NCBI GenBank assembly: GCA_943736015.1
Contig: OX031065.1
Span: 42,298,427-42,362,426 of the forward strand
Length of the DNA stretch: 64,000 nucleotides
Reading direction: 5' to 3'
Source: Tridacna crocea
Taxonomy: Eukaryota > Mollusca > Bivalvia > Cardiida > Cardiidae
Shown in pieces: positions 1 to 64,000 of the stretch; the stretch's first letter is position 1, and each line of letters begins with the position of its first letter. The position numbers and the translations under genes are program-made. The notes beneath the pieces are model-generated. The model saw only the letters and a list, made by a program, of their open reading frames with translations. It ran no database searches and was not told the DNA's origin.

Positions 1-1170
1 TGACATTATTTCTGAATGTTTATGACATCATTTCTGGACGTTTATGACATTATTTCTGAGTTTGTATAATTTCCTGAGAGTTTATATTTACATTATTTCT
101 GGACGTTTATGACATTATTTCTGACTTTACATAATTGGCACAGATTGTCATCCTCGGATACCCCGGGGTCTCCCTATTTGCAACGCTACATCGATGTAGC
201 GAAGGAAATAGGGAGACCCCGGGGTATCCAAGGATGCAGATGGTGTTTTATAGTTACATTATTTCTGACCGTTTATGACATCATATCTGGACGTTTATGA
301 CAATATTTCTGACAGAGTTTATATTTACATTATTTCTGGACCTTTATGACATTATTTCTGACTTTTACATAATTGGCACTGACAGTGTTTATATTTACAT
401 TATTTCTGAACGTTTATGACATAATTTCTGGATGTTTATGACAATATTTCTGAGTTTGTATAATTCCTCTGAAAGAGTTTATATTTACATTATTTCTGGA
501 CGTACATGTATATGACATTATTTCTGACTTTACATAATTGGCACTGACAGTGTTTATAGTTACATTATTTCTGAATGTTTATGACATAATTTCTGGACGT
601 TTATGACATTATTTCTGAGTTTGTATAATTTCCTGAAAGAGTTTATATTTACATTATTTCTGGACGTTTATGACATTATTTCTGAGCGTTTATGACATCA
701 TTTCTGGACGTTTATGACAATATTTCTGAAAGAGTTTTTATTTACATTATTTCTGCACCTTTATGACATTATTTCTGACTTTACATAATTGGCACTGACA
801 GTGTTTATATTTACATTATTTCTGAACGTTTATGAAGTCATTTCTGGACGTTTATGACACTATTTCTGAGTTTATAAAATTTCTCTGAAAGAGTTTATAT
901 TTACATTAGTTCTAGACGTTTATGACGTCATTTCTGAACGTTAAAGACATTACTTCTGACCTTATATACGAGTGGCACTGAAAGAGTTTATTTATAAGAG
1001 TTTATATTTCTGAACGTTTTATGTTTTTTTCTCGAGTTTACATAATTTCTCTGAAAGAGTTTATATTTGCATTATTTCAGAATCTTTAGTACATTATTTC
1101 TTAGTTTAAATGATTGGTGCTGAAAGTGTCTTTATTTACAACACATTATTTCATTATTTCTGAACGTTTT
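1..1170. repeat. AT-rich tandem array with ACATTATTTCTG units
   Basis: The block alternates short modules such as ACATTATTTCTG, CGTTTATGACAT and TTTACATAATTGGCACTGA in a loosely periodic order. It becomes more diverged after about 1000. No reading frame of coding character is present. The only break in the pattern is a GC-rich palindrome at 149-237. It is a degenerate satellite or minisatellite; I cannot assign a family. Confidence 0.8.
149..237. repeat. nested GC-rich palindrome inside the array
   Basis: Arms 149-179 and 207-237 are inverted copies with one mismatch (each contains ACCCCGGGGT). The spacer between them carries a second, perfect 18-bp palindrome at 184-201 (CGCTACATCGATGTAGCG). 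The composition is unlike the surrounding AT-rich array, which suggests a small inserted fold-back element. Confidence 0.8.
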
Positions 1171-1289
1171 TTACATGATGTTTGAGATCATATTTATATT
1201 GTTTCTGAGCAGATTTGTAAGACTAGTAGTACAGAGAATTTCGCAAAACCTACTTTTGCAGGCTGGGGATTGGGTTGATGGCAATGGCA

Positions 1290-1430
1290 TGCAGTCACTT
1301 CGTACCATAACCACTTCATACCATGGATTAATCATTTTGCAAATGAATTTTATTTGTAGAATGCTATCTAGCGGGAAATTATGATGATGACCAAGTTTGG
1401 GGTTTCCATTTTTTTTGTCTAAAAACAACT
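1290..1430. repeat. dispersed repeat fragment (mariner-like element interior)
   Basis: The stretch around AATGCTATCTAGCGGGAAAT resembles the interior of the TA-flanked element at 21947-22845 and its degenerate inverted relative at 30690-31090. Short frames on both strands here have no coding character. Confidence 0.45.
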
Positions 1431-1654
1431 GTTCGAATCCAATAGATCGAGTAGATCTTAAACATCTGTTTCAAAATGTGACTAGTTGAGCAAACGTTAA
1501 GAAGAGGAATTTGCATTTTCCATTTAGTAACGACATACACTGAAACGAACTTCTAAACGGCCACTATTAAGCTGTAATTTCCCATAGACCTTTTCTCGCG
1601 TCCTCTGCCTATAACAGGGACAGCTTATTTGGTTTCAAATGAGAATAATTGACC

Positions 1655-2087
1655 GGTCTGACAACCATCTTCGCAAGCCAAGTTTACGATCACTACGTGA
1701 ATCTTACCTTGGCCGATTGAGCCCGATTTCGAGATTCCTGTGATGCGCCCTCTATTGGATGCTGGTTATTATTCCCCTTTACATCATGTTTTTAAAAGCA
1801 AATTAAATATCGTTTTACAAACCGCTTACGAATACACATGAAGCGATAAGCAGACATCCACTTGGGTTTTCATGTCTTACCTTTTATTCGAAAGGTAGAG
1901 ACCGTGTTCTATTTTTATCAAAGATGAAATGCTACGAGCGATTTCATTCGTTGCAGCTAGAGCAGGCTGCATCCAATGAAAAGGCGTATCAGGGGGGGGG
2001 GGGGGGTTGTAAAAATCAAGCTCAATCCGCCAAGGTAAGATTCGCGTAGTTATCGTAAACTTGGCTGGCGAAGATGTCTGACAACAT
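1655..2087. repeat. element with ~65-bp terminal inverted repeats
   Basis: The sequence at 1655-1721 returns as an inverted copy at 2021-2087 with few mismatches; both contain CCAAGTTTACGAT. The 300 bp between has no coding content and includes a poly-G run at 1992-2006. This looks like a small non-autonomous DNA element. Confidence 0.65.
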
Positions 2088-2480
2088 GCCTGAGCCAAAT
2101 TCTGAAGAGAATTCATTAGATTTTTATCGCGGAAGAAATTATTTGCCCTTCAATTACTTAACATTGCCACCTGAAATATCAAAATATCAAGTGTTTGAAA
2201 ACTTCATGATTTTTTTTTTTCAGATTACATTTTTTCACAGAAAATAATTGTTTAAGTTGTTTTGGCAGGTAGACATCACGCATTCGCACACGTCAAGACA
2301 TATTTTTTTCAATCAGATCACGAGAAATTTCTTTGCAATATAATAAAATTATTTGTGCCACGCCGAACTTGCCGTCTGAAAATGCTTGGTTTGAACAAGT
2401 CAAGATAAAGTTATGATGTTGGTTATTGATATCCATTCTATCTTTATCTCTAGTCCAGAAAAAGTCAAAATACTGTTATG

Positions 2481-2710
2481 TTAAACCCTTTCCCAAACAA
2501 TCCCTGGTTTTTACGGGTCAGGAATAGAAGCCTTTTGAAAACATTATGGGAAAAAGAGAAAACGCTGGTAACCAGCATTTTCTCCTTTTCCCAGAATGTT
2601 TTCTACCCTATCATATAGAAAAACCATCTTTTTAGCAACTGTTAATTTATCATCTGCAAAATGCTTTCAATTTGGTCTGGTCCAAAATCTGCCGTTTGGG
2701 AAGGGGTTAA
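2481..2710. repeat. family A palindromic element
   Basis: Full copy. It starts TTAAACCCTTTCCC and ends GGGAAGGGGTTAA. The centre is a palindrome around CTGGTAACCAG flanked by GAGAAAA and TTTTCTC. It has no coding capacity; the short open frame at 2596 is the right arm read through. Confidence 0.85.
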
Positions 2711-3835
2711 ACTTATTTTCTCTATTAAAATATCTTCTTATAGGACATTGGCGATCCAAGATCAGGCTGCAAGTTCTGTCCATAAAAGGTCAGTGAGTCG
2801 CTCTTAGCGGCCTATGCGTTAAGTAGCTTCAAAATGTTAATTTTACTGTATGATCACGCTGGGAGACTACAAACAGGGTTGATAGATGAGACGCAATTCT
2901 TTAGAGATATTCATTAAAAGCTATGTCATAGTGTCTCAGTAAATCTTCGTCAGGAAGATCTAACGAATCTGAAGAAAAGCTTGCCGTCTAATCAGTCCAA
3001 ATATATATCCCCACTGTCATGCCCTAATGGCTTAGATCTTAGAACATAAAAGGCTGTATCGCTCTTTAAGGTCGATATATCAATCAACAGGACATTTACA
3101 TAACTTTACAATGACCGATTTAGTTATGTCGTAAATCAAAATTTCTTTAAAAAATACAAAAAACCCTAGATATATTTATTTTTTTTATGCACAGTGGAAT
3201 TGTGGAATTAGTAATTATTGCACTGTTACATTCAATAAAAAGTAGAACTTTTTAGGAGATTGGATAACAAAGGGTGTTTTTGCAATGGGTAACTCCATTT
3301 TTTTTTTAATTACATCGGATATGACGTCATCATGTTGATTTAAATACGAATTCTCTTTAACGGCGGGTGTCCAGTTCGGTTCGATGCCGGTCTTTAACGT
3401 TCATTGCTATTTACTTGTAATGTAATACTACTTAAAGTTTCTGTTTATTTTTCAAAGTTTCTGTTTGTTTATCTTTTAATTGAACAAAAAAAAAAAAGAA
3501 AAAAAAAGGGGGCATGAATATATTCAACAAATGATCTGGTATATGAAAACTTTCCAGAGTTCAATTTTAGATGGTTTTCCAAGCTTTTTCACTTTTTTAA
3601 GAGACTGGACGTACTCGTAACTAACAGACTCCTACACCCGCGAAACACACTGACGGAAAAGGTTGCTTTGGGATAAGTAAAATTGGCCTGATTTGTATAG
3701 GTTACTAAATTTATTTACACGTAAGCAAACATCTTATGCCCTTTCAAAATAAAGTACGTGCCCGGTACGGAAAACATATTCTTGCAAGTATCCGCTAACT
3801 TATCTTAATTTCATTCACTGTCTTGTTTGAAATTT
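2711..3835. other. no gene seen
   Basis: AT-rich intergenic sequence with several homopolymer runs (for example near 3180, 3300 and 3490). I see no exon-like frame bounded by splice sites and no clear repeat structure. Confidence 0.5.
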
Positions 3836-3960
3836 AGAATGCAGCACGACTTCTAATTGGCTATACCGTTTGGTTTAGCCAATCAGAAGTTGTGTATCAC
3901 TCAAATTAACCTAATAATGGTGTTAAGGATGGTTGGTGAATTTGTGCTGTTCCATATGTA
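3836..3960. repeat. family G palindromic element, partial
   Basis: A short palindrome around TGGTTTAGCCAATCAGAAGT, followed by GGATGGTTGGTGAAT, matches the centre and right end of the fuller copy at 17660-17870. Confidence 0.5.
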
Positions 3961-4129
3961 CTTAAGATAGCGTCACTATTCTAGTTCGACAATTTGTAAG
4001 AGGTATGTAATTGATCTAAATATAAAGTTGAACAAAATTATAGTCTCAGGTTTTCATTCCCCACTCACGGCACTTTTTATTAGTGATTATTTCCCTGCTG
4101 AAGGAATACAGTGAAATCCTCATGAACCT

Positions 4130-4310
4130 TCTGGAGTCCTGCGTGACTTACCACTGATGGTGGAGGATTCGAATTTAAGGTGTCAGGTTCGATCATCACT
4201 CGAAGAGCTGGCTTTCAGGGTGGGGATGTTTTTGACCAATATACCTGAGATCTCTAGCCTAGCCAAGTTTTGATAAAACCAAGGACGTAGTTTTCATTAG
4301 TAAGCTGTTG
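4130..4310 (+). mobile_element. possible tRNA-derived SINE, degenerate
   Basis: The segment has a degenerate box A-like stretch and a box B-like GGTTCGATCATCACTCG, followed by a SINE-like body. It resembles the copy at 16130-16330 in layout. The promoter boxes are too decayed for certainty. Confidence 0.35.
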
Positions 4311-4357
4311 CTGTGACATGACTGACATCATCTTGAAAGCGCCGCGTTACACTATAT

Positions 4358-4812
4358 TAAAGGTAGGTATTAAGAATTTTTACATCTCATCAAATTAGAA
4401 AATATATATATATCACTGAAATTTATATGAAAAAAACAATACAAATCATCAATAATTAAGAATCATAAAATTACAAAAAAATGTTTTTTTATGGTATTCC
4501 CTTAAAAGGCTACGTAGCTTCTTTAAGGTATTTTTAGATTTCGAGCCAAAAATAAAGAAAAGCGTTGTAGGAATGTAAAGTGACTAACTCGTCACTTATG
4601 ACGCTTAAATTCCAAAACATAACAAATAGGTAATTATTTTTCATAATTTCTTCTTCGGACGCTATGTTTGAAGCGCCATTTGTGTGTTTCCGGTATGTAA
4701 ATGAGCAAGTTCCTCATCTAAAAATAGACCGTGGTTCCCGTCAGTGTCAACCTAGGCCGTAGTAAATCTCTTATTTCTCCTGTTGTCGGATGTTTTTTGA
4801 CTACTGGGGTTT
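4358..4812 (+). repeat. family H dispersed repeat, copy 1
   Basis: About 455 bp aligns in the same orientation with 21495-21946. Shared landmarks are AAGGCTACGTAGC, TTCTTCGGACGCTATGTTTG and GTGTCAACCT. Neither copy has an open frame. It is probably a non-autonomous element. Confidence 0.75.
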
Positions 4813-5107
4813 AATGAATGAAAATTAAAAGGCCTTGGGAGTATAAGGATGACTTTTTTGTACTTTTGTAAAAATTTTGTTCCAAAATCTGAAGGGCCAC
4901 CTTTAATGTCATGTACCAATCAGTGATTTTTCTTCCATATAACAACCTTTTTTTCGATCTCGAACCATTCATGCAAGGCGTAGAAGCTGGATCAGATTGT
5001 ATTATACAAATCGTTATACAACATCACATTTCAAATTAATTTGACAGCTTTTTGTGTGAAATATCTATAATGATCACGTAATGTCCTTTCGTTGACGTTT
5101 CAGCAAG

Positions 5108-5225
5108 AATTTATATTCTTCATAAATAATGAATAGACATATCGGCGGTGTACTTCCAAAACCTCGTAACTACAGCTTGTTACAAGCTGTAGTTACGAGG
5201 TTTTGGAAGTACACCGACGATATAC
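5108..5225. repeat. perfect ~35-bp-arm palindrome
   Basis: The sequence from about 5150 to 5183 is followed at once by its exact reverse complement to about 5217. The motif AGCTGTAGTTACGAGGTTTT also appears, slightly changed, next to the family B element at about 46605-46640, so this is probably a piece of that family. Confidence 0.8.
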
Positions 5226-5229
5226 ACTT

Positions 5230-6165
5230 TTCGTGTCGGACTCTATTTTGTTAATCTCTTTACTAAACGACGAAACTTTGGGCCTCTTCAAATGCCGGGT
5301 ACCAGCATTTTCTCCTTTCCCTACCATGCTCTTGAAAGCTTTCTTTCTAAGGATCGTTGGAATGCGAGATAGTGTGGTAGTACAGTGTTAAGAATATTTC
5401 ATAGCTCTGTCTGCCGACATGATGTTCCTTCAGTAACGTACAGTACTTAAAAACACGGAGCCTCTGATGTTCCGATTCAAATCTTCGGCTCGGCCAATTT
5501 CTCTCCGACGACTGACGATAGTCCATGCAATTAATTTTGATCATCATTCATTGCTGGTTGTACGGGAAGACAGCAAGCGGCTAGGGAAATTATAAATAAT
5601 GATATAGTATGGACAGGTAAACCGACCAGCACGATATAGCTTTTTGGTTGGATCATTGGGGCGCTTATTGGTCAGAGGCTTTGGTTTCGATCATGTTTGG
5701 CGCCGCCGGGCCCAATTTTTTGATAAGGTAGAGACGTACAAAATTTGCGTAAGTTTTACGTAGCTATAGTATGGTGGCACATTTTGTTCGTAACTACCTT
5801 AAGCTGTAGTCACACCTTACATAGTTGACCGTAGTGAGGAATGACCGTTGATGGCCGTAGTTCAATCTATCAAACATCGTTTAACGTACATGTAGTTAAA
5901 CGTATTTCAACGTTATAATGAACGTAGTCTGAACTTACGATTTGCCTATAGTAAGCGCATGAGTTTTAAACATGTAAAAAAAATTATTACGCTGAACTAC
6001 GATATTGTGACGCTACTGTGACCGTGATTTGAATGTACTTGTCCGTATTTAACCGTAATTGACCCTACTTAACCGTAGTGCATTTGATAGATTCAACCAC
6101 AGTCAACTAAAATAGTGACCCAAAACGGGTAACTACATTAGAAGTGATCAGACCTGGGTTCACTT
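5230..6165. other. no gene seen; diverged inverted repeats
   Basis: The 5280-5350 stretch contains half of a family A arm (CAGCATTTTCTCC). From 5840 to 6110 there are imperfect inverted motifs (AATCTATCAAACATCG and GCATTTGATAGATT). Nothing looks coding. Confidence 0.45.
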
Positions 6166-7147
6166 ACTTTAAAGGGCAAATCAACAAGTTTCTGATATGA
6201 TTAATTTTCAAATCTACATTTATCAAATAGTAACCTGGTACTGTTGAAATTAGTAAAAGTACTTTTTTTTCAATTTATATTCTTGCTTATTAGTTTTTCT
6301 TGCATCGCTTACCTCCCTTACTTATTGTAGCGCACCTTGATTTGTGACGTCATAGGAGCGTTTGATTTAATATGGACCTTGTTTACATAGTGAACTGAGC
6401 GATATTTAAGACGAAGAAATACACGATTCTAGGCCGGAAAGGCCGTACATGTACCACCTAATTTTTAATGAAACTTAATAAGTTTCTGATGGTGAGGATA
6501 AAAGTAATATTTCGCCCACTAAGGCCAGAAAAAGAAATAGCTGTGTTTCAGGTGACCCGACCGACCCTACCAAATTGCCGCCGACCCAAAAACTTTCTAA
6601 TTGGTTTGTAGCCAATAATACGCAAAATGCAAATTGACCTCTGTTCTGTACAGTTCTGTCCAACAGTTCATTATTCAATCTGACTTTCAATCTTTTCGGC
6701 CGAATTTCTTCAGTAAATTGGCTATTACCAGAAACAGACATATACGATATTACATTGGTGCTCCCTGACAGCTGGTCAAAAGCGGTGCGTTTGTTTCTCG
6801 CATTTTTCTACTCCGTTTATGCGTGCCCAGACGGCCGTTGTCAATATTTCTGTGATGTTCAAGATTTGGAAAATTTCGAGTCAGATCAGTATATGGAATA
6901 AGTAACAGCTTCATCTTTCGAAACAAATAAAAAGCGTGCAAATAGATACATTCGAGTGAGAATCAGGCCTAAAATCAGTACCATACTCGCTTCAATCTTG
7001 GTAGCAGAACGCAGGGTTTTAACGGGCGCACATTTTCTAAAAATAGGGAAGCAGAACTCCCAAAACTTATGCTACTGCGTCCCTGGGACGCAATTCTAAT
7101 TTTGTTGTCATTGGGTATAGATTTGACGATTGAGTATAGATACTGAC

Positions 7148-7385
7148 TTCACCCTTTACCATACAAACCCTTGATCTAGTTTCCAATACCCAAAGAAAGA
7201 GTGTTTGAAAAATAGTGTGGGAAGAAAATGATGTTTACTGTTTACAGGGCAAATCCTAAAATATTTTGACCATAATGTTTTTTTGCTCCAATCAGCTACA
7301 AATGTTTTTGGTTCACAATTCTTTTGTTGTCTGCAAACGCTTTCAATTTGGACTAGTTTAAAATTTTTGTGTTTGGTGAATGGTC
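7148..7385. repeat. family A element, degenerate
   Basis: The outer parts (ACCCTTTACC at the left, TCTGCAAACGCTTTCAATTTGG at the right) are family A. The palindromic centre is replaced by a ~65-bp sequence that recurs inverted at 9885-9950. Confidence 0.5.
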
Positions 7386-8338
7386 AGCTGACCCTCTTTT
7401 TTTTACGGTGTGCGGTAAAAAAGCCAGAGGTAAAAAGGCCATAGGTAAAAAGGCCATAGGTAAAAAAGCCAGAAGTAAAACGGTAAAAAAGCTATAGGTA
7501 ATAAGGCCATAGGTAAAAAAGCCAGAGCTTATTTTTAATAGTAGTATATGTAGAGAAAGCTTTTTATTTCAGAAAATCTTTAGAATTATTTTCGGAGAAG
7601 GAGAAGCCAATTTTTCTTTTCCCACAATGTTTTATGTGTTGTCGATTATTTCAATAAATTATGTGAGAGTCTGAAATTAGTTGTTTGGTAAGGGGAGCTG
7701 GTCGTAATAAAACTTCACCAGTTTTCAGCTGCTGACTTTTGAAAACATTTAAGGAAAAGGAGAAACTGCCGATAACAAAGAATTTCTTCTTTTCCAACAA
7801 TGTTTTATATCCTATCTTGATATGTTTTATGCATCCTCTTTCAATATGAAAGAGTCTAAAATCTTGTTTGATTTGTGAAACCGGTCATACTTAACATTTT
7901 GGAAGTTGCAGCTGATGACGTTAGAAAACATTTCGGGAAAATGATTATTATTGGTATCATTAGAGGAGCAAATGAACAAATTGCAATAATTGCATACCAT
8001 TATCTTATAGTTCAAAGTTTCTATTGAACAAGCTATTAATACAAAAACAAACTGATTTTAAACAAGTGCAAACTGTTATTTTACGAGTCAAAGTTTTAAT
8101 CATAATCATCCAGTCAGTCAATAACAGTTTGAAATAATACTGTTAAATTATGTATCATTTTTTAAGGGGATTTCCTGCACCCATTATTAGTTTCAATTAA
8201 TTTATCAAAAAGTGCTTGTGGTAGACAAACGAATATAACTTCTATTAAATTAATCTTTATTTAAATATTACATATGTTTTCCATAGAGTATGATTAATTC
8301 TTTTAATTTACACAACAAGAAATGTTTGTAAAACATGT

Positions 8339-8923
8339 ATGCCCCCCTAATGGCATCCAATTCTAAATATAACATGTGATTATAAATTGTTAAGTTCAAA
8401 GTGTAAAAACGAACAATGGGTAATTACTAAAAAATTATTAACTATAAATCAACAATTCTTGGGCACTGCACTTCCAATTTATGTGAACTGTCAACTTTTA
8501 AAGTTTGATGATTTTATCTCACATACTTTTTGAGTTATGCTCTGGACAAAAATTAAGTATGAAAATCAACAAAGGGCAATAACTGCAAAAATATAATGGG
8601 CAGAGTTATGATTCTTGTGCAGTGCACTTCTGAATAAGATCTATCCACATGTAAAGTTTCAAGATGATACCTGAAAAACATTTTGAGTTATGCTCTGGAC
8701 AAAAATTAAGTATGAAAATCAACAAAGTGTAATAACTCCAAAAATATGATGGGCAGAGTTATGGTACTTGTGCAATGCACTTCTTCTTAATGAGATCTAT
8801 CCACCTATGAAGTTTCAAGATGATACCTGAGATACTTTTTGAGTTATGCTCCGGACCGACCGACGGACCGACCGACAAGTGCAAAGCAATATACCCCCAC
8901 TTCTTCGAAGGGGGGCATAATAA
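8339..8923 (+). mobile_element. dispersed element with ATGCCCCCC ends
   Basis: The element begins ATGCCCCCCT and ends GGGGGGCAT. It contains about three diverged tandem units (from about 8430) sharing GGGCAGAGTTATG, GTTTCAAGATGATACCTGA and TTTTGAGTTATGCTC, then an ACCGACCGAC stretch. I associate this layout with abundant non-coding elements of bivalves. Confidence 0.6.
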
Positions 8924-8968
8924 TTATTAAAATAAATGCACAAATCATTATAAATAATTCTTATACAT

Positions 8969-8992
8969 GTCTCTCTCTCTCTCTCTCTCTCT
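8969..8992. repeat. (CT)n microsatellite
   Basis: Uninterrupted CT dinucleotide run of about 12 units just downstream of the ATGCCCCCC element. Confidence 0.9.
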
Positions 8993-9118
8993 GGTATTTT
9001 CTTAATAAACCATATATACTAAAATAGATCTGGCTTCTTTACCTGTGGCCTTATTACCTATGGCTTTTTTACCTATGGCTTATTTACCTCTGGCTTTTTT
9101 ACGTAGACTCGTTTTTTA

Positions 9119-9432
9119 CAACCCTGAGATAGAAGCCTTTTGAAAACATTGTTGAAAAGGAAGAAAAAGCTGAAACACTTGAAAGTTAACATCATTTGAA
9201 CAATCCAGACTTTGTTACTTGCAAAATTTATATTATGAATTTGGATAAATACGTTATGTTGTTGCCCTTGAAAACATTGTGAGGAAAAGAGAAAATGCTA
9301 AGATTTTCGCCTTTTCCCATAATGCTTTCCACCCTTTCCAAATCAAATTTCATTTCAATTTTTTGATTACCATTTTTTTGTCATCTGCGAATTTATGCTT
9401 TCAGTTTGGACTGGCCCGAAATTTTGCGAGTT
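9119..9432. repeat. family A element, degenerate and partly duplicated
   Basis: There are two left-arm starts (GAAAACATTGTTGAAAAGG and GAAAACATTGTGAGGAAAAG) and one right arm with the usual TTTCAGTTTGGACTGG segment. The centre is no longer self-complementary. Confidence 0.55.
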
Positions 9433-9442
9433 TTGGACTCAT

Positions 9443-9640
9443 TTAGAACTGACTGTCCTCGAAGTGTTTCATACACAATTTGGAATGAACCGATGGCAAA
9501 AAATCCGTCGTTACTGTCCGGCCCCGGTATAAACGTTGGATCCATAGTTTCCTCTTTTTTAATTCCTTCGGAAATTTGAACATACTAATTCTGTGGGTTC
9601 CCGATTCGACGTTGAAGCCATAAGCGGCACAATTTACCAT
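9443..9640 (-). pseudogene. THAP-like zinc-finger fragment
   Basis: The - strand encodes about 66 residues beginning MVNCAAYGF. It keeps the THAP pattern: a first Cys, an FPKE segment, a central Trp (KLWIQR), and LCMKHFEDSQF with the C-x2-H ligand pair. The second Cys expected about five residues after the first (usually CAAYGC) is Phe here, so the zinc site is broken. The frame stops right after DSQF. No transposase catalytic region follows. It is best read as the decayed 5' exon of a THAP transposase or a related host gene. Confidence 0.6.
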
Positions 9641-9954
9641 TTTTTCGGCTGAATTCTTTATTAATACTCGTATAATCATCAGCGTTCCTACTAATTTTTA
9701 CTGACTGTAAACACAGGCTTACGCGACTATGACGTCACACAAGTACGGAAGATAAGCGAATCAGGGGAAGTAAGCCATGTACCATTTTTGGGGCCGTATA
9801 TCAGCGTGACAGTTCGAGCGTGATTAATGGCATGTTACAGGGCGGTATTTATGAAAACTGATGGACACAAGTTTACTAACATCGTTTGCAGCTGATTGGA
9901 GCAAAAAAAAAACAGTATGGTCAAAATATCTTAGGATTTGCCCTTTAAAGGTTA

Positions 9955-10334
9955 TTAAATAATGACAATTAAGAGAAGATATGTTTCAATTAAATTGTGA
10001 CTATATAGAATTACTTGCTTTCAAACTGTAAACTAAACCTTTTTTTTTTTCAGAAAAGCCTGTGTAATGTACCAGTTTTCAGCTACCACATTTTTTTCAC
10101 ATGTTTAATTTTTGCTACTGATACATCCCTTCTCATTAACGCCAACAATAATAATTATTTGTGGGAAAACGTGTGGATCAAGATCAGTCTTCACATACGT
10201 TTAGTCTAATCTTGATCTCCACTTTCCGTTTCTCTATTAGAGTCTACAATCATGTCAGCACCGTTTGATGCACAAAAAAATCTTTATTGAAAAAATCTAT
10301 AATCGGTCAATCTGAACAAGTCGAGTTTTTTTAA
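9955..10334. other. no gene seen
   Basis: AT-rich sequence. Short stretches such as GATCAAGATCAGTCT resemble a hairpin family seen at 21070-21180 and 31555-31640, but no full element is present. Confidence 0.4.
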
Positions 10335-10451
10335 ACAACAACAACAACAGGAGGAGCAGCAGCAACAACAACAACATAAACAGCAACAACAACATCGACA
10401 ACAACATCAACAACTACAACAACGACAATAAAACATCAATGACATCAACAT

Positions 10452-10484
<33 letters not shown>

Positions 10485-11118
10485 AAACAACAACAACATC
10501 ATCAACAACATCAACAACAACAACTACAACAACGACAACAAAACATCAACGACATCAACATCAACAACAACAACATCAACAACAAAAACAACGACATTAA
10601 CAACAACATCAACAACTTCAGCAATCTCATCATCAACAACAGCAGCAACATCAACGACATTAACAACGTCATCAACAACTTCAGAAACATCATCATCAAC
10701 AACAACATCAACAACATCAACGACATTAACTACGACATTAACAACAACAACATCAACAGCATAAACAACATAAACATCAACAACAACAACAACATCAACA
10801 ACTACAACAACGACAACAAAAACATAAACGACATCAACATAAACAACATCAACGAAATTAACAACGACATTATCAAAAACATTAACAACTTCAGCATCAT
10901 CATCATCAACAACAACAGCAGCAACATCAACAACATCGACAACAGCATCAACAACAACAGCAACAAAAACAACATTAACAACAACATCAACAACAACAAC
11001 AACAGCAACAACAATAACAATAACAACAATGACAATAACTACAACAACAACGACGACGTCAACAGCAACAACAAGAACGACAACCATAACAACAACATCG
11101 ACGACAACAACAACAAAA
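10335..11118. repeat. AAC/ATC trinucleotide array
   Basis: Nearly 800 bp consists of AAC, ATC and related triplets with little else. Because the period is three, frames stay open on the - strand and translate to meaningless poly-Val/Asp or poly-Leu/Met. It is an imperfect trinucleotide microsatellite, not a gene. Confidence 0.9.
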
Positions 11119-11171
11119 CCTTAGTTAGAATGCATTAGGTCTATATTTTGTAATTTAGTTTCAAAATATTT

Positions 11172-11435
11172 TGTGACCCATCACGCAAAATGTACCTTCT
11201 GGGAACTGCGAAAAGTGTCCACTCTGGTCAGACTGCGCGAATTGCGCAGGCTGACCAGGGTGGACACTTTTCGCTTTTATGATATTTTCTGTATGAAAAG
11301 TGGTCATTCTACCTTACGTTAGATTAATTTTTGAATCACCAAATTAAATTGACCTACACGATCTTTGGTCTGTTTTCAATTCAGTATTGGAGTTTAGAAT
11401 CCCCAGATGGTCCTTTTTTGAGTGATGGGTCACAT
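11172..11435. mobile_element. MITE with TGTGACCCATCAC ends and central hairpin
   Basis: The ends GTGACCCATCACGCAAA and TTGAGTGATGGGTCACA form imperfect terminal inverted repeats. Inside is a hairpin at about 11205-11277 whose arms (AAAAGTGTCCACTCTGGTC) are inverted copies around the core TGCGCGAATTGCGCA. A partial relative lies at 43640-43805. Confidence 0.65.
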
Positions 11436-11639
11436 ATTGTCTGAGACACCATCGTCCCATCTTGAAGTGGGTTAATCCGACGTTTGACACTAAATACAAT
11501 AACCTTATTGTAGTCATTCTGCAATTTATCTGTGTCTTGCTCTCTGGAAAAGGGGCATAATGCACATCTGTGACGCATGAGACTAAGCAGGTCATCCCAG
11601 TATTAAAGATCCACAAAAACCATTTTTTTTTAAATCAGC

Positions 11640-11785
11640 CTACTTAATCACGAGGAGCACTGGTCCTTTGACATGGAGAAAATTCGCCAAAAGCTAAATG
11701 TTTCGGACCTTATCAGCCTGCGCAGGTTGACCTGCTTCGATGCTATTTTCAGATGCATTAAGGCCCTTTTCCACAGAGTATAGTA
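11640..11785 (+). repeat. family E element, partial
   Basis: ATCACGAGGAGCACTGGTCC, then a half hairpin with CAGCCTGCGCAGG, then GATGCATTAAGGCCC and CCACAGAG, match the body of family E elements at 40418-40622 and 54250-54490. It ends only about 20 bp before the splice acceptor of the receptor's start exon. Confidence 0.5.
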
Positions 11786-11813
11786 ATAAAATATTTGTTT
11801 GTTTCAGGTGAAA

Positions 11814-11944
11814 ATGTTGCAAGCGGTATCCTTTATATATGTTCTGTCGCTGTTGAGCCTAGCACACTGTAGGGCCGTGGTACTGACAGGTGCTGGCGCG
11901 TCATTTCCTAACAAAGTCTACGAGAGATGGATTTCTGGATTTAA
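11814..11944 (+). CDS. receptor exon with start codon: signal peptide and first PstS motif
   Basis: It encodes residues 1-43 plus two bases of codon 44. A hydrophobic leader (FIYVLSLLSLAHC) is followed by LTGAGASFPNKVYERW, the opening PstS phosphate loop. The donor is GTAAGA at 11945. The exon itself probably begins at 11808, after TTTGTTTGTTTCAG, so only six untranslated bases precede the ATG here. Confidence 0.88.
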
Positions 11945-14900
11945 GTAAGAAAGAAAAATATCATAGTTTATTGCCTTTTCCCGATTTGTGTACGAAGATT
12001 TGTGTAGAATAAGATATATCGCGTCTGACATGAATTGGCGTTGAGATATAGAGTTTATCTCATCAGCTTGTGGTCAGTTAATATGGGGAAATATTTGCCG
12101 AAAAAGGGAAAGGTATGCGAAAATAACGAGTGCCTTAAAGCATGAGTTATTTTCGCGGACCTTTCGCCTTTAAGGCAAATATTCCCCCATATTAACTACA
12201 AGCTGATGAAATAAATTAAATATTATATTTCCCGCTGATTATTTTGTCAACGAATGCTACTTTCAAAACTAATGATCTCAAGTTAATTAACCGGATAAAA
12301 AGGAGTTCCAGATTTTTGGCAGGAGGTAAATATTCACTGTGGCAGGGAAATAACTCCTCCCAGCTTAAATTACGACATTTCTTTCCCCAGAACATTTCTA
12401 AAAATAGACACATGAAATATAGTACAAAATTCTATTAAACGAGTCAAGGGAAAGTGATATCAAGCGAGCCCTTGTCTAGCTTAATAACATTTTTTCTTGG
12501 CGAGTTTATTAAAATTTTTAACACATATGTCAACGAATGTCAGATCCTTTATATCACATAACGATATTTCACAATTTATAGATAATAGATAAGAAGATGC
12601 AAAACCATCTATGTAGACTATAAGCCAGCAGGGTGTTTGCTCCCCCAGAGTTTTTTGTGCTCCAAGGTCTCCTGAGCGCATTTCCAAAGTCTGCCACTTG
12701 GCGAATGGGGCTTTTGGGAATGATAGAGATTAAAGTTCATCATGCTCATCTGTAACCCTATCGTTATTAGTTTATCCTCAACTGACCTTTCTTTGGAAAT
12801 TTAATACCTTATGAAAGTCCCAAATGATCTCATGCAAAGTAATAAGCTGATATTTAGATAGTTCTATGCATTTCTAACGAAATAAAAGAACATTTAATGC
12901 AAATCAAAGCACTGACAAAATTATCATTTTATTTTTCAAGCTTCCAAACAATCATAATCTGAGAAACTACATGGATATTTTTCAGATAGATTATATTTAC
13001 TTGATCAGGGAAGCTACCCAACGGCATTTTCAGATTTATTGTGTTTCGGTTTGTCACAATAATGTATGAAATAGAAGCCTTTACACTTTTGAATTTTTTA
13101 CGTCAGTTGCTGAGAATTCAACCATTATCTGGTTCTGGTTCATTTTTTTTATTTGAGATAAAAAAAATAGTTATTGATATTTTTTTTTCATGGACTTTAT
13201 AATTAATTGATATTCATCACAGTAAACACAAATAAAACTATAGAGCAAATCAAAGTACTGAAGTTACTGATACAGTGTGTACTATTTAATTCTTACATCC
13301 ACAAATAGAGGAAAATTTTAGTAGTAAAATATATCTTGGTCTTATTTACTTAGAAGACATTTGCTTATGCTATCTACCGTGCCTTCTCTTGTAATTTTAT
13401 TAATTTAGTTCTCTCAGACAATGATATCCAAGTCTTACGAACGAAGTCCGTAACAAAGAAACAAATGAATGAATGCATGGCAGAAATAAGGATCGGAGCG
13501 GGATTCGAACTCCGAACTCCCGGACGCAAAGCCAATACCCTAACCACTGAGCCAAAGAGATATCTCCCTGACGCAGTAGCCAGGTATTGTATTTAAATCG
13601 GGAGTATATGCCATGCAGGAAGGAGTGGTCTCCCGTAACACACCCCCCTTTTAAAGTCATCATTTATTGATGACTCAAAGCCTTATTAGGCAGGAAGTCC
13701 GATTTTGGACAACAAATGGGACTAATGGCTCAATGGCCAATCCCGGACGAGCCCCCATCTTACGAACGAAGTCCGTAACAAAGAAACAAATGAATAAATG
13801 CATGGCAGAAATAAGGATCGGAGCGGGATTCGAACTCCGAACTCCCGGACGCAAAGCCAATACCCTAACCACTGAGCCAAAGAGATATCTCCCTGACGCA
13901 GTAGCCAGGTATTGTATTTAAATCGGGAGTATATGCCATGCAGGAAGGAGTGGTCTCCCGTAACACAAGAACTAAACTTTGAACTTGCCATGACGAAATA
14001 GTGAGGATATGACCTACAGCCATATTCACATTTTTAGTTCAATACAGGATATATATGCATGAATATAACTCTTTCAGCGCTATGGGCAAAACAACAGAGG
14101 ATCAAAGAATAGGAAAAAGAAACTGCTGTTCATGAATATCATATTTTAAGTCAGCATGTTATATCAAATCCAATGCCCCTCAATTCCAATATTCATACTT
14201 AGCCTTCTTGTACAGTCACGGCATAAATGCGTCATATTATTTCCTTGTTTCTTAATGCCAAGAAGTTAACCTTACAAAATTCAAAACAGGTAAAAAAGGA
14301 AAAACAACAAGCAAAGTTTTCAAAACAAAAACATTAAGCCACAATGATGGCCGGTAAGCATGAGAATGATGATGGTGAAGGCTTCACTAAGCAAATACAG
14401 TCATGCATGAGCTTTACACATTGCCACGCGTTCCTGTACACATGGCCATGCGTTCCTGTACACATTGCCAAGCATTCCTGTACACATCGCGACGCTTTCC
14501 TGTACACATCGCCACGCCTTGCTGTACACATCGCCAACCCTTCCTGTACACATTGATACGACTTTCTGTATACACATTGCCATGTATGCGTTCCTGTACA
14601 CATTGTCATGTGTTCCTTATTCATTGCCATGCGTTCCTGTACACGTTACCGCGAGTTCCTGTACATATGGCCATGCGTTCCTGTTCACATTGCCAAGCAT
14701 TCTTGTACACATCGCGACGCTTTCCTGTACACATTGCCATGCGTTCCTGTACACATTGTCATGTGTTCCTTATTCATTGCCATGCGTTCCTGTACACGTT
14801 ACCACGAGTTCCTGTACATATGGCCATGCGTTCCTGTACACATTGCCAAGCATTCTTGTACACATCGCGACGCTTTCCTGTACACATCATCACACCTTGC

Positions 14901-17900
14901 TGAACACATCGCCAAGCCTTCCTGTACACATTGATACGACTTTTTGTACACATTGCCATGCGTTCCTGTATACATTGCCATGCGTTCCTGTACACATTGC
15001 CATGCGTTCCTGTTTACATTGCCATGCATTCCGGTGTCATGTGTCCCACTCTTGGTCACATTCCAGATCTAGAGAGTAACGCATAAAATTTTCTGGTTGA
15101 CGAAACCATTTAGCGAATCAGAACTTGCGTTATTTTCACATTTACAAAATTGTTGAGAATGACACTCAGAATAGTATTGAGAATGGTTCCACATTTGATT
15201 TGTCGTCTGCAACACCTTTGAATTTAAGCAAGTGTAAAATTTTGTCGTTTAGTTCAACTGATTGTGGCGCCGCATGAGCGGCGACACTATATTCTTATTC
15301 GCTTTTGAAAAGTGCATTTGGAGGTAGCCATATTGTTTAATTCATGGACTTGTTCAGTTTTTTTAACCCATTACCACACGAGAAAAATTTAGACTGGTCC
15401 AAATTGAAAGCATTTGCAGACGACAAAATAAATGTGACTGAAAAATTGAAATTTGTTCTGGCAAGGGTAGAAAACACTGTGGGTAAAGGAGAAAATGCTG
15501 GTTACCAGCATTTTCTCCTTTTCCCACAGGGTTTTCAAAAGGCTTCTTTCTCAGGGGCGTCAAAAGTAGGGATTGTGTGGTAATGGGTTAAAACATACAT
15601 TTAAAAATACTATAGATACTTTCATTACCAGATCGAGCCTGTACCAACTTTGCCTTTTCTGTTTGGACTGAATTTTTGGTTTTGTAACATGTAAAATACA
15701 GTACTTTTACTACCAGATCGACAAAAATAAGATTGTATCACAAATAGCACAGTTTTTAAATATGTGTCTTGTCGAATCATCACGTGGACTTCTACAAAGT
15801 TTGTTAAGCTGATGCCATTGGCGTAAGAAAGTAACCCGCTGAAATGTGTCCAGTTCAGAAACAAGTGATTTGCGGCACCATTGATGTTATGCATCAATTT
15901 TTTCTTGTTACCTTTTTTAGACACCATCGACACAAACACGTGCTGCTGTCTATGACATACGAGAGTATCGGTAGTGGAGGAGGAAAAGCTAGAATAACAG
16001 GGGAAAAAGGACCGGACGTTCATTTTGCAGGGTCAGACTACCCCTTGACGACAGACGAAATCGCCAATAACCCAAATCTTATTCAGTTTCCAACAATGGC
16101 AGGGTAGGTATTCTCCAGGGGTCGCTACATGGATCAGTAGTGAGGTTCGTCGTAAGTTTCGTAACCTGGGGGCCCTAGGCTCGATCTTCAGTCGAAGCGC
16201 CAAGTCTTTTTGTGGGACTCTTTCGGCAAGTCACTTTAAATCTGTTATCCAGGACATCCAGAAATGAATAAGCAAGTTGTTGTCATCGTGATAAAGCTGA
16301 AATAAAACACTGAAGGTGGCGTAAAACAATATTCAATCAGCCAATAACGTTTTTTGTCAATGATTATCATCCACCTCTTCTTCTATTTTTCGTTAACAGA
16401 TTGGCTTTAATATATAGCTAAGAGCCTTCAAAGCACAAGATAAGAGGGAGTGATGGTATTCCATTGTTTCTCTTCCAAACTATATACTGTGTGCATTCAT
16501 TAGAATCGTCTCGGCAAGAAGATTCCAATGAATACCCACAACACAGGGTTTAGTTGAGAATAGTTAAAATTTTCAATTTTGAAATTAAAATCACTTCCTC
16601 TATCTGGAGCTCTAGACCTTGAAGGGCAGTTGTTTAACCCATTACCACACAATCCCTACTTTTGACGCCCCTGAGAAAGAAGCATTTAGAAAACATTGTG
16701 GAAAAGGAGAAAATGCTGATAACCAGCATTTTCTCCTTTTCCCACAATGTTTTCTACCCTTCACAAAACAAATTTCAAATCTTCAGTCACTTTTATTTTG
16801 TTATCTGCAAATGCTTTCAATTTAGACCAGTCTAAAATATTGTCATGTGGGAATGGGTTAACTACAGTTTTTAGTATGTTTGGTGACAGTGATAGCCAAT
16901 ACAATCTCTAAATTCATTTCCAGTTTCAAAACACCTGGTGGGGCCTTTCGTTTACCTACGGCAGTTTTTATTGGGAAACTTGCCTTTATTTATATGAATG
17001 CGACTTACTGATAGCTTGATTGTTTGGTGTCTTTTTTCAACACATTTCAAATATATCGGAGAGGCCAATGCACATATCAATGATTTCACAATATTTTGCT
17101 CGAGGCACTTGCTGTTTTCCCTTAAATCCGTCGTCAAAACAAAAATCAAACTTGTCAATCCTGTGCCAATGACTCAGAAAGAAATCTCAGAAAGAAATTT
17201 GCCGAGCTAGGGATTTAAACCAGCGAACCATTGAATTCAAATCCAATAAGTTGCCGACCGCACCACCTGGGCCCATGTTCAGCAACCATTCTTGAGAATA
17301 TTCTTAATCTTGACCTCCAAGGTTGTCCAAATTTGTGAGTAACACAACCCCTGATCGGCCAAAATCACTTCTTTGATCCGGAGCTCTGGATTTCACTTCA
17401 CGTAAAAAAATGTCTTTCACATTGATTATTTTATCTGGGCAATCGTTTTATTTTAACAAAATTCCTAGGATGGAAATGACGAAAATACTGGTAACCACCA
17501 TTTTCCCCCTTTTCCTCAGCGTTTCCTACCATCTGTTTGAAGACAAATAGATCTATCAGTTTTACCTACATGTATATTGACCACTTCAGATGCTGTCAGT
17601 ATGGACATATAGATCTATAATTTCGTTGATAGAAGTTTGAATTCGGAGAGCGCTATGATTCTGTAAACCTGGGTCTGTATTCACCAACCATTCTTAAGAA
17701 CGTTCTTAATCTTATTCTCCAGAATTTCTGAAACTGGAAAGTAACAAGACTTCTGACTAGCTAAACCATTTGGTTTAGCCAATCAAAAGTCTTGTTACTT
17801 TCCAACATAGAAAAATCTGAAGAATAAGACCAAGAACATTCTTAAGAATGGTTGGTGAATAGGGACCCTGGTGACGCATCTGTCAACGTAGTTTGTACTT

Positions 17901-20900
17901 TTTTATGCTTTCAGGTCCGTGGTTCTCGCCTATAACATACCTAATCTACAAAATCTGACACTCAGTTTAGAGACAATAGTCGGTATATACAATGGGACAT
18001 TTAGAAGATGGGACGACCCGAAAATCAAAGAGCTCAACCCCAATCAACAACTGCCTTCGACCGAAATAACTGTGTTGGTCCGCTCAGATAAATCTGGAAC
18101 CACATTTGCGTTTACGAACTGTTTGTCAAGCTATAGTTCGGAGTGGAGGAATACATACGGTACATTTGCCCAAGGACTCGATTCAAATAGGAAACCTATT
18201 TTTTGGAATAGCACGTTCATCAAATTCTATGGCAATACGAATAACGGTATGACAGGCATGGTGGTGTCCCTGTTCAATTCTATCGGCTATATGTCTGTTG
18301 CAGATGCTGTCAAATCAGGCATTCCATATGCTTATATTCAAAAGTCACCTGGAAACGTGGTTAAAGCTAACTCAGAGAGTGTTCAGAGTGCTATAATCAC
18401 CGCTAATGGTTCTTTAGACATTGCAAATACCCCGGGTCCAAATTCATACCCCTTTTCATCATTTACTTTCTTTATTACGAGACATAGCAATCCTATTGAC
18501 TGCGACGCAATGGTTGAATTTATCCGATTTGTCGAATGGTCATTCTCAGAAAAAGTAGCGAGGGATGATACAGAAAACCTGTTTATGGTGCCTCTGGACT
18601 TTGATACCGTCGACAATATCAAGAATGATATTCTTAAGACAATAACCTGTAAAGGGAGTAGGGTATGGGATATATACGTTCAACAACGTCAGCGCGAGAC
18701 CCAAGAGCCTGTTGACAACAGCTGGATGGTTCCGACTTATGGCGGCATAGGTGTTCTGTTGGCAGTGATTGTTACACTTGCCATTTTGTTTGGTCACCAG
18801 CAGTATAAAGTACATAGGGAAATTCTAAACGACACCTGGAAAATAAACGCCTCAAAGATCATGGTAGACAAAACTTCAGTTGAAGAACACAAAAAGATCG
18901 CAAACACAAAATCTACCACACCGGAGCTTGTAAAATCAGTTAGTGACTGCGGAGAATCTACTTTAGCAGACCAAGCTTGGCTTGAACATGACAATGTACA
19001 AGGTATATATCAGGGCACCGTCGTGACACTATCGGAAACACGAATACATAAAATGTCGCTGAAGGATAAGAGGATAGCTTTGTTTATGAGGGATCAAATA
19101 AAGCATACCAACGTCATGCCATTTCTCGGACTGACACTTCATCGATTTTACTATCTCGGACTTTACACTGGAATGATGCGTGGAACTATCTTAGAAGTTC
19201 TAAGTAATCCCAAATATCAGCTTCACAAGAGTTGCATTGTTGGGTTCTGTAAAGATCTTGCCGAGGGTATGAAATTTCTACACAGAAAAGGTATCGTCCA
19301 CGGGAACCTCAGGGGATCTAACTGTTTGGTTGATATGGCTTGGATTCTTAAAGTGACCGGATGGTGTGAAAATAAGATAATTGAGCGTACCTTCATCGAT
19401 ACTATCCAAATTGATACCACGGAGCGTCTCGCCGATGAAAACAATGCTAGAAAACTTCTTTGGACGGCTCCAGAGCTTATTAAATTCAACAGATCACCAA
19501 CACAGGCCGGCGATGTGTACAGTTTCGGTATGGTTGTTCAAGAAATGCTTACTGGCGATGAACCATTCAGTGAACTAGACAACTTGCCTAGCGATATAAT
19601 CACAGCTGTTATAACGTGCTCAGTGCGACCCAAATTTTGTTCTAACACACCGGCGTACATTCGGCGTCTCCTTGAGGCGACATGGGAAATGGACCCGTCT
19701 GGGCGGCCATCGTTCGCAAATATTTGCCAAGGCTTAAAAACTGCGTACCCAAAAGATACCTCGATTCTGGATTCCATAATTGACTCTTTTGAGGGATATG
19801 TTGAAATTCTTGAACAAAGGGTTAAAGGTTAGTATTTATTTATGAAATGTGGAGTTTTTATTTGTTTTAATCTTTTTGCATTGCCTTTAACGCCGTGTTC
19901 AACAGTATTTCATTTTTATTAATTAACTATTGGATATATAGAAGTTATACAAGGAAACCAGTCCACGCGATACCAGTCACATTTCTGATTTCGTATAGTA
20001 CACAGGTCGTGACCCCGTCTTAATACGACTTGACCTCCGATCAATACAGTTGACCTCGTATCAATATTGATGACCCGCGACCAATACAGAAATCCTTGAA
20101 CGTGATTGGTCAAAAGTTCAGTGGCGTGAGCGCCTGCGCTTACTTTTAGCCAATCACGTTCCAGGAGGCGGAAAAAGTAAACGTAACCCAAAAATTGATA
20201 TTTGTTTCCAGCAGGGTAGAAAATATTGTGGGAAAAAGGAGAAAATGCTGGTTACCAGCATTTTCTCCTTTTCCCACAATGTTTTAAGAAGGCCTCTTTT
20301 TCAGGGTCGTAAAAACCAGAGTTATTTGGTAAAGCGTTAATTAATAAAACTGTCATTAATCAAGTGATTTCGTATTGGCCCAGTTACAGGTCCGAGGTCA
20401 ACCGTATTGACCCTCGGCCTTTGGCCTCGGGCCAATACGGCTGATCTCGGACCTGTAACTGGGCCAATACGAAATCACTTGATTAATAACATCAAGGGTA
20501 ACAACCTACGTCACAGGAAGTGATATCGGACCTGCGCATTTTCGTAACTTATGTCCGCCATATTGAAAAGTAAGTACGATATGAAGATAGAATGCGGCTA
20601 GCTTGGGTGGATACAAACGGACTACAAAGATTCTCATGTATTTATCAAAGACATTAGATGAATACATTTAATACTCTGATGTTTTAGACAGGAAGCAGAT
20701 GTCTATATGCACAAACACTTTGACCAAATATCAAAAAGTGATTGGGTTTTAATAGTTGGTCGAAGTCTTTTCCATTAGTATAAGTAGTTAACAAAAGCTT
20801 TGACAAAAAACAAAGTCCCTAGGCATTGTACTCTATGGAGGTCTAAATACTTTTTCAGATCATTTAAAGGAACGATTACAAAAAATAAAAACAGTCTTAC

Positions 20901-23900
20901 CAAACACGCACACTGACGTTATAATAAGGGTCCGATATCACTACCTGTGACGTCACTCTGACGTACGTTGTGAGGGGTGAACATTATAATATCGCGGTGG
21001 CCGGTGTGTATATCTATGCTTTCCTGGGGATTGTTTTACCTGTACTTTGCACGGCATTCTTCCACATGTTAACACTTGGGCCGTTAAGCAGCACTGGCCT
21101 TTAACGAACAGTGTAGATCAAGATCAGACTGCACAGGACGTACAGTCTGATCTAAGATCTACACTGTTCGATACAGAGGTATTTTCCCTAGAAATATCTT
21201 TGAAATAGCGTCGTCTGGGCTTTTACTATCGGCTTCAAAAAATCATTTCAGTCATTTGGCAGCATAAGGGTTATCCCATTACCACACAATCCCTACTTTT
21301 GACGCCCCTGAGAAGGAAGCCTTTAGAAAACACCGTGGGAAAAGGAGAAAATGCTGGTAACCAGCATTTTCTCCTTTTCCCACAGTGTTTTCTGCCCGTC
21401 CCAGATTTTCAATTTTTCAGTCACCTTTATTTTGTCGTCTGCAAATGATTTCAATTTGGACCAGTCAAAAATTTTCTCGTGTGGTAAAGAGTTAAAGGTG
21501 GGTATTTAGAATTTTTACATCTCGCCAAATTAAGAAATATATATATCACTGAAATTCATATGAAAAAATAATACAAATCATCAATAATTAAGATTCATAA
21601 AATTACAAAAAAATTTTTTTTGATGGTATTCCCTTAAAAGGCTACGTAGCATCTTAAGATTTTTTTAGATTTCGCGCCAAAAATCAATAAAGCATTGTGG
21701 GAATGTCAAGTGACTGGCACGTGACTCATAACGCTTAAATTCCCTATCATAACAAACATGTAATAATTATTTTCCATAATATCTTCTTCGGACGCTATGT
21801 TTGAAGCTTCTTTTGTGTATTCCTGTAAGTAAATGAGCGAATTGTTCGTCTAAAATTAGAATGTGTCTCCCCTTAGTGTCAACCTGGGCCGTAGTAAATC
21901 TCTAATTTCTCGTGTTGTCGGACGGATTTCGACTACTGGGGTTTTACACTGCTCAAAAGAATTCATGAAAGGGTCACATTAACGTTGAAATTCAAATCTT
22001 TCTCTATGCTGAACAATCGGTTTTTGTGCTCTGAAAACCATCAGCTCACATTCTTACTAGACAAAATGGCTAAAATGTTTTCTTTTTGTTTCATTTTAAT
22101 TGCTGATAAGCCATGTTACAATGAAGATTGAAAAAATTGTTTTCCTTGTCCTTTTGTTTTTAAACAGCTCATTTTTTTCCCCAATATTTCGTTCATAACG
22201 TTACTCTCGTAAAATCTAGTGAAAGAAGAGGATGAGATGAAACAATGACATTTCCGATTCCCTAAAAAGCCCGGGTGACACGTTGTCTGCGCATGTCATA
22301 TTCTTCGAAGATTCGACTGTCTTATATGACGCATCACTACTAGTCCCGAAAGCGGGCTGACTGTAATATTACGCTCCATTAAGTATAGCAGTGTTGAAAA
22401 TAGCTTTTACGTTTCAATACGTTTGAGGAGAAATGAGACCTGCTTTAGCAACAGATTTCTCTAAGCTAGTGATCATAGTTGAGTGAAGAGCACGAGGTAG
22501 CGTTTTATTGGGTAAACTTTTTTTGTTTTAAATTCAAAGTAACGGTTGTCGCGTAGGAAAGTGGTTCGGTTCTGTACCCAGGATGCCCATATCAGATAGA
22601 TGAGTATAAATATAGAATGCCATCTAGCGGGAGATAATGCCGGGTGGCATATCAATGGCATGACCGGAAGAGCCCGTGCTTCTTTTGTGCAAACCAAATT
22701 GTTTTGTCCGTTCCGAGATTTTACACTGAACATTAAGACTGAATGAACTTATGAGCAGAAAATTATTTGGCTTGTCCTGTATTGAAAAAAAATTATCTTG
22801 CGATCGAAGTTGAGGACATGTGGTCCTTTATTTTTTTGAGCAGTGTATTTCTATAATACTTATCTTAACGAAACTGACATAGCAATATCAATCTGTGAAC
22901 GCATAACGGTTCTTTATTCATTGCCTTCAGCCACGCGTATTTTGCGTCACCAATCAAATCGCCAAGGTTTCAATGACGTCAGATCCTAGTGACGTCAGAT
23001 TTAGTTAAATTGGGACATTGACGAGGGAAACTTTATATCGTCAGCGTACTCAATTTTTAAAAAAGAAAGAAAGAAAGAAAAAAAAAAACTTTTGAACGGT
23101 AAAACTTTGCTGTATAAGAAATTCGTTGTACGGTCAGGGGTTTGGTAACTTGTTCACAGCTGTGGTGAATCATGTCGCCCCGAGCTGAAGCATGCGGCAA
23201 CATTATTTAGTACAGCCGTGAACAAGTTTCTAAATCCCCTGCCACCTTACTGCCACTAACTAGATCTAATAGAATCATACGCTGTGAAATGGCTTACAAC
23301 ACGCGAAAAGGGACATTCAGACATCTGCGTAAAATGTCGTCTCGGATCAGCCTGCGCGGTCCGCGCAGGCTAATCCGAGACGGCACTTTCCGTTTATATG
23401 ATTTTTCCTGTTCTGTACAAGTCTACTGAAGGACACAATCTAATGCAGACGTGAAGTGCTGTCTCGGATTAGCCTGCGCGGACTGCGCAGGCTGATCCGA
23501 GACGACACTTTACGCAAATGTCCGGATGCCCCTTTTCGCGTGTTGCAAGCCAAATGAGGGTCTAATGCATCTCGATCAATGTCAGTCTGTGCATTCAGCA
23601 CTTAACCCTTTAACATACATTCAAGACTTCTAACGAACCTAAAAGAAAAGCTTTTAAAACATTGTGGAGAAAAAATGCTGGAACTAACTTTTTATGACAT
23701 TATTAGTTGTACGGTCAGGTGGCAGGTGACTTGGAACCTTGTTCAAGGGTGTGGTTAATCATGTTGCCCCGAGCCGAAGGTTCCAAGTCCCCTGCCACCT
23801 GACCGTACAACGAATTTATTATACTGAAAAGTTTTACCCTTTTCAAAGCGCGTTAAGCGAAATTTTCCTGTTTTATAATTTCACGAATCGAGTATGCTGA

Positions 23901-26900
23901 CGAAACAGACATTCCCTTCTGTGTGCCCCAATTCAAAGAAATCTGACGTCACTGGAAACACGTCACTAAAACGGGCAGTTTGGTGCATAAATGTGCAGTC
24001 GGGTGATCGATCGACGCCGCACGTGTAGTGATGTTTACGGGGTACTCAAAGGAAAACTGGCTTTACGTGGTTCTTGCCAGGGAACATGATATATGTTCCC
24101 GGCATGTTAACCAATCAGATCACGAGAAATTTCTTTGCAGTAGATCTATAATAAAACCTCCTTTATTTTTTTAGTGAAATATAAACCTACTCATTATGAA
24201 TTTTTCTTATCAGATAATATCTCATGTATACATGTTCGATATCACAATTGTGTGACGTCATTTTGAGGGCATTTTGTCCATATGTCATAGAAGTTAATGG
24301 GTTCTGAAATGGAATATTACTGCATCTATGGTTTTGCTCCTTATGATCAATAAGTTGTATAATACAGTTATGTGATAAAAAGAATCTGACATTCGGTACC
24401 GTTTGAGATACAGTTTTATTTAACTCGTCAAGAAAAAAAAAAGTTATTAAGCTCTCCAAAGGCTCGCATTTTGGACACATTTGTTTTGTCATTTACAAAT
24501 GCCTCGGATTTTGATGGGTTTAAAATTGTGTCTAGTGGAACGAAGTTCAAAGGGACTGCAAAGGCCATTGATTTCAACAAATCTAAAATCTTACTGTATG
24601 GGAAAGAGTTTTTTTTTTTAACTTTAATTGCCACGTCTATCGGTATATGGGAAAGAGTTGATAAGGTAAAAGGGAAATCTAATTTCAATTGTAGAGGCTG
24701 AAGAACAAAAGAAAAAGCTTAAACTGAAGATTAAAGAACAATTGCTAAAGACAGCACCACCAACGATTTTGGACAAGATGTTAGACGACAGCCAACTGTC
24801 GTCAGAGAGAATAGAAGGCATCAGTGCATTGGTGCTTCTCATATCTAATATTGACGAAGTCGTCGACAGGGTCACCATAGACGGGATATTTAACACCCTA
24901 AAACACTTCTATTCTGGACTAGATTCTATCATTGATGCAGAGGATATGTACATAGTAGAAAGGCATGCGGAGAAGACTGTGTATGCCAAAGGCTTGCCAA
25001 CATACAACAAACAACACGCTGAAAACACGTGTCAAGCTGCCTTAAAGATAAAATCGTATTGTCAAGACTTTAATCGACAGCATTTAGATACTCTGAAGGC
25101 GGAGATAAGATTGAAAATCGGGATATCCAGCAGTAGTGCTTTGTCTGGTGTCTTGTTGTCCAATATTCCAAGATACACGGCCATTGGAAAATGCTTCGTG
25201 GAGGCGACACAGATGGCAATGTCGGCAGAGGACAACACGATTCGCATTTCACAGACCACATTTGACACAGTAAAAAACACACATAATTTATCAGTCGTCG
25301 AATTTCTGGACGACAAGGTATGTACGTCTTTCATTTTCTGTCTAAAAAACATAACATGTGACTTTGCAAACCGTTTCATACAAACAAATTGTTTAACATC
25401 AGTAGAGATTAAAAAAACCTTGCCCAGTATCAATTGCTTAAACGTGCTCTAACGTATCTTCATTCGCTGAAAAACGTGCTCATTGCCGTGGCGTGCCATA
25501 GTTGAACTTCAGAATAGCCTTTAAATTTCGTAGAGGCACCTTAAGCGTCGATTTAACTTTTGAACAGTTTTTAAAGAAAATTACGGAATGCAGATATGTT
25601 TGAACGCATTTGAGACTACTATAAAGTGCAGTTGGACACAATATATAACGCATGTTAGTGTTCCTTTTACGCACCTTGCGCTGCACAACCAGGTTATTCA
25701 AAAGTTGCAATCAGTCTCTGCAGAGCATGTTACTTGGAAAGAGCAGAGCGCCAGCTTATGCTGTCGTTCAAATGCGTAGTGCATGGCCTTTCTTTAACGC
25801 AGTTTTATGTGCTTTTACACTGCAAAGAGGTTCTCATGATTTGATTGGATAATCGATCCAAACTGGCAAGCACAAGGGAAAAGTAGTTTCCCTGTCGGGA
25901 GACCCGTAGACTTGACACACTTCAACACAAAAAGCAAGATAGTGGCGTCGATCGATACGACATACGACATACTTCGGATGATAGAAGCCGTCAAATCCCT
26001 TAACCGTATCTGATAGCTTAGTATGCACCTACACAGTACATTTCATCACCGGAAATACTCCGATTAACCGTTTGCAAAAATGTAAGGCTCCCCTTAAAAA
26101 AGAAAACTTGAGTCTCAATTTTCTATCCAGATCTTTCTAACTATTTTTTAGGGTGACAAACAGTTCGTATGTTCATTTTTAACGTGGTTATCAATTGCGA
26201 TTGGAGTTTTCACCGATAAATATATGTGGATAACTTCATAGAGGTTGTTTATATCTATGTATAAGATCACGTGATTGGCAGTTCCAAATGGAAACGACCT
26301 TTATCCAGACGAGGTTAGATGTATGTACAGAATCCTGAATGGACTACTGTATTTTGAAAATAAATAAATACGGTTGAATAAATCCCCGTTTTTGTTATTC
26401 TAGAGCAAAGCCGCTAGCTTAACACGAGCCCTTTTTTCATGTGAGCAAATTGTGATGTGTCAAAGACTATGCATAACTCCGAAAATAAATAAAGTAAGTC
26501 GTTTGGATCAAGTAATGATCGTTTGATTAAGAAATAATCTTCTTTCTATCGTGGTATATCGTTCAATAAACCACAGTTGTGAGTTATGAGGCACAATAAA
26601 TAATCCACGAGGGCGATAGCCCGAGTGGGTTATTCATTGTGCTGCATAACTCACAACGTGGTTTATTGAACGATATACCACGATAGAAAGAAGATTATTT
26701 CGATTCTAACATGGCCAATTCTTAGTGAAACGAAAACAAGTTCAAACTTAAAGTAAAAACGCGGATGAAGATTATGTTCCATTGAATAACTCACTCATTG
26801 AATGACGTCACTCTAAATGGATTGTCGCAGATTTTACCACGTTTTCCTTGCACTGTGTTCATAGAGCCAAAGTCGCGTGTCTTGTTAGAATTTTACTTTT

Positions 26901-28087
26901 ACATAGTCCATCAAATAACACGGAATTTTACATTATTTACTGCACTCTTGTTTTCCTGCACATTACAGCGGACTCAAAGAAGTTATTCCTTGTATAATTT
27001 ACTCTAGTTTTACTGTTTTTCACTGTCTTTTACTTCAAAATATGGTGAACATAATGTTTTTTTTTTACTAGAGCTACGTTATTAAATGTAATACATGTTA
27101 TTGGTGTGCAACACGCGAAAAGGGGCATTCGGACATTTGCGTAAAGTGTCGTCTCGGATCAGCCTGCCCAGTCCGCTCAGGCTAATCCAAGATGACACTT
27201 TCCTTTTTTGTGTAATTTTCTGTTTTGGGCAAGTCTACTGTAGCACAAAATCTAATGTAGTCATGAAGTGCCGTCTCAGATTAGCCTGCGCGGACTGTGC
27301 AGGCTGATCCGAGACGACACTTTACGCAAATGTTCGAATGTCCCTTTTCGCGTGTTGCAAGCCAATTATAACAAATACATAAAACACGGAGTTTCGTGCA
27401 AGTGTAATACTGACTCAAATCTTTGCCCCCCCCCCCCCCCCCCCATTCCCGATTTTCAGCTTTCAAAGATGGATTCCACAATTTGAGCCACATTTAATAG
27501 GTCATCTGCGACTGCTTGGATTGAGATCATCTTAAAGTTTGTTGTGTGAAAACAGGTTAAGGCTACTCTCTGATACATCTGGCGGGCGTAAACTAGAACC
27601 CGTTGTACCTCTCGCAACCTACCGATAGACAACAGGCAACAACCGATTTATCGACGGCAGCTACTGATTTTCTTGTGTGCCAACTCCACGGCGCGTTATA
27701 GAATGCCTTAATTTGTCGTTCAAAATAACGGAACAGTATTCTATCTTTGGCTAAAATATTCGCGATAGATATTTCTTTTTTCATCAGGATCAATGTATCA
27801 AACTCGCCAACGAATGAATTATCGATGAGGCCTTTCTTTGTGTAATAATTTAAAGAGCAAAATATGACGTTATCTAATTAAATCTTGCGCCGGTCAAATT
27901 TCTGCCTTGTAGAATCGGTGGTTACCTGTTGTGGATACAAATATCGACAACAGGCTATCATCTAAGGACGATCGAAGCTGAGTTTACATTATCTTTATTA
28001 TTTCAGGAGCACTATCAACTTCAGGAGCCCAAGGATGAAATTCTCGAATTAGTTCTTCAGGACATCGAAAACAACCTGCTTGTGTAA
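11814..28087 (+). CDS. PstS-like phosphate-binding receptor with pseudokinase and pseudo-guanylyl-cyclase domains (5 coding exons)
   Basis: The coding exons are 11814-11944, 15921-16103, 17915-19827, 24695-25317 and 28007-28087. Every intron is GT/AG and all phases agree, giving 976 residues. The order is: signal peptide (1-19); PstS-type phosphate-binding domain (about 24-365); transmembrane helix (about 380-398); kinase homology domain (about 440-725); signalling helix (about 727-757); class III cyclase domain (about 776-950); short tail. Residues matching the E. coli PstS phosphate ligands are S30, F31, S62, D83, R161, S165, G166 and T167. The HRD motif reads HGN (567-569) and DFG is replaced by TGWC (586-589). 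In the cyclase the two metal Asp positions are N794 and E835, and the catalytic Asn/Arg are V911 and Q915. The layout is that of natriuretic-type receptor cyclases with a different ligand domain. I infer a phosphate or oxyanion receptor signalling without its own catalysis, perhaps in a heterodimer. The start is the ATG before the signal peptide; a cag acceptor 7 bp upstream implies a non-coding first exon that I cannot place. Confidence 0.9.
12042..12217. repeat. family F palindromic element (first receptor intron)
   Basis: Outer arms CATCAGCTTGTGG and ACTACAAGCTGATG are inverted. Inside, GGGGAAATATTTGCC pairs with GGCAAATATTCCCCC, and the centre repeats CGAAAATAACGAGTGCC inverted. Relatives lie at 29880-30048 and 40075-40185. 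Confidence 0.75.
12230..13425. other. intron sequence, no other gene seen
   Basis: AT-rich intron of the receptor gene. The open frames at 12216-12687 have no domain, no splice-bounded structure and no coding bias. 12240-12270 resembles the inverted flank of the family F copy near 29850. Confidence 0.45.
13432..13645 (-). mobile_element. tRNA-derived SINE, copy 1 of a close pair
   Basis: On the - strand, TGGCTCAGTGGTTAGGGTAT is a good RNA polymerase III box A and GTTCGAATCCC is a good box B, about 36 bp apart as in a tRNA. The body continues to ACGGACTTCGTTCGTAAGA. The next copy at 13760-13967 is almost identical. Confidence 0.8.
13760..13967 (-). mobile_element. tRNA-derived SINE, copy 2 of a close pair
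   Basis: Same orientation and nearly the same sequence as 13432-13645, with very few differences (GAATAAATG for GAATGAATG). Box A and box B are intact. The pair arose from a very recent segmental duplication or from two young insertions. A diverged + strand relative lies at 50690-50920. Confidence 0.8.
14410..15045. repeat. 22-bp minisatellite with higher-order period
   Basis: About 29 units of a 22-bp motif such as CATTGCCATGCGTTCCTGTA. One 21-bp unit, CATTGTCATGTGTTCC followed by TTATT, recurs 153 bp apart (14601 and 14754), so seven-unit blocks were themselves duplicated. Because 22 is not a multiple of 3 and the unit has few stops, long frames are open on both strands; these are not genes. 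Confidence 0.92.
15265..15912 (+). mobile_element. dispersed element with GGCGCCGC end, host to a family A insertion
   Basis: The left end GTGGCGCCGCATGAGCGGCG and right end GCGGCACCATTGATG...CATCAATTTTTTCTTGTTACC parallel the element at 42127-43445 (GTCGCCGCGCAGAAGCGCGC; GCGGCGACTTTGATG, then GCATCAACTTTTTCTTGT). A family A copy (15363-15590) is nested inside. The right end finishes a few bases before the acceptor of the receptor exon at 15921. Confidence 0.5.
15363..15590. repeat. family A palindromic element
   Basis: Full copy with TTAACCCATTACC at the left and GGTAATGGGTTA at the right. The centre is around CTGGTTACCAG. The two open frames through it are mirror images of each other because the element is self-complementary. 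Confidence 0.88.
15921..16103 (+). CDS. receptor exon: second and third PstS phosphate loops
   Basis: It completes codon 44, encodes residues 45-104 and leaves two bases of codon 105. It contains YESIGSGGGKARI (PstS S38 region) and HFAGSDYPLT (PstS D56 region), then QFPTMAG. The acceptor is CCTTTTTTAG and the donor GTAGGT. Both flanking introns are phase 2, so the exon is symmetric. Confidence 0.88.
16130..16330 (+). mobile_element. probable tRNA-derived SINE, degenerate
   Basis: Box A- and box B-like segments (AGTGAGGTTCGTCG; GGCTCGATCTTCA) are followed by a body ending in GGTGGCGTAAAACAATATTC, a common metazoan SINE tail. It lies in the third intron of the coding region. Confidence 0.5.
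16634..16860. repeat. family A palindromic element
   Basis: Full copy with ends TTAACCCATTACC and GGGAATGGGTTA. The centre is around TGATAACCAGCA, one mismatch from perfect. Confidence 0.88.
17204..17285 (-). mobile_element. tRNA-like SINE head
   Basis: On the - strand, GTGGTGCGGTCGGC resembles box A and GGTTTAAATCCCTAGCTC resembles box B at about tRNA spacing. It is too degenerate to be a functional tRNA. Confidence 0.45.
17268..17345. repeat. family G fragment
   Basis: CAACCATTCTTGAGAATATTC and the following bases match the left arm of the full family G copy at 17660-17870. A family A fragment with ACTGGTAACCACC sits at about 17455-17535. Confidence 0.5.
17660..17870. repeat. family G palindromic element
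   Basis: The left arm TTCACCAACCATTCTTAAGAA is inverted at the right as TTCTTAAGAATGGTTGGTGAA, and the centre CTAAACCATTTGGTTTAGC is self-complementary. Total length is about 200 bp. It ends only about 45 bp before the acceptor of the large receptor exon. Confidence 0.85.
17915..19827 (+). CDS. receptor exon: rest of PstS domain, transmembrane helix and kinase homology domain
   Basis: This 1913-bp exon encodes residues 105-742. It opens with SVVLAYNIPNL and carries the PstS hallmarks NGTFRRWDDPKI, ELNP and RSDKSGTTFAFT (161-172). SWMVPTYGG leads into the helix GVLLAVIVTLAILFG. The kinase homology domain has IYQGTVV, HGNLRGSNCLVD, LKVTGWCE, LWTAPEL and DVYSFGMVVQEML, and ends near GRPSFANICQGL. 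The exon closes with GYVEILEQRVK, the start of the signalling helix. Donor GTTAGT at 19828, phase 1. Keeping the sensor, membrane helix and pseudokinase in one uninterrupted exon is unusual for this receptor class. Confidence 0.92.
20190..20340. repeat. family A palindromic element, left-truncated
   Basis: The centre is around CTGGTTACCAG with complete inner arms. The right end is GGTAAAGCGTTAA; the left outer arm is mostly lost. Confidence 0.75.
20365..20490. repeat. ~125-bp palindrome
   Basis: Arms beginning AATCAAGTGATTTCGTATTG and their inverted copy (CAATACGAAATCACTTGATT) flank CCTCGGCCTTTGGCCTCGGG. It abuts the left end of the family I element and is not part of it. Confidence 0.85.
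20495..20985. mobile_element. family I MITE, copy 1
   Basis: The ~490-bp element has imperfect terminal inverted repeats around CACAGGAAGTGATATCGGAC (left) and GTCCGATATCACTACCTGTG (right). An inverted, nearly identical copy is at 61636-62120. There is no open frame. Confidence 0.8.
21070..21180. repeat. hairpin element with GATCAAGATCAGACTGCAC arm
   Basis: The arms GAACAGTGTAGATCAAGATC and its inverted partner TAGATCTACACTGTTC fold around CTGCACAGGACGTACAG. A second member is at 31555-31640. Confidence 0.65.
21271..21496. repeat. family A palindromic element
   Basis: Full copy. Left end TTATCCCATTACC, right end GGTAAAGAGTTAAA, and a perfect centre around CTGGTAACCAG. Confidence 0.88.
21495..21946 (+). 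repeat. family H dispersed repeat, copy 2
   Basis: Same orientation as 4358-4812 and collinear over about 450 bp. It is bordered on the left by a family A element and on the right by the mariner-like element. Confidence 0.75.
21947..22845. mobile_element. non-autonomous Tc1/mariner-like element
   Basis: The 899-bp element starts CACTGCTCAAAA and ends with its inverted copy TTTTTTGAGCAGTG, and it is flanked on both sides by TA, the target site duplicated by Tc1/mariner transposases. No transposase frame is present. A degenerate inverted relative of its interior is at 30690-31090. Confidence 0.75.
22950..24000. repeat. ~1-kb long inverted repeat with a nested element
   Basis: GACGTCAGATTT, GACGAGGGAAAC and GTCAGCGTACTC near 22980-23055 reappear inverted and diverged at about 23895-23955. 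Inside these, TTGTACGGTCAGG (23130) pairs with CCTGACCGTACAA (23800). Two further hairpins (23120-23250 and 23700-23820) share CATGTYGCCCCGAGC. A family D element (23291-23551) and half of a family A element (23599-23685) are nested in the middle. Confidence 0.65.
23291..23551. repeat. family D element, copy 1
   Basis: The ends AACACGCGAAAAGGG and CCCCTTTTCGCGTGTT are inverted. Inside are two separate hairpins, each with arms of the CGTCTCGGATYAGCC type around a GCGCGG core. The whole element is therefore a palindrome of palindromes. Other copies are at 27106-27363 and 41221-41476. Confidence 0.85.
24001..24440. other. intron sequence, no gene seen
   Basis: Contains a short palindrome GGGAACATGATATATGTTCCC near 24080 and a dispersed motif ATCAGATCACGAGAAATTTC shared with about 2315. 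The open frames here have no coding character. Confidence 0.45.
24695..25317 (+). CDS. receptor exon: signalling helix and degenerate cyclase domain
   Basis: It encodes residues 743-950. EAEEQKKKLKLKIKEQLLK continues the coiled signalling helix, and TAPPTILDKML matches the conserved LP-x-SV-A-x-L entry of guanylyl cyclases. The domain follows in order: LVLLISNIDEVV (metal site 1, Asp changed to Asn794), YIVERHAEKT (purine Glu831 kept, metal site 2 Glu835), LSGVLL, IPRYTAIGKCFVEATQM (purine Cys changed to Thr904, catalytic Asn/Arg changed to Val911/Gln915) and ISQTTFDTV. Acceptor TTTCAATTGTAG, donor AAG/GTATGT, phase 0. The fold is recognisable but the chemistry should be lost. Confidence 0.88.
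25318..26520. other. intron sequence, no other gene seen
   Basis: Several unrelated short frames overlap on both strands and none has a domain or splice-bounded structure. No large repeat is apparent. Confidence 0.4.
26526..26915. repeat. family C palindromic element, copy 1
   Basis: Arms AATAATCTTCTTTCTATCGT and ACGATAGAAAGAAGATTATT flank a second palindrome (GAGTTATGAGGCACAATAAA inverted) with the centre GAGGGCGATAGCCCGAGTG. A unique tail with GAATGACGTCACTC follows. A second copy is at 44313-44930. Confidence 0.8.
27106..27363. repeat. family D element, copy 2
   Basis: Same double-hairpin organisation as 23291-23551, in the same orientation, with the ends AACACGCGAAAAGGGG and CTTTTCGCGTGTTG. 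The first hairpin core reads GCCCAGTCCGCTCAGG, so it carries more mismatches. Confidence 0.85.
27426..27444. repeat. poly-C run
   Basis: Uninterrupted run of about 19 C in the last receptor intron, a likely site of length polymorphism or sequencing uncertainty. Confidence 0.85.
28007..28087 (+). CDS. receptor last coding exon
   Basis: It encodes residues 951-976 and the stop: EHYQLQEPKDEILELVLQDI followed by ENNLLV. The acceptor is CTTTATTATTTCAG and the intron is phase 0, as required by the previous exon. The tail is acidic and probably helical; no known targeting motif is visible. A possible AATAAA lies at about 29027, too far downstream to assign with confidence. Confidence 0.8.
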   Translation, partial: EHYQLQEPKDEILELVLQDIENNLLV

Positions 28088-29875
28088 GGTAGACGTCGAG
28101 CCCGTCCACCTGTTCGTAAAATCAGGGACTGTATTCACCAACTATTGTGCGTCTAACTCTCCAGAATTTTCTGAATTCCAAAGTCACATAACTTCTGAGT
28201 AGGTGAATCATTTGGTTTCATAAAGTGGTTTTCATTAATTTGTTGCTAGCTTGCTTGCTTATTCGATTGAAAAAAATGTGCGTATCATAAACATGTAGGT
28301 ATATTTCTTCGGTTTTTCGTCGGAATATCAAAACTTTGTTTTTGCGTTGAACTTTTCTTGACTGTTTCAATGCCTTTGTATAGAAACTCGACTTTTTTCG
28401 ACTGATCTCGACTTATCCATAGAAAATCAGAAATTTCAGAGGCTTGAGTAAGTAAACGCTTGCAGTGTATACCCAACTTCACACTGCACCTTTTGTGCAA
28501 TGTGATTCACATGCCTAAAAGTGTTATACAATTGAAATCGTTTGGATTTTCATCTTCAGAATAGAAATCAATTCAGTGATTGTTAAAGCTGTTTCGAAAG
28601 ATGCTGTTTCATTGATTCGTCTTGTTTTCTTTCTTTCTTTGATGTTTTCAACACCCCTAACGAAACCATTTTAGTTATATCACGGCAGCCAAACACTTTG
28701 ATAAGAAATTCCGTGTGTCTCCTTTCTTTTTAGAAAGGGAAGAAGGCTGCTGAAAGTATTGTCAAAGAAATTCATGTTGGCAGCGCCATCAGTGCTTCCA
28801 TTACGCCTATTTTAATATCTTCATGTAACAAACATAGTGACGTATAGACTGTGAGAATTGACCTGGCAGAGCAGAGACAGTTTACTGCTCGCAACATTTT
28901 AAATGGACGAAAAATAGTTAATTTGGAAATCATTCTTATTAGCCGTATAAAATGTACAAATTTGCATGTTATATAGAGAACATAGAGATAAGATGGGAGG
29001 TTACTTGACCGAAGTAAGGGTTAAAAATAAAGGATCTTACGTGGGTGTTAATGTATTATCATTGTTTTCAAACGAGTTGACTAGAATTGTATGTCGCGTG
29101 CCTTGGCGAGAGTCAATTACATTTTAATCATCGAGTTTGGTAAAAATGACAATACATACACACGAATGTGAGATTCTATTTAGCACATGATACAGATGAC
29201 AGACAGAAAAATATCCTTCATCATCACATTTGGCCTCTATACCATTCATGGGTCCATGTTTACTGTATTGTAGTTTTGTTTCCAATGTGTTCATACACAA
29301 GTGGATAGTTCGTTGATGTTGATGATGATGAAAGATGAATGAAATACATGTAGTTTATCTAGAGGGGTTATGTGCACCTTTGTCGGCAATGATATTGATT
29401 TTAACAGACTTTTGCTGCATTTCTTGGTTTTTATCAAGCATGAACATTGCAAAATTTCCATTTGTATACACCATAGCAACAATGACGTCATATTTTCCAT
29501 AAAACGGCGAAGTAGTACAATTTCCCGCGCAAGCTGTAGTTGGTGTCCCTGGCTTCACACGCACATGACTGAAAACTGATCAAAACCGGTACCAAAAAAC
29601 AATAATGCACTTGTGTATTATCAAAAATAAAGCATGGGTTTAATACAATCTCCCGGAGGATTTATGTTATAATATTGTATTTCATATGTGTATTTCTAGA
29701 AATGTTATGGGTAAAGAAATGAGGTAATTTAAGCTGGTGGGGGGGCGGGGGCGGGGGGCAATTATTTCCCCGTCACAGTGAATTTCCTCCGACCGAAAAT
29801 CTGGTTTATTGACTTGAGATCACTAGTTTTGTTTTGAAAGTGGCATTCGTTGACAAAATAATCAGATGAAATATA
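28088..29875. other. no gene seen downstream of the receptor
   Basis: Presumed 3' untranslated region and intergenic DNA. 28125-28220 has a family G fragment. An AATAAA occurs at about 29027. A GC-rich run lies at 29738-29757. No coding exon was found. Confidence 0.45.
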
Positions 29876-29879
29876 ATAT

Positions 29880-30048
29880 ATAATTTATTTCATCAGCTTG
29901 TGGTTAATATTGGAAAATATTTACCTCAAAAGGGTAAGGTCCGCGAAAATAACTCGTGCCTTACGGCACTCGTTATTTTCCCATACCTTTCTCTTTTTCG
30001 CAAAATATTTCCAGATATTGACCACAAGCTGATGAAATAAACTCTATA
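29880..30048. repeat. family F palindromic element
   Basis: The outer arms TTTCATCAGCTTGTGG and CCACAAGCTGATGAAA are exact inverted copies. The centre is CGAAAATAACTCGTGCCTTA and its inverted match. Confidence 0.8.
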
Positions 30049-30118
30049 TATTTAATAAATACGTATGCTCTAAGTTAAAGAATTAATTAATCTAAGAAAT
30101 AGGGGAAAAAATAAAAAT

Positions 30119-30370
30119 GGCACTGCCGGTGTAATGTAGAGAAATGACCCCCATTACAAAATGACCCATGGTCATTACTCGACGTAAAGGAATGACCCAT
30201 GGGTCATTTCTCGACGCCGAGAAATGACCAATGGGTCATTTCTCGACGTAGAATAATGACCTGGGTCATTTTTCTACGAAGAGAAATGAACCATGGGTCA
30301 TTCCTCTACGTCGAGAAATGACCGTGGGTCATTTTGAATGGGGTCATTCCTCTGCATTACACCGGCACTG
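30119..30370. repeat. palindromic element built of AATGACCCATGGGTCATT units
   Basis: The outer ends GCACTGCCGGTGTAATG and CATTACACCGGCACTGC are inverted copies. The interior is a run of short palindromes, GACCCATGGGTC and variants, joined by CTCGACG-like linkers. Both the whole element and each unit are self-complementary. Confidence 0.85.
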
Positions 30371-30689
30371 CTAGGTTTGTCAGAAAACAGTGATGAAGGT
30401 CACTGTGAAATTAATTTTTTTCAAGAGAAAAAATGCAATAAAAGCTTAGCAGACATAATGGGAAAAAGATACATTGATCATTTGGAGCAATTTTTCATTT
30501 ATATACTACAATTTACGAAGTGAAAAGAGTTATACTTCCACAATTTTAAATTTCCTGATTTTGTTTGCTTGTTTGGCGTGTATTGCTGCGTGAAAAGTGT
30601 TTTTGTGGTTCAAAAGTCCACCTTTTTACTCTTTACTAATACTACCACATGTGCGAAAAATCATCGGTGTATTTTTGATTCACTGTCCA

Positions 30690-31090
30690 TGACAAAAACA
30701 CATGCGGAATAGGGTATGGGAAACATTTATGATTTACGTCGTTAACTAAAACGGGTATTGTGCATTATCTCCCTCTAGATGGCATTCTACAAATACACGC
30801 TTATCTAATTTGGGCATTCTGGGTACAGAAACGGACTACTTTCTACACTACAACCGTTACTTTGAATTTCAAACTCAAATAAAAGTTTACATAATAAAAC
30901 GCTACCTGGTGCAATTCATTCAGCTATGATCGGCTAGCATGTTACCTATGCACCGGCCAAGCTTAGGTAGTAGCTTCGGTGTAAGCCTTACTTTTCCCTA
31001 GCATATTGGGGTCGGTGATGTGTCATATGATGTAGCGGACGAATTGAAACTTCGACGACTATGACATGCGCAGACAACAGGTTTCGTGTG
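30690..31090. repeat. degenerate inverted relative of the mariner-like element
   Basis: ATCTCCCTCTAGATGGCATTC, ACCGTTACTTTGAATTTCAAA and GACATGCGCAGACAAC match the - strand of the interior of 21947-22845. The terminal repeats are not recognisable. Confidence 0.55.
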
Positions 31091-31990
31091 CTTACCGTAG
31101 TGGAATAGTATCATGCTTCTATTGCCTTTCTTAGATTGCAATGATTTGATTATAACATGAAAAAATCTATTTCAAAGATTTTTAACGTTTACCTACTTCC
31201 TATGGACGAGGTTTTAGATAAAACAGAAGAGAACGCAAACCATATATTGTCAACAACAAGAAAGAATCAACTGACCAGTGGTCTGTAAATGATCTCAACG
31301 AAATGTTTACGAACTTATTAACTAAACATCGTAAATCTCTAAAAATACCTCGCAGAACCTCGCAGACTAGATGGTTATAATTACAATTTTTGTATCCCTT
31401 GTACTGATAACAATGGCTGCTAAATTGTCTCTCAATGTATCGAAATTAAATATTCTCTACAGTTTCACGTATATTAGTTTCCAGCCAATACCATCAGCAA
31501 TCGTCAGTCAGAGTTTTGTCCGCTATTACCCATAAGGCTACTAAGCGTGATTCACTGACCTTTTGCGGACAGCGAAAATCAAGATCAGACTGCACAAAAC
31601 GTGCAGTATAATCTTTGATCTACGCTGTCCGATAAGGACATACCTACTCCTCCCCCCTCCCCAACCCCCTGAAAAAAAAAAAAAAAAAAAAAAACAACAA
31701 CTTTGGAATAGCAAAATTTTGGTTTTTAACTATCGCCTTAGAAGTTTCCTTTCTGTTGTTTAGCAGGATAAGAGTTAAAGGGTATTGAACAGGAAAGACA
31801 TGACTAATTACCGTCAACGAAATGGATTTCCGCTATGAAAAGTAGATCTCGACCCAAATCTTGGAAAAAGGAAATTTTAACCTGAAAGCCTTGTACTTTA
31901 CATTTCTTTTTGAAACCCCTCCTTGAAAAGGATGAACTCTTGATGTGATTATGAACATTATGATGTGATAGTTAGAAAGAAATCAGGGGA
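31091..31990. other. no gene seen; one hairpin element
   Basis: 31555-31640 is a hairpin of the GATCAAGATCAGACTGCAC type also present at 21070-21180. 31673-31693 is a poly-A run. A stretch near 31270-31350 reads as a short coding-like remnant but has no support. Confidence 0.45.
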
Positions 31991-31991
31991 A

Positions 31992-32015
31992 AACACACAC
32001 ATAAACACACCCACC

Positions 32016-32046
<31 letters not shown>

Positions 32047-32056
32047 ACACACACAA
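31992..32056. repeat. mixed (CA)n and poly-C simple repeat
   Basis: A CA-rich start, about 18 C, then (CA)n to 32056. Confidence 0.9.
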
Positions 32057-32432
32057 TGCCACTTTTCTGCCTATTGCGTTTATTTCATCATGAGTATTCT
32101 AGTAGAGTTGTGTCGTATAACATATATTATAACTGTACCGTAAATATTCATGTTTTTTTTTTAAACACCTTGCCAGGAATATTCAAAGGGGTGGTTATTA
32201 AGACATTGGTAGTCTCGCTAAGCTTGATAAATGAGACATTACTGATGAAAGGCGATAGATGGAACAAACTATCAGTAAAGAAGATAGAGCAATAAAAAAA
32301 AAATCTTCAATGGTACTTCCTTAATGAGCTGAGTACCCTTTTCAGGTATCTATGGATTTCTTGTCAGACTTTCATGGTTTGTGAGAACGTCTAGTGATTA
32401 TTAACATTCCTAGCTTGTGTGTTGTCGTATTT

Positions 32433-34040
32433 AAAACAAGAGAGCCATGATGACCCTAGATCGCTCACCTGAGTCGATAGGTAAAATTTCACTCCACGTG
32501 CTTTATTCAATTTCTTACCAATTTTCAGGTCAATTGAGCGTAAAATGTGTGTCAACATATAATTTCCGGAAGTTGACAAACTGACCTAGTTTATCATCCA
32601 TTGTGAATGAATTTAGAACTTATAAAAATATCAAGACCAACATTCTAAACATTTTTCAAGTTAACTTAGCAATAATTTTGGCATTTAGAATGCCCACAAA
32701 TTATTTCTTTAATTTGACCAAGTAGCCTAATTTATGACCCCAGGTGACCAGATTTAAAACTCATAAGAAATTATCAAGCCAAACATTCTGAACAGTTTTC
32801 AAAGTAAATTGAGCAATAAATATGGCCTTTAGAGTGCCTACAAAGCATTTCTGTAATTTGACTAAGTGACCTATTTTAGGCTAAGAGACTAATTTCAAAC
32901 TCATCCGATATTTCCGCAAGACAAACATTCTGACCAATGAAAGGTAAATTGAACAAGAAACGTGGCCGTTAGAATGCCCACAAAGTATTTCTTGAAAAAA
33001 AAAGGGTTATGACCCTAAGTGACCTATTTTTGAACTTTTCTTAGATTTTATCAAGAGAAACATTTAAATCAATTTTCAAATAGATTAGCAATAATGTAAC
33101 CTTTAGAGTGTCCACAAGGTATTTCTTTAATTAGACCAAGTGACCTAGTTTATGTTTCCAGTTGACCAAAATTCAGACTCACGTGAGATTTTATAGACAA
33201 AAAAGCAAGTCAATAATTATTTTTCGAAACTTTCCATAAATTTTCTCGAATTTCTATGTAATCCATGTTCATGAAGATTAATTTCTTCTAAATAGTCTTA
33301 TATTTGTAATAATATGTCTATTCAAATGATTCTTTTAGTACTTCTATTTACAATTTCTTTCCTGCCGTACTCGACATCATATCAACTACTTTTGCGGAAT
33401 GTATGGACAGATATCATTCAACACTTATTGGGGTCTGATTTCTGTCTATACAGTCCAATACTTACTGTTAATACATGAGTCACTTGGCAATTTGTTCTGG
33501 CGAAGATAGGCCACTTATAGGGAAGTCAGAACTTTTATCTATGTACTAGTAATGCATTTGATCATTTTCGTAAAGTATTATGCCTTTTTGCAATGTTTTA
33601 CAAACTAAAAATTTATATTCCTAACATTTTTGCCCTACACCTTTGTTTAAATGTTATGAACTTTGGGGTACGTTACTCTGTAAAAATATTTTTTGTATGT
33701 ATACATGTATTGTATAATGGGCCAGAGGCCTTAGATTACTAATAAAGATTTGATTTAATTTGATTTATCAAAACAAATATTCTGACAAATTTAAAATATT
33801 ATGTCAATTGAGTAAAAAATGTGGCCTTTAGAGTGCCCATAGGGTATTTCTTTAATTTGACCTAGTGACCTAGTTTAGGGTTCCTGGTAGCCCAAATCTA
33901 TGGTCATCCAAAATTTTATATAGAAAATCATTTTCAACAAATTTAAGGTAATTTGAATAATAAATGTGGCCTTCAGAGTGCCTATAAGGTATTTCTTTAA
34001 TTTGACCAAGTGACCTAGTCTATCACCCGGTGTGACATAA
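32433..34040 (+). repeat. diverged ACAAGAGAGCC-type bivalve element, interrupted by a LINE end
   Basis: It begins AAAACAAGAGAGCCATGATG and consists of diverged tandem units sharing AGAGTGCCCACAAGGTATTT and GACCAAGTGACCTAGTTT. The stretch 33245-33775 is foreign to this pattern. The matching closing sequence (CTCAGGTGAG) is only seen at about 35815-35825, so the original element may have been much longer. Confidence 0.6.
33245..33775 (+). mobile_element. non-LTR retrotransposon 3' end
   Basis: This insertion ends GGGCCAGAGGCCTTAGATTA then AATAAAGATTTGATTTAATTTGATTT, a 3' end made of short GATTT repeats as in several LINE families. No reverse transcriptase frame can be read. Confidence 0.55.
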
Positions 34041-34890
34041 TCTCACTGGCGACTCTATGCTTAGGCGGGCTAACATTTTTTAGAACAGGTTCACTATACA
34101 CAAAATAGCAAAGCTCTTTAAGGTTCAGAAAAGAAGCATTTTAACATTTTCTTTCTTTGTTCCTACGTTCAAATTTGGGACCCCTGGAACTGGGTCAGTT
34201 TTGACCCCAGTGGCATCATTTGAATAAACTTGGTACAGGTCCGCTAGCAGATGCAACACACCAAATATCAAAGCTTTACGCCTTCTAGTTTCAGAGGAGA
34301 ATAATTCTTTAAAAAAAAATCCTTCTTTGTTCCCTTGTTCAAACTTATGACCCACGGGGCGGAGCCAGTTTTGATATCAGGCTTATCCTATGAACAAACT
34401 TAGTAGAGGTCTACTAGGAGATGCTACATTCCAAATATCAAAGATTTACACCTTCTTAAGATTTCCTTTCTTGTTCCAATGTTCGAACTTGTGACCCCCG
34501 GAACAGGGACACTTTTGATCCCAGTGGCATCATATATACACTTGAAAGAGGTTTTACTTGGAGATACTAGATGTCAAATATCAAAGCTGTAAGCCTTCCA
34601 GTTTTAAAGAAGAACTTTAAACATTTCTTTCTTTGTTTCTATATTTGAACTTGTGTCCCCCGAGACGGGGCCAGCATTGATTCCAGGGGCATCATGTGAA
34701 TAAACTCGTTACATTTTAGGAGATGCTACATTCCAGATATCAAAGCTCTACGACTTCTAGTTTCAGAGAAGAAGTTTTTCAAAGGTTTTGCATTTTTTTG
34801 TTGCCTCGGCAACCAGAGTTATGGGCGGAATTCAATCCATTGAACGGCTTCGCTCAAGGTACATCCTACCAAGTTTTATCAGGATTAGCA
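34040..34890 (+). repeat. tandem ~155-bp repeat block
   Basis: About five diverged units share ATTCCAAATATCAAAGC, TTCTTTGTTCC and CAGTTTTGATCCCAGTGGCAT. It probably forms the second half of the long diverged element that starts at 32433. Confidence 0.65.
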
Positions 34891-34897
34891 CAGTGCT

Positions 34898-35145
34898 TTA
34901 ACTCTTTACTCCATAGATACTCATTTTGACACATCAACAACAGACAGCTTTTGAAAACATTGTGGGAAAAGGAGAAATTGCTCGTAACGAGCAATTGCTC
35001 GTAACGAGCAATTTCTCCTTTTCCCACAATGTTTTTCACACAATCAGATATTTGTATCCTCATTTGTCCATATTTTTGATATCGTATCTTTATTTGCTGC
35101 TAAAATGGAAGAGTCTAAAATTGGCATAACAGGTAAAGGGTTAAG
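34898..35145. repeat. family A element with a duplicated hairpin tip
   Basis: Ends AACTCTTTACTCC and GGTAAAGGGTTAA. The centre belongs to the GAAATTGCTCGTAACGAGC variant, and the tip TTGCTCGTAACGAGCAA is present twice in a row, keeping the whole element palindromic. Confidence 0.85.
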
Positions 35146-36030
35146 AGGAGAAGATTTATTAATTCTCTGCGGTGCGGAGTATAGCAGAGAATGCTTGTCT
35201 AAACCGGTTTAATGCACTAAGGTATAGTATACATTGGTTACGCACGTTTTGTCCGTGCAGATATGTGGTATGTATATAGAGTTTTGGAGGCAAAATATCA
35301 GTTCCACGCCAGACGCGCTAAGGCACAGTCGTTTTGGCATAATGCTATTCAAATTCTGCGTTTTCATGTATAAATATGTATAAATTCTAAGTTCTTAGGC
35401 CGGAATCCGTCCGTCCTGTTTTCTTAGAGGTAGTCTGAGAGGTAATAATTTACTTCGTGCATTTGCTACGGAAACACGGTTCCTCTCAAAGAGGGGTTTT
35501 ACGTGGGCGGCCAGTACTTCCGTAATAGAAAACACGTAGGTTGATAGTTATGTGTAATTACGTCTTTAGACTTCTCCGCCGCTGTATGTAAATGCTGTGA
35601 TACATATATACATATATATATATATTTATATTTTGAATATATATAGTGCGTTAGCAAGTACCTAACGCACACGTAATAAAACTGCCTAGCGATCGTCTCG
35701 GCTATTGCAAAAGAGTGTTTGTTGCTTTGTGAATGGTTATGTGTTTAGACGTTTAAAGAAATCGTGGTCGACAGACGACGGCTATCGGGCGATCACAAAA
35801 GCTTGCCTTGTGCTCAGGTGAGTAAAAATAGGATGGCACCACACTGATCTCATAAAAATAAATCGAATGCAAGGCAAGCAATCTATCGTTAGAACGTCAA
35901 ATTTGTATCTTTGTATCGTCGTAGAACATGAATCTGTGCAGTTTCTTTACGTTTGCAGAGAAAAATGAATTTGGTAGATTCTTTTTGTGCTCAACTAAAA
36001 CTTGTAAGTCGCCGTTATATGAATGAATTA
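35146..36030. other. no gene seen; end of a diverged dispersed element
   Basis: A GC-richer stretch to about 35830 ends GACAGACGACGG...TTGTGCTCAGGTGAGTAAAA, the closing sequence of elements such as 58126-59143. 35605-35645 is a TA-rich simple repeat. Confidence 0.45.
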
Positions 36031-36032
36031 TC

Positions 36033-36262
36033 GTTAACCCTTTACACCGTAAGGCATTTCTATGGTTTCTCCAGCTGACCCTAAATAACAGTAAGGATGA
36101 AGCCGTTTCTAATGTGTATATGACACCTTTTGATAGTGTAGAAAACATTGTGGCAAAAGGTGAAATTGCTCGTCACGAGCAATTTCACCTTTTGCCACAA
36201 TGTTTTCCAAAGGCTCCTACAAGCAGTGTGTAGAAATGAGTATCTATGGAGTAAAGGGTTAA
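36033..36262. repeat. family A element, GGTGAAATTGCTCG variant
   Basis: Ends GTTAACCCTTTACACC and GGAGTAAAGGGTTAAA. The inner arms read GGCAAAAGGTGAAATTGCTC and the tip is CGTCACG. The same subfamily lies inverted at 49805-50031. Confidence 0.85.
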
Positions 36263-36564
36263 AACCCGCACAAAATACCAATCAACCAACCTTCAACCGC
36301 AGGAGGGTATTCAAGCCTTGAGAGAGGGAAATTAATAAATAAAAATAAATTGATAAACGAAAGACTGACGGACTTATTGTGGACTTATTGTTTTAGTGGA
36401 AAATGTAGATTCAGATCCAACTGCACATATCGTATTGTATTGTCTGATTATAGCTTAACATAGACAGTTGGATTTTTTTTCCGATATAAGGAAAATTGAA
36501 TTGACAATGTTTGAGCATTTAACATTACTGTTTACTAAATTAATTCTCATAGATCTAGTACCTT

Positions 36565-36690
36565 GTAAAACTCTTTACCACACAATTCAACGTTTAAAAG
36601 ACCCTGCAGAAATAGACCTTTTAAAACATTGTGGGAAAACAATGCTGTCATCAGCATTTTATCTTTTTCCTCACAAGTTTGCTACCCAGT

Positions 36691-36748
<58 letters not shown>

Positions 36749-36945
36749 AGAACAGAAAAGAACATCGTTTATTTGACAAAAATATAGTTTATAGTCATAC
36801 AATAAATAAATTTTTAAATAAAATGCATTTAGAGAGAGAGAAAGAGAGAGAGAGAGAGCTTTCTACTATTTCTAAACCACAGTTAATACCTCGTCTGCAG
36901 ACTCTTTCAGTTTCGATTGGTCTTAAAATCGGTCGAATTGTAAAA
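36565..36945. repeat. family A element split by GA microsatellites
   Basis: The left arm and a small centre (AATGCTGTCATCAGCATT) are present to about 36690. A (GA)n run at 36694-36746 and a second at 36830-36858 interrupt the right arm, which resumes at CTGCAGACTCTTTCAGTTTC. The frames through the GA runs are not coding. Confidence 0.7.
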
Positions 36946-36974
36946 TAGGTATGCTCCTTGAAAAAGGGCGCTTA

Positions 36975-37055
36975 ATGGATATGCGAAAAGTATCGACTCA
37001 GGTCAGAATAGGCAGTCCGCTCAGGCTGATCTGAGCCGAATCTTTCCGCTACTGT
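36975..37055. repeat. family E hairpin
   Basis: AAAAGTATCGACTCAGGTCAG and its partner CTGATCTGAGCCGAATCTTT flank a TAGGCAGTCCGCTCAGG core with a few mismatches. Confidence 0.65.
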
Positions 37056-37181
37056 TTAATTATCTACATGTTTAAGACTACTTCATGATTAACTCGGCTG
37101 TTGTGGGAAAAGAAACGTGCATATTATTGATACATAAAGTCTGATGGCTTGTTTGGTACCACGGATCACGGAGATGTATTA

Positions 37182-37407
37182 ATTCTTTACCAAACTACGA
37201 ATTTTAGACTAGTCCAAAGTGAAAGGATTTTCAGACGACAAAATAATTGTGAAAAAAGAATTGAAATGTGTTTTAAGAAGGGAAGAAAACATTGTGGGAA
37301 ATGGAGAATATGCAGGTTACCTGCATTTTCTCCTTTTCCCACAGTGTTTTCAAATGGCTTCTTTCACAGGGGTGTTAAAAATTGGGATTGTGGGGTAAAG
37401 GGTTAAG
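37182..37407. repeat. family A palindromic element, CAGGTTACCTG variant
   Basis: Ends TTCTTTACCAAAC and GGGGTAAAGGGTTAA. The tip reads GCAGGTTACCTGC in place of the usual GCTGGTTACCAGC; both sides of the stem carry the change. Confidence 0.85.
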
Positions 37408-37491
37408 ACTCCTTTGGCCTGGGTAGGTCTCAAATATATCAGCAGGTTAGGGATAAAGTCTTCAGATAAACTTGTCAAGATATCTGTAATT

Positions 37492-37900
37492 ATTTCATGC
37501 TTTCCGGTAGGATATCGAGAAATAGCAGTACCACTAGTGAAAATACCGATTTTCATGTTATTATTGCCAAGGTTGATTGCGCGTGCCTCGCAACTAGATG
37601 GAAATATGACGTCATTTACCTTACATTTCTTGTGCTTGACGTAATATTGTAATGCGTTGGGGTACGCCACGGGGAATGCGGAAAAGAACTGTACTGGACT
37701 TTGACAGAACTCCTCCTATAAAATGTTATGAGCATGGAATAAAGAATATTTGAATTTATTTTCGATGAAAGATCGATCGTGAACACCATCGGTAATCATT
37801 TAATCTTATAGATCGGTGAAAATATTACCGATGGTGTGCACTCGATGAAATAAATTTCGATCTTTCACCAAAAAAAACCAACAAATATCCTCTATTTCTA
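37492..37900. repeat. family B element
   Basis: Right to left it has the family landmarks TTTCCGGTAGGATATCGAG, TGACGTCA, GGGGTACGCCACGGGGAA and the hairpin GAACACCATCGGTAAT with its inverted partner and GATCTTTCACC. Other copies are at 39338, 46600, 47100-47945 and 50272. Confidence 0.8.
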
Positions 37901-38870
37901 TGAACAGTATTGCGATAAAAACCCAACATAATACACCGATTGCAAATCATATTATTAGAAAAGGACACCAGGCTTTGCTACTTTAGTAAAGATAAAAAGA
38001 AATTTGATTGCATTAGCAATCAAAGTACTGAAAGGAAAAAAAAAAGGAAAAAAGTGGCTCGGTAACAGTAGTATAAAAATACTCATTTTTATCCATAGCA
38101 AATTCTAACGTTTGCACAAGGTGAAACTTTGAGAAACACGCTGGCAAAATGAGAATTTGCTCCAAATTAGGCAATATTTTTCTTTGTTACCACAATTTTC
38201 TTCATTTTTTCATCATTTAATCTTACTGTAGATTTTGTCAGTGATATCAATAAAAACTGCATGTACATGGGTACGGTCACAAAAATCGTACGGTCTCTTT
38301 TTCGTAAAGGGGGAAGAGTTTACGAAAAATTAGTGCTGGTTTTCAACAAATCAAATATCTATGAGTAAGAAACAAAAATGAAAGCAGTTCTACCATCACT
38401 GTTCAAAGACATACTTTTTACAGGGGAAGTATATTTTTTTGTTAAAAGCAATATGCTCCGCACCTACGGAAAGTTTTAAAATAAGGTTTGTCAACTGACG
38501 GTTGAGCTTTCAAAGAAATTGCATATTTTCAGCTTTTACAACCTTCAGATTTTCAAAGAAAGGTCTGCTGTAGATCCAATGTTGTAAATGTAGTAATGTT
38601 TAAATTATCCATTTTATTTTTTATTTCTAATTTGACCCCTGCAAGATAATTAAACTTTTGTCTGCAGCTATCAATGTATTAATATAACTCGTATAGTGGC
38701 ATGAAAACGTAGGATATTAAAATTCTATTACAGGAACGAAATGGAATATGATATAATATTACACATCCTACTGGAGTTTAATTAAAATTACGAGATAATG
38801 AAATTAGAATTGACGTTATTGATCATTAAGCCTACGTGACACGATCAGCCTTTTGGATATGCCTTAGCTC
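37901..38870. other. no gene seen
   Basis: AT-rich sequence with a few long A and T runs; a decayed family A core may lie near 38130-38200. No exon-like segments. Confidence 0.4.
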
Positions 38871-38874
38871 CTGA

Positions 38875-39080
38875 ACAGACGACAACATTTTAAACTTGCC
38901 CATAGTAGTTGCAGAGGACAAACTAAATGTGTTATGTGTTTCAAGTCATCAAATCACATAGTTTGTTTTTAAAAGGATAGAAAACATTAAAGTACAAGGA
39001 GAAAATGCTCCTAACAAGCGAGTGGCATTTTATCCTTTTTTCAATAAATTTATATCTTCAGGTCAACATGGCATACTTTT
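38875..39080. repeat. family A element, degenerate
   Basis: GAGGACAAACTAAATGTG and GAAAACATTAAAGTACAAGG followed by GAGAAAATGCTCC and GGCATTTTATCC trace the left arm and centre, with an insertion at the tip. Confidence 0.5.
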
Positions 39081-39337
39081 TTTGTTGCTAGATTGTTGAG
39101 AATTTATACTGATTCACTAATTCTAAGCACCTTTAACTGCCCAGAATTTAATTGAATGTCTATCTAAAACATTTCTGTTTATGCCTCTATTACTTTTTTG
39201 TAAAGGCAGGCAATAATAATCTCCCTTCGAAATTAGGACATAGTGCTTTTAGAATTGAAGATGATAGCACTATGAGGGCAAAACTTCAAGAAGTGGCTAG
39301 GTTCAGATGCTGCAATAGTGATTATTTTGAATGATAT

Positions 39338-39795
39338 AGAGGATATTTGTTTTTTTCGGTGAAAGATCGAAATTTATTTCATCGAGTGGACACCACCGGT
39401 AATATTTTCACGAGTGGCTGCGCCACTCGTGAAAATATTACCGATGGTGTTCACGAGATGAAATAAATTTCGATCTTTCACCGAAAAAAAAAAAGAACAA
39501 ATATTCTATTTATTTTATGCTTTTAACCCTTTCTAGGAGGAGCTTTATCAAAATTCAGTACAGTTTTTTTTCCTTAATTCCCTGTGGCGTACCCCTCGCG
39601 CATAGCAACGTTACGTCAAGCGCGAGAAATTTAAGGTATATGACGTCATATTTCCCAACTGGTTGTGAAGCACGCGCAATTTACCTAGGCGACAAGAACG
39701 TGAAAATCGGTATTTTCACTGGTTGTACCAGTGTAAGATCGAAAAATATTTTCACTGCTATTTCTCGATATCCCACCGGAAAGCATGAAATAAAT
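39338..39795. repeat. family B element with hairpin
   Basis: It opens with GAGGATATTTGTTTTTTTCG and a large hairpin (GTAATATTTTCACGAGTGGC with inverted partner), then GTGGCGTACCCCTCGCG, TGACGTCA and ends ATATCCCACCGGAAAGCATG. Confidence 0.85.
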
Positions 39796-40074
39796 CATAT
39801 TTTCCAGAGTAAAATTCAATTGGAATACCTTAAGGTCATTTAAACACGTGATTGTCTGGTAAAGTATTAAAGTTTTCTATACGTAGTTATCTTTTGAATA
39901 TTTGAATAGTTTATGACTCTAGTTGTCCGCTTGGCCAATGCAGAAAGCGCCAAAGATAAAAACAGATCTATATGAGCGGAGTACCAGGCAACGGGCTTTA
40001 AAAAAATTCTTCCAATGATATATGTAATTAGTGCTTCTATACTTCTTATTATATTTGTGTCTCTTTTGCTTCTA

Positions 40075-40185
40075 TCGAAGGGAAAGGCCCGCAAAAATAA
40101 CTCGTGCCTTACGGTACTCGCTATTTTCGCATACCGTTCCGTTTTTCGGCAAATATTTCCCCATATTAACCACAATGATGAAAAT
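40075..40185. repeat. family F fragment
   Basis: The centre and right half only: CGCAAAAATAACTCGTGCC with inverted partner and GGCAAATATTTCCCCATATT. Confidence 0.6.
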
Positions 40186-40417
40186 AACCCCAAAAAAACT
40201 GTATTTCTAAGCAGAAAAAAAGGGAAAAGGTGGCTCAGTTAAACTAGTATAATTATACTCATTTTTAATCATAGCAAATTTTGTATGATAATATTAAAGA
40301 GGAAATAGCTGTTTTCTATTACGGGTTCACTACCTGAACCAGCAACAATCTACAAAAAGGAATTACCTCTTTCACAGTGATTTTCCAAGTAATTCATGCT
40401 CTGACAAACGGAGTTTT

Positions 40418-40622
40418 AACGCATCTCCGTGGTGAATGATACCAAACAAGTCATCGGATAATTATAAATCCACGAAATCCATTTTGTGCAACAATCGCCT
40501 GAATCATGAGGTACACGAGTCCTTTGACACGCAGAAACTTAAGCTATAGCAAGTAGTATCGATTTAGATCAGGCTGCGTGGACTGCGCAGGCTGATCTGA
40601 ATCGATACTGTTTGCAGATGGA
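40418..40622. repeat. family E element
   Basis: The left region has GCATCTCCGTGG and ATCATGAGGTACACGAGTCC. The hairpin arms are AGTATCGATTTAGATCAGG and CTGATCTGAATCGATACT around a GCGTGGACTGCGCAGG core. It abuts the family A copy at 40621. Confidence 0.75.
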
Positions 40623-40850
40623 TTAACTCATTACCAATTGACAATGATTTAGGTTTGTCCAAATCGAAAGTATTTGCAGATGACAAAATAAAAGTGACTG
40701 AAAATTTGAACTTTGTTTTGTGAAGGGCTGAAAACATTGTGGGAAAAGGAGAAAATGCTGGTTACCAGCATTTTCTCCTTTTCCCACAATGTTTTCTAAA
40801 AGATTCTTTCTTAGGGTCGTCAAAAGTAGGGATTGTGTGGTAATGGGTTT
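40621..40850. repeat. family A palindromic element
   Basis: Full copy with centre CTGGTTACCAG and right end GTGTGGTAATGGGTTTA. Its right border is the point where the last exon of the - strand gene ends. Confidence 0.85.
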
Positions 40851-41149
40851 AGCCCCATTTGCAAAAAGTAGGTCTCATAAACATTAGAATTACTAAAAGA
40901 AAAACAAAAACACTTGTAGTGACCACAGACAACCAAGCAAAAATGGCAGTAAATCGTGTACTGAGGGCATACATCCGTGCGATACGTATAAGGTGGTGCT
41001 GGGTGTCCGTCGATAAAGACGTCTTGTGATTTGTCTGTGTACGTATATTGTACTCGACTGTGGGCATAGTATTTGTACTCTGTCCTGATGGTATGCTCAA
41101 CTGTGATCTTGGAACCCTCGCCGATATTGGCGGTGACAATCATGTAACC
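40849..41149 (-). CDS. - strand gene, last exon with frame conflict
   Basis: After the acceptor TTCCAATACAG the expected frame reads GYMIVTANIGEGSKI, TVEHTIRTEYKYYAHS and onward through QDVFIDGHPAPPYTY. From about 41000 a different frame becomes convincing: it encodes TAIFAWLSVVTTSVFVFLLV, a clear transmembrane helix, then RPTFCKWG and a stop at 40849-40851. The first frame continues into the neighbouring family A repeat and stops there. The two could be joined by a one-base indel in this allele or assembly, or the exon may splice out at GAT/GTATGC near 40976. Confidence 0.5.
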
Positions 41150-44100
41150 CTGTATTGGAAAAGCATGATACAAGCATGAAGGAGGTAAAATAATGGCGTT
41201 AATTTTGGACGCAAAGAAATATATGGCGAGAAGGAGTGTTCAGGCATTTGCGTACAGTGTTGTTTCGGATCAGCCTGCGCAGTCCGCGCAGGCTAATCCG
41301 AAACGACACTTTCCGTTCTTGTGTAATTTTGTGTTTTGGGCAAGTCTCCGGTAGCACTAAATTTAATATACACGTAGTTGTAAAGTGCCGTCTCGGATTA
41401 GCCCGCGCGGACTGCGCAGGCTGATCCGAGACGACACTTTACGCAAATGTCCGAATGCCCCTTTTTCGCGTATTGCAAACCATATCTGCTTAACTTTGAA
41501 GGTGCTTATAATATTTAACTGAAGATTTCTAGCCAATAGAGATTAGCATAAGTTTTAGATTAAAAAAACTTTGGTCGCCGAAGAACTCAGATAAAAAATG
41601 GAAGTACTTGTAGAAAATTTAAACATGATAGAATTTGTCTTTCAAACTTTTAAAAAAACATCGCTGAAAAAGAAAGAAAAACACTGGTAAGTATAGCATT
41701 TCGTTTTTCTCAAGGATACCGCACCCAAATGGGAAACGTGTAAGATCGCCTTTCATCGCCGAGAAAACGTACTGATTCGGCTAACACTCGGGTTATCCGT
41801 AATCGATCGGCCTATAGACGCTGGTTCCTCGCATCGATTACAGGTAACCCGAGTCTTAACCGAATCTGCACGATTTTGTCGATGAAAGACGATGTTACAC
41901 GAATTCCATTGGGGAACCCGATCCTTAGAATACTTCCAATCAGTGTTTACCCCAGAGTCTGTAAAATAAAATTGTATGGTCCAGGGTTAACTTCTTCAGC
42001 ACTTAAAAAAAAAGAAACTCTGCCTTGAATCCAATGAAACTCAGAAAGCTTCTTGTCTGAAAGCCTTAACATACGTCTGTACTCGTTTTAATCCAGTTTT
42101 CTAACTAATTTCATCTTTATTTTTAGTCGCCGCGCAGAAGCGCGCGACTATATTTTTAATAGTTTTTCGAGTTAGGACATGGATAGTGGGAATTTCGTTT
42201 TTATAGGGTGTTAGGTTAACAAAGAATCTTTCTAACGTTACTTCGCCTTAAACTGGCTTTTTAATTCATTCTTAAACTCGAAATTGCAATACGATACTAT
42301 TTTTGTTCTATTAATACTTACAACATCAAAAAACCGCCTAATTATTTCTTTTATTGTCGCTATTTGTGAGAAATGGACTCGTCCATATAAATGCTTTGTT
42401 TCCATTGGTCAAGGCTGTACAGGTTTCCAGTCATTTCGTACCTTGTTAATTTCGTACCTAGGTCATTTCGTACGATTTTGGTCATTTCGTACAGGTCTAC
42501 TTATACTTTCAATTTTGGTCATTTCGTACCCAGTTGGTCGTTTCGTACAACCTTCGTACACAGGTTTAATAATCATTTTGATTATTCTGTAGATAGTTTT
42601 TCCTACTATTTGTGTGTTTTTTGTTGAATGACCACTGCTAAAATTGTGCATTGCTGAAATTGTGCTAAATTCCGCCGAAGAACGGGTATGATGGTTATGA
42701 TTGTATCTGACCATTATTGGTTACTTATTTCTAAGTTTAGTTTTTACAACAAAGATAGTTTAGAACTCCTTTGTTTATTTCTCAACGAGCTCTGCATAAA
42801 TTTAATTTGTGGAAAAAAATCTGGAGAGAGGCCACTTTTTCGCTGTGTTGTTCATAATGATAAAGCGCGATGCAAAACCATGATTCTTTATGAACACTGT
42901 TCACCAAACACTATAGTCTTAGACTGTTTAAATTGAAAGCATGCCTTGCAAACTTACGTCCTCTTGAATCATACTTTCCTAGGACAGCAACATTTTAGTA
43001 ACTTAGCCCTGCTTTCACCACTTTCCCAAACAAACACGGGTTATCACATGTGTGCTATCAAATTCTTTTGTCAAAACATGTTGGATAAGGAGAAATTGCT
43101 CGTTATAAGCAATTTCTTCTTTATTAAATACTTTCTCCCCACTACTAGCGAATTTTCCACCATTTTTGCAGCTTTTTAAATTGTCATCTGCCAACTCTTT
43201 GAATTTGGAAGAGTCTGATATTTGTCGTTTGGAAAAGAGCTAAGAGAGCGCTGTGCTAGGGTATTAGATACTGTAACAGAAGACAAGTCTTGATATAGGT
43301 GTTACTATTCACATAATTTCATAATGTGTTAAAAAATCTGCTGATGAAAACTGACATTTACTTACTTGCCCTAGCTTTCTTGAAGCATTAAACAATTTTT
43401 TTTGCGGCGACTTTGATGCTTTGCATCAACTTTTTCTTGTATGAAACTGTAATCATTCCTTTCATCTTCATGTCATACGGTGCCCGTGAGAATTGCAAAG
43501 TTGTACAGATTACTACGGACAGGAAATGCATTTCATTCTCTGAAGGTCATCGAAGACATTATTGTGCTTGTTTCCGGTTTTAAAACTAAGATAAATCCTT
43601 TGAGTTTCTTTATCCCATACAGCTTATATAAATCTACTTTTTATGTGTGACCCATCACTCAATAAAGAGACTATCTGGGAATTCTGTACATCAATAAAAT
43701 GAAAAAAAAAAATCAACGATAGCACAGTTTAAGTTAATAATTACAAAATGATTGAAATGATTGTATAACAAGGTACAATGACCACTTTTCATACAAAAAA
43801 TGTCAGTGACCCTTTATCAGACAACAAAATTTTAGACTGGTCCAAATTGAAAGCATAAGCAGACGACAATTTTAAAGTGACTCAAGTACTGAAATTTCTC
43901 TCGGGAAGGGAAGAAAACATCGTGGGAAAAGGAGAAAATGCTGGTTACCAGCATTTTCTCCTTTTCCCACAATGTTTTCAGAAGGCTTCTTCTTCAGGGT
44001 CCTGTAAACCCGGGATTGTTTGGGAAAGGGTTAAAGCAAAAAATGTCAACACTAATCAGTCTGCGCGATTCGCACTGACGTCGTCGTCCTCATATGATAT

Positions 44101-47100
44101 TCGGACGTTTGCGTAAGGTGTCATCCCGGATCAGTCTGTGGTTGCCAGCATTTTCTCCTTTCCCCACAAGGTTTTCTACCATATAAAATGAAAATTTCGT
44201 CAATTCAGCCACTATAAAACCGTCAGCATCAGCTTTCAATTTGGAAAGGTCAAAGTTTTTGCCGTGTGTTAAAGGGTTTACTCATTTCACCATAATGAAG
44301 CCGGGTGGATTTAAGAAATAATCTTCTTTCTATCGTGGTTTATCGTTCAATAAATCACAGTTGTGAGTTATGAGGCACAATAAATAATCAACGAGGGCGA
44401 TAGCCCGAGTGGTTTATTCATTGCGCCTCATAACTCACAACGTGGTTTATTGAACGATATACCACGATAGAAAGAAGATTATTTCGATTCTAACATGACC
44501 AATTCTTAGTGAAATGAAAACAAGTTCAAACTTAGAGTAAAAACGCGGATGAAGATTATGTTCCATTGAATAACTCACTCATTGAATGACGTCACTCTAC
44601 ATGGATTGTCGCAGATTTTACCACGTTTTCCTTGCACTGTGCTTATTGAGCCAAAGTCGCGTGTCATGTTAGAATGAACGATATACCACGATAGAAAGAA
44701 GATTATTTCGATTCTAACATGGCCAATTCTTAGTGAAAGGAAAACAAGTTCAAACTGAGAGTAAAAACGCGGATGAAGATTATATTCCATTAAATAACTC
44801 ACTCATTGAATGACGTCACTCGATATAGGATGACGTCACTCTACATGGATTGTCGCAGATTTTACCACGTTTTCCTGGCACTGTGTTTATAGAGCCAAAG
44901 TCGCGTGTCATGTTAGAATTTTAGTTGACACAGGATATTGTGGACCAAGGTTACACTGGGCAGACCATGCAGTCTGGTCGTTAACTTACACAGTTGGATA
45001 CTGTAAGAAACTGCTTAGGTTTTCCTACGGTTGAACTCTTAACCCTTTCCCAAGCAAGCCCTGGTTTTTACGTGTCTGCAGTCTACAAGTCTTTTGAAAA
45101 CACTGTGGGAAAAGGAGAAATTGCTCGTAACGAGCAATTTCTCCTTTTCCCACAGTGTTTTCCTCCCATTTGGAGAACTTTCTACCATTTTCATCGAGTT
45201 TGAAATTGTCTCCTGCAAACCCTTTCAGTTTTGAAGAGTCTAAAACTTGTTGTTTGGGAAAGGGTTAAAGTTCCCTGCACGTTTTTTTTGTACCACTTAT
45301 TGTATAGATCAGTTCATCATTTACCTCACAATCCTGAATATTTAACGTTTGATAAATATTGTGGGAAAAGGAGAAAATGCTAGAAGTAAATATTTTCTTC
45401 CTCTTCCCTAATACTTTCGTTCCTTTCTCTTCCCTTATTACAGGAAACATCAATTACTTATCTACAGGTTCTAATTTTTGACTGCAAAAAGTTTTCAGAA
45501 TGGAAAAAGTCTAAAACCTTGGCGTCTTATAGAGAGTTAATCTCCGATTAATTTTGCGCTCCTGGGCTAGTTCCTTAACAGAGGACATAATTTTGGTCTT
45601 TTTCACATTGAAAGCATCTGCAGACGACCGATTAAGTATGGCTGTAAATAATAAATTCGCTTTTAAAAAGGGTGGAAAACATAATGAGAAAAGGAGAAAA
45701 TGCTGGTGACCAGCATTTTCTCTTTTTCCCAAAATGTTTTCCAACATCCGCTCTCCGCGGGGTCGTTAAAAATGGGGAACGTTTGGTAAAGGATCGACTT
45801 TTACGTTTACCTGATCTTAAACTGTTTGACTTTCGACATGAAATACGTTTCCACATTAATTGCCAAATGATGCTAGTGCATCAATACCCGTTTGGGAAAA
45901 TCGCTCAGTGTATTTGATTAATTTTAGGGCACGTGATTTGCCCATGGGACCCACTCGATGTCATTCGTGGGCGGCGTAAGTTGCAGAGTCCGTCTGATTT
46001 CTTTAAGAACTCTCTTTTAATCTGTTAAATCAAAAACTCTTTGTTGACCAAAAGTGCGAATTTTGTCAAAACTTATGTTAAAACACGACAGGAAAAAGTT
46101 TTAGAAGCAAATAGATCTGTACTATTTTGAATGGTTTGTCAATGGAAGCCAGTGCTCGCTTTGTTTCATTTTTTTTTCTCCTTAACCCATTACCAAACGA
46201 CAAAATTTTAGACTGGTCCAAATTGAAAGCATTTGCAGACGACAAAAAAAGGTGACTGAAAAACTGCTATTTGTTCTTGGAAGGGTAGAAAACACTGTGG
46301 AAAAAGGAGAAAATGCTGGTTACCAGCATTTTCTCCTTTTCCCACAGTGTTTTCAAAAGGCTTCTTTCTCAGGGGCGTCAAAAGTAGGGATTGTGTGGTA
46401 ATGGGTTAAAGCTGGGAGATTAAAAATAACTCTGATCCCTGAACACCCCCTTCCTCTTAATTTTGTTTGGTTTGGGGGCAGGGGTTTATAATGAAGAATC
46501 CTAATTACCCTCAGTGTCTCAATGGTCGTCTTCTCAAGGCTAAAGTAATCATCCCTCCAGATCTTAGCTCTGGCAAAGCGATCTGTAAAATATATAATAT
46601 TTTGAAGATATCGAGCTGTAGTTAAGAGGTTTTTGAAGTAAACCGACGATATTTGTTTTCTTTGTTCGGTGAAAGATCGAAATTTATTTCATGATTTCCG
46701 GTAGGATATCGAGAAATAGCAGTGAAAATATTTTTCGATCTTACACTGGTACCACCAGTGAAAATACCGATTTTCACGTTCTTGTTTCCTAGGTAAATTG
46801 CGCGTGCCTAACAACCAGATGGGAAATATGACGTCATATAGCTTACATTTCTCGCGCTTGACGTGACGTTGCTATGCGGGAGGGGTACGCCACGGGGAAT
46901 AAGGGAAAAGAACTGTACTGAATTTTGATAAAGCTCCACCCAGAAAGGGTAAAAAAGCATGAAATAAATAGAATATTTGTATTTTTCGGTGAAAGATTGA
47001 AATTTATTTCATCGAGTGGACACCATCGGTAATATTTTCACGAGTGGCGCAGCCACGAGTGAAAATATTACCGATGGTGTTCACGAAAAATACAAATATC

Positions 47101-50100
47101 CTCTATATAAGTCATCACGCGAACATAACAGGTAATGTTTTCACGAGTGGTGCGGTGGCGCAGCCATGAATGCATGAAAGTATTACCGATGATGTTGAGG
47201 AGATTAAATAAATTTCGATCTTTCATCAGAAAAAAACAACAACAAATATTCGATTAGTTTCATGTCTCTAACCCTTTTCTTTGGAGGTGACCCACATCAA
47301 AATCCAGCAAAATTCTGTTCGGTTATTAATCCTCGTGGCGTACCCTCATAAAGACGCATTACAATATTACGTAAAGCGCGGGAAATGTATGGTATTACGT
47401 CATATTTCAATCTGGTTGAAAGACACGTGCATTTTACTTATGTAAATAATGTGCGGGAGCTACTGTTTCCGCCTTCATTTGAAGAGATAGAGGATATTTG
47501 TTTTTTCGGTGAAAGATCGAAATTTATTTTATCGAGTGGATACAATCGGTCATATTTTCACGAGTGGCGCAGCCACGGGTGAAAAAATTACCGATGGTGT
47601 TCACCAGATGAAATAAATTCCGATCTTTCACCGAAAAAAAAAATTCTATTTATTTCATGCTTTTAACCCTTTCTGGGTGGAGTTTTATCAAAATCCAGTA
47701 CTGTTCTTTTCCGTTATTCCCTGTGGCGTACCCCTCCGGCATAGCAATGCATTGCAATATTACGTCATGCGCGAGAAACCTAAAGTAAATGACGTCATAT
47801 TTCCCATCTGGTTGTGAGGCACGCGCAATTTACCTAGGCGACAAGAACGTGAAAATCGGTATTTTCACTGGTGGTACCACTGAAAGATCGAAAAATATTT
47901 TCATTGCTATCTCTCGATATCCTACCGGAAAGCATGAAATAATAAGAAAATAAAATTGACATTTTTTCACTGGTTGTAACTATTAATTATCGAAAAAGTA
48001 TTCACCTTTATTTCTTGATAAAGTACCGGAAAGCATGAAATAAAATAGAGGCAACTTCACATCTCAACCCATTTCCAGACGACAAATGTTACGCATGACC
48101 AAACTGAAAGCAAATGCAGACATACCATGGCGAACAGTGCACTTACCCATGTGTTTCCTTGCTTTCTCATACCACTGCTGACACAACTTAGCCTCAAAGC
48201 CGCTGCTGCTTTTCTCACATGTATCTTGGGAGAAGAATCGCTGGACTCGCAAGCTAGCGACTATTCATGCAATTTACTAAGCTATCCAACCCTGCATGAG
48301 CAACATTTACATTCAATTTGTTATCTGCACTTGCTTTCAACTTGGACTAGTATCAAATTTTGTTGTCTGAAGAAGGTCGAACTCTCGACCAGATGACAAT
48401 ATCTTAGCCTTGTCCAAAGTAAATGTTGCTAGAAACATGAAATTTATCTTTCAAACGGTAAAAAATATCGTTGAAATGGAGAAAATGCCCGTTAGCACCA
48501 AGTATCTCTTCAGTGCCCACATTTTTTTTCAAGAGCCTTGTTTCTAGTGATCGTTAGAGCTCTGTATTGTGTGATAAAGCCTTTACACGAAATAAGGAAA
48601 TTCAACTTACGGTTATAGTTCTGCTGGAAAGCCTGAGTGAAGTTTTGTAGAACTTGCCGCTGATACTTAATGGGGTCAAAGTCTGGATTCTACAACAGTT
48701 AATTACAATGAAACACATAACTGCTGCAAGATATTTCATTATCTTGTAGATGAACATTTTGTAAAAACAAATTGGTAAAAGATGCGAATTTCTCGAAGCT
48801 ATTTCTGTATTTGCCTCAATGTTTTTGCACGTTTATATGCGATTTGAACCTTTAGCTTCTGCAGAGAAATATACGTAGAATCAAAGTGAGGGAACACTCG
48901 TATTTCGTCTTGAAGTAATTCTTCATTTCTACTGAAAGAATTTAGCAGTTATGGAATCAAAGTCAATATAAGACTTCCATGTGCATCAACACCTGCAAGA
49001 CACATAGCAGGTATACTGGGGGTTAAAATTCGTATTGTTGGTCTTGGAGCCTGCTGCCATTCTTGGTGTAGCACCCAGTTCCTGGACACTGGCTGGTTCT
49101 AGGCGCCGTGTGCGAAAACAAACACTCGACTGTGGAGGGGTCTGGTGATTTGGCGGACCACTGAAGTGTCGCAATGCCTTATTGTCTGATAAAGTCAACT
49201 GCGACACGAGTTCTGACAGTTACGGCCAATCCTATAAACCATCGGGACAACCACAGGGAGTAAGATTGACGTATCCCTGCCCAGTCAGGTTACCGGGAAC
49301 ATGAAGAATATCAGTCCTTTTAGCGTAATAAACATTTGGAGGTAAAGTCACTCTGTCATATCATGTCAGAAAAAACAACCCACGGTCTTCCCTTATTTTC
49401 CAGGCTACGTGTATAATTTGTTTACATCTTATAGTGGGTAATCAGATGCACAGATTGGATAGACCGTCTGACACAGTTCCAGGGTTGCTTGGTATAATGT
49501 ATAGGAAAATGAACTGCACCCTCTTTTGCCAGTATATGGCTCATTGAATGCAGCTTGTTTTACTATCCATGTAAAATAAAAAGGTTTTTAACGAATCAAA
49601 CAGCCATACATGTTTGTAAACAAGTTTTAAACTTACAACAGGACCACAGGATGGGTAGGCTAGATCCCATGATGCAATAGTTGTGTTTATCTGATACCTG
49701 AAAAAGAGAACAATGTCAGAAACCCATTTTTAACAAAGTCAAAAAACCGATTTTTGTACACAAAGTCTAATTTGTAATAAATTTAATCGACGTTCTAGAA
49801 ATCTTAACCCTTTACTCCACAGATACTCATTTCTACGCATTGCTTATAGGAGCCTTAGGAAAACATTGAGGCAAAAGGTGAAATTGCTCGTGACGAGCAA
49901 TTTCACCTTTTGCCACAATGTTTTCTACACTATCAAAAGGTGTCATATACACATAAGAAGCGGCTTCATCCTTGCTGTTATTTAGGGTCAGTTAGAGATA
50001 CTATAGAAATGCCTTATGGGGTAAAAGGTTAAATATTCACATAAATATGTATAGGTTTTAGCATAGAAATGACAGGTTAAGATTACAAAAAAAGAAATAG

Positions 50101-53100
50101 CGATAGAAATTGACAATTTAGAGTTCTTTAACACACAATTTAATTTATCATTATTGACAAACCACAAAAACAGACATGAATAACTCGCCTATCCCTCATT
50201 ACTATTGAAAAAAGCACAACGAACCTTTTATTAATCAATACAGGCAAGCCACAAAAACATAAATAAAAAAATAGAGGATATTTGTCTTTTTCGGTCAAAG
50301 ATCGAAATTTATTTCATCGAGTGGACACCATCGGTAATATTTTCACGAGTGGCCGCTCACCAAAAAAAAAAAACAAATATTCTATTTATTTCATGCTTTT
50401 TACCCTTTCAGGGAGGAGCTTTATCAAAATTCAGTACAGTTCTTTTCCCTTGTTCCCCGTGGCGTACCCCTCCCGCATAGCAACGTTACGTCAAGCGCGA
50501 GAAATGTAAGGTATATGACGTCATATTTCCCATCTGGTTGTTAGGCACGCGCAATTTACCTAGGCAACAAGAAAGTGAAAATCGGTATTTTCACTGGTGG
50601 TTCCAGTGTAAGATCGAAAAATATTTCCACTGCTATTTCTCGATATCCTACCGGAAAGCATGAAATAAGTAAGCAGTCACTGCGATATGCTTAAAGTTAA
50701 TAATGTTACGGGAGATCACTCCTTCATGCATGGCTTCATCTCAATGATAAATACAATACCTACATGTACCTATCGCGTTTGCTAGAACTCTTTTTAGCTC
50801 AGTGGTTATGATATTGGTCTTTCGCCCGGGCCTTCTAATTTTGAATGCAGCCCAGTCCCTGTATTTCTGCAATGCATTTGTCCATTTCTTCTTTGTTGTG
50901 GACTATGTTCGTGAGACTATTGAAAGCGGTAGAAAACACTATTTAGTTAATCAATTAAGAGATCATACACAAAAACATACATAACCAAGTAAGATGTCGC
51001 GGTGACATGATTGAGTTTGTATTGAATACAGAATAACATATAGCATTTAACTTCTTTACCCTTTCCCAAACAATCCCTGGTTTTTACGGGTCTAGAATAG
51101 TTAGCCTTTTGAAAACATTGCGGGAAAAGGAGAAAATGCTGGTAACCAGCATTTTCTCCTTTTCCCACAATGTTTTCTACCCTATCATAGACAGAAATCA
51201 TCTTTTCAGCAAGAGTTGAATTGTCGTCTGCAAATGCTTTCAATTTGGTCTAGTCCAAAAGTTTGGTGTTTGGGAAAGGGTTAATGAAGACCAACCAGAG
51301 TATCAGTACAACTTGGGGATGGGTAAAAAAGATGATTACCGTTTCGGATCCGGTAAGAAACGAAGTCGGGTATTGTTGGTCTCTATGAGAAACGGTAATA
51401 CAGCCACCTAGAGTATATGAGTTTCACTCTTTACCAAACGACATAACTTTAGACTCGGTCAAATTGGAAGCATTTGCATCTGCAGACGACAACATTAATA
51501 TGACTCCGTGATGCATTTCAACAAGCAAGATATCACCTAGTTATAGATCCTAAAATCCGTTTTATAAAATCCGTTTTATAAAATCCGTTTCATAAAACCC
51601 GTTTTATAAAATCTGTTTCATAAAATCTGTTTTATAAAACAACAGACTAAATCATGACGTAGGTTTATTCCTTGACATGCAGAAAATTTTATGATATCGA
51701 AAAGTCTCGGCCCATATCACCCTGCGCGGACTGCGCGGGCTAATATGGTCGATACCTTTCACAAACGCAACAAGACACCTTTTTGAAGAACATGGTTCAA
51801 ATGAATTCTGGCTTGCATTCACCAATCGTTTTGATTGACATCTGTCTCAATCTATATTTAGAGAGTGACATAATGTATGTGATCATGAAACTCTTTGAGT
51901 TAGAATACTCTTCAGAATTAGACCAAGAATGCAGTTTAATACGGTTGGTTAAACTCTCAGGAACCGAGCTTCCGTTTCTAGCCTCACCAAACTTTGACTC
52001 ATTACCAAACGACAATATTTGTCTAAATCGAAAGCATTTGCAGACGACAAAATAAAAGTGACAGAAAAATTGAAATTTGTTTTGTGAAGGGTAGAAAACA
52101 TTGTGGGAAAAGGAGAAAATGCTGGTTACCAGCATTTTCTCCTTTTCCCAAAATGTTTTCTAAAGGCTTGTTTTTTAGGGGCGTCAAAAGTAGGGATTGT
52201 GTGGTAATGGGATAAGAAACAAATAATACAGTAGGGCCTATGGCATCATGGCACTCGCTAAAACATTGAAAAAAGAAAACATACTTCATGTTTATCATAC
52301 ACTTCTTTGTAAATCTTTAATATTCCATTGCAATAAAATGGACAATCAGGATCCGGCATGAGTTGGCAAGCTTAATATCATTTTTCTGTGAACGAGTTTA
52401 ATAAAATTTTTCCCTTAAAAGCCAACGAATATCAGATTCCTTTTATTACATCACATTACTGTATCTCAAGAATCTTAGTGTACAAATGTACATTCAAATT
52501 TACATAAAGCCTATTTACTTCTTTGACACGTTTGATAATCACATACCATGAATACTTCCAGAGAAACTTGCATTTTGTTTAACATCTAAAGATACCAAAA
52601 TTTGCAATTTTTGTCACCATCATCGGTTTTGACCGTCAATTTCACACCTAGGAATCTTGGTCGGCAATGTTTTAAAATTGAGTTGTATATCTACAAAGTG
52701 TTAACCAAATACTTCTCTATTTTCTTATCTCACACATGTGTAAGCCAAGAAGATTTATACTGGCTGTCTTTAAGTGTCTTATATTGAAAAAAAGGGGGGT
52801 TATGTAGTAAAAATCCATATCTCAAGATAGAGGGAGTGATTTTGATTTCAAAATTACAAAATATTAATTATTATGCACTAAACCCTATGTTGTGGATTCT
52901 AATGAGTACCCACAACATAGGGTTTCAAAGAGTTATAATGGATTAAGAATATTATCATTCCCTCTTATGTGGAGCTCTGAAAACCTATCTTGAAACAATG
53001 TTTTGATTTTCGACCATCGATACTCACGTTCTTCTTTCAGATCGGTGGAGTGGTTTATAATTTTGCCAAGTTTCACCTACCGTTTTTGTTCTTAAAGCCA

Positions 53101-53559
53101 CACAGTTTTCCAAGGTGTTTGATAGTTGCACTAACGTCGTGTTATAAGAAAGCTTTAGAACTATTCCATCTGGTGTGATCTCTATCGAGGCTGTTTGGGA
53201 CTTCTCTGGTACATCAAAATCGTGTTTGTCCTGGGAATTAGAAACCGGTGTTTTGATAAATAAGAATTAAGTTGATTCCTTTTACCATATTGTTGAAAAA
53301 GTGGAAAATAAGTATTTTCGATCTTTCACCGTAAAAAAACAAATATCCTCTATATACATATATTTACCGAAGTAAAATGTGAAAATGATGTCGGAACAAC
53401 GGTGTCAATCTCCACAGATATCAGAAACATAATGTCATGAATTTTTTGTTCAAACCAAAACTCCAATTCCTTTGTATTATCATGTCCGAGTAGACTGCCA
53501 TCCGGAAATGTGACGTCATGTGACCCGTACTTTGGGAGCACACTTCCGTTTAACCCAGC
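40849..53559 (-). CDS. unrecognised extracellular or membrane protein gene (eight exons, 5' end not found)
   Basis: In coding order the exons are 53559-53368, 53230-53077, 52370-52285, 49690-49637, 48689-48611, 48245-48147, 46582-46509 and 41149-about 40852. Each has an AG acceptor. The seven internal donors are GT, and the phases chain without a break (0, 1, 0, 0, 1, 1, 0). The product so far is about 246 residues plus the last exon. N-glycosylation sequons (NGS, NTT, NTT, NFT) and about seven cysteines point to an extracellular protein. The last exons, around YMIVTANIGEGSKITVEHT, faintly recall a SEA-type fold, but I do not recognise the family. A start codon, signal peptide and first exon(s) were not found; they should lie above 53559. 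The chained phases are the main support. Confidence 0.6.
41221..41476. repeat. family D element, copy 3
   Basis: Two hairpins with arms of the TGTTTCGGATCAGCC and CCGTCTCGGATTAGCC types around GCGCAGTCCGCGC and GCGCGGACTGCGC. The left outer end is eroded. Confidence 0.8.
41707..41932. repeat. ~225-bp imperfect palindrome
   Basis: ACCGCACCCAAATGGGAA, ATCGCCTTTCATCG and ACTCGGGTTATCCGTAATCG reappear inverted as CCATTGGGGAACCCGAT, CGATGAAAGACGAT and CGATTACAGGTAACCCGAGT. It has no family members elsewhere in the window. Confidence 0.75.
42430..42555. repeat. GGTCATTTCGTAC tandem units
   Basis: At least five spaced occurrences of the core TCATTTCGTAC in 125 bp, with variable spacers. The open frames here result from this repetition. 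Confidence 0.75.
43005..43246. repeat. family A element, TTGCTCGTTATAAGCAA variant, degenerate
   Basis: Ends CCACTTTCCCAAAC and GTTTGGAAAAGAGC. The centre GAGAAATTGCTCGTTATAAG is only partly self-complementary. Confidence 0.65.
43809..44035. repeat. family A palindromic element
   Basis: Full copy, centre CTGGTTACCAG, right end GTTTGGGAAAGGGTTAAA. It follows a family E/MITE relative at 43640-43805. Confidence 0.85.
44138..44280. repeat. family A element, right half only
   Basis: GTTGCCAGCATTTTCTCC onward to GTGTTAAAGGGTTTA; the left half is missing and a family E half-hairpin (44100-44137) takes its place. Confidence 0.65.
44313..44930. repeat. family C element, copy 2, with a duplicated right part
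   Basis: The first 350 bp match 26526-26915. The right part, from GAACGATATACCACGATAG through GAATGACGTCACTC, is then repeated in direct order from 44678, and the GATGACGTCACTC motif is present once more. Confidence 0.8.
45039..45269. repeat. family A element, TTGCTCGTAACGAGCAA variant
   Basis: Full copy with ends TTAACCCTTTCCCAAGC and GTTTGGGAAAGGGTTAA and a perfect centre. Confidence 0.88.
45300..45540. repeat. family A element, degenerate
   Basis: TTGTGGGAAAAGGAGAAAATG is intact, the opposite arm has decayed (ATATTTTCTTCCTCTTCCC) and the tip is no longer palindromic. Confidence 0.55.
45570..45795. repeat. family A element
   Basis: Centre GCTGGTGACCAGC, arms GAGAAAAGGAGAAAA and TTTTCTCTTTTTCCC, right end AACGTTTGGTAAAGGA. 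Confidence 0.75.
46182..46408. repeat. family A palindromic element
   Basis: Full copy with ends TTAACCCATTACC and GGTAATGGGTTAA and centre CTGGTTACCAG. Confidence 0.88.
46509..46582 (-). CDS. - strand gene, exon 7 of those found
   Basis: After ATTTTACAG it encodes (D)RFARAKIWRDDYFSLEKTTI and ETLR; the donor is AGG/GTAATT. It starts with two bases that complete a codon from the previous exon and ends on a codon boundary. Basic and acidic residues alternate, suggesting a helix. Confidence 0.6.
46600..47110. repeat. family B element, inverted copy
   Basis: It starts with GAGCTGTAGTTAAGAGG (related to the palindrome at 5108-5225), then GATTTCCGGTAGGATATCG, TGACGTCA, GGGGTACGCCACGGGGAA and the hairpin with ACACCATCGGTAATATTTTC. 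Confidence 0.8.
47110..47945. repeat. family B elements, two further copies
   Basis: A fragment (47125-47400) is followed by a fuller copy (47487-47945) that begins GAGGATATTTGTTTTTTCGG and ends CTACCGGAAAGCATG. With 46600-47110 they form a head-to-head and tandem cluster. Confidence 0.8.
48063..48385. repeat. family A end segments flanking a coding exon
   Basis: 48063-48121 (CAACCCATTTCCAGACGAC then AAACTGAAAGCAAATGCAGAC) is the left end and 48317-48376 (TTATCTGCACTTGCTTTCAAC then TTTTGTTGTCTGAAG) the right end in inverted orientation. The usual palindromic centre is absent and the exon 48147-48245 lies between. Confidence 0.6.
48147..48245 (-). CDS. - strand gene, exon 6 of those found, inside a repeat frame
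   Basis: It encodes QRFFSQDTCEKSSSGFEAKL then CQQWYEKARKHM, with donor ATGG/GTAAGT. It begins and ends in phase 1 as its neighbours require. The acceptor GCGAG has a poor pyrimidine tract, so the exact left edge is uncertain. Outward from the exon, 48063-48121 and 48317-48376 are the two inverted end segments of a family A repeat. Confidence 0.55.
48395..48590. repeat. family A element, degenerate
   Basis: GACGACAATATC-like start, GAAATGGAGAAAATGCCCG centre and TCAAGAGCCTTGTTTCTAGTG right arm; the palindrome is mostly eroded. Confidence 0.5.
48611..48689 (-). CDS. - strand gene, exon 5 of those found
   Basis: It encodes NPDFDPIKYQRQVLQNFTQA then FQQNYN and one base of the next codon. Acceptor CTGTTGTAG, donor ACC/GTAAGT. 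NFT is a glycosylation sequon. Confidence 0.65.
48700..49630. other. intron sequence, no other gene seen
   Basis: No repeat family of this window is evident. The frame at 48986-49207 has no splice-site support. Confidence 0.4.
49637..49690 (-). CDS. - strand gene, exon 4 of those found
   Basis: It encodes INTTIASWDLAYPSCGPV, with donor GTT/GTAAGT. Two acceptors lie seven bases apart (TTTTTCAG and GTATCAG); only the second keeps frame with the exon before it. The first would give a one-base-plus frame reading YQINTTIA. The tandem acceptor could allow alternative splicing. Confidence 0.55.
49805..50031. repeat. family A element, GGTGAAATTGCTCG variant
   Basis: Ends TTAACCCTTTACTCC and GGGGTAAAAGGTTAA, tip CGTGACG. 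Its outer sequence (GGTGTCATATACACAT, GGCTTCATCC) matches 36033-36262 in inverted orientation, defining a subfamily. Confidence 0.85.
50272..50670. repeat. family B element, hairpin partly deleted
   Basis: Opens GAGGATATTTGTCTTTTTCG, loses most of the second hairpin arm after CACGAGTGGC, then continues normally through GTGGCGTACCCCTCCCGC to CTACCGGAAAGCATG. Confidence 0.8.
50690..50920 (+). mobile_element. tRNA-derived SINE, diverged copy
   Basis: Box A reads TAGCTCAGTGGTTATGATAT; box B is eroded. The body ends TGGACTATGTTCGTGAGAC, matching the - strand SINE pair at 13432-13967. Confidence 0.65.
51057..51284. repeat. family A palindromic element
   Basis: Full copy with ends ACCCTTTCCCAAAC and GTTTGGGAAAGGGTTAA and centre CTGGTAACCAG. 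Confidence 0.88.
51420..51510. repeat. family A left end only
   Basis: CACTCTTTACCAAACGAC, ACTCGGTCAAATTGGAAGC and GCAGACGAC, then the match stops. Confidence 0.6.
51545..51645. repeat. short tandem AAAATCCGTTTTAT units
   Basis: About six copies of a 15-bp unit, ATAAAATCCGTTTTA and variants. Confidence 0.8.
51690..51765. repeat. family E hairpin
   Basis: Core CTGCGCGGACTGCGCG with imperfect arms around CCCATATCA and TAATATGG. A family G fragment follows at 51810-51960. Confidence 0.6.
51998..52215. repeat. family A palindromic element
   Basis: Centre CTGGTTACCAG, right end GTGTGGTAATGGGATAA; the left end is short. Confidence 0.85.
52285..52370 (-). CDS. - strand gene, exon 3 of those found
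   Basis: It encodes (A)CQLMPDPDCPFYCNGILKIY then KEVYDKHE. A TAA stop lies just upstream in the same frame, so the acceptor must be at ATTAAG. Donor GAA/GTATGT. Three closely spaced Cys suggest a disulphide knot. Confidence 0.6.
52800..53040. repeat. imperfect inverted repeat in an intron
   Basis: ACCCTATGTTGTGGATTCTAA pairs with AATGAGTACCCACAACATAGG around 52885-52925, and TCAAGATAGAGGGAGTG pairs loosely with the CCCTCTTATGTGGAGC stretch. The same outer motifs occur at 16435-16610. Confidence 0.55.
53077..53230 (-). CDS. - strand gene, exon 2 of those found
   Basis: It encodes DKHDFDVPEKSQTASIEITP, DGIVLKLSYNTTLVQLSNTL, ENCVALRTKTV plus one base. Acceptor TAATTCCCAG, donor GTAG/GTGAAA. 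The alternating hydrophobic pattern suggests beta strands. Confidence 0.62.
53368..53559 (-). CDS. - strand gene, exon 1 of those found (probably not the first)
   Basis: It encodes 64 residues: AGLNGSVLPKYGSHDVTFPD, GSLLGHDNTKELEFWFEQKI, HDIMFLISVEIDTVVPTSFS, HFTS. Acceptor TTTCTTTTTCAG and donor TCG/GTAAAT, both on codon boundaries. It has no start methionine, so at least one exon lies upstream. Confidence 0.6.
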
Positions 53560-54025
53560 CTGAAAAAGAAAGCGACTTTATGAAAAACGCCTTGTAGAAT
53601 CTTAAAATCACCATGATTAAAAGAACATGTGCCATGCTCTTTAAAAAAGGAGACTTAACGTGGTGGACCCATAAAATAAAATAGCCACTAGTATTTCCAC
53701 TGTAATATTATCCTACAAAATTTGCAAAGATTAAAAATGAGTATTATTGTACTACTTTCACCGAGCCACTTTTTCCATTTTGTCCATCCTAGAATTATCA
53801 TTTATAAATCTAAAACCATTATACTCGCATTACAAAAAGATATAATTACCTCCCTTTTCTGGATACTAACAAAAGTATCAACAAATAATTTCAAGATAGA
53901 CGTCAAAGGAATTTCTGGTCGGTTAAAAATGTGCAAAAATACTATATCTGTATAAATCTGTCTTTATCAATTGTCAAAAATTTTTTATGCCATACTGCAC
54001 TAGAAGTATTACGGGGTGCACTACC

Positions 54026-54253
54026 TTAACCCTTTCCCAAACAATCCCTTGTTTTTACGGGTCTGGAATAGTAGCCTTTTGAAAACAATGTGGAAAAAGG
54101 AGAAAATGCTGGTAACCAGCATTTTCTCCTTTTCCCACAATGTTTTTACCCTATCATAGACATAAATCTTCTTTTCGGCAAGAGTTGAATTGTCGTCTGC
54201 AAATGCTTTCAATTTGGTCTAATCCAAAAGTTTGTCGTTTGGGAAAGGGTTAA
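54026..54253. repeat. family A palindromic element
   Basis: Full copy with ends TTAACCCTTTCCCAAAC and GTTTGGGAAAGGGTTAAT and centre CTGGTAACCAG. Confidence 0.88.
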
Positions 54254-54490
54254 TGCATCTCCAAGATACATGATACCAGCCCAAGTCATCACATTATCAT
54301 AGAACCATACTAGCCACGTTTTGAACAGCCGACTTGATCATGAGGTAGACTGGTCTTTTGGCTTACAGAAAATTGACAAATACAGAAAAGTATCGACTCA
54401 GGTCAGCCTGCGCGGACTGCGCAGGCTGACCTGAGTCGATACTTTTTGCAAATGCATTAAGCCCCCTTTTCAAAGAGCATGGCTCAAATA
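54250..54490. repeat. family E element with perfect hairpin
   Basis: The left region is AATGCATCTCCAAG and ATCATGAGGTAGACTGGTC. The arms AGTATCGACTCAGGTCAGC and GCTGACCTGAGTCGATACT are exact inverted copies around CTGCGCGGACTGCGCAG. It ends GCATTAAGCCCCCTTTTCA. Confidence 0.85.
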
Positions 54491-54684
54491 TAGATAGGTC
54501 AACTTTTTTAAAGAATATTGAAAAAAAATACTCATTTTCATTGTATGCAAGATATATTTTCTTGTCTTTGTTGATTCGAAATAAAACCATGTCTGAAATT
54601 TAGGAAAGAAGATTTGACAATGGACTTTTATGCATGTGCCTGAAGTATCGAACCATTGAAAACAAATGACGGTGTTTTCAAATG

Positions 54685-55900
54685 AATGAAGGAATGAATG
54701 TTGTTTTATGGCGCATCGACAGCTTTGGTCATTTGGCGTGCATATCTGTGTTAAAAGTTAATAAAACTGGAATTGTTTAAAGTGAATAAAGTTTGAATAC
54801 ATAAATGATAATAAAAAAAATGAATTAAGTATTGTGTGTGATCTTCATATGCATAAAGGACATTGTTGAGTCACAAGGCAATTCCCAATATACTCAAAAG
54901 TTTTAAATGATAAGAGTTAAGAATGTGATAAAAGGGTTGGAAGTCATTGTTGGATTAGTAAAATGAAGTCTTTAAATGATGAAGAAATATGTGTCATTTA
55001 AAATGTCCATAAAATATGATATTGAGTGGCTGGGCATTCCCTGCCTACTCAACAGTTTTAGATTAAAAGGTAAGATAATATTGATAATATTGCTTTTTCT
55101 TGGAAATGAGGTTAAAACTGGTAAAGATTGGAGCCTCCAATGGGATCAATATACTCCCATTAAAGAGGTCCTGCCTCCAATGAGATAAGATGCCTCCAAG
55201 AGGGCTAATCCTCACATTAAGGAGATGCAGACTGAAGATAAAAAGGATTAAATGGTAGAGATATGGGATTAAAACACATGTTAAAAAAGGTAATTAAGAA
55301 AGTATCACAGATTGTTGTATATACCAATCTGTTTGATGAAGGTGATAGTTGAATTAATGCTGACTATACGTGAACATTGTAGTATTTCTCACGAATTGGC
55401 TGGAAGTCAATGCAGTCTAACAGAATATGTCTAATCATAAGGTGTTCATTGCATGGAATACATTCTGGTGCATCTGCTCGGGCTAAAAGCCAGGAGTGTG
55501 TTAACCGAGAATGTCCAATTCGAAGCCTTGTGATTACCGCCTCTTATCGATGAATGAACCTGTAAGAGTCGCCAAGGGTTGGTTTAACAGAATGAAGTTG
55601 TTGAAATGATCTGCAGCCCATTGGGATTGCCAAAGAGACTGGACGAAAGATAAAATGCATGCTTTCAAATCTGTGTATGGTATTTTAAAATGAGATATGG
55701 GTAGAGACAATGCCGACTTGGCAAGTTCGTCGGCCTTTTCATTGACTTGAATACCTGATGGTGTTTTCAACGCGATCGAAATAGTAATCAGTCTTACTGC
55801 AAACTTCATATCGATTTCTCTGTGATCTGTTGAAATACTGTTAATCCTGTAGTCCATTGGATAAGGCGTAGGTCCGTCCCCTTTGATAGTCAAGTATCCT
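54685..55900 (-). mobile_element. decayed non-LTR retrotransposon with RNase H region
   Basis: Read on the - strand, about 55755-55555 encodes an RNase H-like end (QVNEKADELAKSALSLPISH). After a frameshift, about 55550-55395 encodes VITRLRIGHSRLTHSWLLAR and a Cys/His segment (ECIPCNEHLMIRHILLDC), the usual C-terminal finger of I/Jockey-type elements. A non-coding 3' region runs to a TTCATTCATT tail at about 54690. The reading frame is broken and the reverse transcriptase is missing. Confidence 0.7.
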
Positions 55901-56084
55901 AAGGTGAAAAAAAAAAAGGGTAAACTATATATATCAAACGAATTCGTCATGCTACAGGTTGGGGAAAGGCTGGGGAAATGAGGGAAGGAATTAATAAACA
56001 TACTTTTTTTGGGGAAAAAGAGAAAATGGCAGAAATAAGGTTCACGTACAGCGTGCTCTGAGAAATTGGGTTTCATGCATACGC

Positions 56085-56160
56085 ATAAAAGTTCGACCAT
56101 GTCAGCCTGCGCGAACTGCGCAGGCTGACATGGTCGAACTTTTTATGCTATTGGTTAATT
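56085..56160. repeat. family E hairpin
   Basis: Arms AAAAGTTCGACCATGTCAGC and GCTGACATGGTCGAACTTTT are exact inverted copies around CTGCGCGAACTGCGCAG. Confidence 0.85.
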
Positions 56161-56509
56161 TTTCTTTGTTAAACTATAAGTTGCAAGCGTGACAATTTAC
56201 TACATAACATTTATTCAGCATAAAACAGCACTTGCATATTTATAGCTTACAACATATTAAACAAATTTATGCCCATATGGCCAGAAAACAAAGACATGAA
56301 TAGAATGTTATCATCTGAGAAGTATGAAATAATTCAATGTATCAATACAACAGCGCCATTTTTATAATCAGTCACTACATGTCATTAGCATTCCGATCTA
56401 AATCCATAAGTATGGATAAATCAATACTAATTTTAGCACTCATAATATACTCGATGGGATGTACTTATTTCGTAAAGATTTCCCATAATAGATCAATTTG
56501 TTTTAAGAA

Positions 56510-56985
56510 ATAAATAAATAAATAAATAAATAAATAAATGAATAGCATTTTAAGGCCCGTCGACAACTAAGGTCATATTGGGCGCACTTACTTAGTAAAC
56601 AATAATGCGAGGTGAAAATAACATGCATGTGCAACAACATAAGACAAACATGATAAATGAGGAATGGACGAAACACAAAATGATGCCCCTTTTGTCGCCT
56701 TTTAAGACATGCATGCTATCACTTTTGTTCCGCCAGACGAAATGGCAGATGTGACGATCGCGGGACTTATTCTCATACCCCCAATTAAACCACACGGGCT
56801 CCCACAGGCCAATTGATTCCCATTCCAAACCTTATTTACACAGAGAAACAAAAATAGGATTTGGAATAAGAACTACCCAACCTGCTGCAATCCTACGAAT
56901 TACGAGGAAAGCAGCCGTTTGTCTCTAATTTTAGTCGCCTTCTACGACATGCAATAGAGAAAGGCCGAGGTCCTATCCTACACTG
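56510..56985 (-). mobile_element. SINE-like element with LINE-type tail
   Basis: On the - strand, TCGCCTTCTACGACATGC-like motifs (two, at about 56940 complement and 56705) lead to a 3' end TGACCTTAGTTGTCGACGGG, CTTAAAATGCTATTCATT and a (TTTA)n tail. The tail matches the 3' end of the LINE at 54685-55900. The open frame at 56592-56828 is not coding. Confidence 0.5.
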
Positions 56986-56999
56986 TAAAAACAAATGTT

Positions 57000-57420
57000 T
57001 CACCTTTGCACACATATTGAAACACTTTTTCTGTTACACTTTTTAAACACATTAAAATAGAACGTGTCACATGTTTACTTCTGAAACACATGGCGTTCAA
57101 ACGGGAAAACATTAGTGTTCTAGTTTTAAACACTTCACATGTTTAAAACTGAAACATGTGACGCGTTTAAAAGCGAAACACATCCCCTGTTACACTTTTT
57201 AAACACATGAACACTTCGGGTAAACACGTCCGTTCCCTTTTGAAACACATGGCATTCATGCAGGAAAACATCAGTGTTCCACTTTTAAACATGCCACATG
57301 TTTCAAAATTGAAACACGTAACATGTTTCACACAAATGGTGTGCCGTTTTACAACACTCTATAAAAGTCCTCTGCAGATGAAGCATGAACACTTCATGTG
57401 TTTCAATTCCATGGCTGTGT
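57000..57420. repeat. ~158-bp tandem dimer rich in AACACATG motifs
   Basis: TGTTACACTTTTTAAACACAT and CACATGGCGTTC...GAAAACATTAGTGTTC recur about 158 bp apart. The whole block is dense in GAAACACATG and its inverse. The open frame inside is a by-product. Confidence 0.7.
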
Positions 57421-57649
57421 TTTTGGTCTGAATATAAAAAGGTGAAACCAGTAACATAGAACGATTAAAATTTTTCCCCCATTTATTAAAGACATGTCTA
57501 ACAAATAATATCAATAATTCACCAAATCAAACCATTACCATTACTGTAATTAGTTATCAAATTGTTTTTGAACCACTGCCTAATGCAAAAAAACTTTGGG
57601 TATTCTACACCAGTTAAATAATAAAACCCCACCAAAATAGCCACAACCA

Positions 57650-57713
57650 TCACTGACCACCAAAAGCAACTGCCGTGTTCTCAATCTGCACCTGTTTCTC
57701 TTTAGCAATCAAT
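57650..57713 (-). CDS. possible last exon of a third gene
   Basis: After TTGGCACCCAG, one base completes a codon and the frame reads LIAKEKQVQIENTAVAFGGQ and a stop (57650-57652). Its phase fits the candidate exon at 59933-60008. I do not recognise the protein. With only 20 residues this may be chance. Confidence 0.3.
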
Positions 57714-58029
57714 CTGGGTGCCAACAGTAGGGGCTGGTAAATATTTCAAAATCCACTCAAGTTTTCTCACTTCTTAAATTTGAAACAACCAGAGAGAACA
57801 TTGTGTTACTGTACACAAAGTTGAATTACTTTTGCAAATTTGGTGTATGATCACCCAAGTAACATGTCTGCTAATCTTTTAAAACTCTCAATCTATTTCT
57901 TAAAAGGGTTTTCAATTTTCAGCTGTAGTTGCTATCTTGTTAACTCCTGCATTTTTTGGTAAATGGAGACTCAGAAAACATTTTTGTAAAATTATTTCAA
58001 AGCTCCACAATGTTTTAGCTGGAAAATAA

Positions 58030-58125
58030 TTTACCCTTTTACCAATTTAACAACATTCTAGACATGTCCAAATTAAAAGCATTCACAGACCTCCCCCACA
58101 AAAAAAAAAAAAAAAAAAAAAAAAA
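58030..58125. repeat. family A left end and poly-A run
   Basis: CCTTTTACCAATTTAACAAC and ATGTCCAAATTAAAAGC are a decayed family A left end; it is followed by about 26 A at the start of the next element. Confidence 0.55.
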
Positions 58126-59143
58126 CAAGAGGGCCAAGATGGCCCTGGATCACTCACCTGAATTTTTAAGAGGACCATAGCCAATTTTTTTTCAAAATCT
58201 AATCAGCCATTTCAGAAAAGATTGATTTTAAAGAATTTTTTCATGTCTATATAGGGTAAATAGCCCACAGCCATCAGAGCCATATTTCTTGATGGATCAA
58301 AATTTCTCGTGCAATTTTTGAAAAAGGGTCAGCTAAGAAACATTTCTGTGAAATTATATCAAAATGTGACAAGCCCTTTCAGAGAAGAAGAATTTTCAAG
58401 AATTTCCTCATGACCATATATATTGCAAGTAACCCCCATTCACCAGAACCATGTTCATTGACGGATCGAAATCTCGCAATACACATTTGAAAAGGGTCAT
58501 GCAAGGACCCTTTCTGTGAAATTATTTCAAAATCTGACCAGCGGTTTCCGAGAAGAAGAGTTTTTAAGAATTTCTTCATTTCCGTATAGTGCAAGTAGCC
58601 CCCATTTACCAGAGCCATGTTTATTGACGGATCAAAATTTCGCGAACAGTTTTTGACAAGGGTCATCAAAGGAACATCTCTGTGAAATTATTTCAAAATC
58701 TGATCAGCAGTTTCAGAAAAGAAGAATTTTTAAGAATTCCTTCATTTCCCTACAGCGCAAGAAGCCCCCCATTACCAGCGCCACGTTTCTAAACGGATCA
58801 AAATTTCACGAACAAATTTTAAAAAGGGTCACCTAAGGAATATCTGTATGAAATTATTTCAAAATCTGACCTGGAGTTCCAGAGCAAAAGATTTTTAAAG
58901 AATTTCCTAGAAAATTTCATTTGGCTGCCATTGCAACCAGAGTTTTTGACGGAATCAAATTGTGTGAACAAATTTTTATAGAGGACCTCCCAAGGAACAT
59001 TCCAGTCAAGTTTGGTCCAAATTGGCCCAACAGTTTAGGAGGAGTTGATCTTTAAAGAATTGTTGACGACGCACGACGGACGACAGACACCGGGTGATCC
59101 TAAAAGCTCCCCTTGAGCACGCTGTGCTCAGGTGAGCTAAAAA
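58126..59143 (+). mobile_element. ACAAGAGGGCC bivalve-type dispersed element
   Basis: It opens AACAAGAGGGCCAAGATGGC and closes GAGCACGCTGTGCTCAGGTG then AGCTAAAA. The interior has about five diverged units of roughly 150 bp sharing GTGAAATTATTTCAAAATCTG, AGAAGAAGAATTTTTAAGAA and CCCCCATTACCAGAGCCA. There is no coding domain. Confidence 0.75.
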
Positions 59144-59189
59144 GAGTGAGATTAAAAAGTTGAAAATTGATTTTGAGGATTGCAAATTG

Positions 59190-59323
59190 GTTTTGAGGGA
59201 GAGAAAGCATCATAGGAAAAGGACAAAACGCTAGTTACCAGTATTTCCTCCTTTATCCACTATTTTTGGAAAGGCTTCTTTCTCATGGCGGTTAAAAGTC
59301 TAGGTTTGTAGTGAAGGGTTAAG
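59190..59323. repeat. family A element, left-truncated
   Basis: Centre CGCTAGTTACCAG, arms GGAAAAGGACAAAA and TCCTCCTTTATCC, right end GTAGTGAAGGGTTAA. Confidence 0.6.
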
Positions 59324-59491
59324 ATTTCTGTAATTAGCTCTGGTGGCTATACCATTTAAAGGAACTCAACAATTCAAGCAATGTGACAAAGATCAAGCAT
59401 ATCTGAACACTCTGCTTAGGTGAATTTCAGGCTCTATAGCAATTTTATTTTGAGAGGGACGGACCTTAAGCAACAGCAAACAGAATGATTC

Positions 59492-59716
59492 CTAACTCTT
59501 TACTAAATTGCACTCTGGTCGAAATTGAAAGCTATGAAAGTCTAAGAAAAAATAATCATTTGGCCTCAAATAATTACATCAGATTTTCAAAATCAAGAAA
59601 GCTCGGTGAGTAAGGATAAAATGGCTGTTACCAGCATTTTATCATTTTCCCACAATGTTTTCAAAAGCTTTCTCTAAAAGGGTCAACAAAAACTCTGAGC
59701 TTTGGGTTGAAAAGTT
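59492..59716. repeat. family A element, degenerate
   Basis: Starts CTAACTCTTTACTAAATTGC, centre ATGGCTGTTACCAGCAT, right arm CCCACAATGTTTTCAAAAGC. Confidence 0.6.
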
Positions 59717-59932
59717 CAGCTACCACGAATTTTGCACGATATTTTTCTTCAATTTTAATGGTAAATGAACAATTACTGTGTGCTTCAAAATTTTGGATGT
59801 AGATCATAAAGTGCTGTCCCTACAAATACATTAATACCAACATAGGAAAGTGTATAATAATGCTTAAACTTCATGCAGCCTGGCTGTAAAATGGTTTGAT
59901 AAAATACAGCACATACCTTGCTACCTTAGCAA

Positions 59933-60008
59933 AAGGCTTGTCTTCTGACAATTTCCCTGTTTATAGGCAACTTCAGACTCAATTGCTTGATCAGCACAGC
60001 CAAACAAT
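59933..60008 (-). CDS. possible exon of a third gene
   Basis: After AGATAATACAG it reads LFGCADQAIESEVAYKQGNC then QKTSLLL, with a donor at CTAAG/GTAGCA near 59926. A competing reading uses a later acceptor (CTATAAACAG) and a stronger donor (CAAG/GTATGT), giving KLSEDKPFAKVA in another frame. I cannot decide between them. Confidence 0.3.
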
Positions 60009-60061
60009 CTGTATTATCTTATACAAGGTACATCGTTATCCGTATGTCAAATAACCTGTTG

Positions 60062-60265
60062 TTTTCACCTAGGGAGAACCCCCCCCCCCAAAAAAAAAAA
60101 AAAAAAAAAAAAAAATATGGGAAAAGGAGAAATGTTGGCTACCACTTCTCCCACAGTCTTTTGTAACCCATTCATCTATCTTTTGTAGCCCCCACCATTT
60201 GAAATTCATCTAATTTGTCCTGTGCAAATGCTTTACATTTATGGGAAATCCTATATTTTATCACA
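60062..60265. repeat. poly-C/poly-A run and degenerate family A half
   Basis: About 9 C and 27 A are followed by GGGAAAAGGAGAAATGTTGGC and a right arm ending near TTTATCACACAATG. Confidence 0.5.
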
Positions 60266-60463
60266 CAATGATAAATTTTAAAGACTCTGAAGAAGAAGCC
60301 TTTGGAAAACACTGTGGCTGGTAACCAGCATTTTCTCCTTTTCCCACAATGTTTTCTACCCTACACAAAACAAATTTCAAATTTTCAGTCACTTTTGTGT
60401 TGTCGTCTGCAAATGCTTTTAATTTTGACCAGTCTAGAATTTTGTCGTTTAGTAAAGATTTAA
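60265..60463. repeat. family A element, left inner arm deleted
   Basis: GGAAAACACTGTGGCTGGTAACCAGC lacks the usual left GGGAAAAGGAGAAAATG half-stem while the right half is intact. Confidence 0.7.
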
Positions 60464-60655
60464 CTCATTACCAAACTGGTCTGAATTTAAAGCATTTGCA
60501 GGCCACAAATTGAAAGTAGCTCAATGATGATTTGGTCTTTGTGTGGATAGAATACACTGTGGGAAAATGAAAATATTCTGTTACCAGCATGTTTTCCATT
60601 TCCACCACTGTTTTAAAAGGTTTCCTTTGCAGGGCTGTTCAAACTTGTGATTGCA
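60463..60655. repeat. family A element, degenerate
   Basis: TAACTCATTACCAAACTGGTC, centre TATTCTGTTACCAGCATG, right arm CCACTGTTTTAAAAGG. It is joined tail to head with the previous copy. Confidence 0.6.
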
Positions 60656-60937
60656 ATTTAGAATCTTACCAAGAAAAAAATGTGGGTTTCAAAAGAATTT
60701 AAAATCTAATGGTAAACAGCAATGTAATCTTCAGCTACATGTACCAACAGACTGCAACAATGTAACCTTCAGCTACATGTACCTTTCTCTATGCTCATCC
60801 TTTATACTCAAAACAAAACTAGACAGCAATGAGACTAAACAATCTGAAAAAAAAAATCAAATTCAAATTCTTGAACACCCCAATTCAATTTCTTATTTAC
60901 AATTCCAAACAATCGTCTGATTTTAAAAATGAAGCAC

Positions 60938-60986
60938 GCAAAGTATAAAAGAAAGCTTCTGTGGTGAAAGTTGCTTCTGCCATATC
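60938..60986 (-). CDS. weak candidate exon
   Basis: After TTACAG the frame reads DMAEATFTTEAFFYTLRASF. The donor is unclear and the phase does not match the other candidates. Confidence 0.2.
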
Positions 60987-61254
60987 CTGTAACTTGAAAA
61001 CAATTTTAAAACAGAGTGTCAAACCAACACATTCTACATGTATCAGGGTTTTCCTCTACTCCTTATTTTTTTCAATTGGTACCCTCAAATTTTCTTAATT
61101 TATAGATCTATCCCCCAAAATTTAATACTTTTCCTTTTTTCAGTCATGTTAATAGGATCAAATGACCCCAATTTGAGAAAGTCAAAGAAAACCCCTGATG
61201 TATTTTACATTAACCAAACAAACTTCAGTTTAGATCTAGTCTACTCACATTTAC

Positions 61255-61308
61255 CATGTTTACTCAATCTTGTATCTGCTTCAAATAGGGTCTCAAACCT
61301 CTTCATAA
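61255..61308 (-). CDS. weak candidate exon
   Basis: After AATACCAG the frame reads MKRFETLFEADTRLSKH and reaches a donor at ATG/GTAAAT or at AAAT/GTGAGT. The composition is coding-like, but the phase does not join it to the next candidate. Confidence 0.25.
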
Positions 61309-61635
61309 CTGGTATTAGGTTACTGGCTTGTATCCATTTTCAGTATGAGCAAGCATTGTAATTCAGCCATAATCTGTAAAATTTTATGAGAATCAGCAGT
61401 TCGTGTGGCCAAAAAAAAACTTTGGCTCTCACAACTAAACAGAGAGATATTTTATGCCAAAGAAGCTATAAATCTACTGCAATACAGAAAAATAAAAAAC
61501 CTTTTGATGGTGACAATCCTAACAGTACAGTGACCCCTGGCAGACATATTTTTAGGTGACGTCAAACATGACATCATCTGACGTCATCAATATTATAGAC
61601 AAATCTATTTGCAGTAAGGTTAGATTTTACCCACC

Positions 61636-62120
61636 CCTCACAACGTACGTCAGTGTGACGTCACAGGTAGTGATATCGGACCCTTATTATAACGTCAGTG
61701 TGCGTGTTTGGTAAGACTGTTTTTATTTTTTGTAATCGTTCCTTTAAATGATCTGAAAAAGTATTTAGACCTCCAAAGAGTACAATGCCTAGGGACTTTG
61801 TTTTTTGTCAAAGCTTTTGTTAACTACTTATACTAATGGAAAAGACTTCGACCAACTATTAAAACCCAATCACTTTTTGATATTTGGTCAAAGTGTTTGT
61901 GCATATAGACATCTGCTTCCTGTCTAAAACATCAGAGTATTAAATGTATTCATCTAATGTCTTTGATAAATACATGAGAATCTTTGTAGTCCGTTTGTAT
62001 CCACCCAAGCTAGCCGCATTCTATCTTCATATCGTACTTACTTTTCAATATGGCGGACATAAGTTACGAAAATGCGCAGGTCCGATATCACTTCCTGTGA
62101 CGTAGGTTGTTACCCTTGTT
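61636..62120. mobile_element. family I MITE, copy 2 (inverted, nearly identical)
   Basis: This copy is the reverse complement of 20495-20985 with very few differences, for example CTCCAAAGAG here against CTCCATAGAG there. Terminal inverted repeats CACAGGTAGTGATATCGGAC and GTCCGATATCACTTCCTGTG. Confidence 0.85.
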
Positions 62121-62555
62121 ACCATGAACCGTTTTATTCCGTGTTGAAGGGTGACAGATAACGGACGTCGATATATCGCCACTGTTTGAGTCTAATTCGT
62201 GTCTGCACACTGTTAGAGTCTGTGGTGTTAGTTATCTCTAAGCTCCGGCCTAGGTTTTTTCTATTTTACCTCCCTAAACGTTTAATACGTCACGAAACCA
62301 ATGCCTTCCAACATGTCTGCCGAGGGGGAGGCACGCTTGAACTAAAATGGTTGTACAGTTTTAACTATAGATGTGCCCAGTGAGGTTGACGTGAAAGTAG
62401 TTCCGGCCACTCAAATGTACCGGTGTATATAATTATGGTGATACCGGAGTCTCCGGATATCGGTACATAGTAAAAAATATTTTAACCACTTTATCGTTTT
62501 AGTTCGACCAGAGTATTTTCACCACAGGATGCAGTCCGTGGCCCAAACCTGTCAA

Positions 62556-62787
62556 AGTTATCACATACCAAACAACAAAATCTTTGGCTTGTCCAAATTG
62601 AAAGCATTTGCAGATGACAAACTAAATGTGACTGAACATTCGAAATTTGTTTTTGTGAAGGGTAGAAAACAATGTGGAAGAAAAAGAAAATGCCGGTTAC
62701 CAGCATTTTCTCCTTTTCCCACAATGTTTTTTAAGGTCTTCTTTCTCAGGGTCATCAAATGTAGGGATTGTGTGGTAATGAATTAAA
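62556..62787. repeat. family A palindromic element
   Basis: Ends CACATACCAAACAAC and GTGTGGTAATGAATTAA, centre CCGGTTACCAGC. One side of the inner stem is eroded (GTGGAAGAAAAAGAAAATG). Confidence 0.8.
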
Positions 62788-62869
62788 GACTAAATCTACT
62801 AGTGACCGTTATCATTCATATCAATGTCGCAGTGATCTGCCATAGATCAAAGTTCCCTTTACAAAGAGG

Positions 62870-63080
62870 GCGTCCTGTGCATGATTCAGTGGTATTAAAG
62901 TGTATGACTCGTAACCTGGTGGCCACGGGCTCAAGCCGCATGGGATCCATGGGTCCTTCGTTAGATCAGGGATCATGTATAAGATCCCTGGTGGTAGTGC
63001 CCTTTTGCAAAAACACTTCAGAGTCCTAGCATAACACTGGTATCTAAAACCCGGGAAATACATGAGTATCTGAGCTGTCG
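62870..63080 (+). mobile_element. probable tRNA-derived SINE
   Basis: A box A-like stretch GATTCAGTGGTATTAAAG and box B-like GGGCTCAAGCCGC lie about 30 bp apart, followed by a body with AGTGCCCTTTTGCAAAAAC and ACCCGGGAAATACATG. The GTAACCTGGTGGCC stretch resembles 16160-16180. Confidence 0.45.
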
Positions 63081-64000
63081 CCATAATATATGACTGACAT
63101 AATGTGTAAAACATCAATCCATTCTTGAAGCACCTTTGAGGATTTAGGAAAGAAAACAAAAAAAGGAAATTATTTAGTCTACTAGAAAGTAATTGTCTAT
63201 CAAACTGAATGTCAGACAGATTTATTGTCTTTTGAAGCTTGTATTACATGTAAATAAAATTGTCATCTCATTAATGATAAGTATAGTGAATAAAAATCTT
63301 TCAAATATTATTGCACAGAGTTTCCATCCCACCTTAAATAAATGATAAAATTTTAAATTCATCCGGAAAACGAATTATATTTTTGGGCAACATTTCGTGG
63401 AAAAGATATTGCCCATCGTGAAATAACGTTACGGGTCCCCTTTTTTTATATGAACATGTAAGAGGTATTATGTTTTGCATGTATACATTGCTTTTTTGTT
63501 ATTGGTCAAGAACGAAATTATACATTAAGCCCCCTTTCTCTATGACATGGCATTTCCTTAAATAGAACAAAAAAATATTGTCTGTGGCTTATGATAAATA
63601 ATATAAATATGAAGGTTCATGAAATTTTGTCCATTCTGCATCAAGACTCTATGGGTTGTTTTACACAATGAATGCTATAGACCCACAATAAGGTGATGTC
63701 TTCCGGCTTGGTATCATGGATCACGGAGATGAATTAAGCCCCCTTTTTCACAGAGCACGGATGATGTATTTGTTTCCATAAACAAGCCCACCATTTAATT
63801 CAAACGAACTGTTTACTCGGGATCACTGTATGTTTTCTTTCTTTGAGAGAACATGCATGGATCCTCTTAAGGCGCAATGCCATCTGATATTGGCCAAAAC
63901 TTTTCGCTATTCTTACATTTTCTGCCTGTCAAGGGGTATTTTTACCTTATGATTCAGTCAGCTGCTTGGCGCATTGGATTTCCATGGAAACATAATAATG
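63081..64000. other. no gene seen
   Basis: AT-rich sequence. 63715-63765 has a family E end (GGATCACGGAGATGAATTAA, CCCTTTTTCACAGAGCACGG). No exon-like segment was found. Confidence 0.45.

Follow-up and report, generated by a model that had tools for sequence, protein, structure and literature searches.

The stretch of Tridacna crocea DNA analysed here (the window, 64,000 nucleotides long) lies inside a contig (C10) running beyond 42 Mb, in a genome of 1.05 Gb in 31 contigs, and carries on its + strand, to which all gene coordinates below refer, a gene of five exons. Exon 1 (11814..11944), which ends at a GT donor in phase 2, encodes the signal peptide (residues 1-20) and the start of a PstS domain; exon 2 (15921..16103), with AG and GT boundaries in phase, encodes the N-lobe of this domain; exon 3 (17915..19827), an open frame of 646 amino acids, encodes the remainder of PstS, the transmembrane helix, the kinase homology domain and the start of the linker helix; exon 4 (24695..25317) encodes the rest of the linker helix and a degenerate guanylate cyclase domain; and exon 5 (28007..28087) encodes the C-terminal 26 residues and the stop. 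When the splice sites were located and the exons joined, GT donors and AG acceptors were found throughout (all four introns are GT-AG), and the phases agreed to give 976 residues with a single terminal stop, which reproduces the five phase-matched exons and the protein length of the first-pass annotation. An alternative donor at 16107, near the end of exon 2, was rejected, as it breaks the frame and leaves 66 stops. Exons 1-4 are backed by homology, while exon 5 is tentative because its basis is splice sites and frame only; in the multiple alignment its 26 residues have no homology to the tails of orthologues. The junctions of exons 1/2 and 2/3 align without gaps to five relatives (P0002-P0006), and P0007 differs at the 2/3 junction, where its match begins at the start of exon 3 and is preceded by an unrelated stretch, perhaps the translation of an intron located at this same point. 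GC content is 0.42-0.47 in the exons and 0.38-0.39 in the introns. The gene model is confirmed as real.

Several repeats lie in and around the gene. A short, MITE-like palindromic element with the core GAGAAAATGCTGGT has ten exact + strand copies in the window (15489, 20239, 21345, 40749, 43932, 45694, 46307, 51130, 52113 and 54100), three of them inside introns of the receptor gene. An element of ~245 bases starting CAACACGCGAAAAG, with inverted inner repeats and with ends placed by eye, is present in intron 3 (~23297-23540) and intron 4 (~27109-27360). Intron 1 contains a SINE-like direct repeat of ~170 bases (~13430-13600 and ~13770-13935), which on its reverse strand looks like a tRNA B box and in which ARAGORN found no tRNA, as well as a 22-base minisatellite of 27.9 copies (14415-15032) that is the source of long spurious open frames. 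Just upstream of the gene, an imperfect AAC array of ~260 units (10334-11116) gives Asn-rich and Val-rich open frames of no likely meaning, and a 166-base tandem repeat of 4.3 copies occupies 58190-58906. An Rfam scan at the gathering threshold and a tRNA scan of the window returned nothing, and Pfam returned nothing above cut-off for 10 other open frames in it.

The encoded protein gave three Pfam matches above the curated cut-offs: PBP_like_2 (residues 22-314, 2.8e-25), protein kinase (PK_Tyr_Ser-Thr, residues 495-710, 5.1e-30) and Guanylate_cyc (residues 779-938, 24802-25281, 9.1e-14). Residues 22-336 matched solved PstS structures in a PDB sequence search (best 8e-44), and a profile built from nine members of the family matched atrial natriuretic peptide receptor 1 (~1e-104) over a span that starts in the transmembrane region and takes in the cyclase. 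The highest hydropathy window of the whole protein is the single transmembrane helix (18738..18806, residues ~380-402), and the only other window above 1.4 belongs to the signal peptide, recognized by hydropathy only (residues 5-23); two strong hydrophobic stretches in these places fit a type I membrane protein. Pfam, PDB search and hydropathy thus agree with the previously annotated domain order, and with the linker helix added this is the order of receptor guanylyl cyclases, in which signal peptide and ligand domain precede the membrane helix, followed by kinase homology domain, linker helix and cyclase. Neither the ANF ligand family nor the NIT sensor family was among the Pfam matches of the 976-residue protein down to E 0.1. 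The receptor has 4 N-glycosylation motifs where 4.6 are expected from composition, and although eukaryotic rows have 3.5 per 300 residues against 1.4 in bacterial rows, this is just 1.13 times the compositional expectation, so that these motifs do not help in showing surface exposure. The full-length AlphaFold model was too poor for use (mean pLDDT 60). The model of the ectodomain has the PstS fold, with a bias toward PstS-like models because its input alignment was mostly bacterial PstS.

All eight phosphate-contact residues of PstS are present in the receptor: S30 and F31 in exon 1 (11901-11906), S62 (15973-15975) and D83 (16036-16038) in exon 2, and R161, S165, G166 and T167 in the phosphate loop R161-S-D-K-S-G-T167 of exon 3 (18081..18101, located in the family alignment), which we take to correspond to R135-T141 of E. 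coli. S30 is a serine in place of threonine at the first contact position, as in 20 of the 51 aligned rows. R161, D163, S165 and G166 are kept in nine of nine rows of the family, position 167 being T in seven and S in two, and the GAGASFP motif is kept in all six rows that cover its region. The contact residues are also kept in the six rows that span the whole pocket, with Solemya having Ser for Thr at 167. From these residues we infer that the receptor would bind phosphate. Its nearest PstS proteins are of the Chloroflexota type, with which it shares the model fold and the contact residues. A pair of cysteines at 301 and 350, present in 20 and 21 of 51 rows respectively, also links it to this type, though a few other rows have it too. 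Unlike bacterial PstS, which serves an ABC importer, this domain is split by two introns and forms the ectodomain of a membrane-tethered receptor. It had been proposed that the locus offers a genomic setting for DING-type sequences. DING proteins are PstS-like phosphate-binding flytraps which, according to the available part of PMC7922408, have a similar list of eight contact residues and have been reported from animals without the gene in their genomes. The proposal is not supported, and we reject identity with a DING protein: the PstS domain of the receptor starts RAVVLTGAGASFP, DINGGG is absent, and the match in sequence and fold is far weaker than to PstS (~1e-6 for DING chains in the PDB search against 8e-44).

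Of 7992 candidates scored in a search of 5.8 billion proteins, 21 matched at E <=1e-3; the search depends on shared words, scores only the top candidates and lists the best of them. A second, alignment-based search gave 578 matches among 7990 candidates, of which the best 120 were inspected. PBP_like_2 and the kinase domain are present in P0001-P0008, and seven of these (P0002-P0008) also have Guanylate_cyc in unchanged order, by which a chance joining of domains is ruled out. The domain order, for which a search of molluscan proteomes had been suggested, is therefore repeated in seven proteins, with five named molluscs among the sources: the bivalves Mercenaria mercenaria, Ruditapes philippinarum and Solemya velum, and the gastropods Batillaria attramentaria and Gigantopelta aegis. 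The best 120 of 578 added a protein of 498 residues from Nucella lapillus, which carries PBP_like_2 together with what reads by eye as a membrane helix; P0007 fell outside these 120. The matches listed include no PBP_like_2 protein from a named oyster, scallop, cephalopod or animal outside the molluscs, and the named tardigrade and fly matches of the first search are without this domain. In databases the relatives are named 'speract receptor-like', 'guanylate cyclase 32E-like', 'receptor-type guanylate cyclase gcy-12-like', 'guanylate cyclase' or hypothetical. P0001, whose contig is 2.6 Mb long, spans only the equivalent of exon 3, its similarity ending just past the exon-3 donor, and over ~640 residues is 85% identical to the receptor in the BLAST alignment and 84% in the multiple alignment. 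Identities of PstS, kinase and cyclase to those of the receptor are 54, 38 and 27% for Mercenaria, 48, 38 and 22% for Ruditapes, 46, 33 and 20% for Batillaria, 47, 30 and 18% for Solemya, 40, 31 and 22% for Gigantopelta, 39, 31 and 20% for P0007 and 40, 28 and 11% for P0008. The exception is P0001 (PstS 85%, kinase 89%), whose cyclase is not covered. This decrease from PstS through kinase to cyclase indicates that constraint is strongest on the ligand domain, the opposite of what receptor cyclases usually show.

The kinase homology domain (19008..19745, residues ~470-715, delimited by Pfam and by motifs read by eye) lacks the VAIK Lys, has HGN for HRD and lacks the DFG Asp in the alignment, which fits a pseudokinase; receptor cyclases are usually without kinase activity. 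Catalysis in the cyclase domain depends on two metal-binding Asp, a Glu and a Cys that recognize guanine, and an Asn and an Arg for the transition state. Read at columns aligned to receptor cyclases of known structure and to P0007, metal Asp-1 is replaced by Leu, Asp-2 by Glu, the guanine Cys by Thr, Asn by Val and Arg by Gln, so that the guanine Glu is the sole survivor of the six. The cyclase domain of the first-pass annotation is thus present but degenerate, a point which that annotation missed. The same Asp-1, Cys, Asn and Arg are missing in seven of the eight sequences with a cyclase domain, that is, in the receptor and six of its seven relatives (Solemya and P0008 have an Arg one column off the aligned position). 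Among those seven, the second Asp is kept in Batillaria only and the guanine Glu only in Batillaria and the T. crocea receptor. P0007, which sits on a 5.3-kb contig, retains six of six catalytic residues and scores 199.8 bits for Guanylate_cyc, against 51.9 in the T. crocea receptor. The named molluscan members with a cyclase domain look like pseudocyclases, and the family probably includes an active member in P0007.

Searched exon by exon, the genome gave one PBP_like_2 match at E <=0.001 and no second PstS receptor, and the best match of exon 3 after the gene itself reached 31 bits (seven matches); this is the only PstS receptor gene found in T. crocea. Six stretches of viral contigs fitted a pattern and none encodes a relative. 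The receptor shares the domain order given above, with its single membrane helix, with natriuretic peptide receptor 1, GC-C and the GCYs of C. elegans, and differs from them in its PstS instead of ANF-type ligand domain, its lost catalytic residues and the missing VAIK Lys. The nearest precedent is NIT-GC, which also joins an animal receptor-cyclase body to a bacterial-type sensor domain; in the available part of PMC7400543 its NIT domain lies between two membrane helices and is followed by the cyclase catalytic domain, and lateral transfer is proposed as the origin of the sensor. The receptor described here has instead PstS, one helix, a kinase homology domain and a pseudocyclase. The first-pass annotation knew of no published receptor of this type; text searches of an open-access library likewise turned up no PstS receptor, and the available portions of PMC9602780 and PMC12716839 describe none. 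Since the proteins are already public under generic names, they are new as a recognised thing and not as sequences.

On balance we favour an extracellular phosphate receptor with a pseudokinase and a pseudocyclase inside the cell, signalling without its own synthesis of cGMP. The PstS Venus-flytrap of this single-pass surface protein would bind inorganic phosphate (or arsenate) outside, and inside the pseudokinase, the linker helix and a cyclase domain presumably no longer able to make cGMP would follow. Closing of the flytrap on phosphate could change the arrangement of the dimer, to be read by a partner, which may be another receptor cyclase kept in check or proteins docking on the kinase-like domain. 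Both the surface exposure and this manner of output we infer from domain architecture. The affinity of bacterial PstS is micromolar, and if that of the receptor is too, external water would be a likelier source of the signal than phosphate-rich blood or body fluid.

The first-pass annotation saw here a phosphate sensor with a working cyclase. The kept pocket residues support its sensor part, while the loss of catalytic residues speaks against its output, and phosphate-triggered synthesis of cGMP appears highly unlikely: the domain order, the match to atrial natriuretic peptide receptor 1 and the intact catalytic residues of P0007, which has the same architecture, indicate that the ancestor may have been active, but the receptor keeps only the guanine Glu, and six others have likewise lost Asp-1, Cys, Asn and Arg. 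An inactive subunit could instead pair with a different receptor cyclase and complete its active site; obligate heterodimers sharing catalytic sites exist in ODR-1 and DAF-11 of C. elegans (available part of PMC5225109). Partners may be available, with 107 cyclase-domain exon matches in the genome, adenylyl cyclases included; the two strongest (L002 and L003) were rejected as partners, being by eye multi-pass adenylyl cyclases. We consider such complementation improbable, because key residues of both half-sites are gone (metal Asp-1 in one, Asn and Arg in the other), so that the receptor would complete neither and at most regulate or block a partner.

A pocket retuned to another ligand, be it a phosphorylated metabolite, another oxyanion or a protein partner, is unlikely to a lesser degree. 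Eukaryotic flytrap domains often change ligand, and the PstS domain is ~30-34% identical to the best solved PstS matches; against this, the six whole-pocket rows keep the contact residues including the Asp which the available part of PMC7922408 ties to phosphate specificity. Degeneration of the cyclase might also be seen in a decaying pseudogene or an assembly artefact, and PstS in bacterial contamination. Such explanations are hardly credible for a gene that has four introns and stays open over 976 codons, on a contig of this length, whose architecture is found in five named molluscs and whose PstS part is found in a sixth, with P0001 84-85% identical over 640 residues; introns, contig and molluscan orthologues also uphold the initial view that the gene is no contaminant. 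The locus probably encodes a phosphate receptor of animals that has not been described before and whose signal does not depend on making cGMP.

The origin of the PstS domain was examined in a maximum-likelihood tree of 60 rows, comprising 14 eukaryotic rows, the 25 bacterial P rows left once redundant and dropped rows had been removed, 12 of 29 Chloroflexota loci (a number capped in advance) and 9 of 47 other loci (P0128, P0125, P0101, P0112, P0094, P0010a and P0012a were left out). The eukaryotic PstS domains form a single clade (bootstrap 100, SH-aLRT 97), within which those of receptor cyclases form a clade of their own (100/99), and eukaryotes together with Chloroflexota-type rows are split from the remaining rows at 100/100. 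Sampling favours Chloroflexota, since a genome scan with a profile of Chloroflexota type supplied the named loci. In an earlier tree of 46 rows, built from protein-search matches irrespective of phylum, P0023, P0028 and P0032 adjoin the eukaryotes, and these later grouped with Chloroflexota. Weak spots are the long branch of P0015 (1.9), the odd composition of P0007 and Solemya, and two pairings, one between the units of P0009 (93/47) and one between P0007 and P0008 (83/39). As the tree is unrooted, the direction of transfer can be proposed but not read from it. The eukaryotic clade takes in both PstS units of P0009 and the first units of P0013 and P0015, proteins which their architectures suggest to be eukaryotic. 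In P0009, PBP_like_2 occurs twice and is joined by a membrane helix and the start of a kinase with a VAVK lysine, where the predicted frame ends; the best PDB match of this start is atrial natriuretic peptide receptor 1 (7e-5). P0013 and P0015 each join a pair of PBP_like_2 stretches to a class C seven-transmembrane domain, and are candidate phosphate-sensing GPCRs outside animals. Possibly, a Chloroflexota-like PstS was captured once by eukaryotes and became the ligand-binding part of phosphate receptors that differ in their transducers. In animals these would be receptor cyclases, with the active site still intact in one relative and the molluscan ones turned pseudocyclase, and in other eukaryotes class C seven-transmembrane receptors.

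Extracellular phosphate sensing is described as poorly understood even in mammals, where a transporter, an FGF receptor and the calcium-sensing receptor have been named as candidate sensors (available part of PMC8199323). Direct sensing of inorganic ions by receptor cyclases is reported from C. elegans (PMC5225109). A real PstS ligand domain with an intact pocket in bivalves and gastropods makes the question of phosphate sensing directly testable. It also shows that animals have turned a nutrient-binding protein of bacteria into a receptor, within a family of receptor cyclases most of whose known members appear to have given up catalysis and kept the ligand site. If a single capture is true, animals own a dedicated extracellular phosphate receptor that uses the bacterial phosphate pocket.
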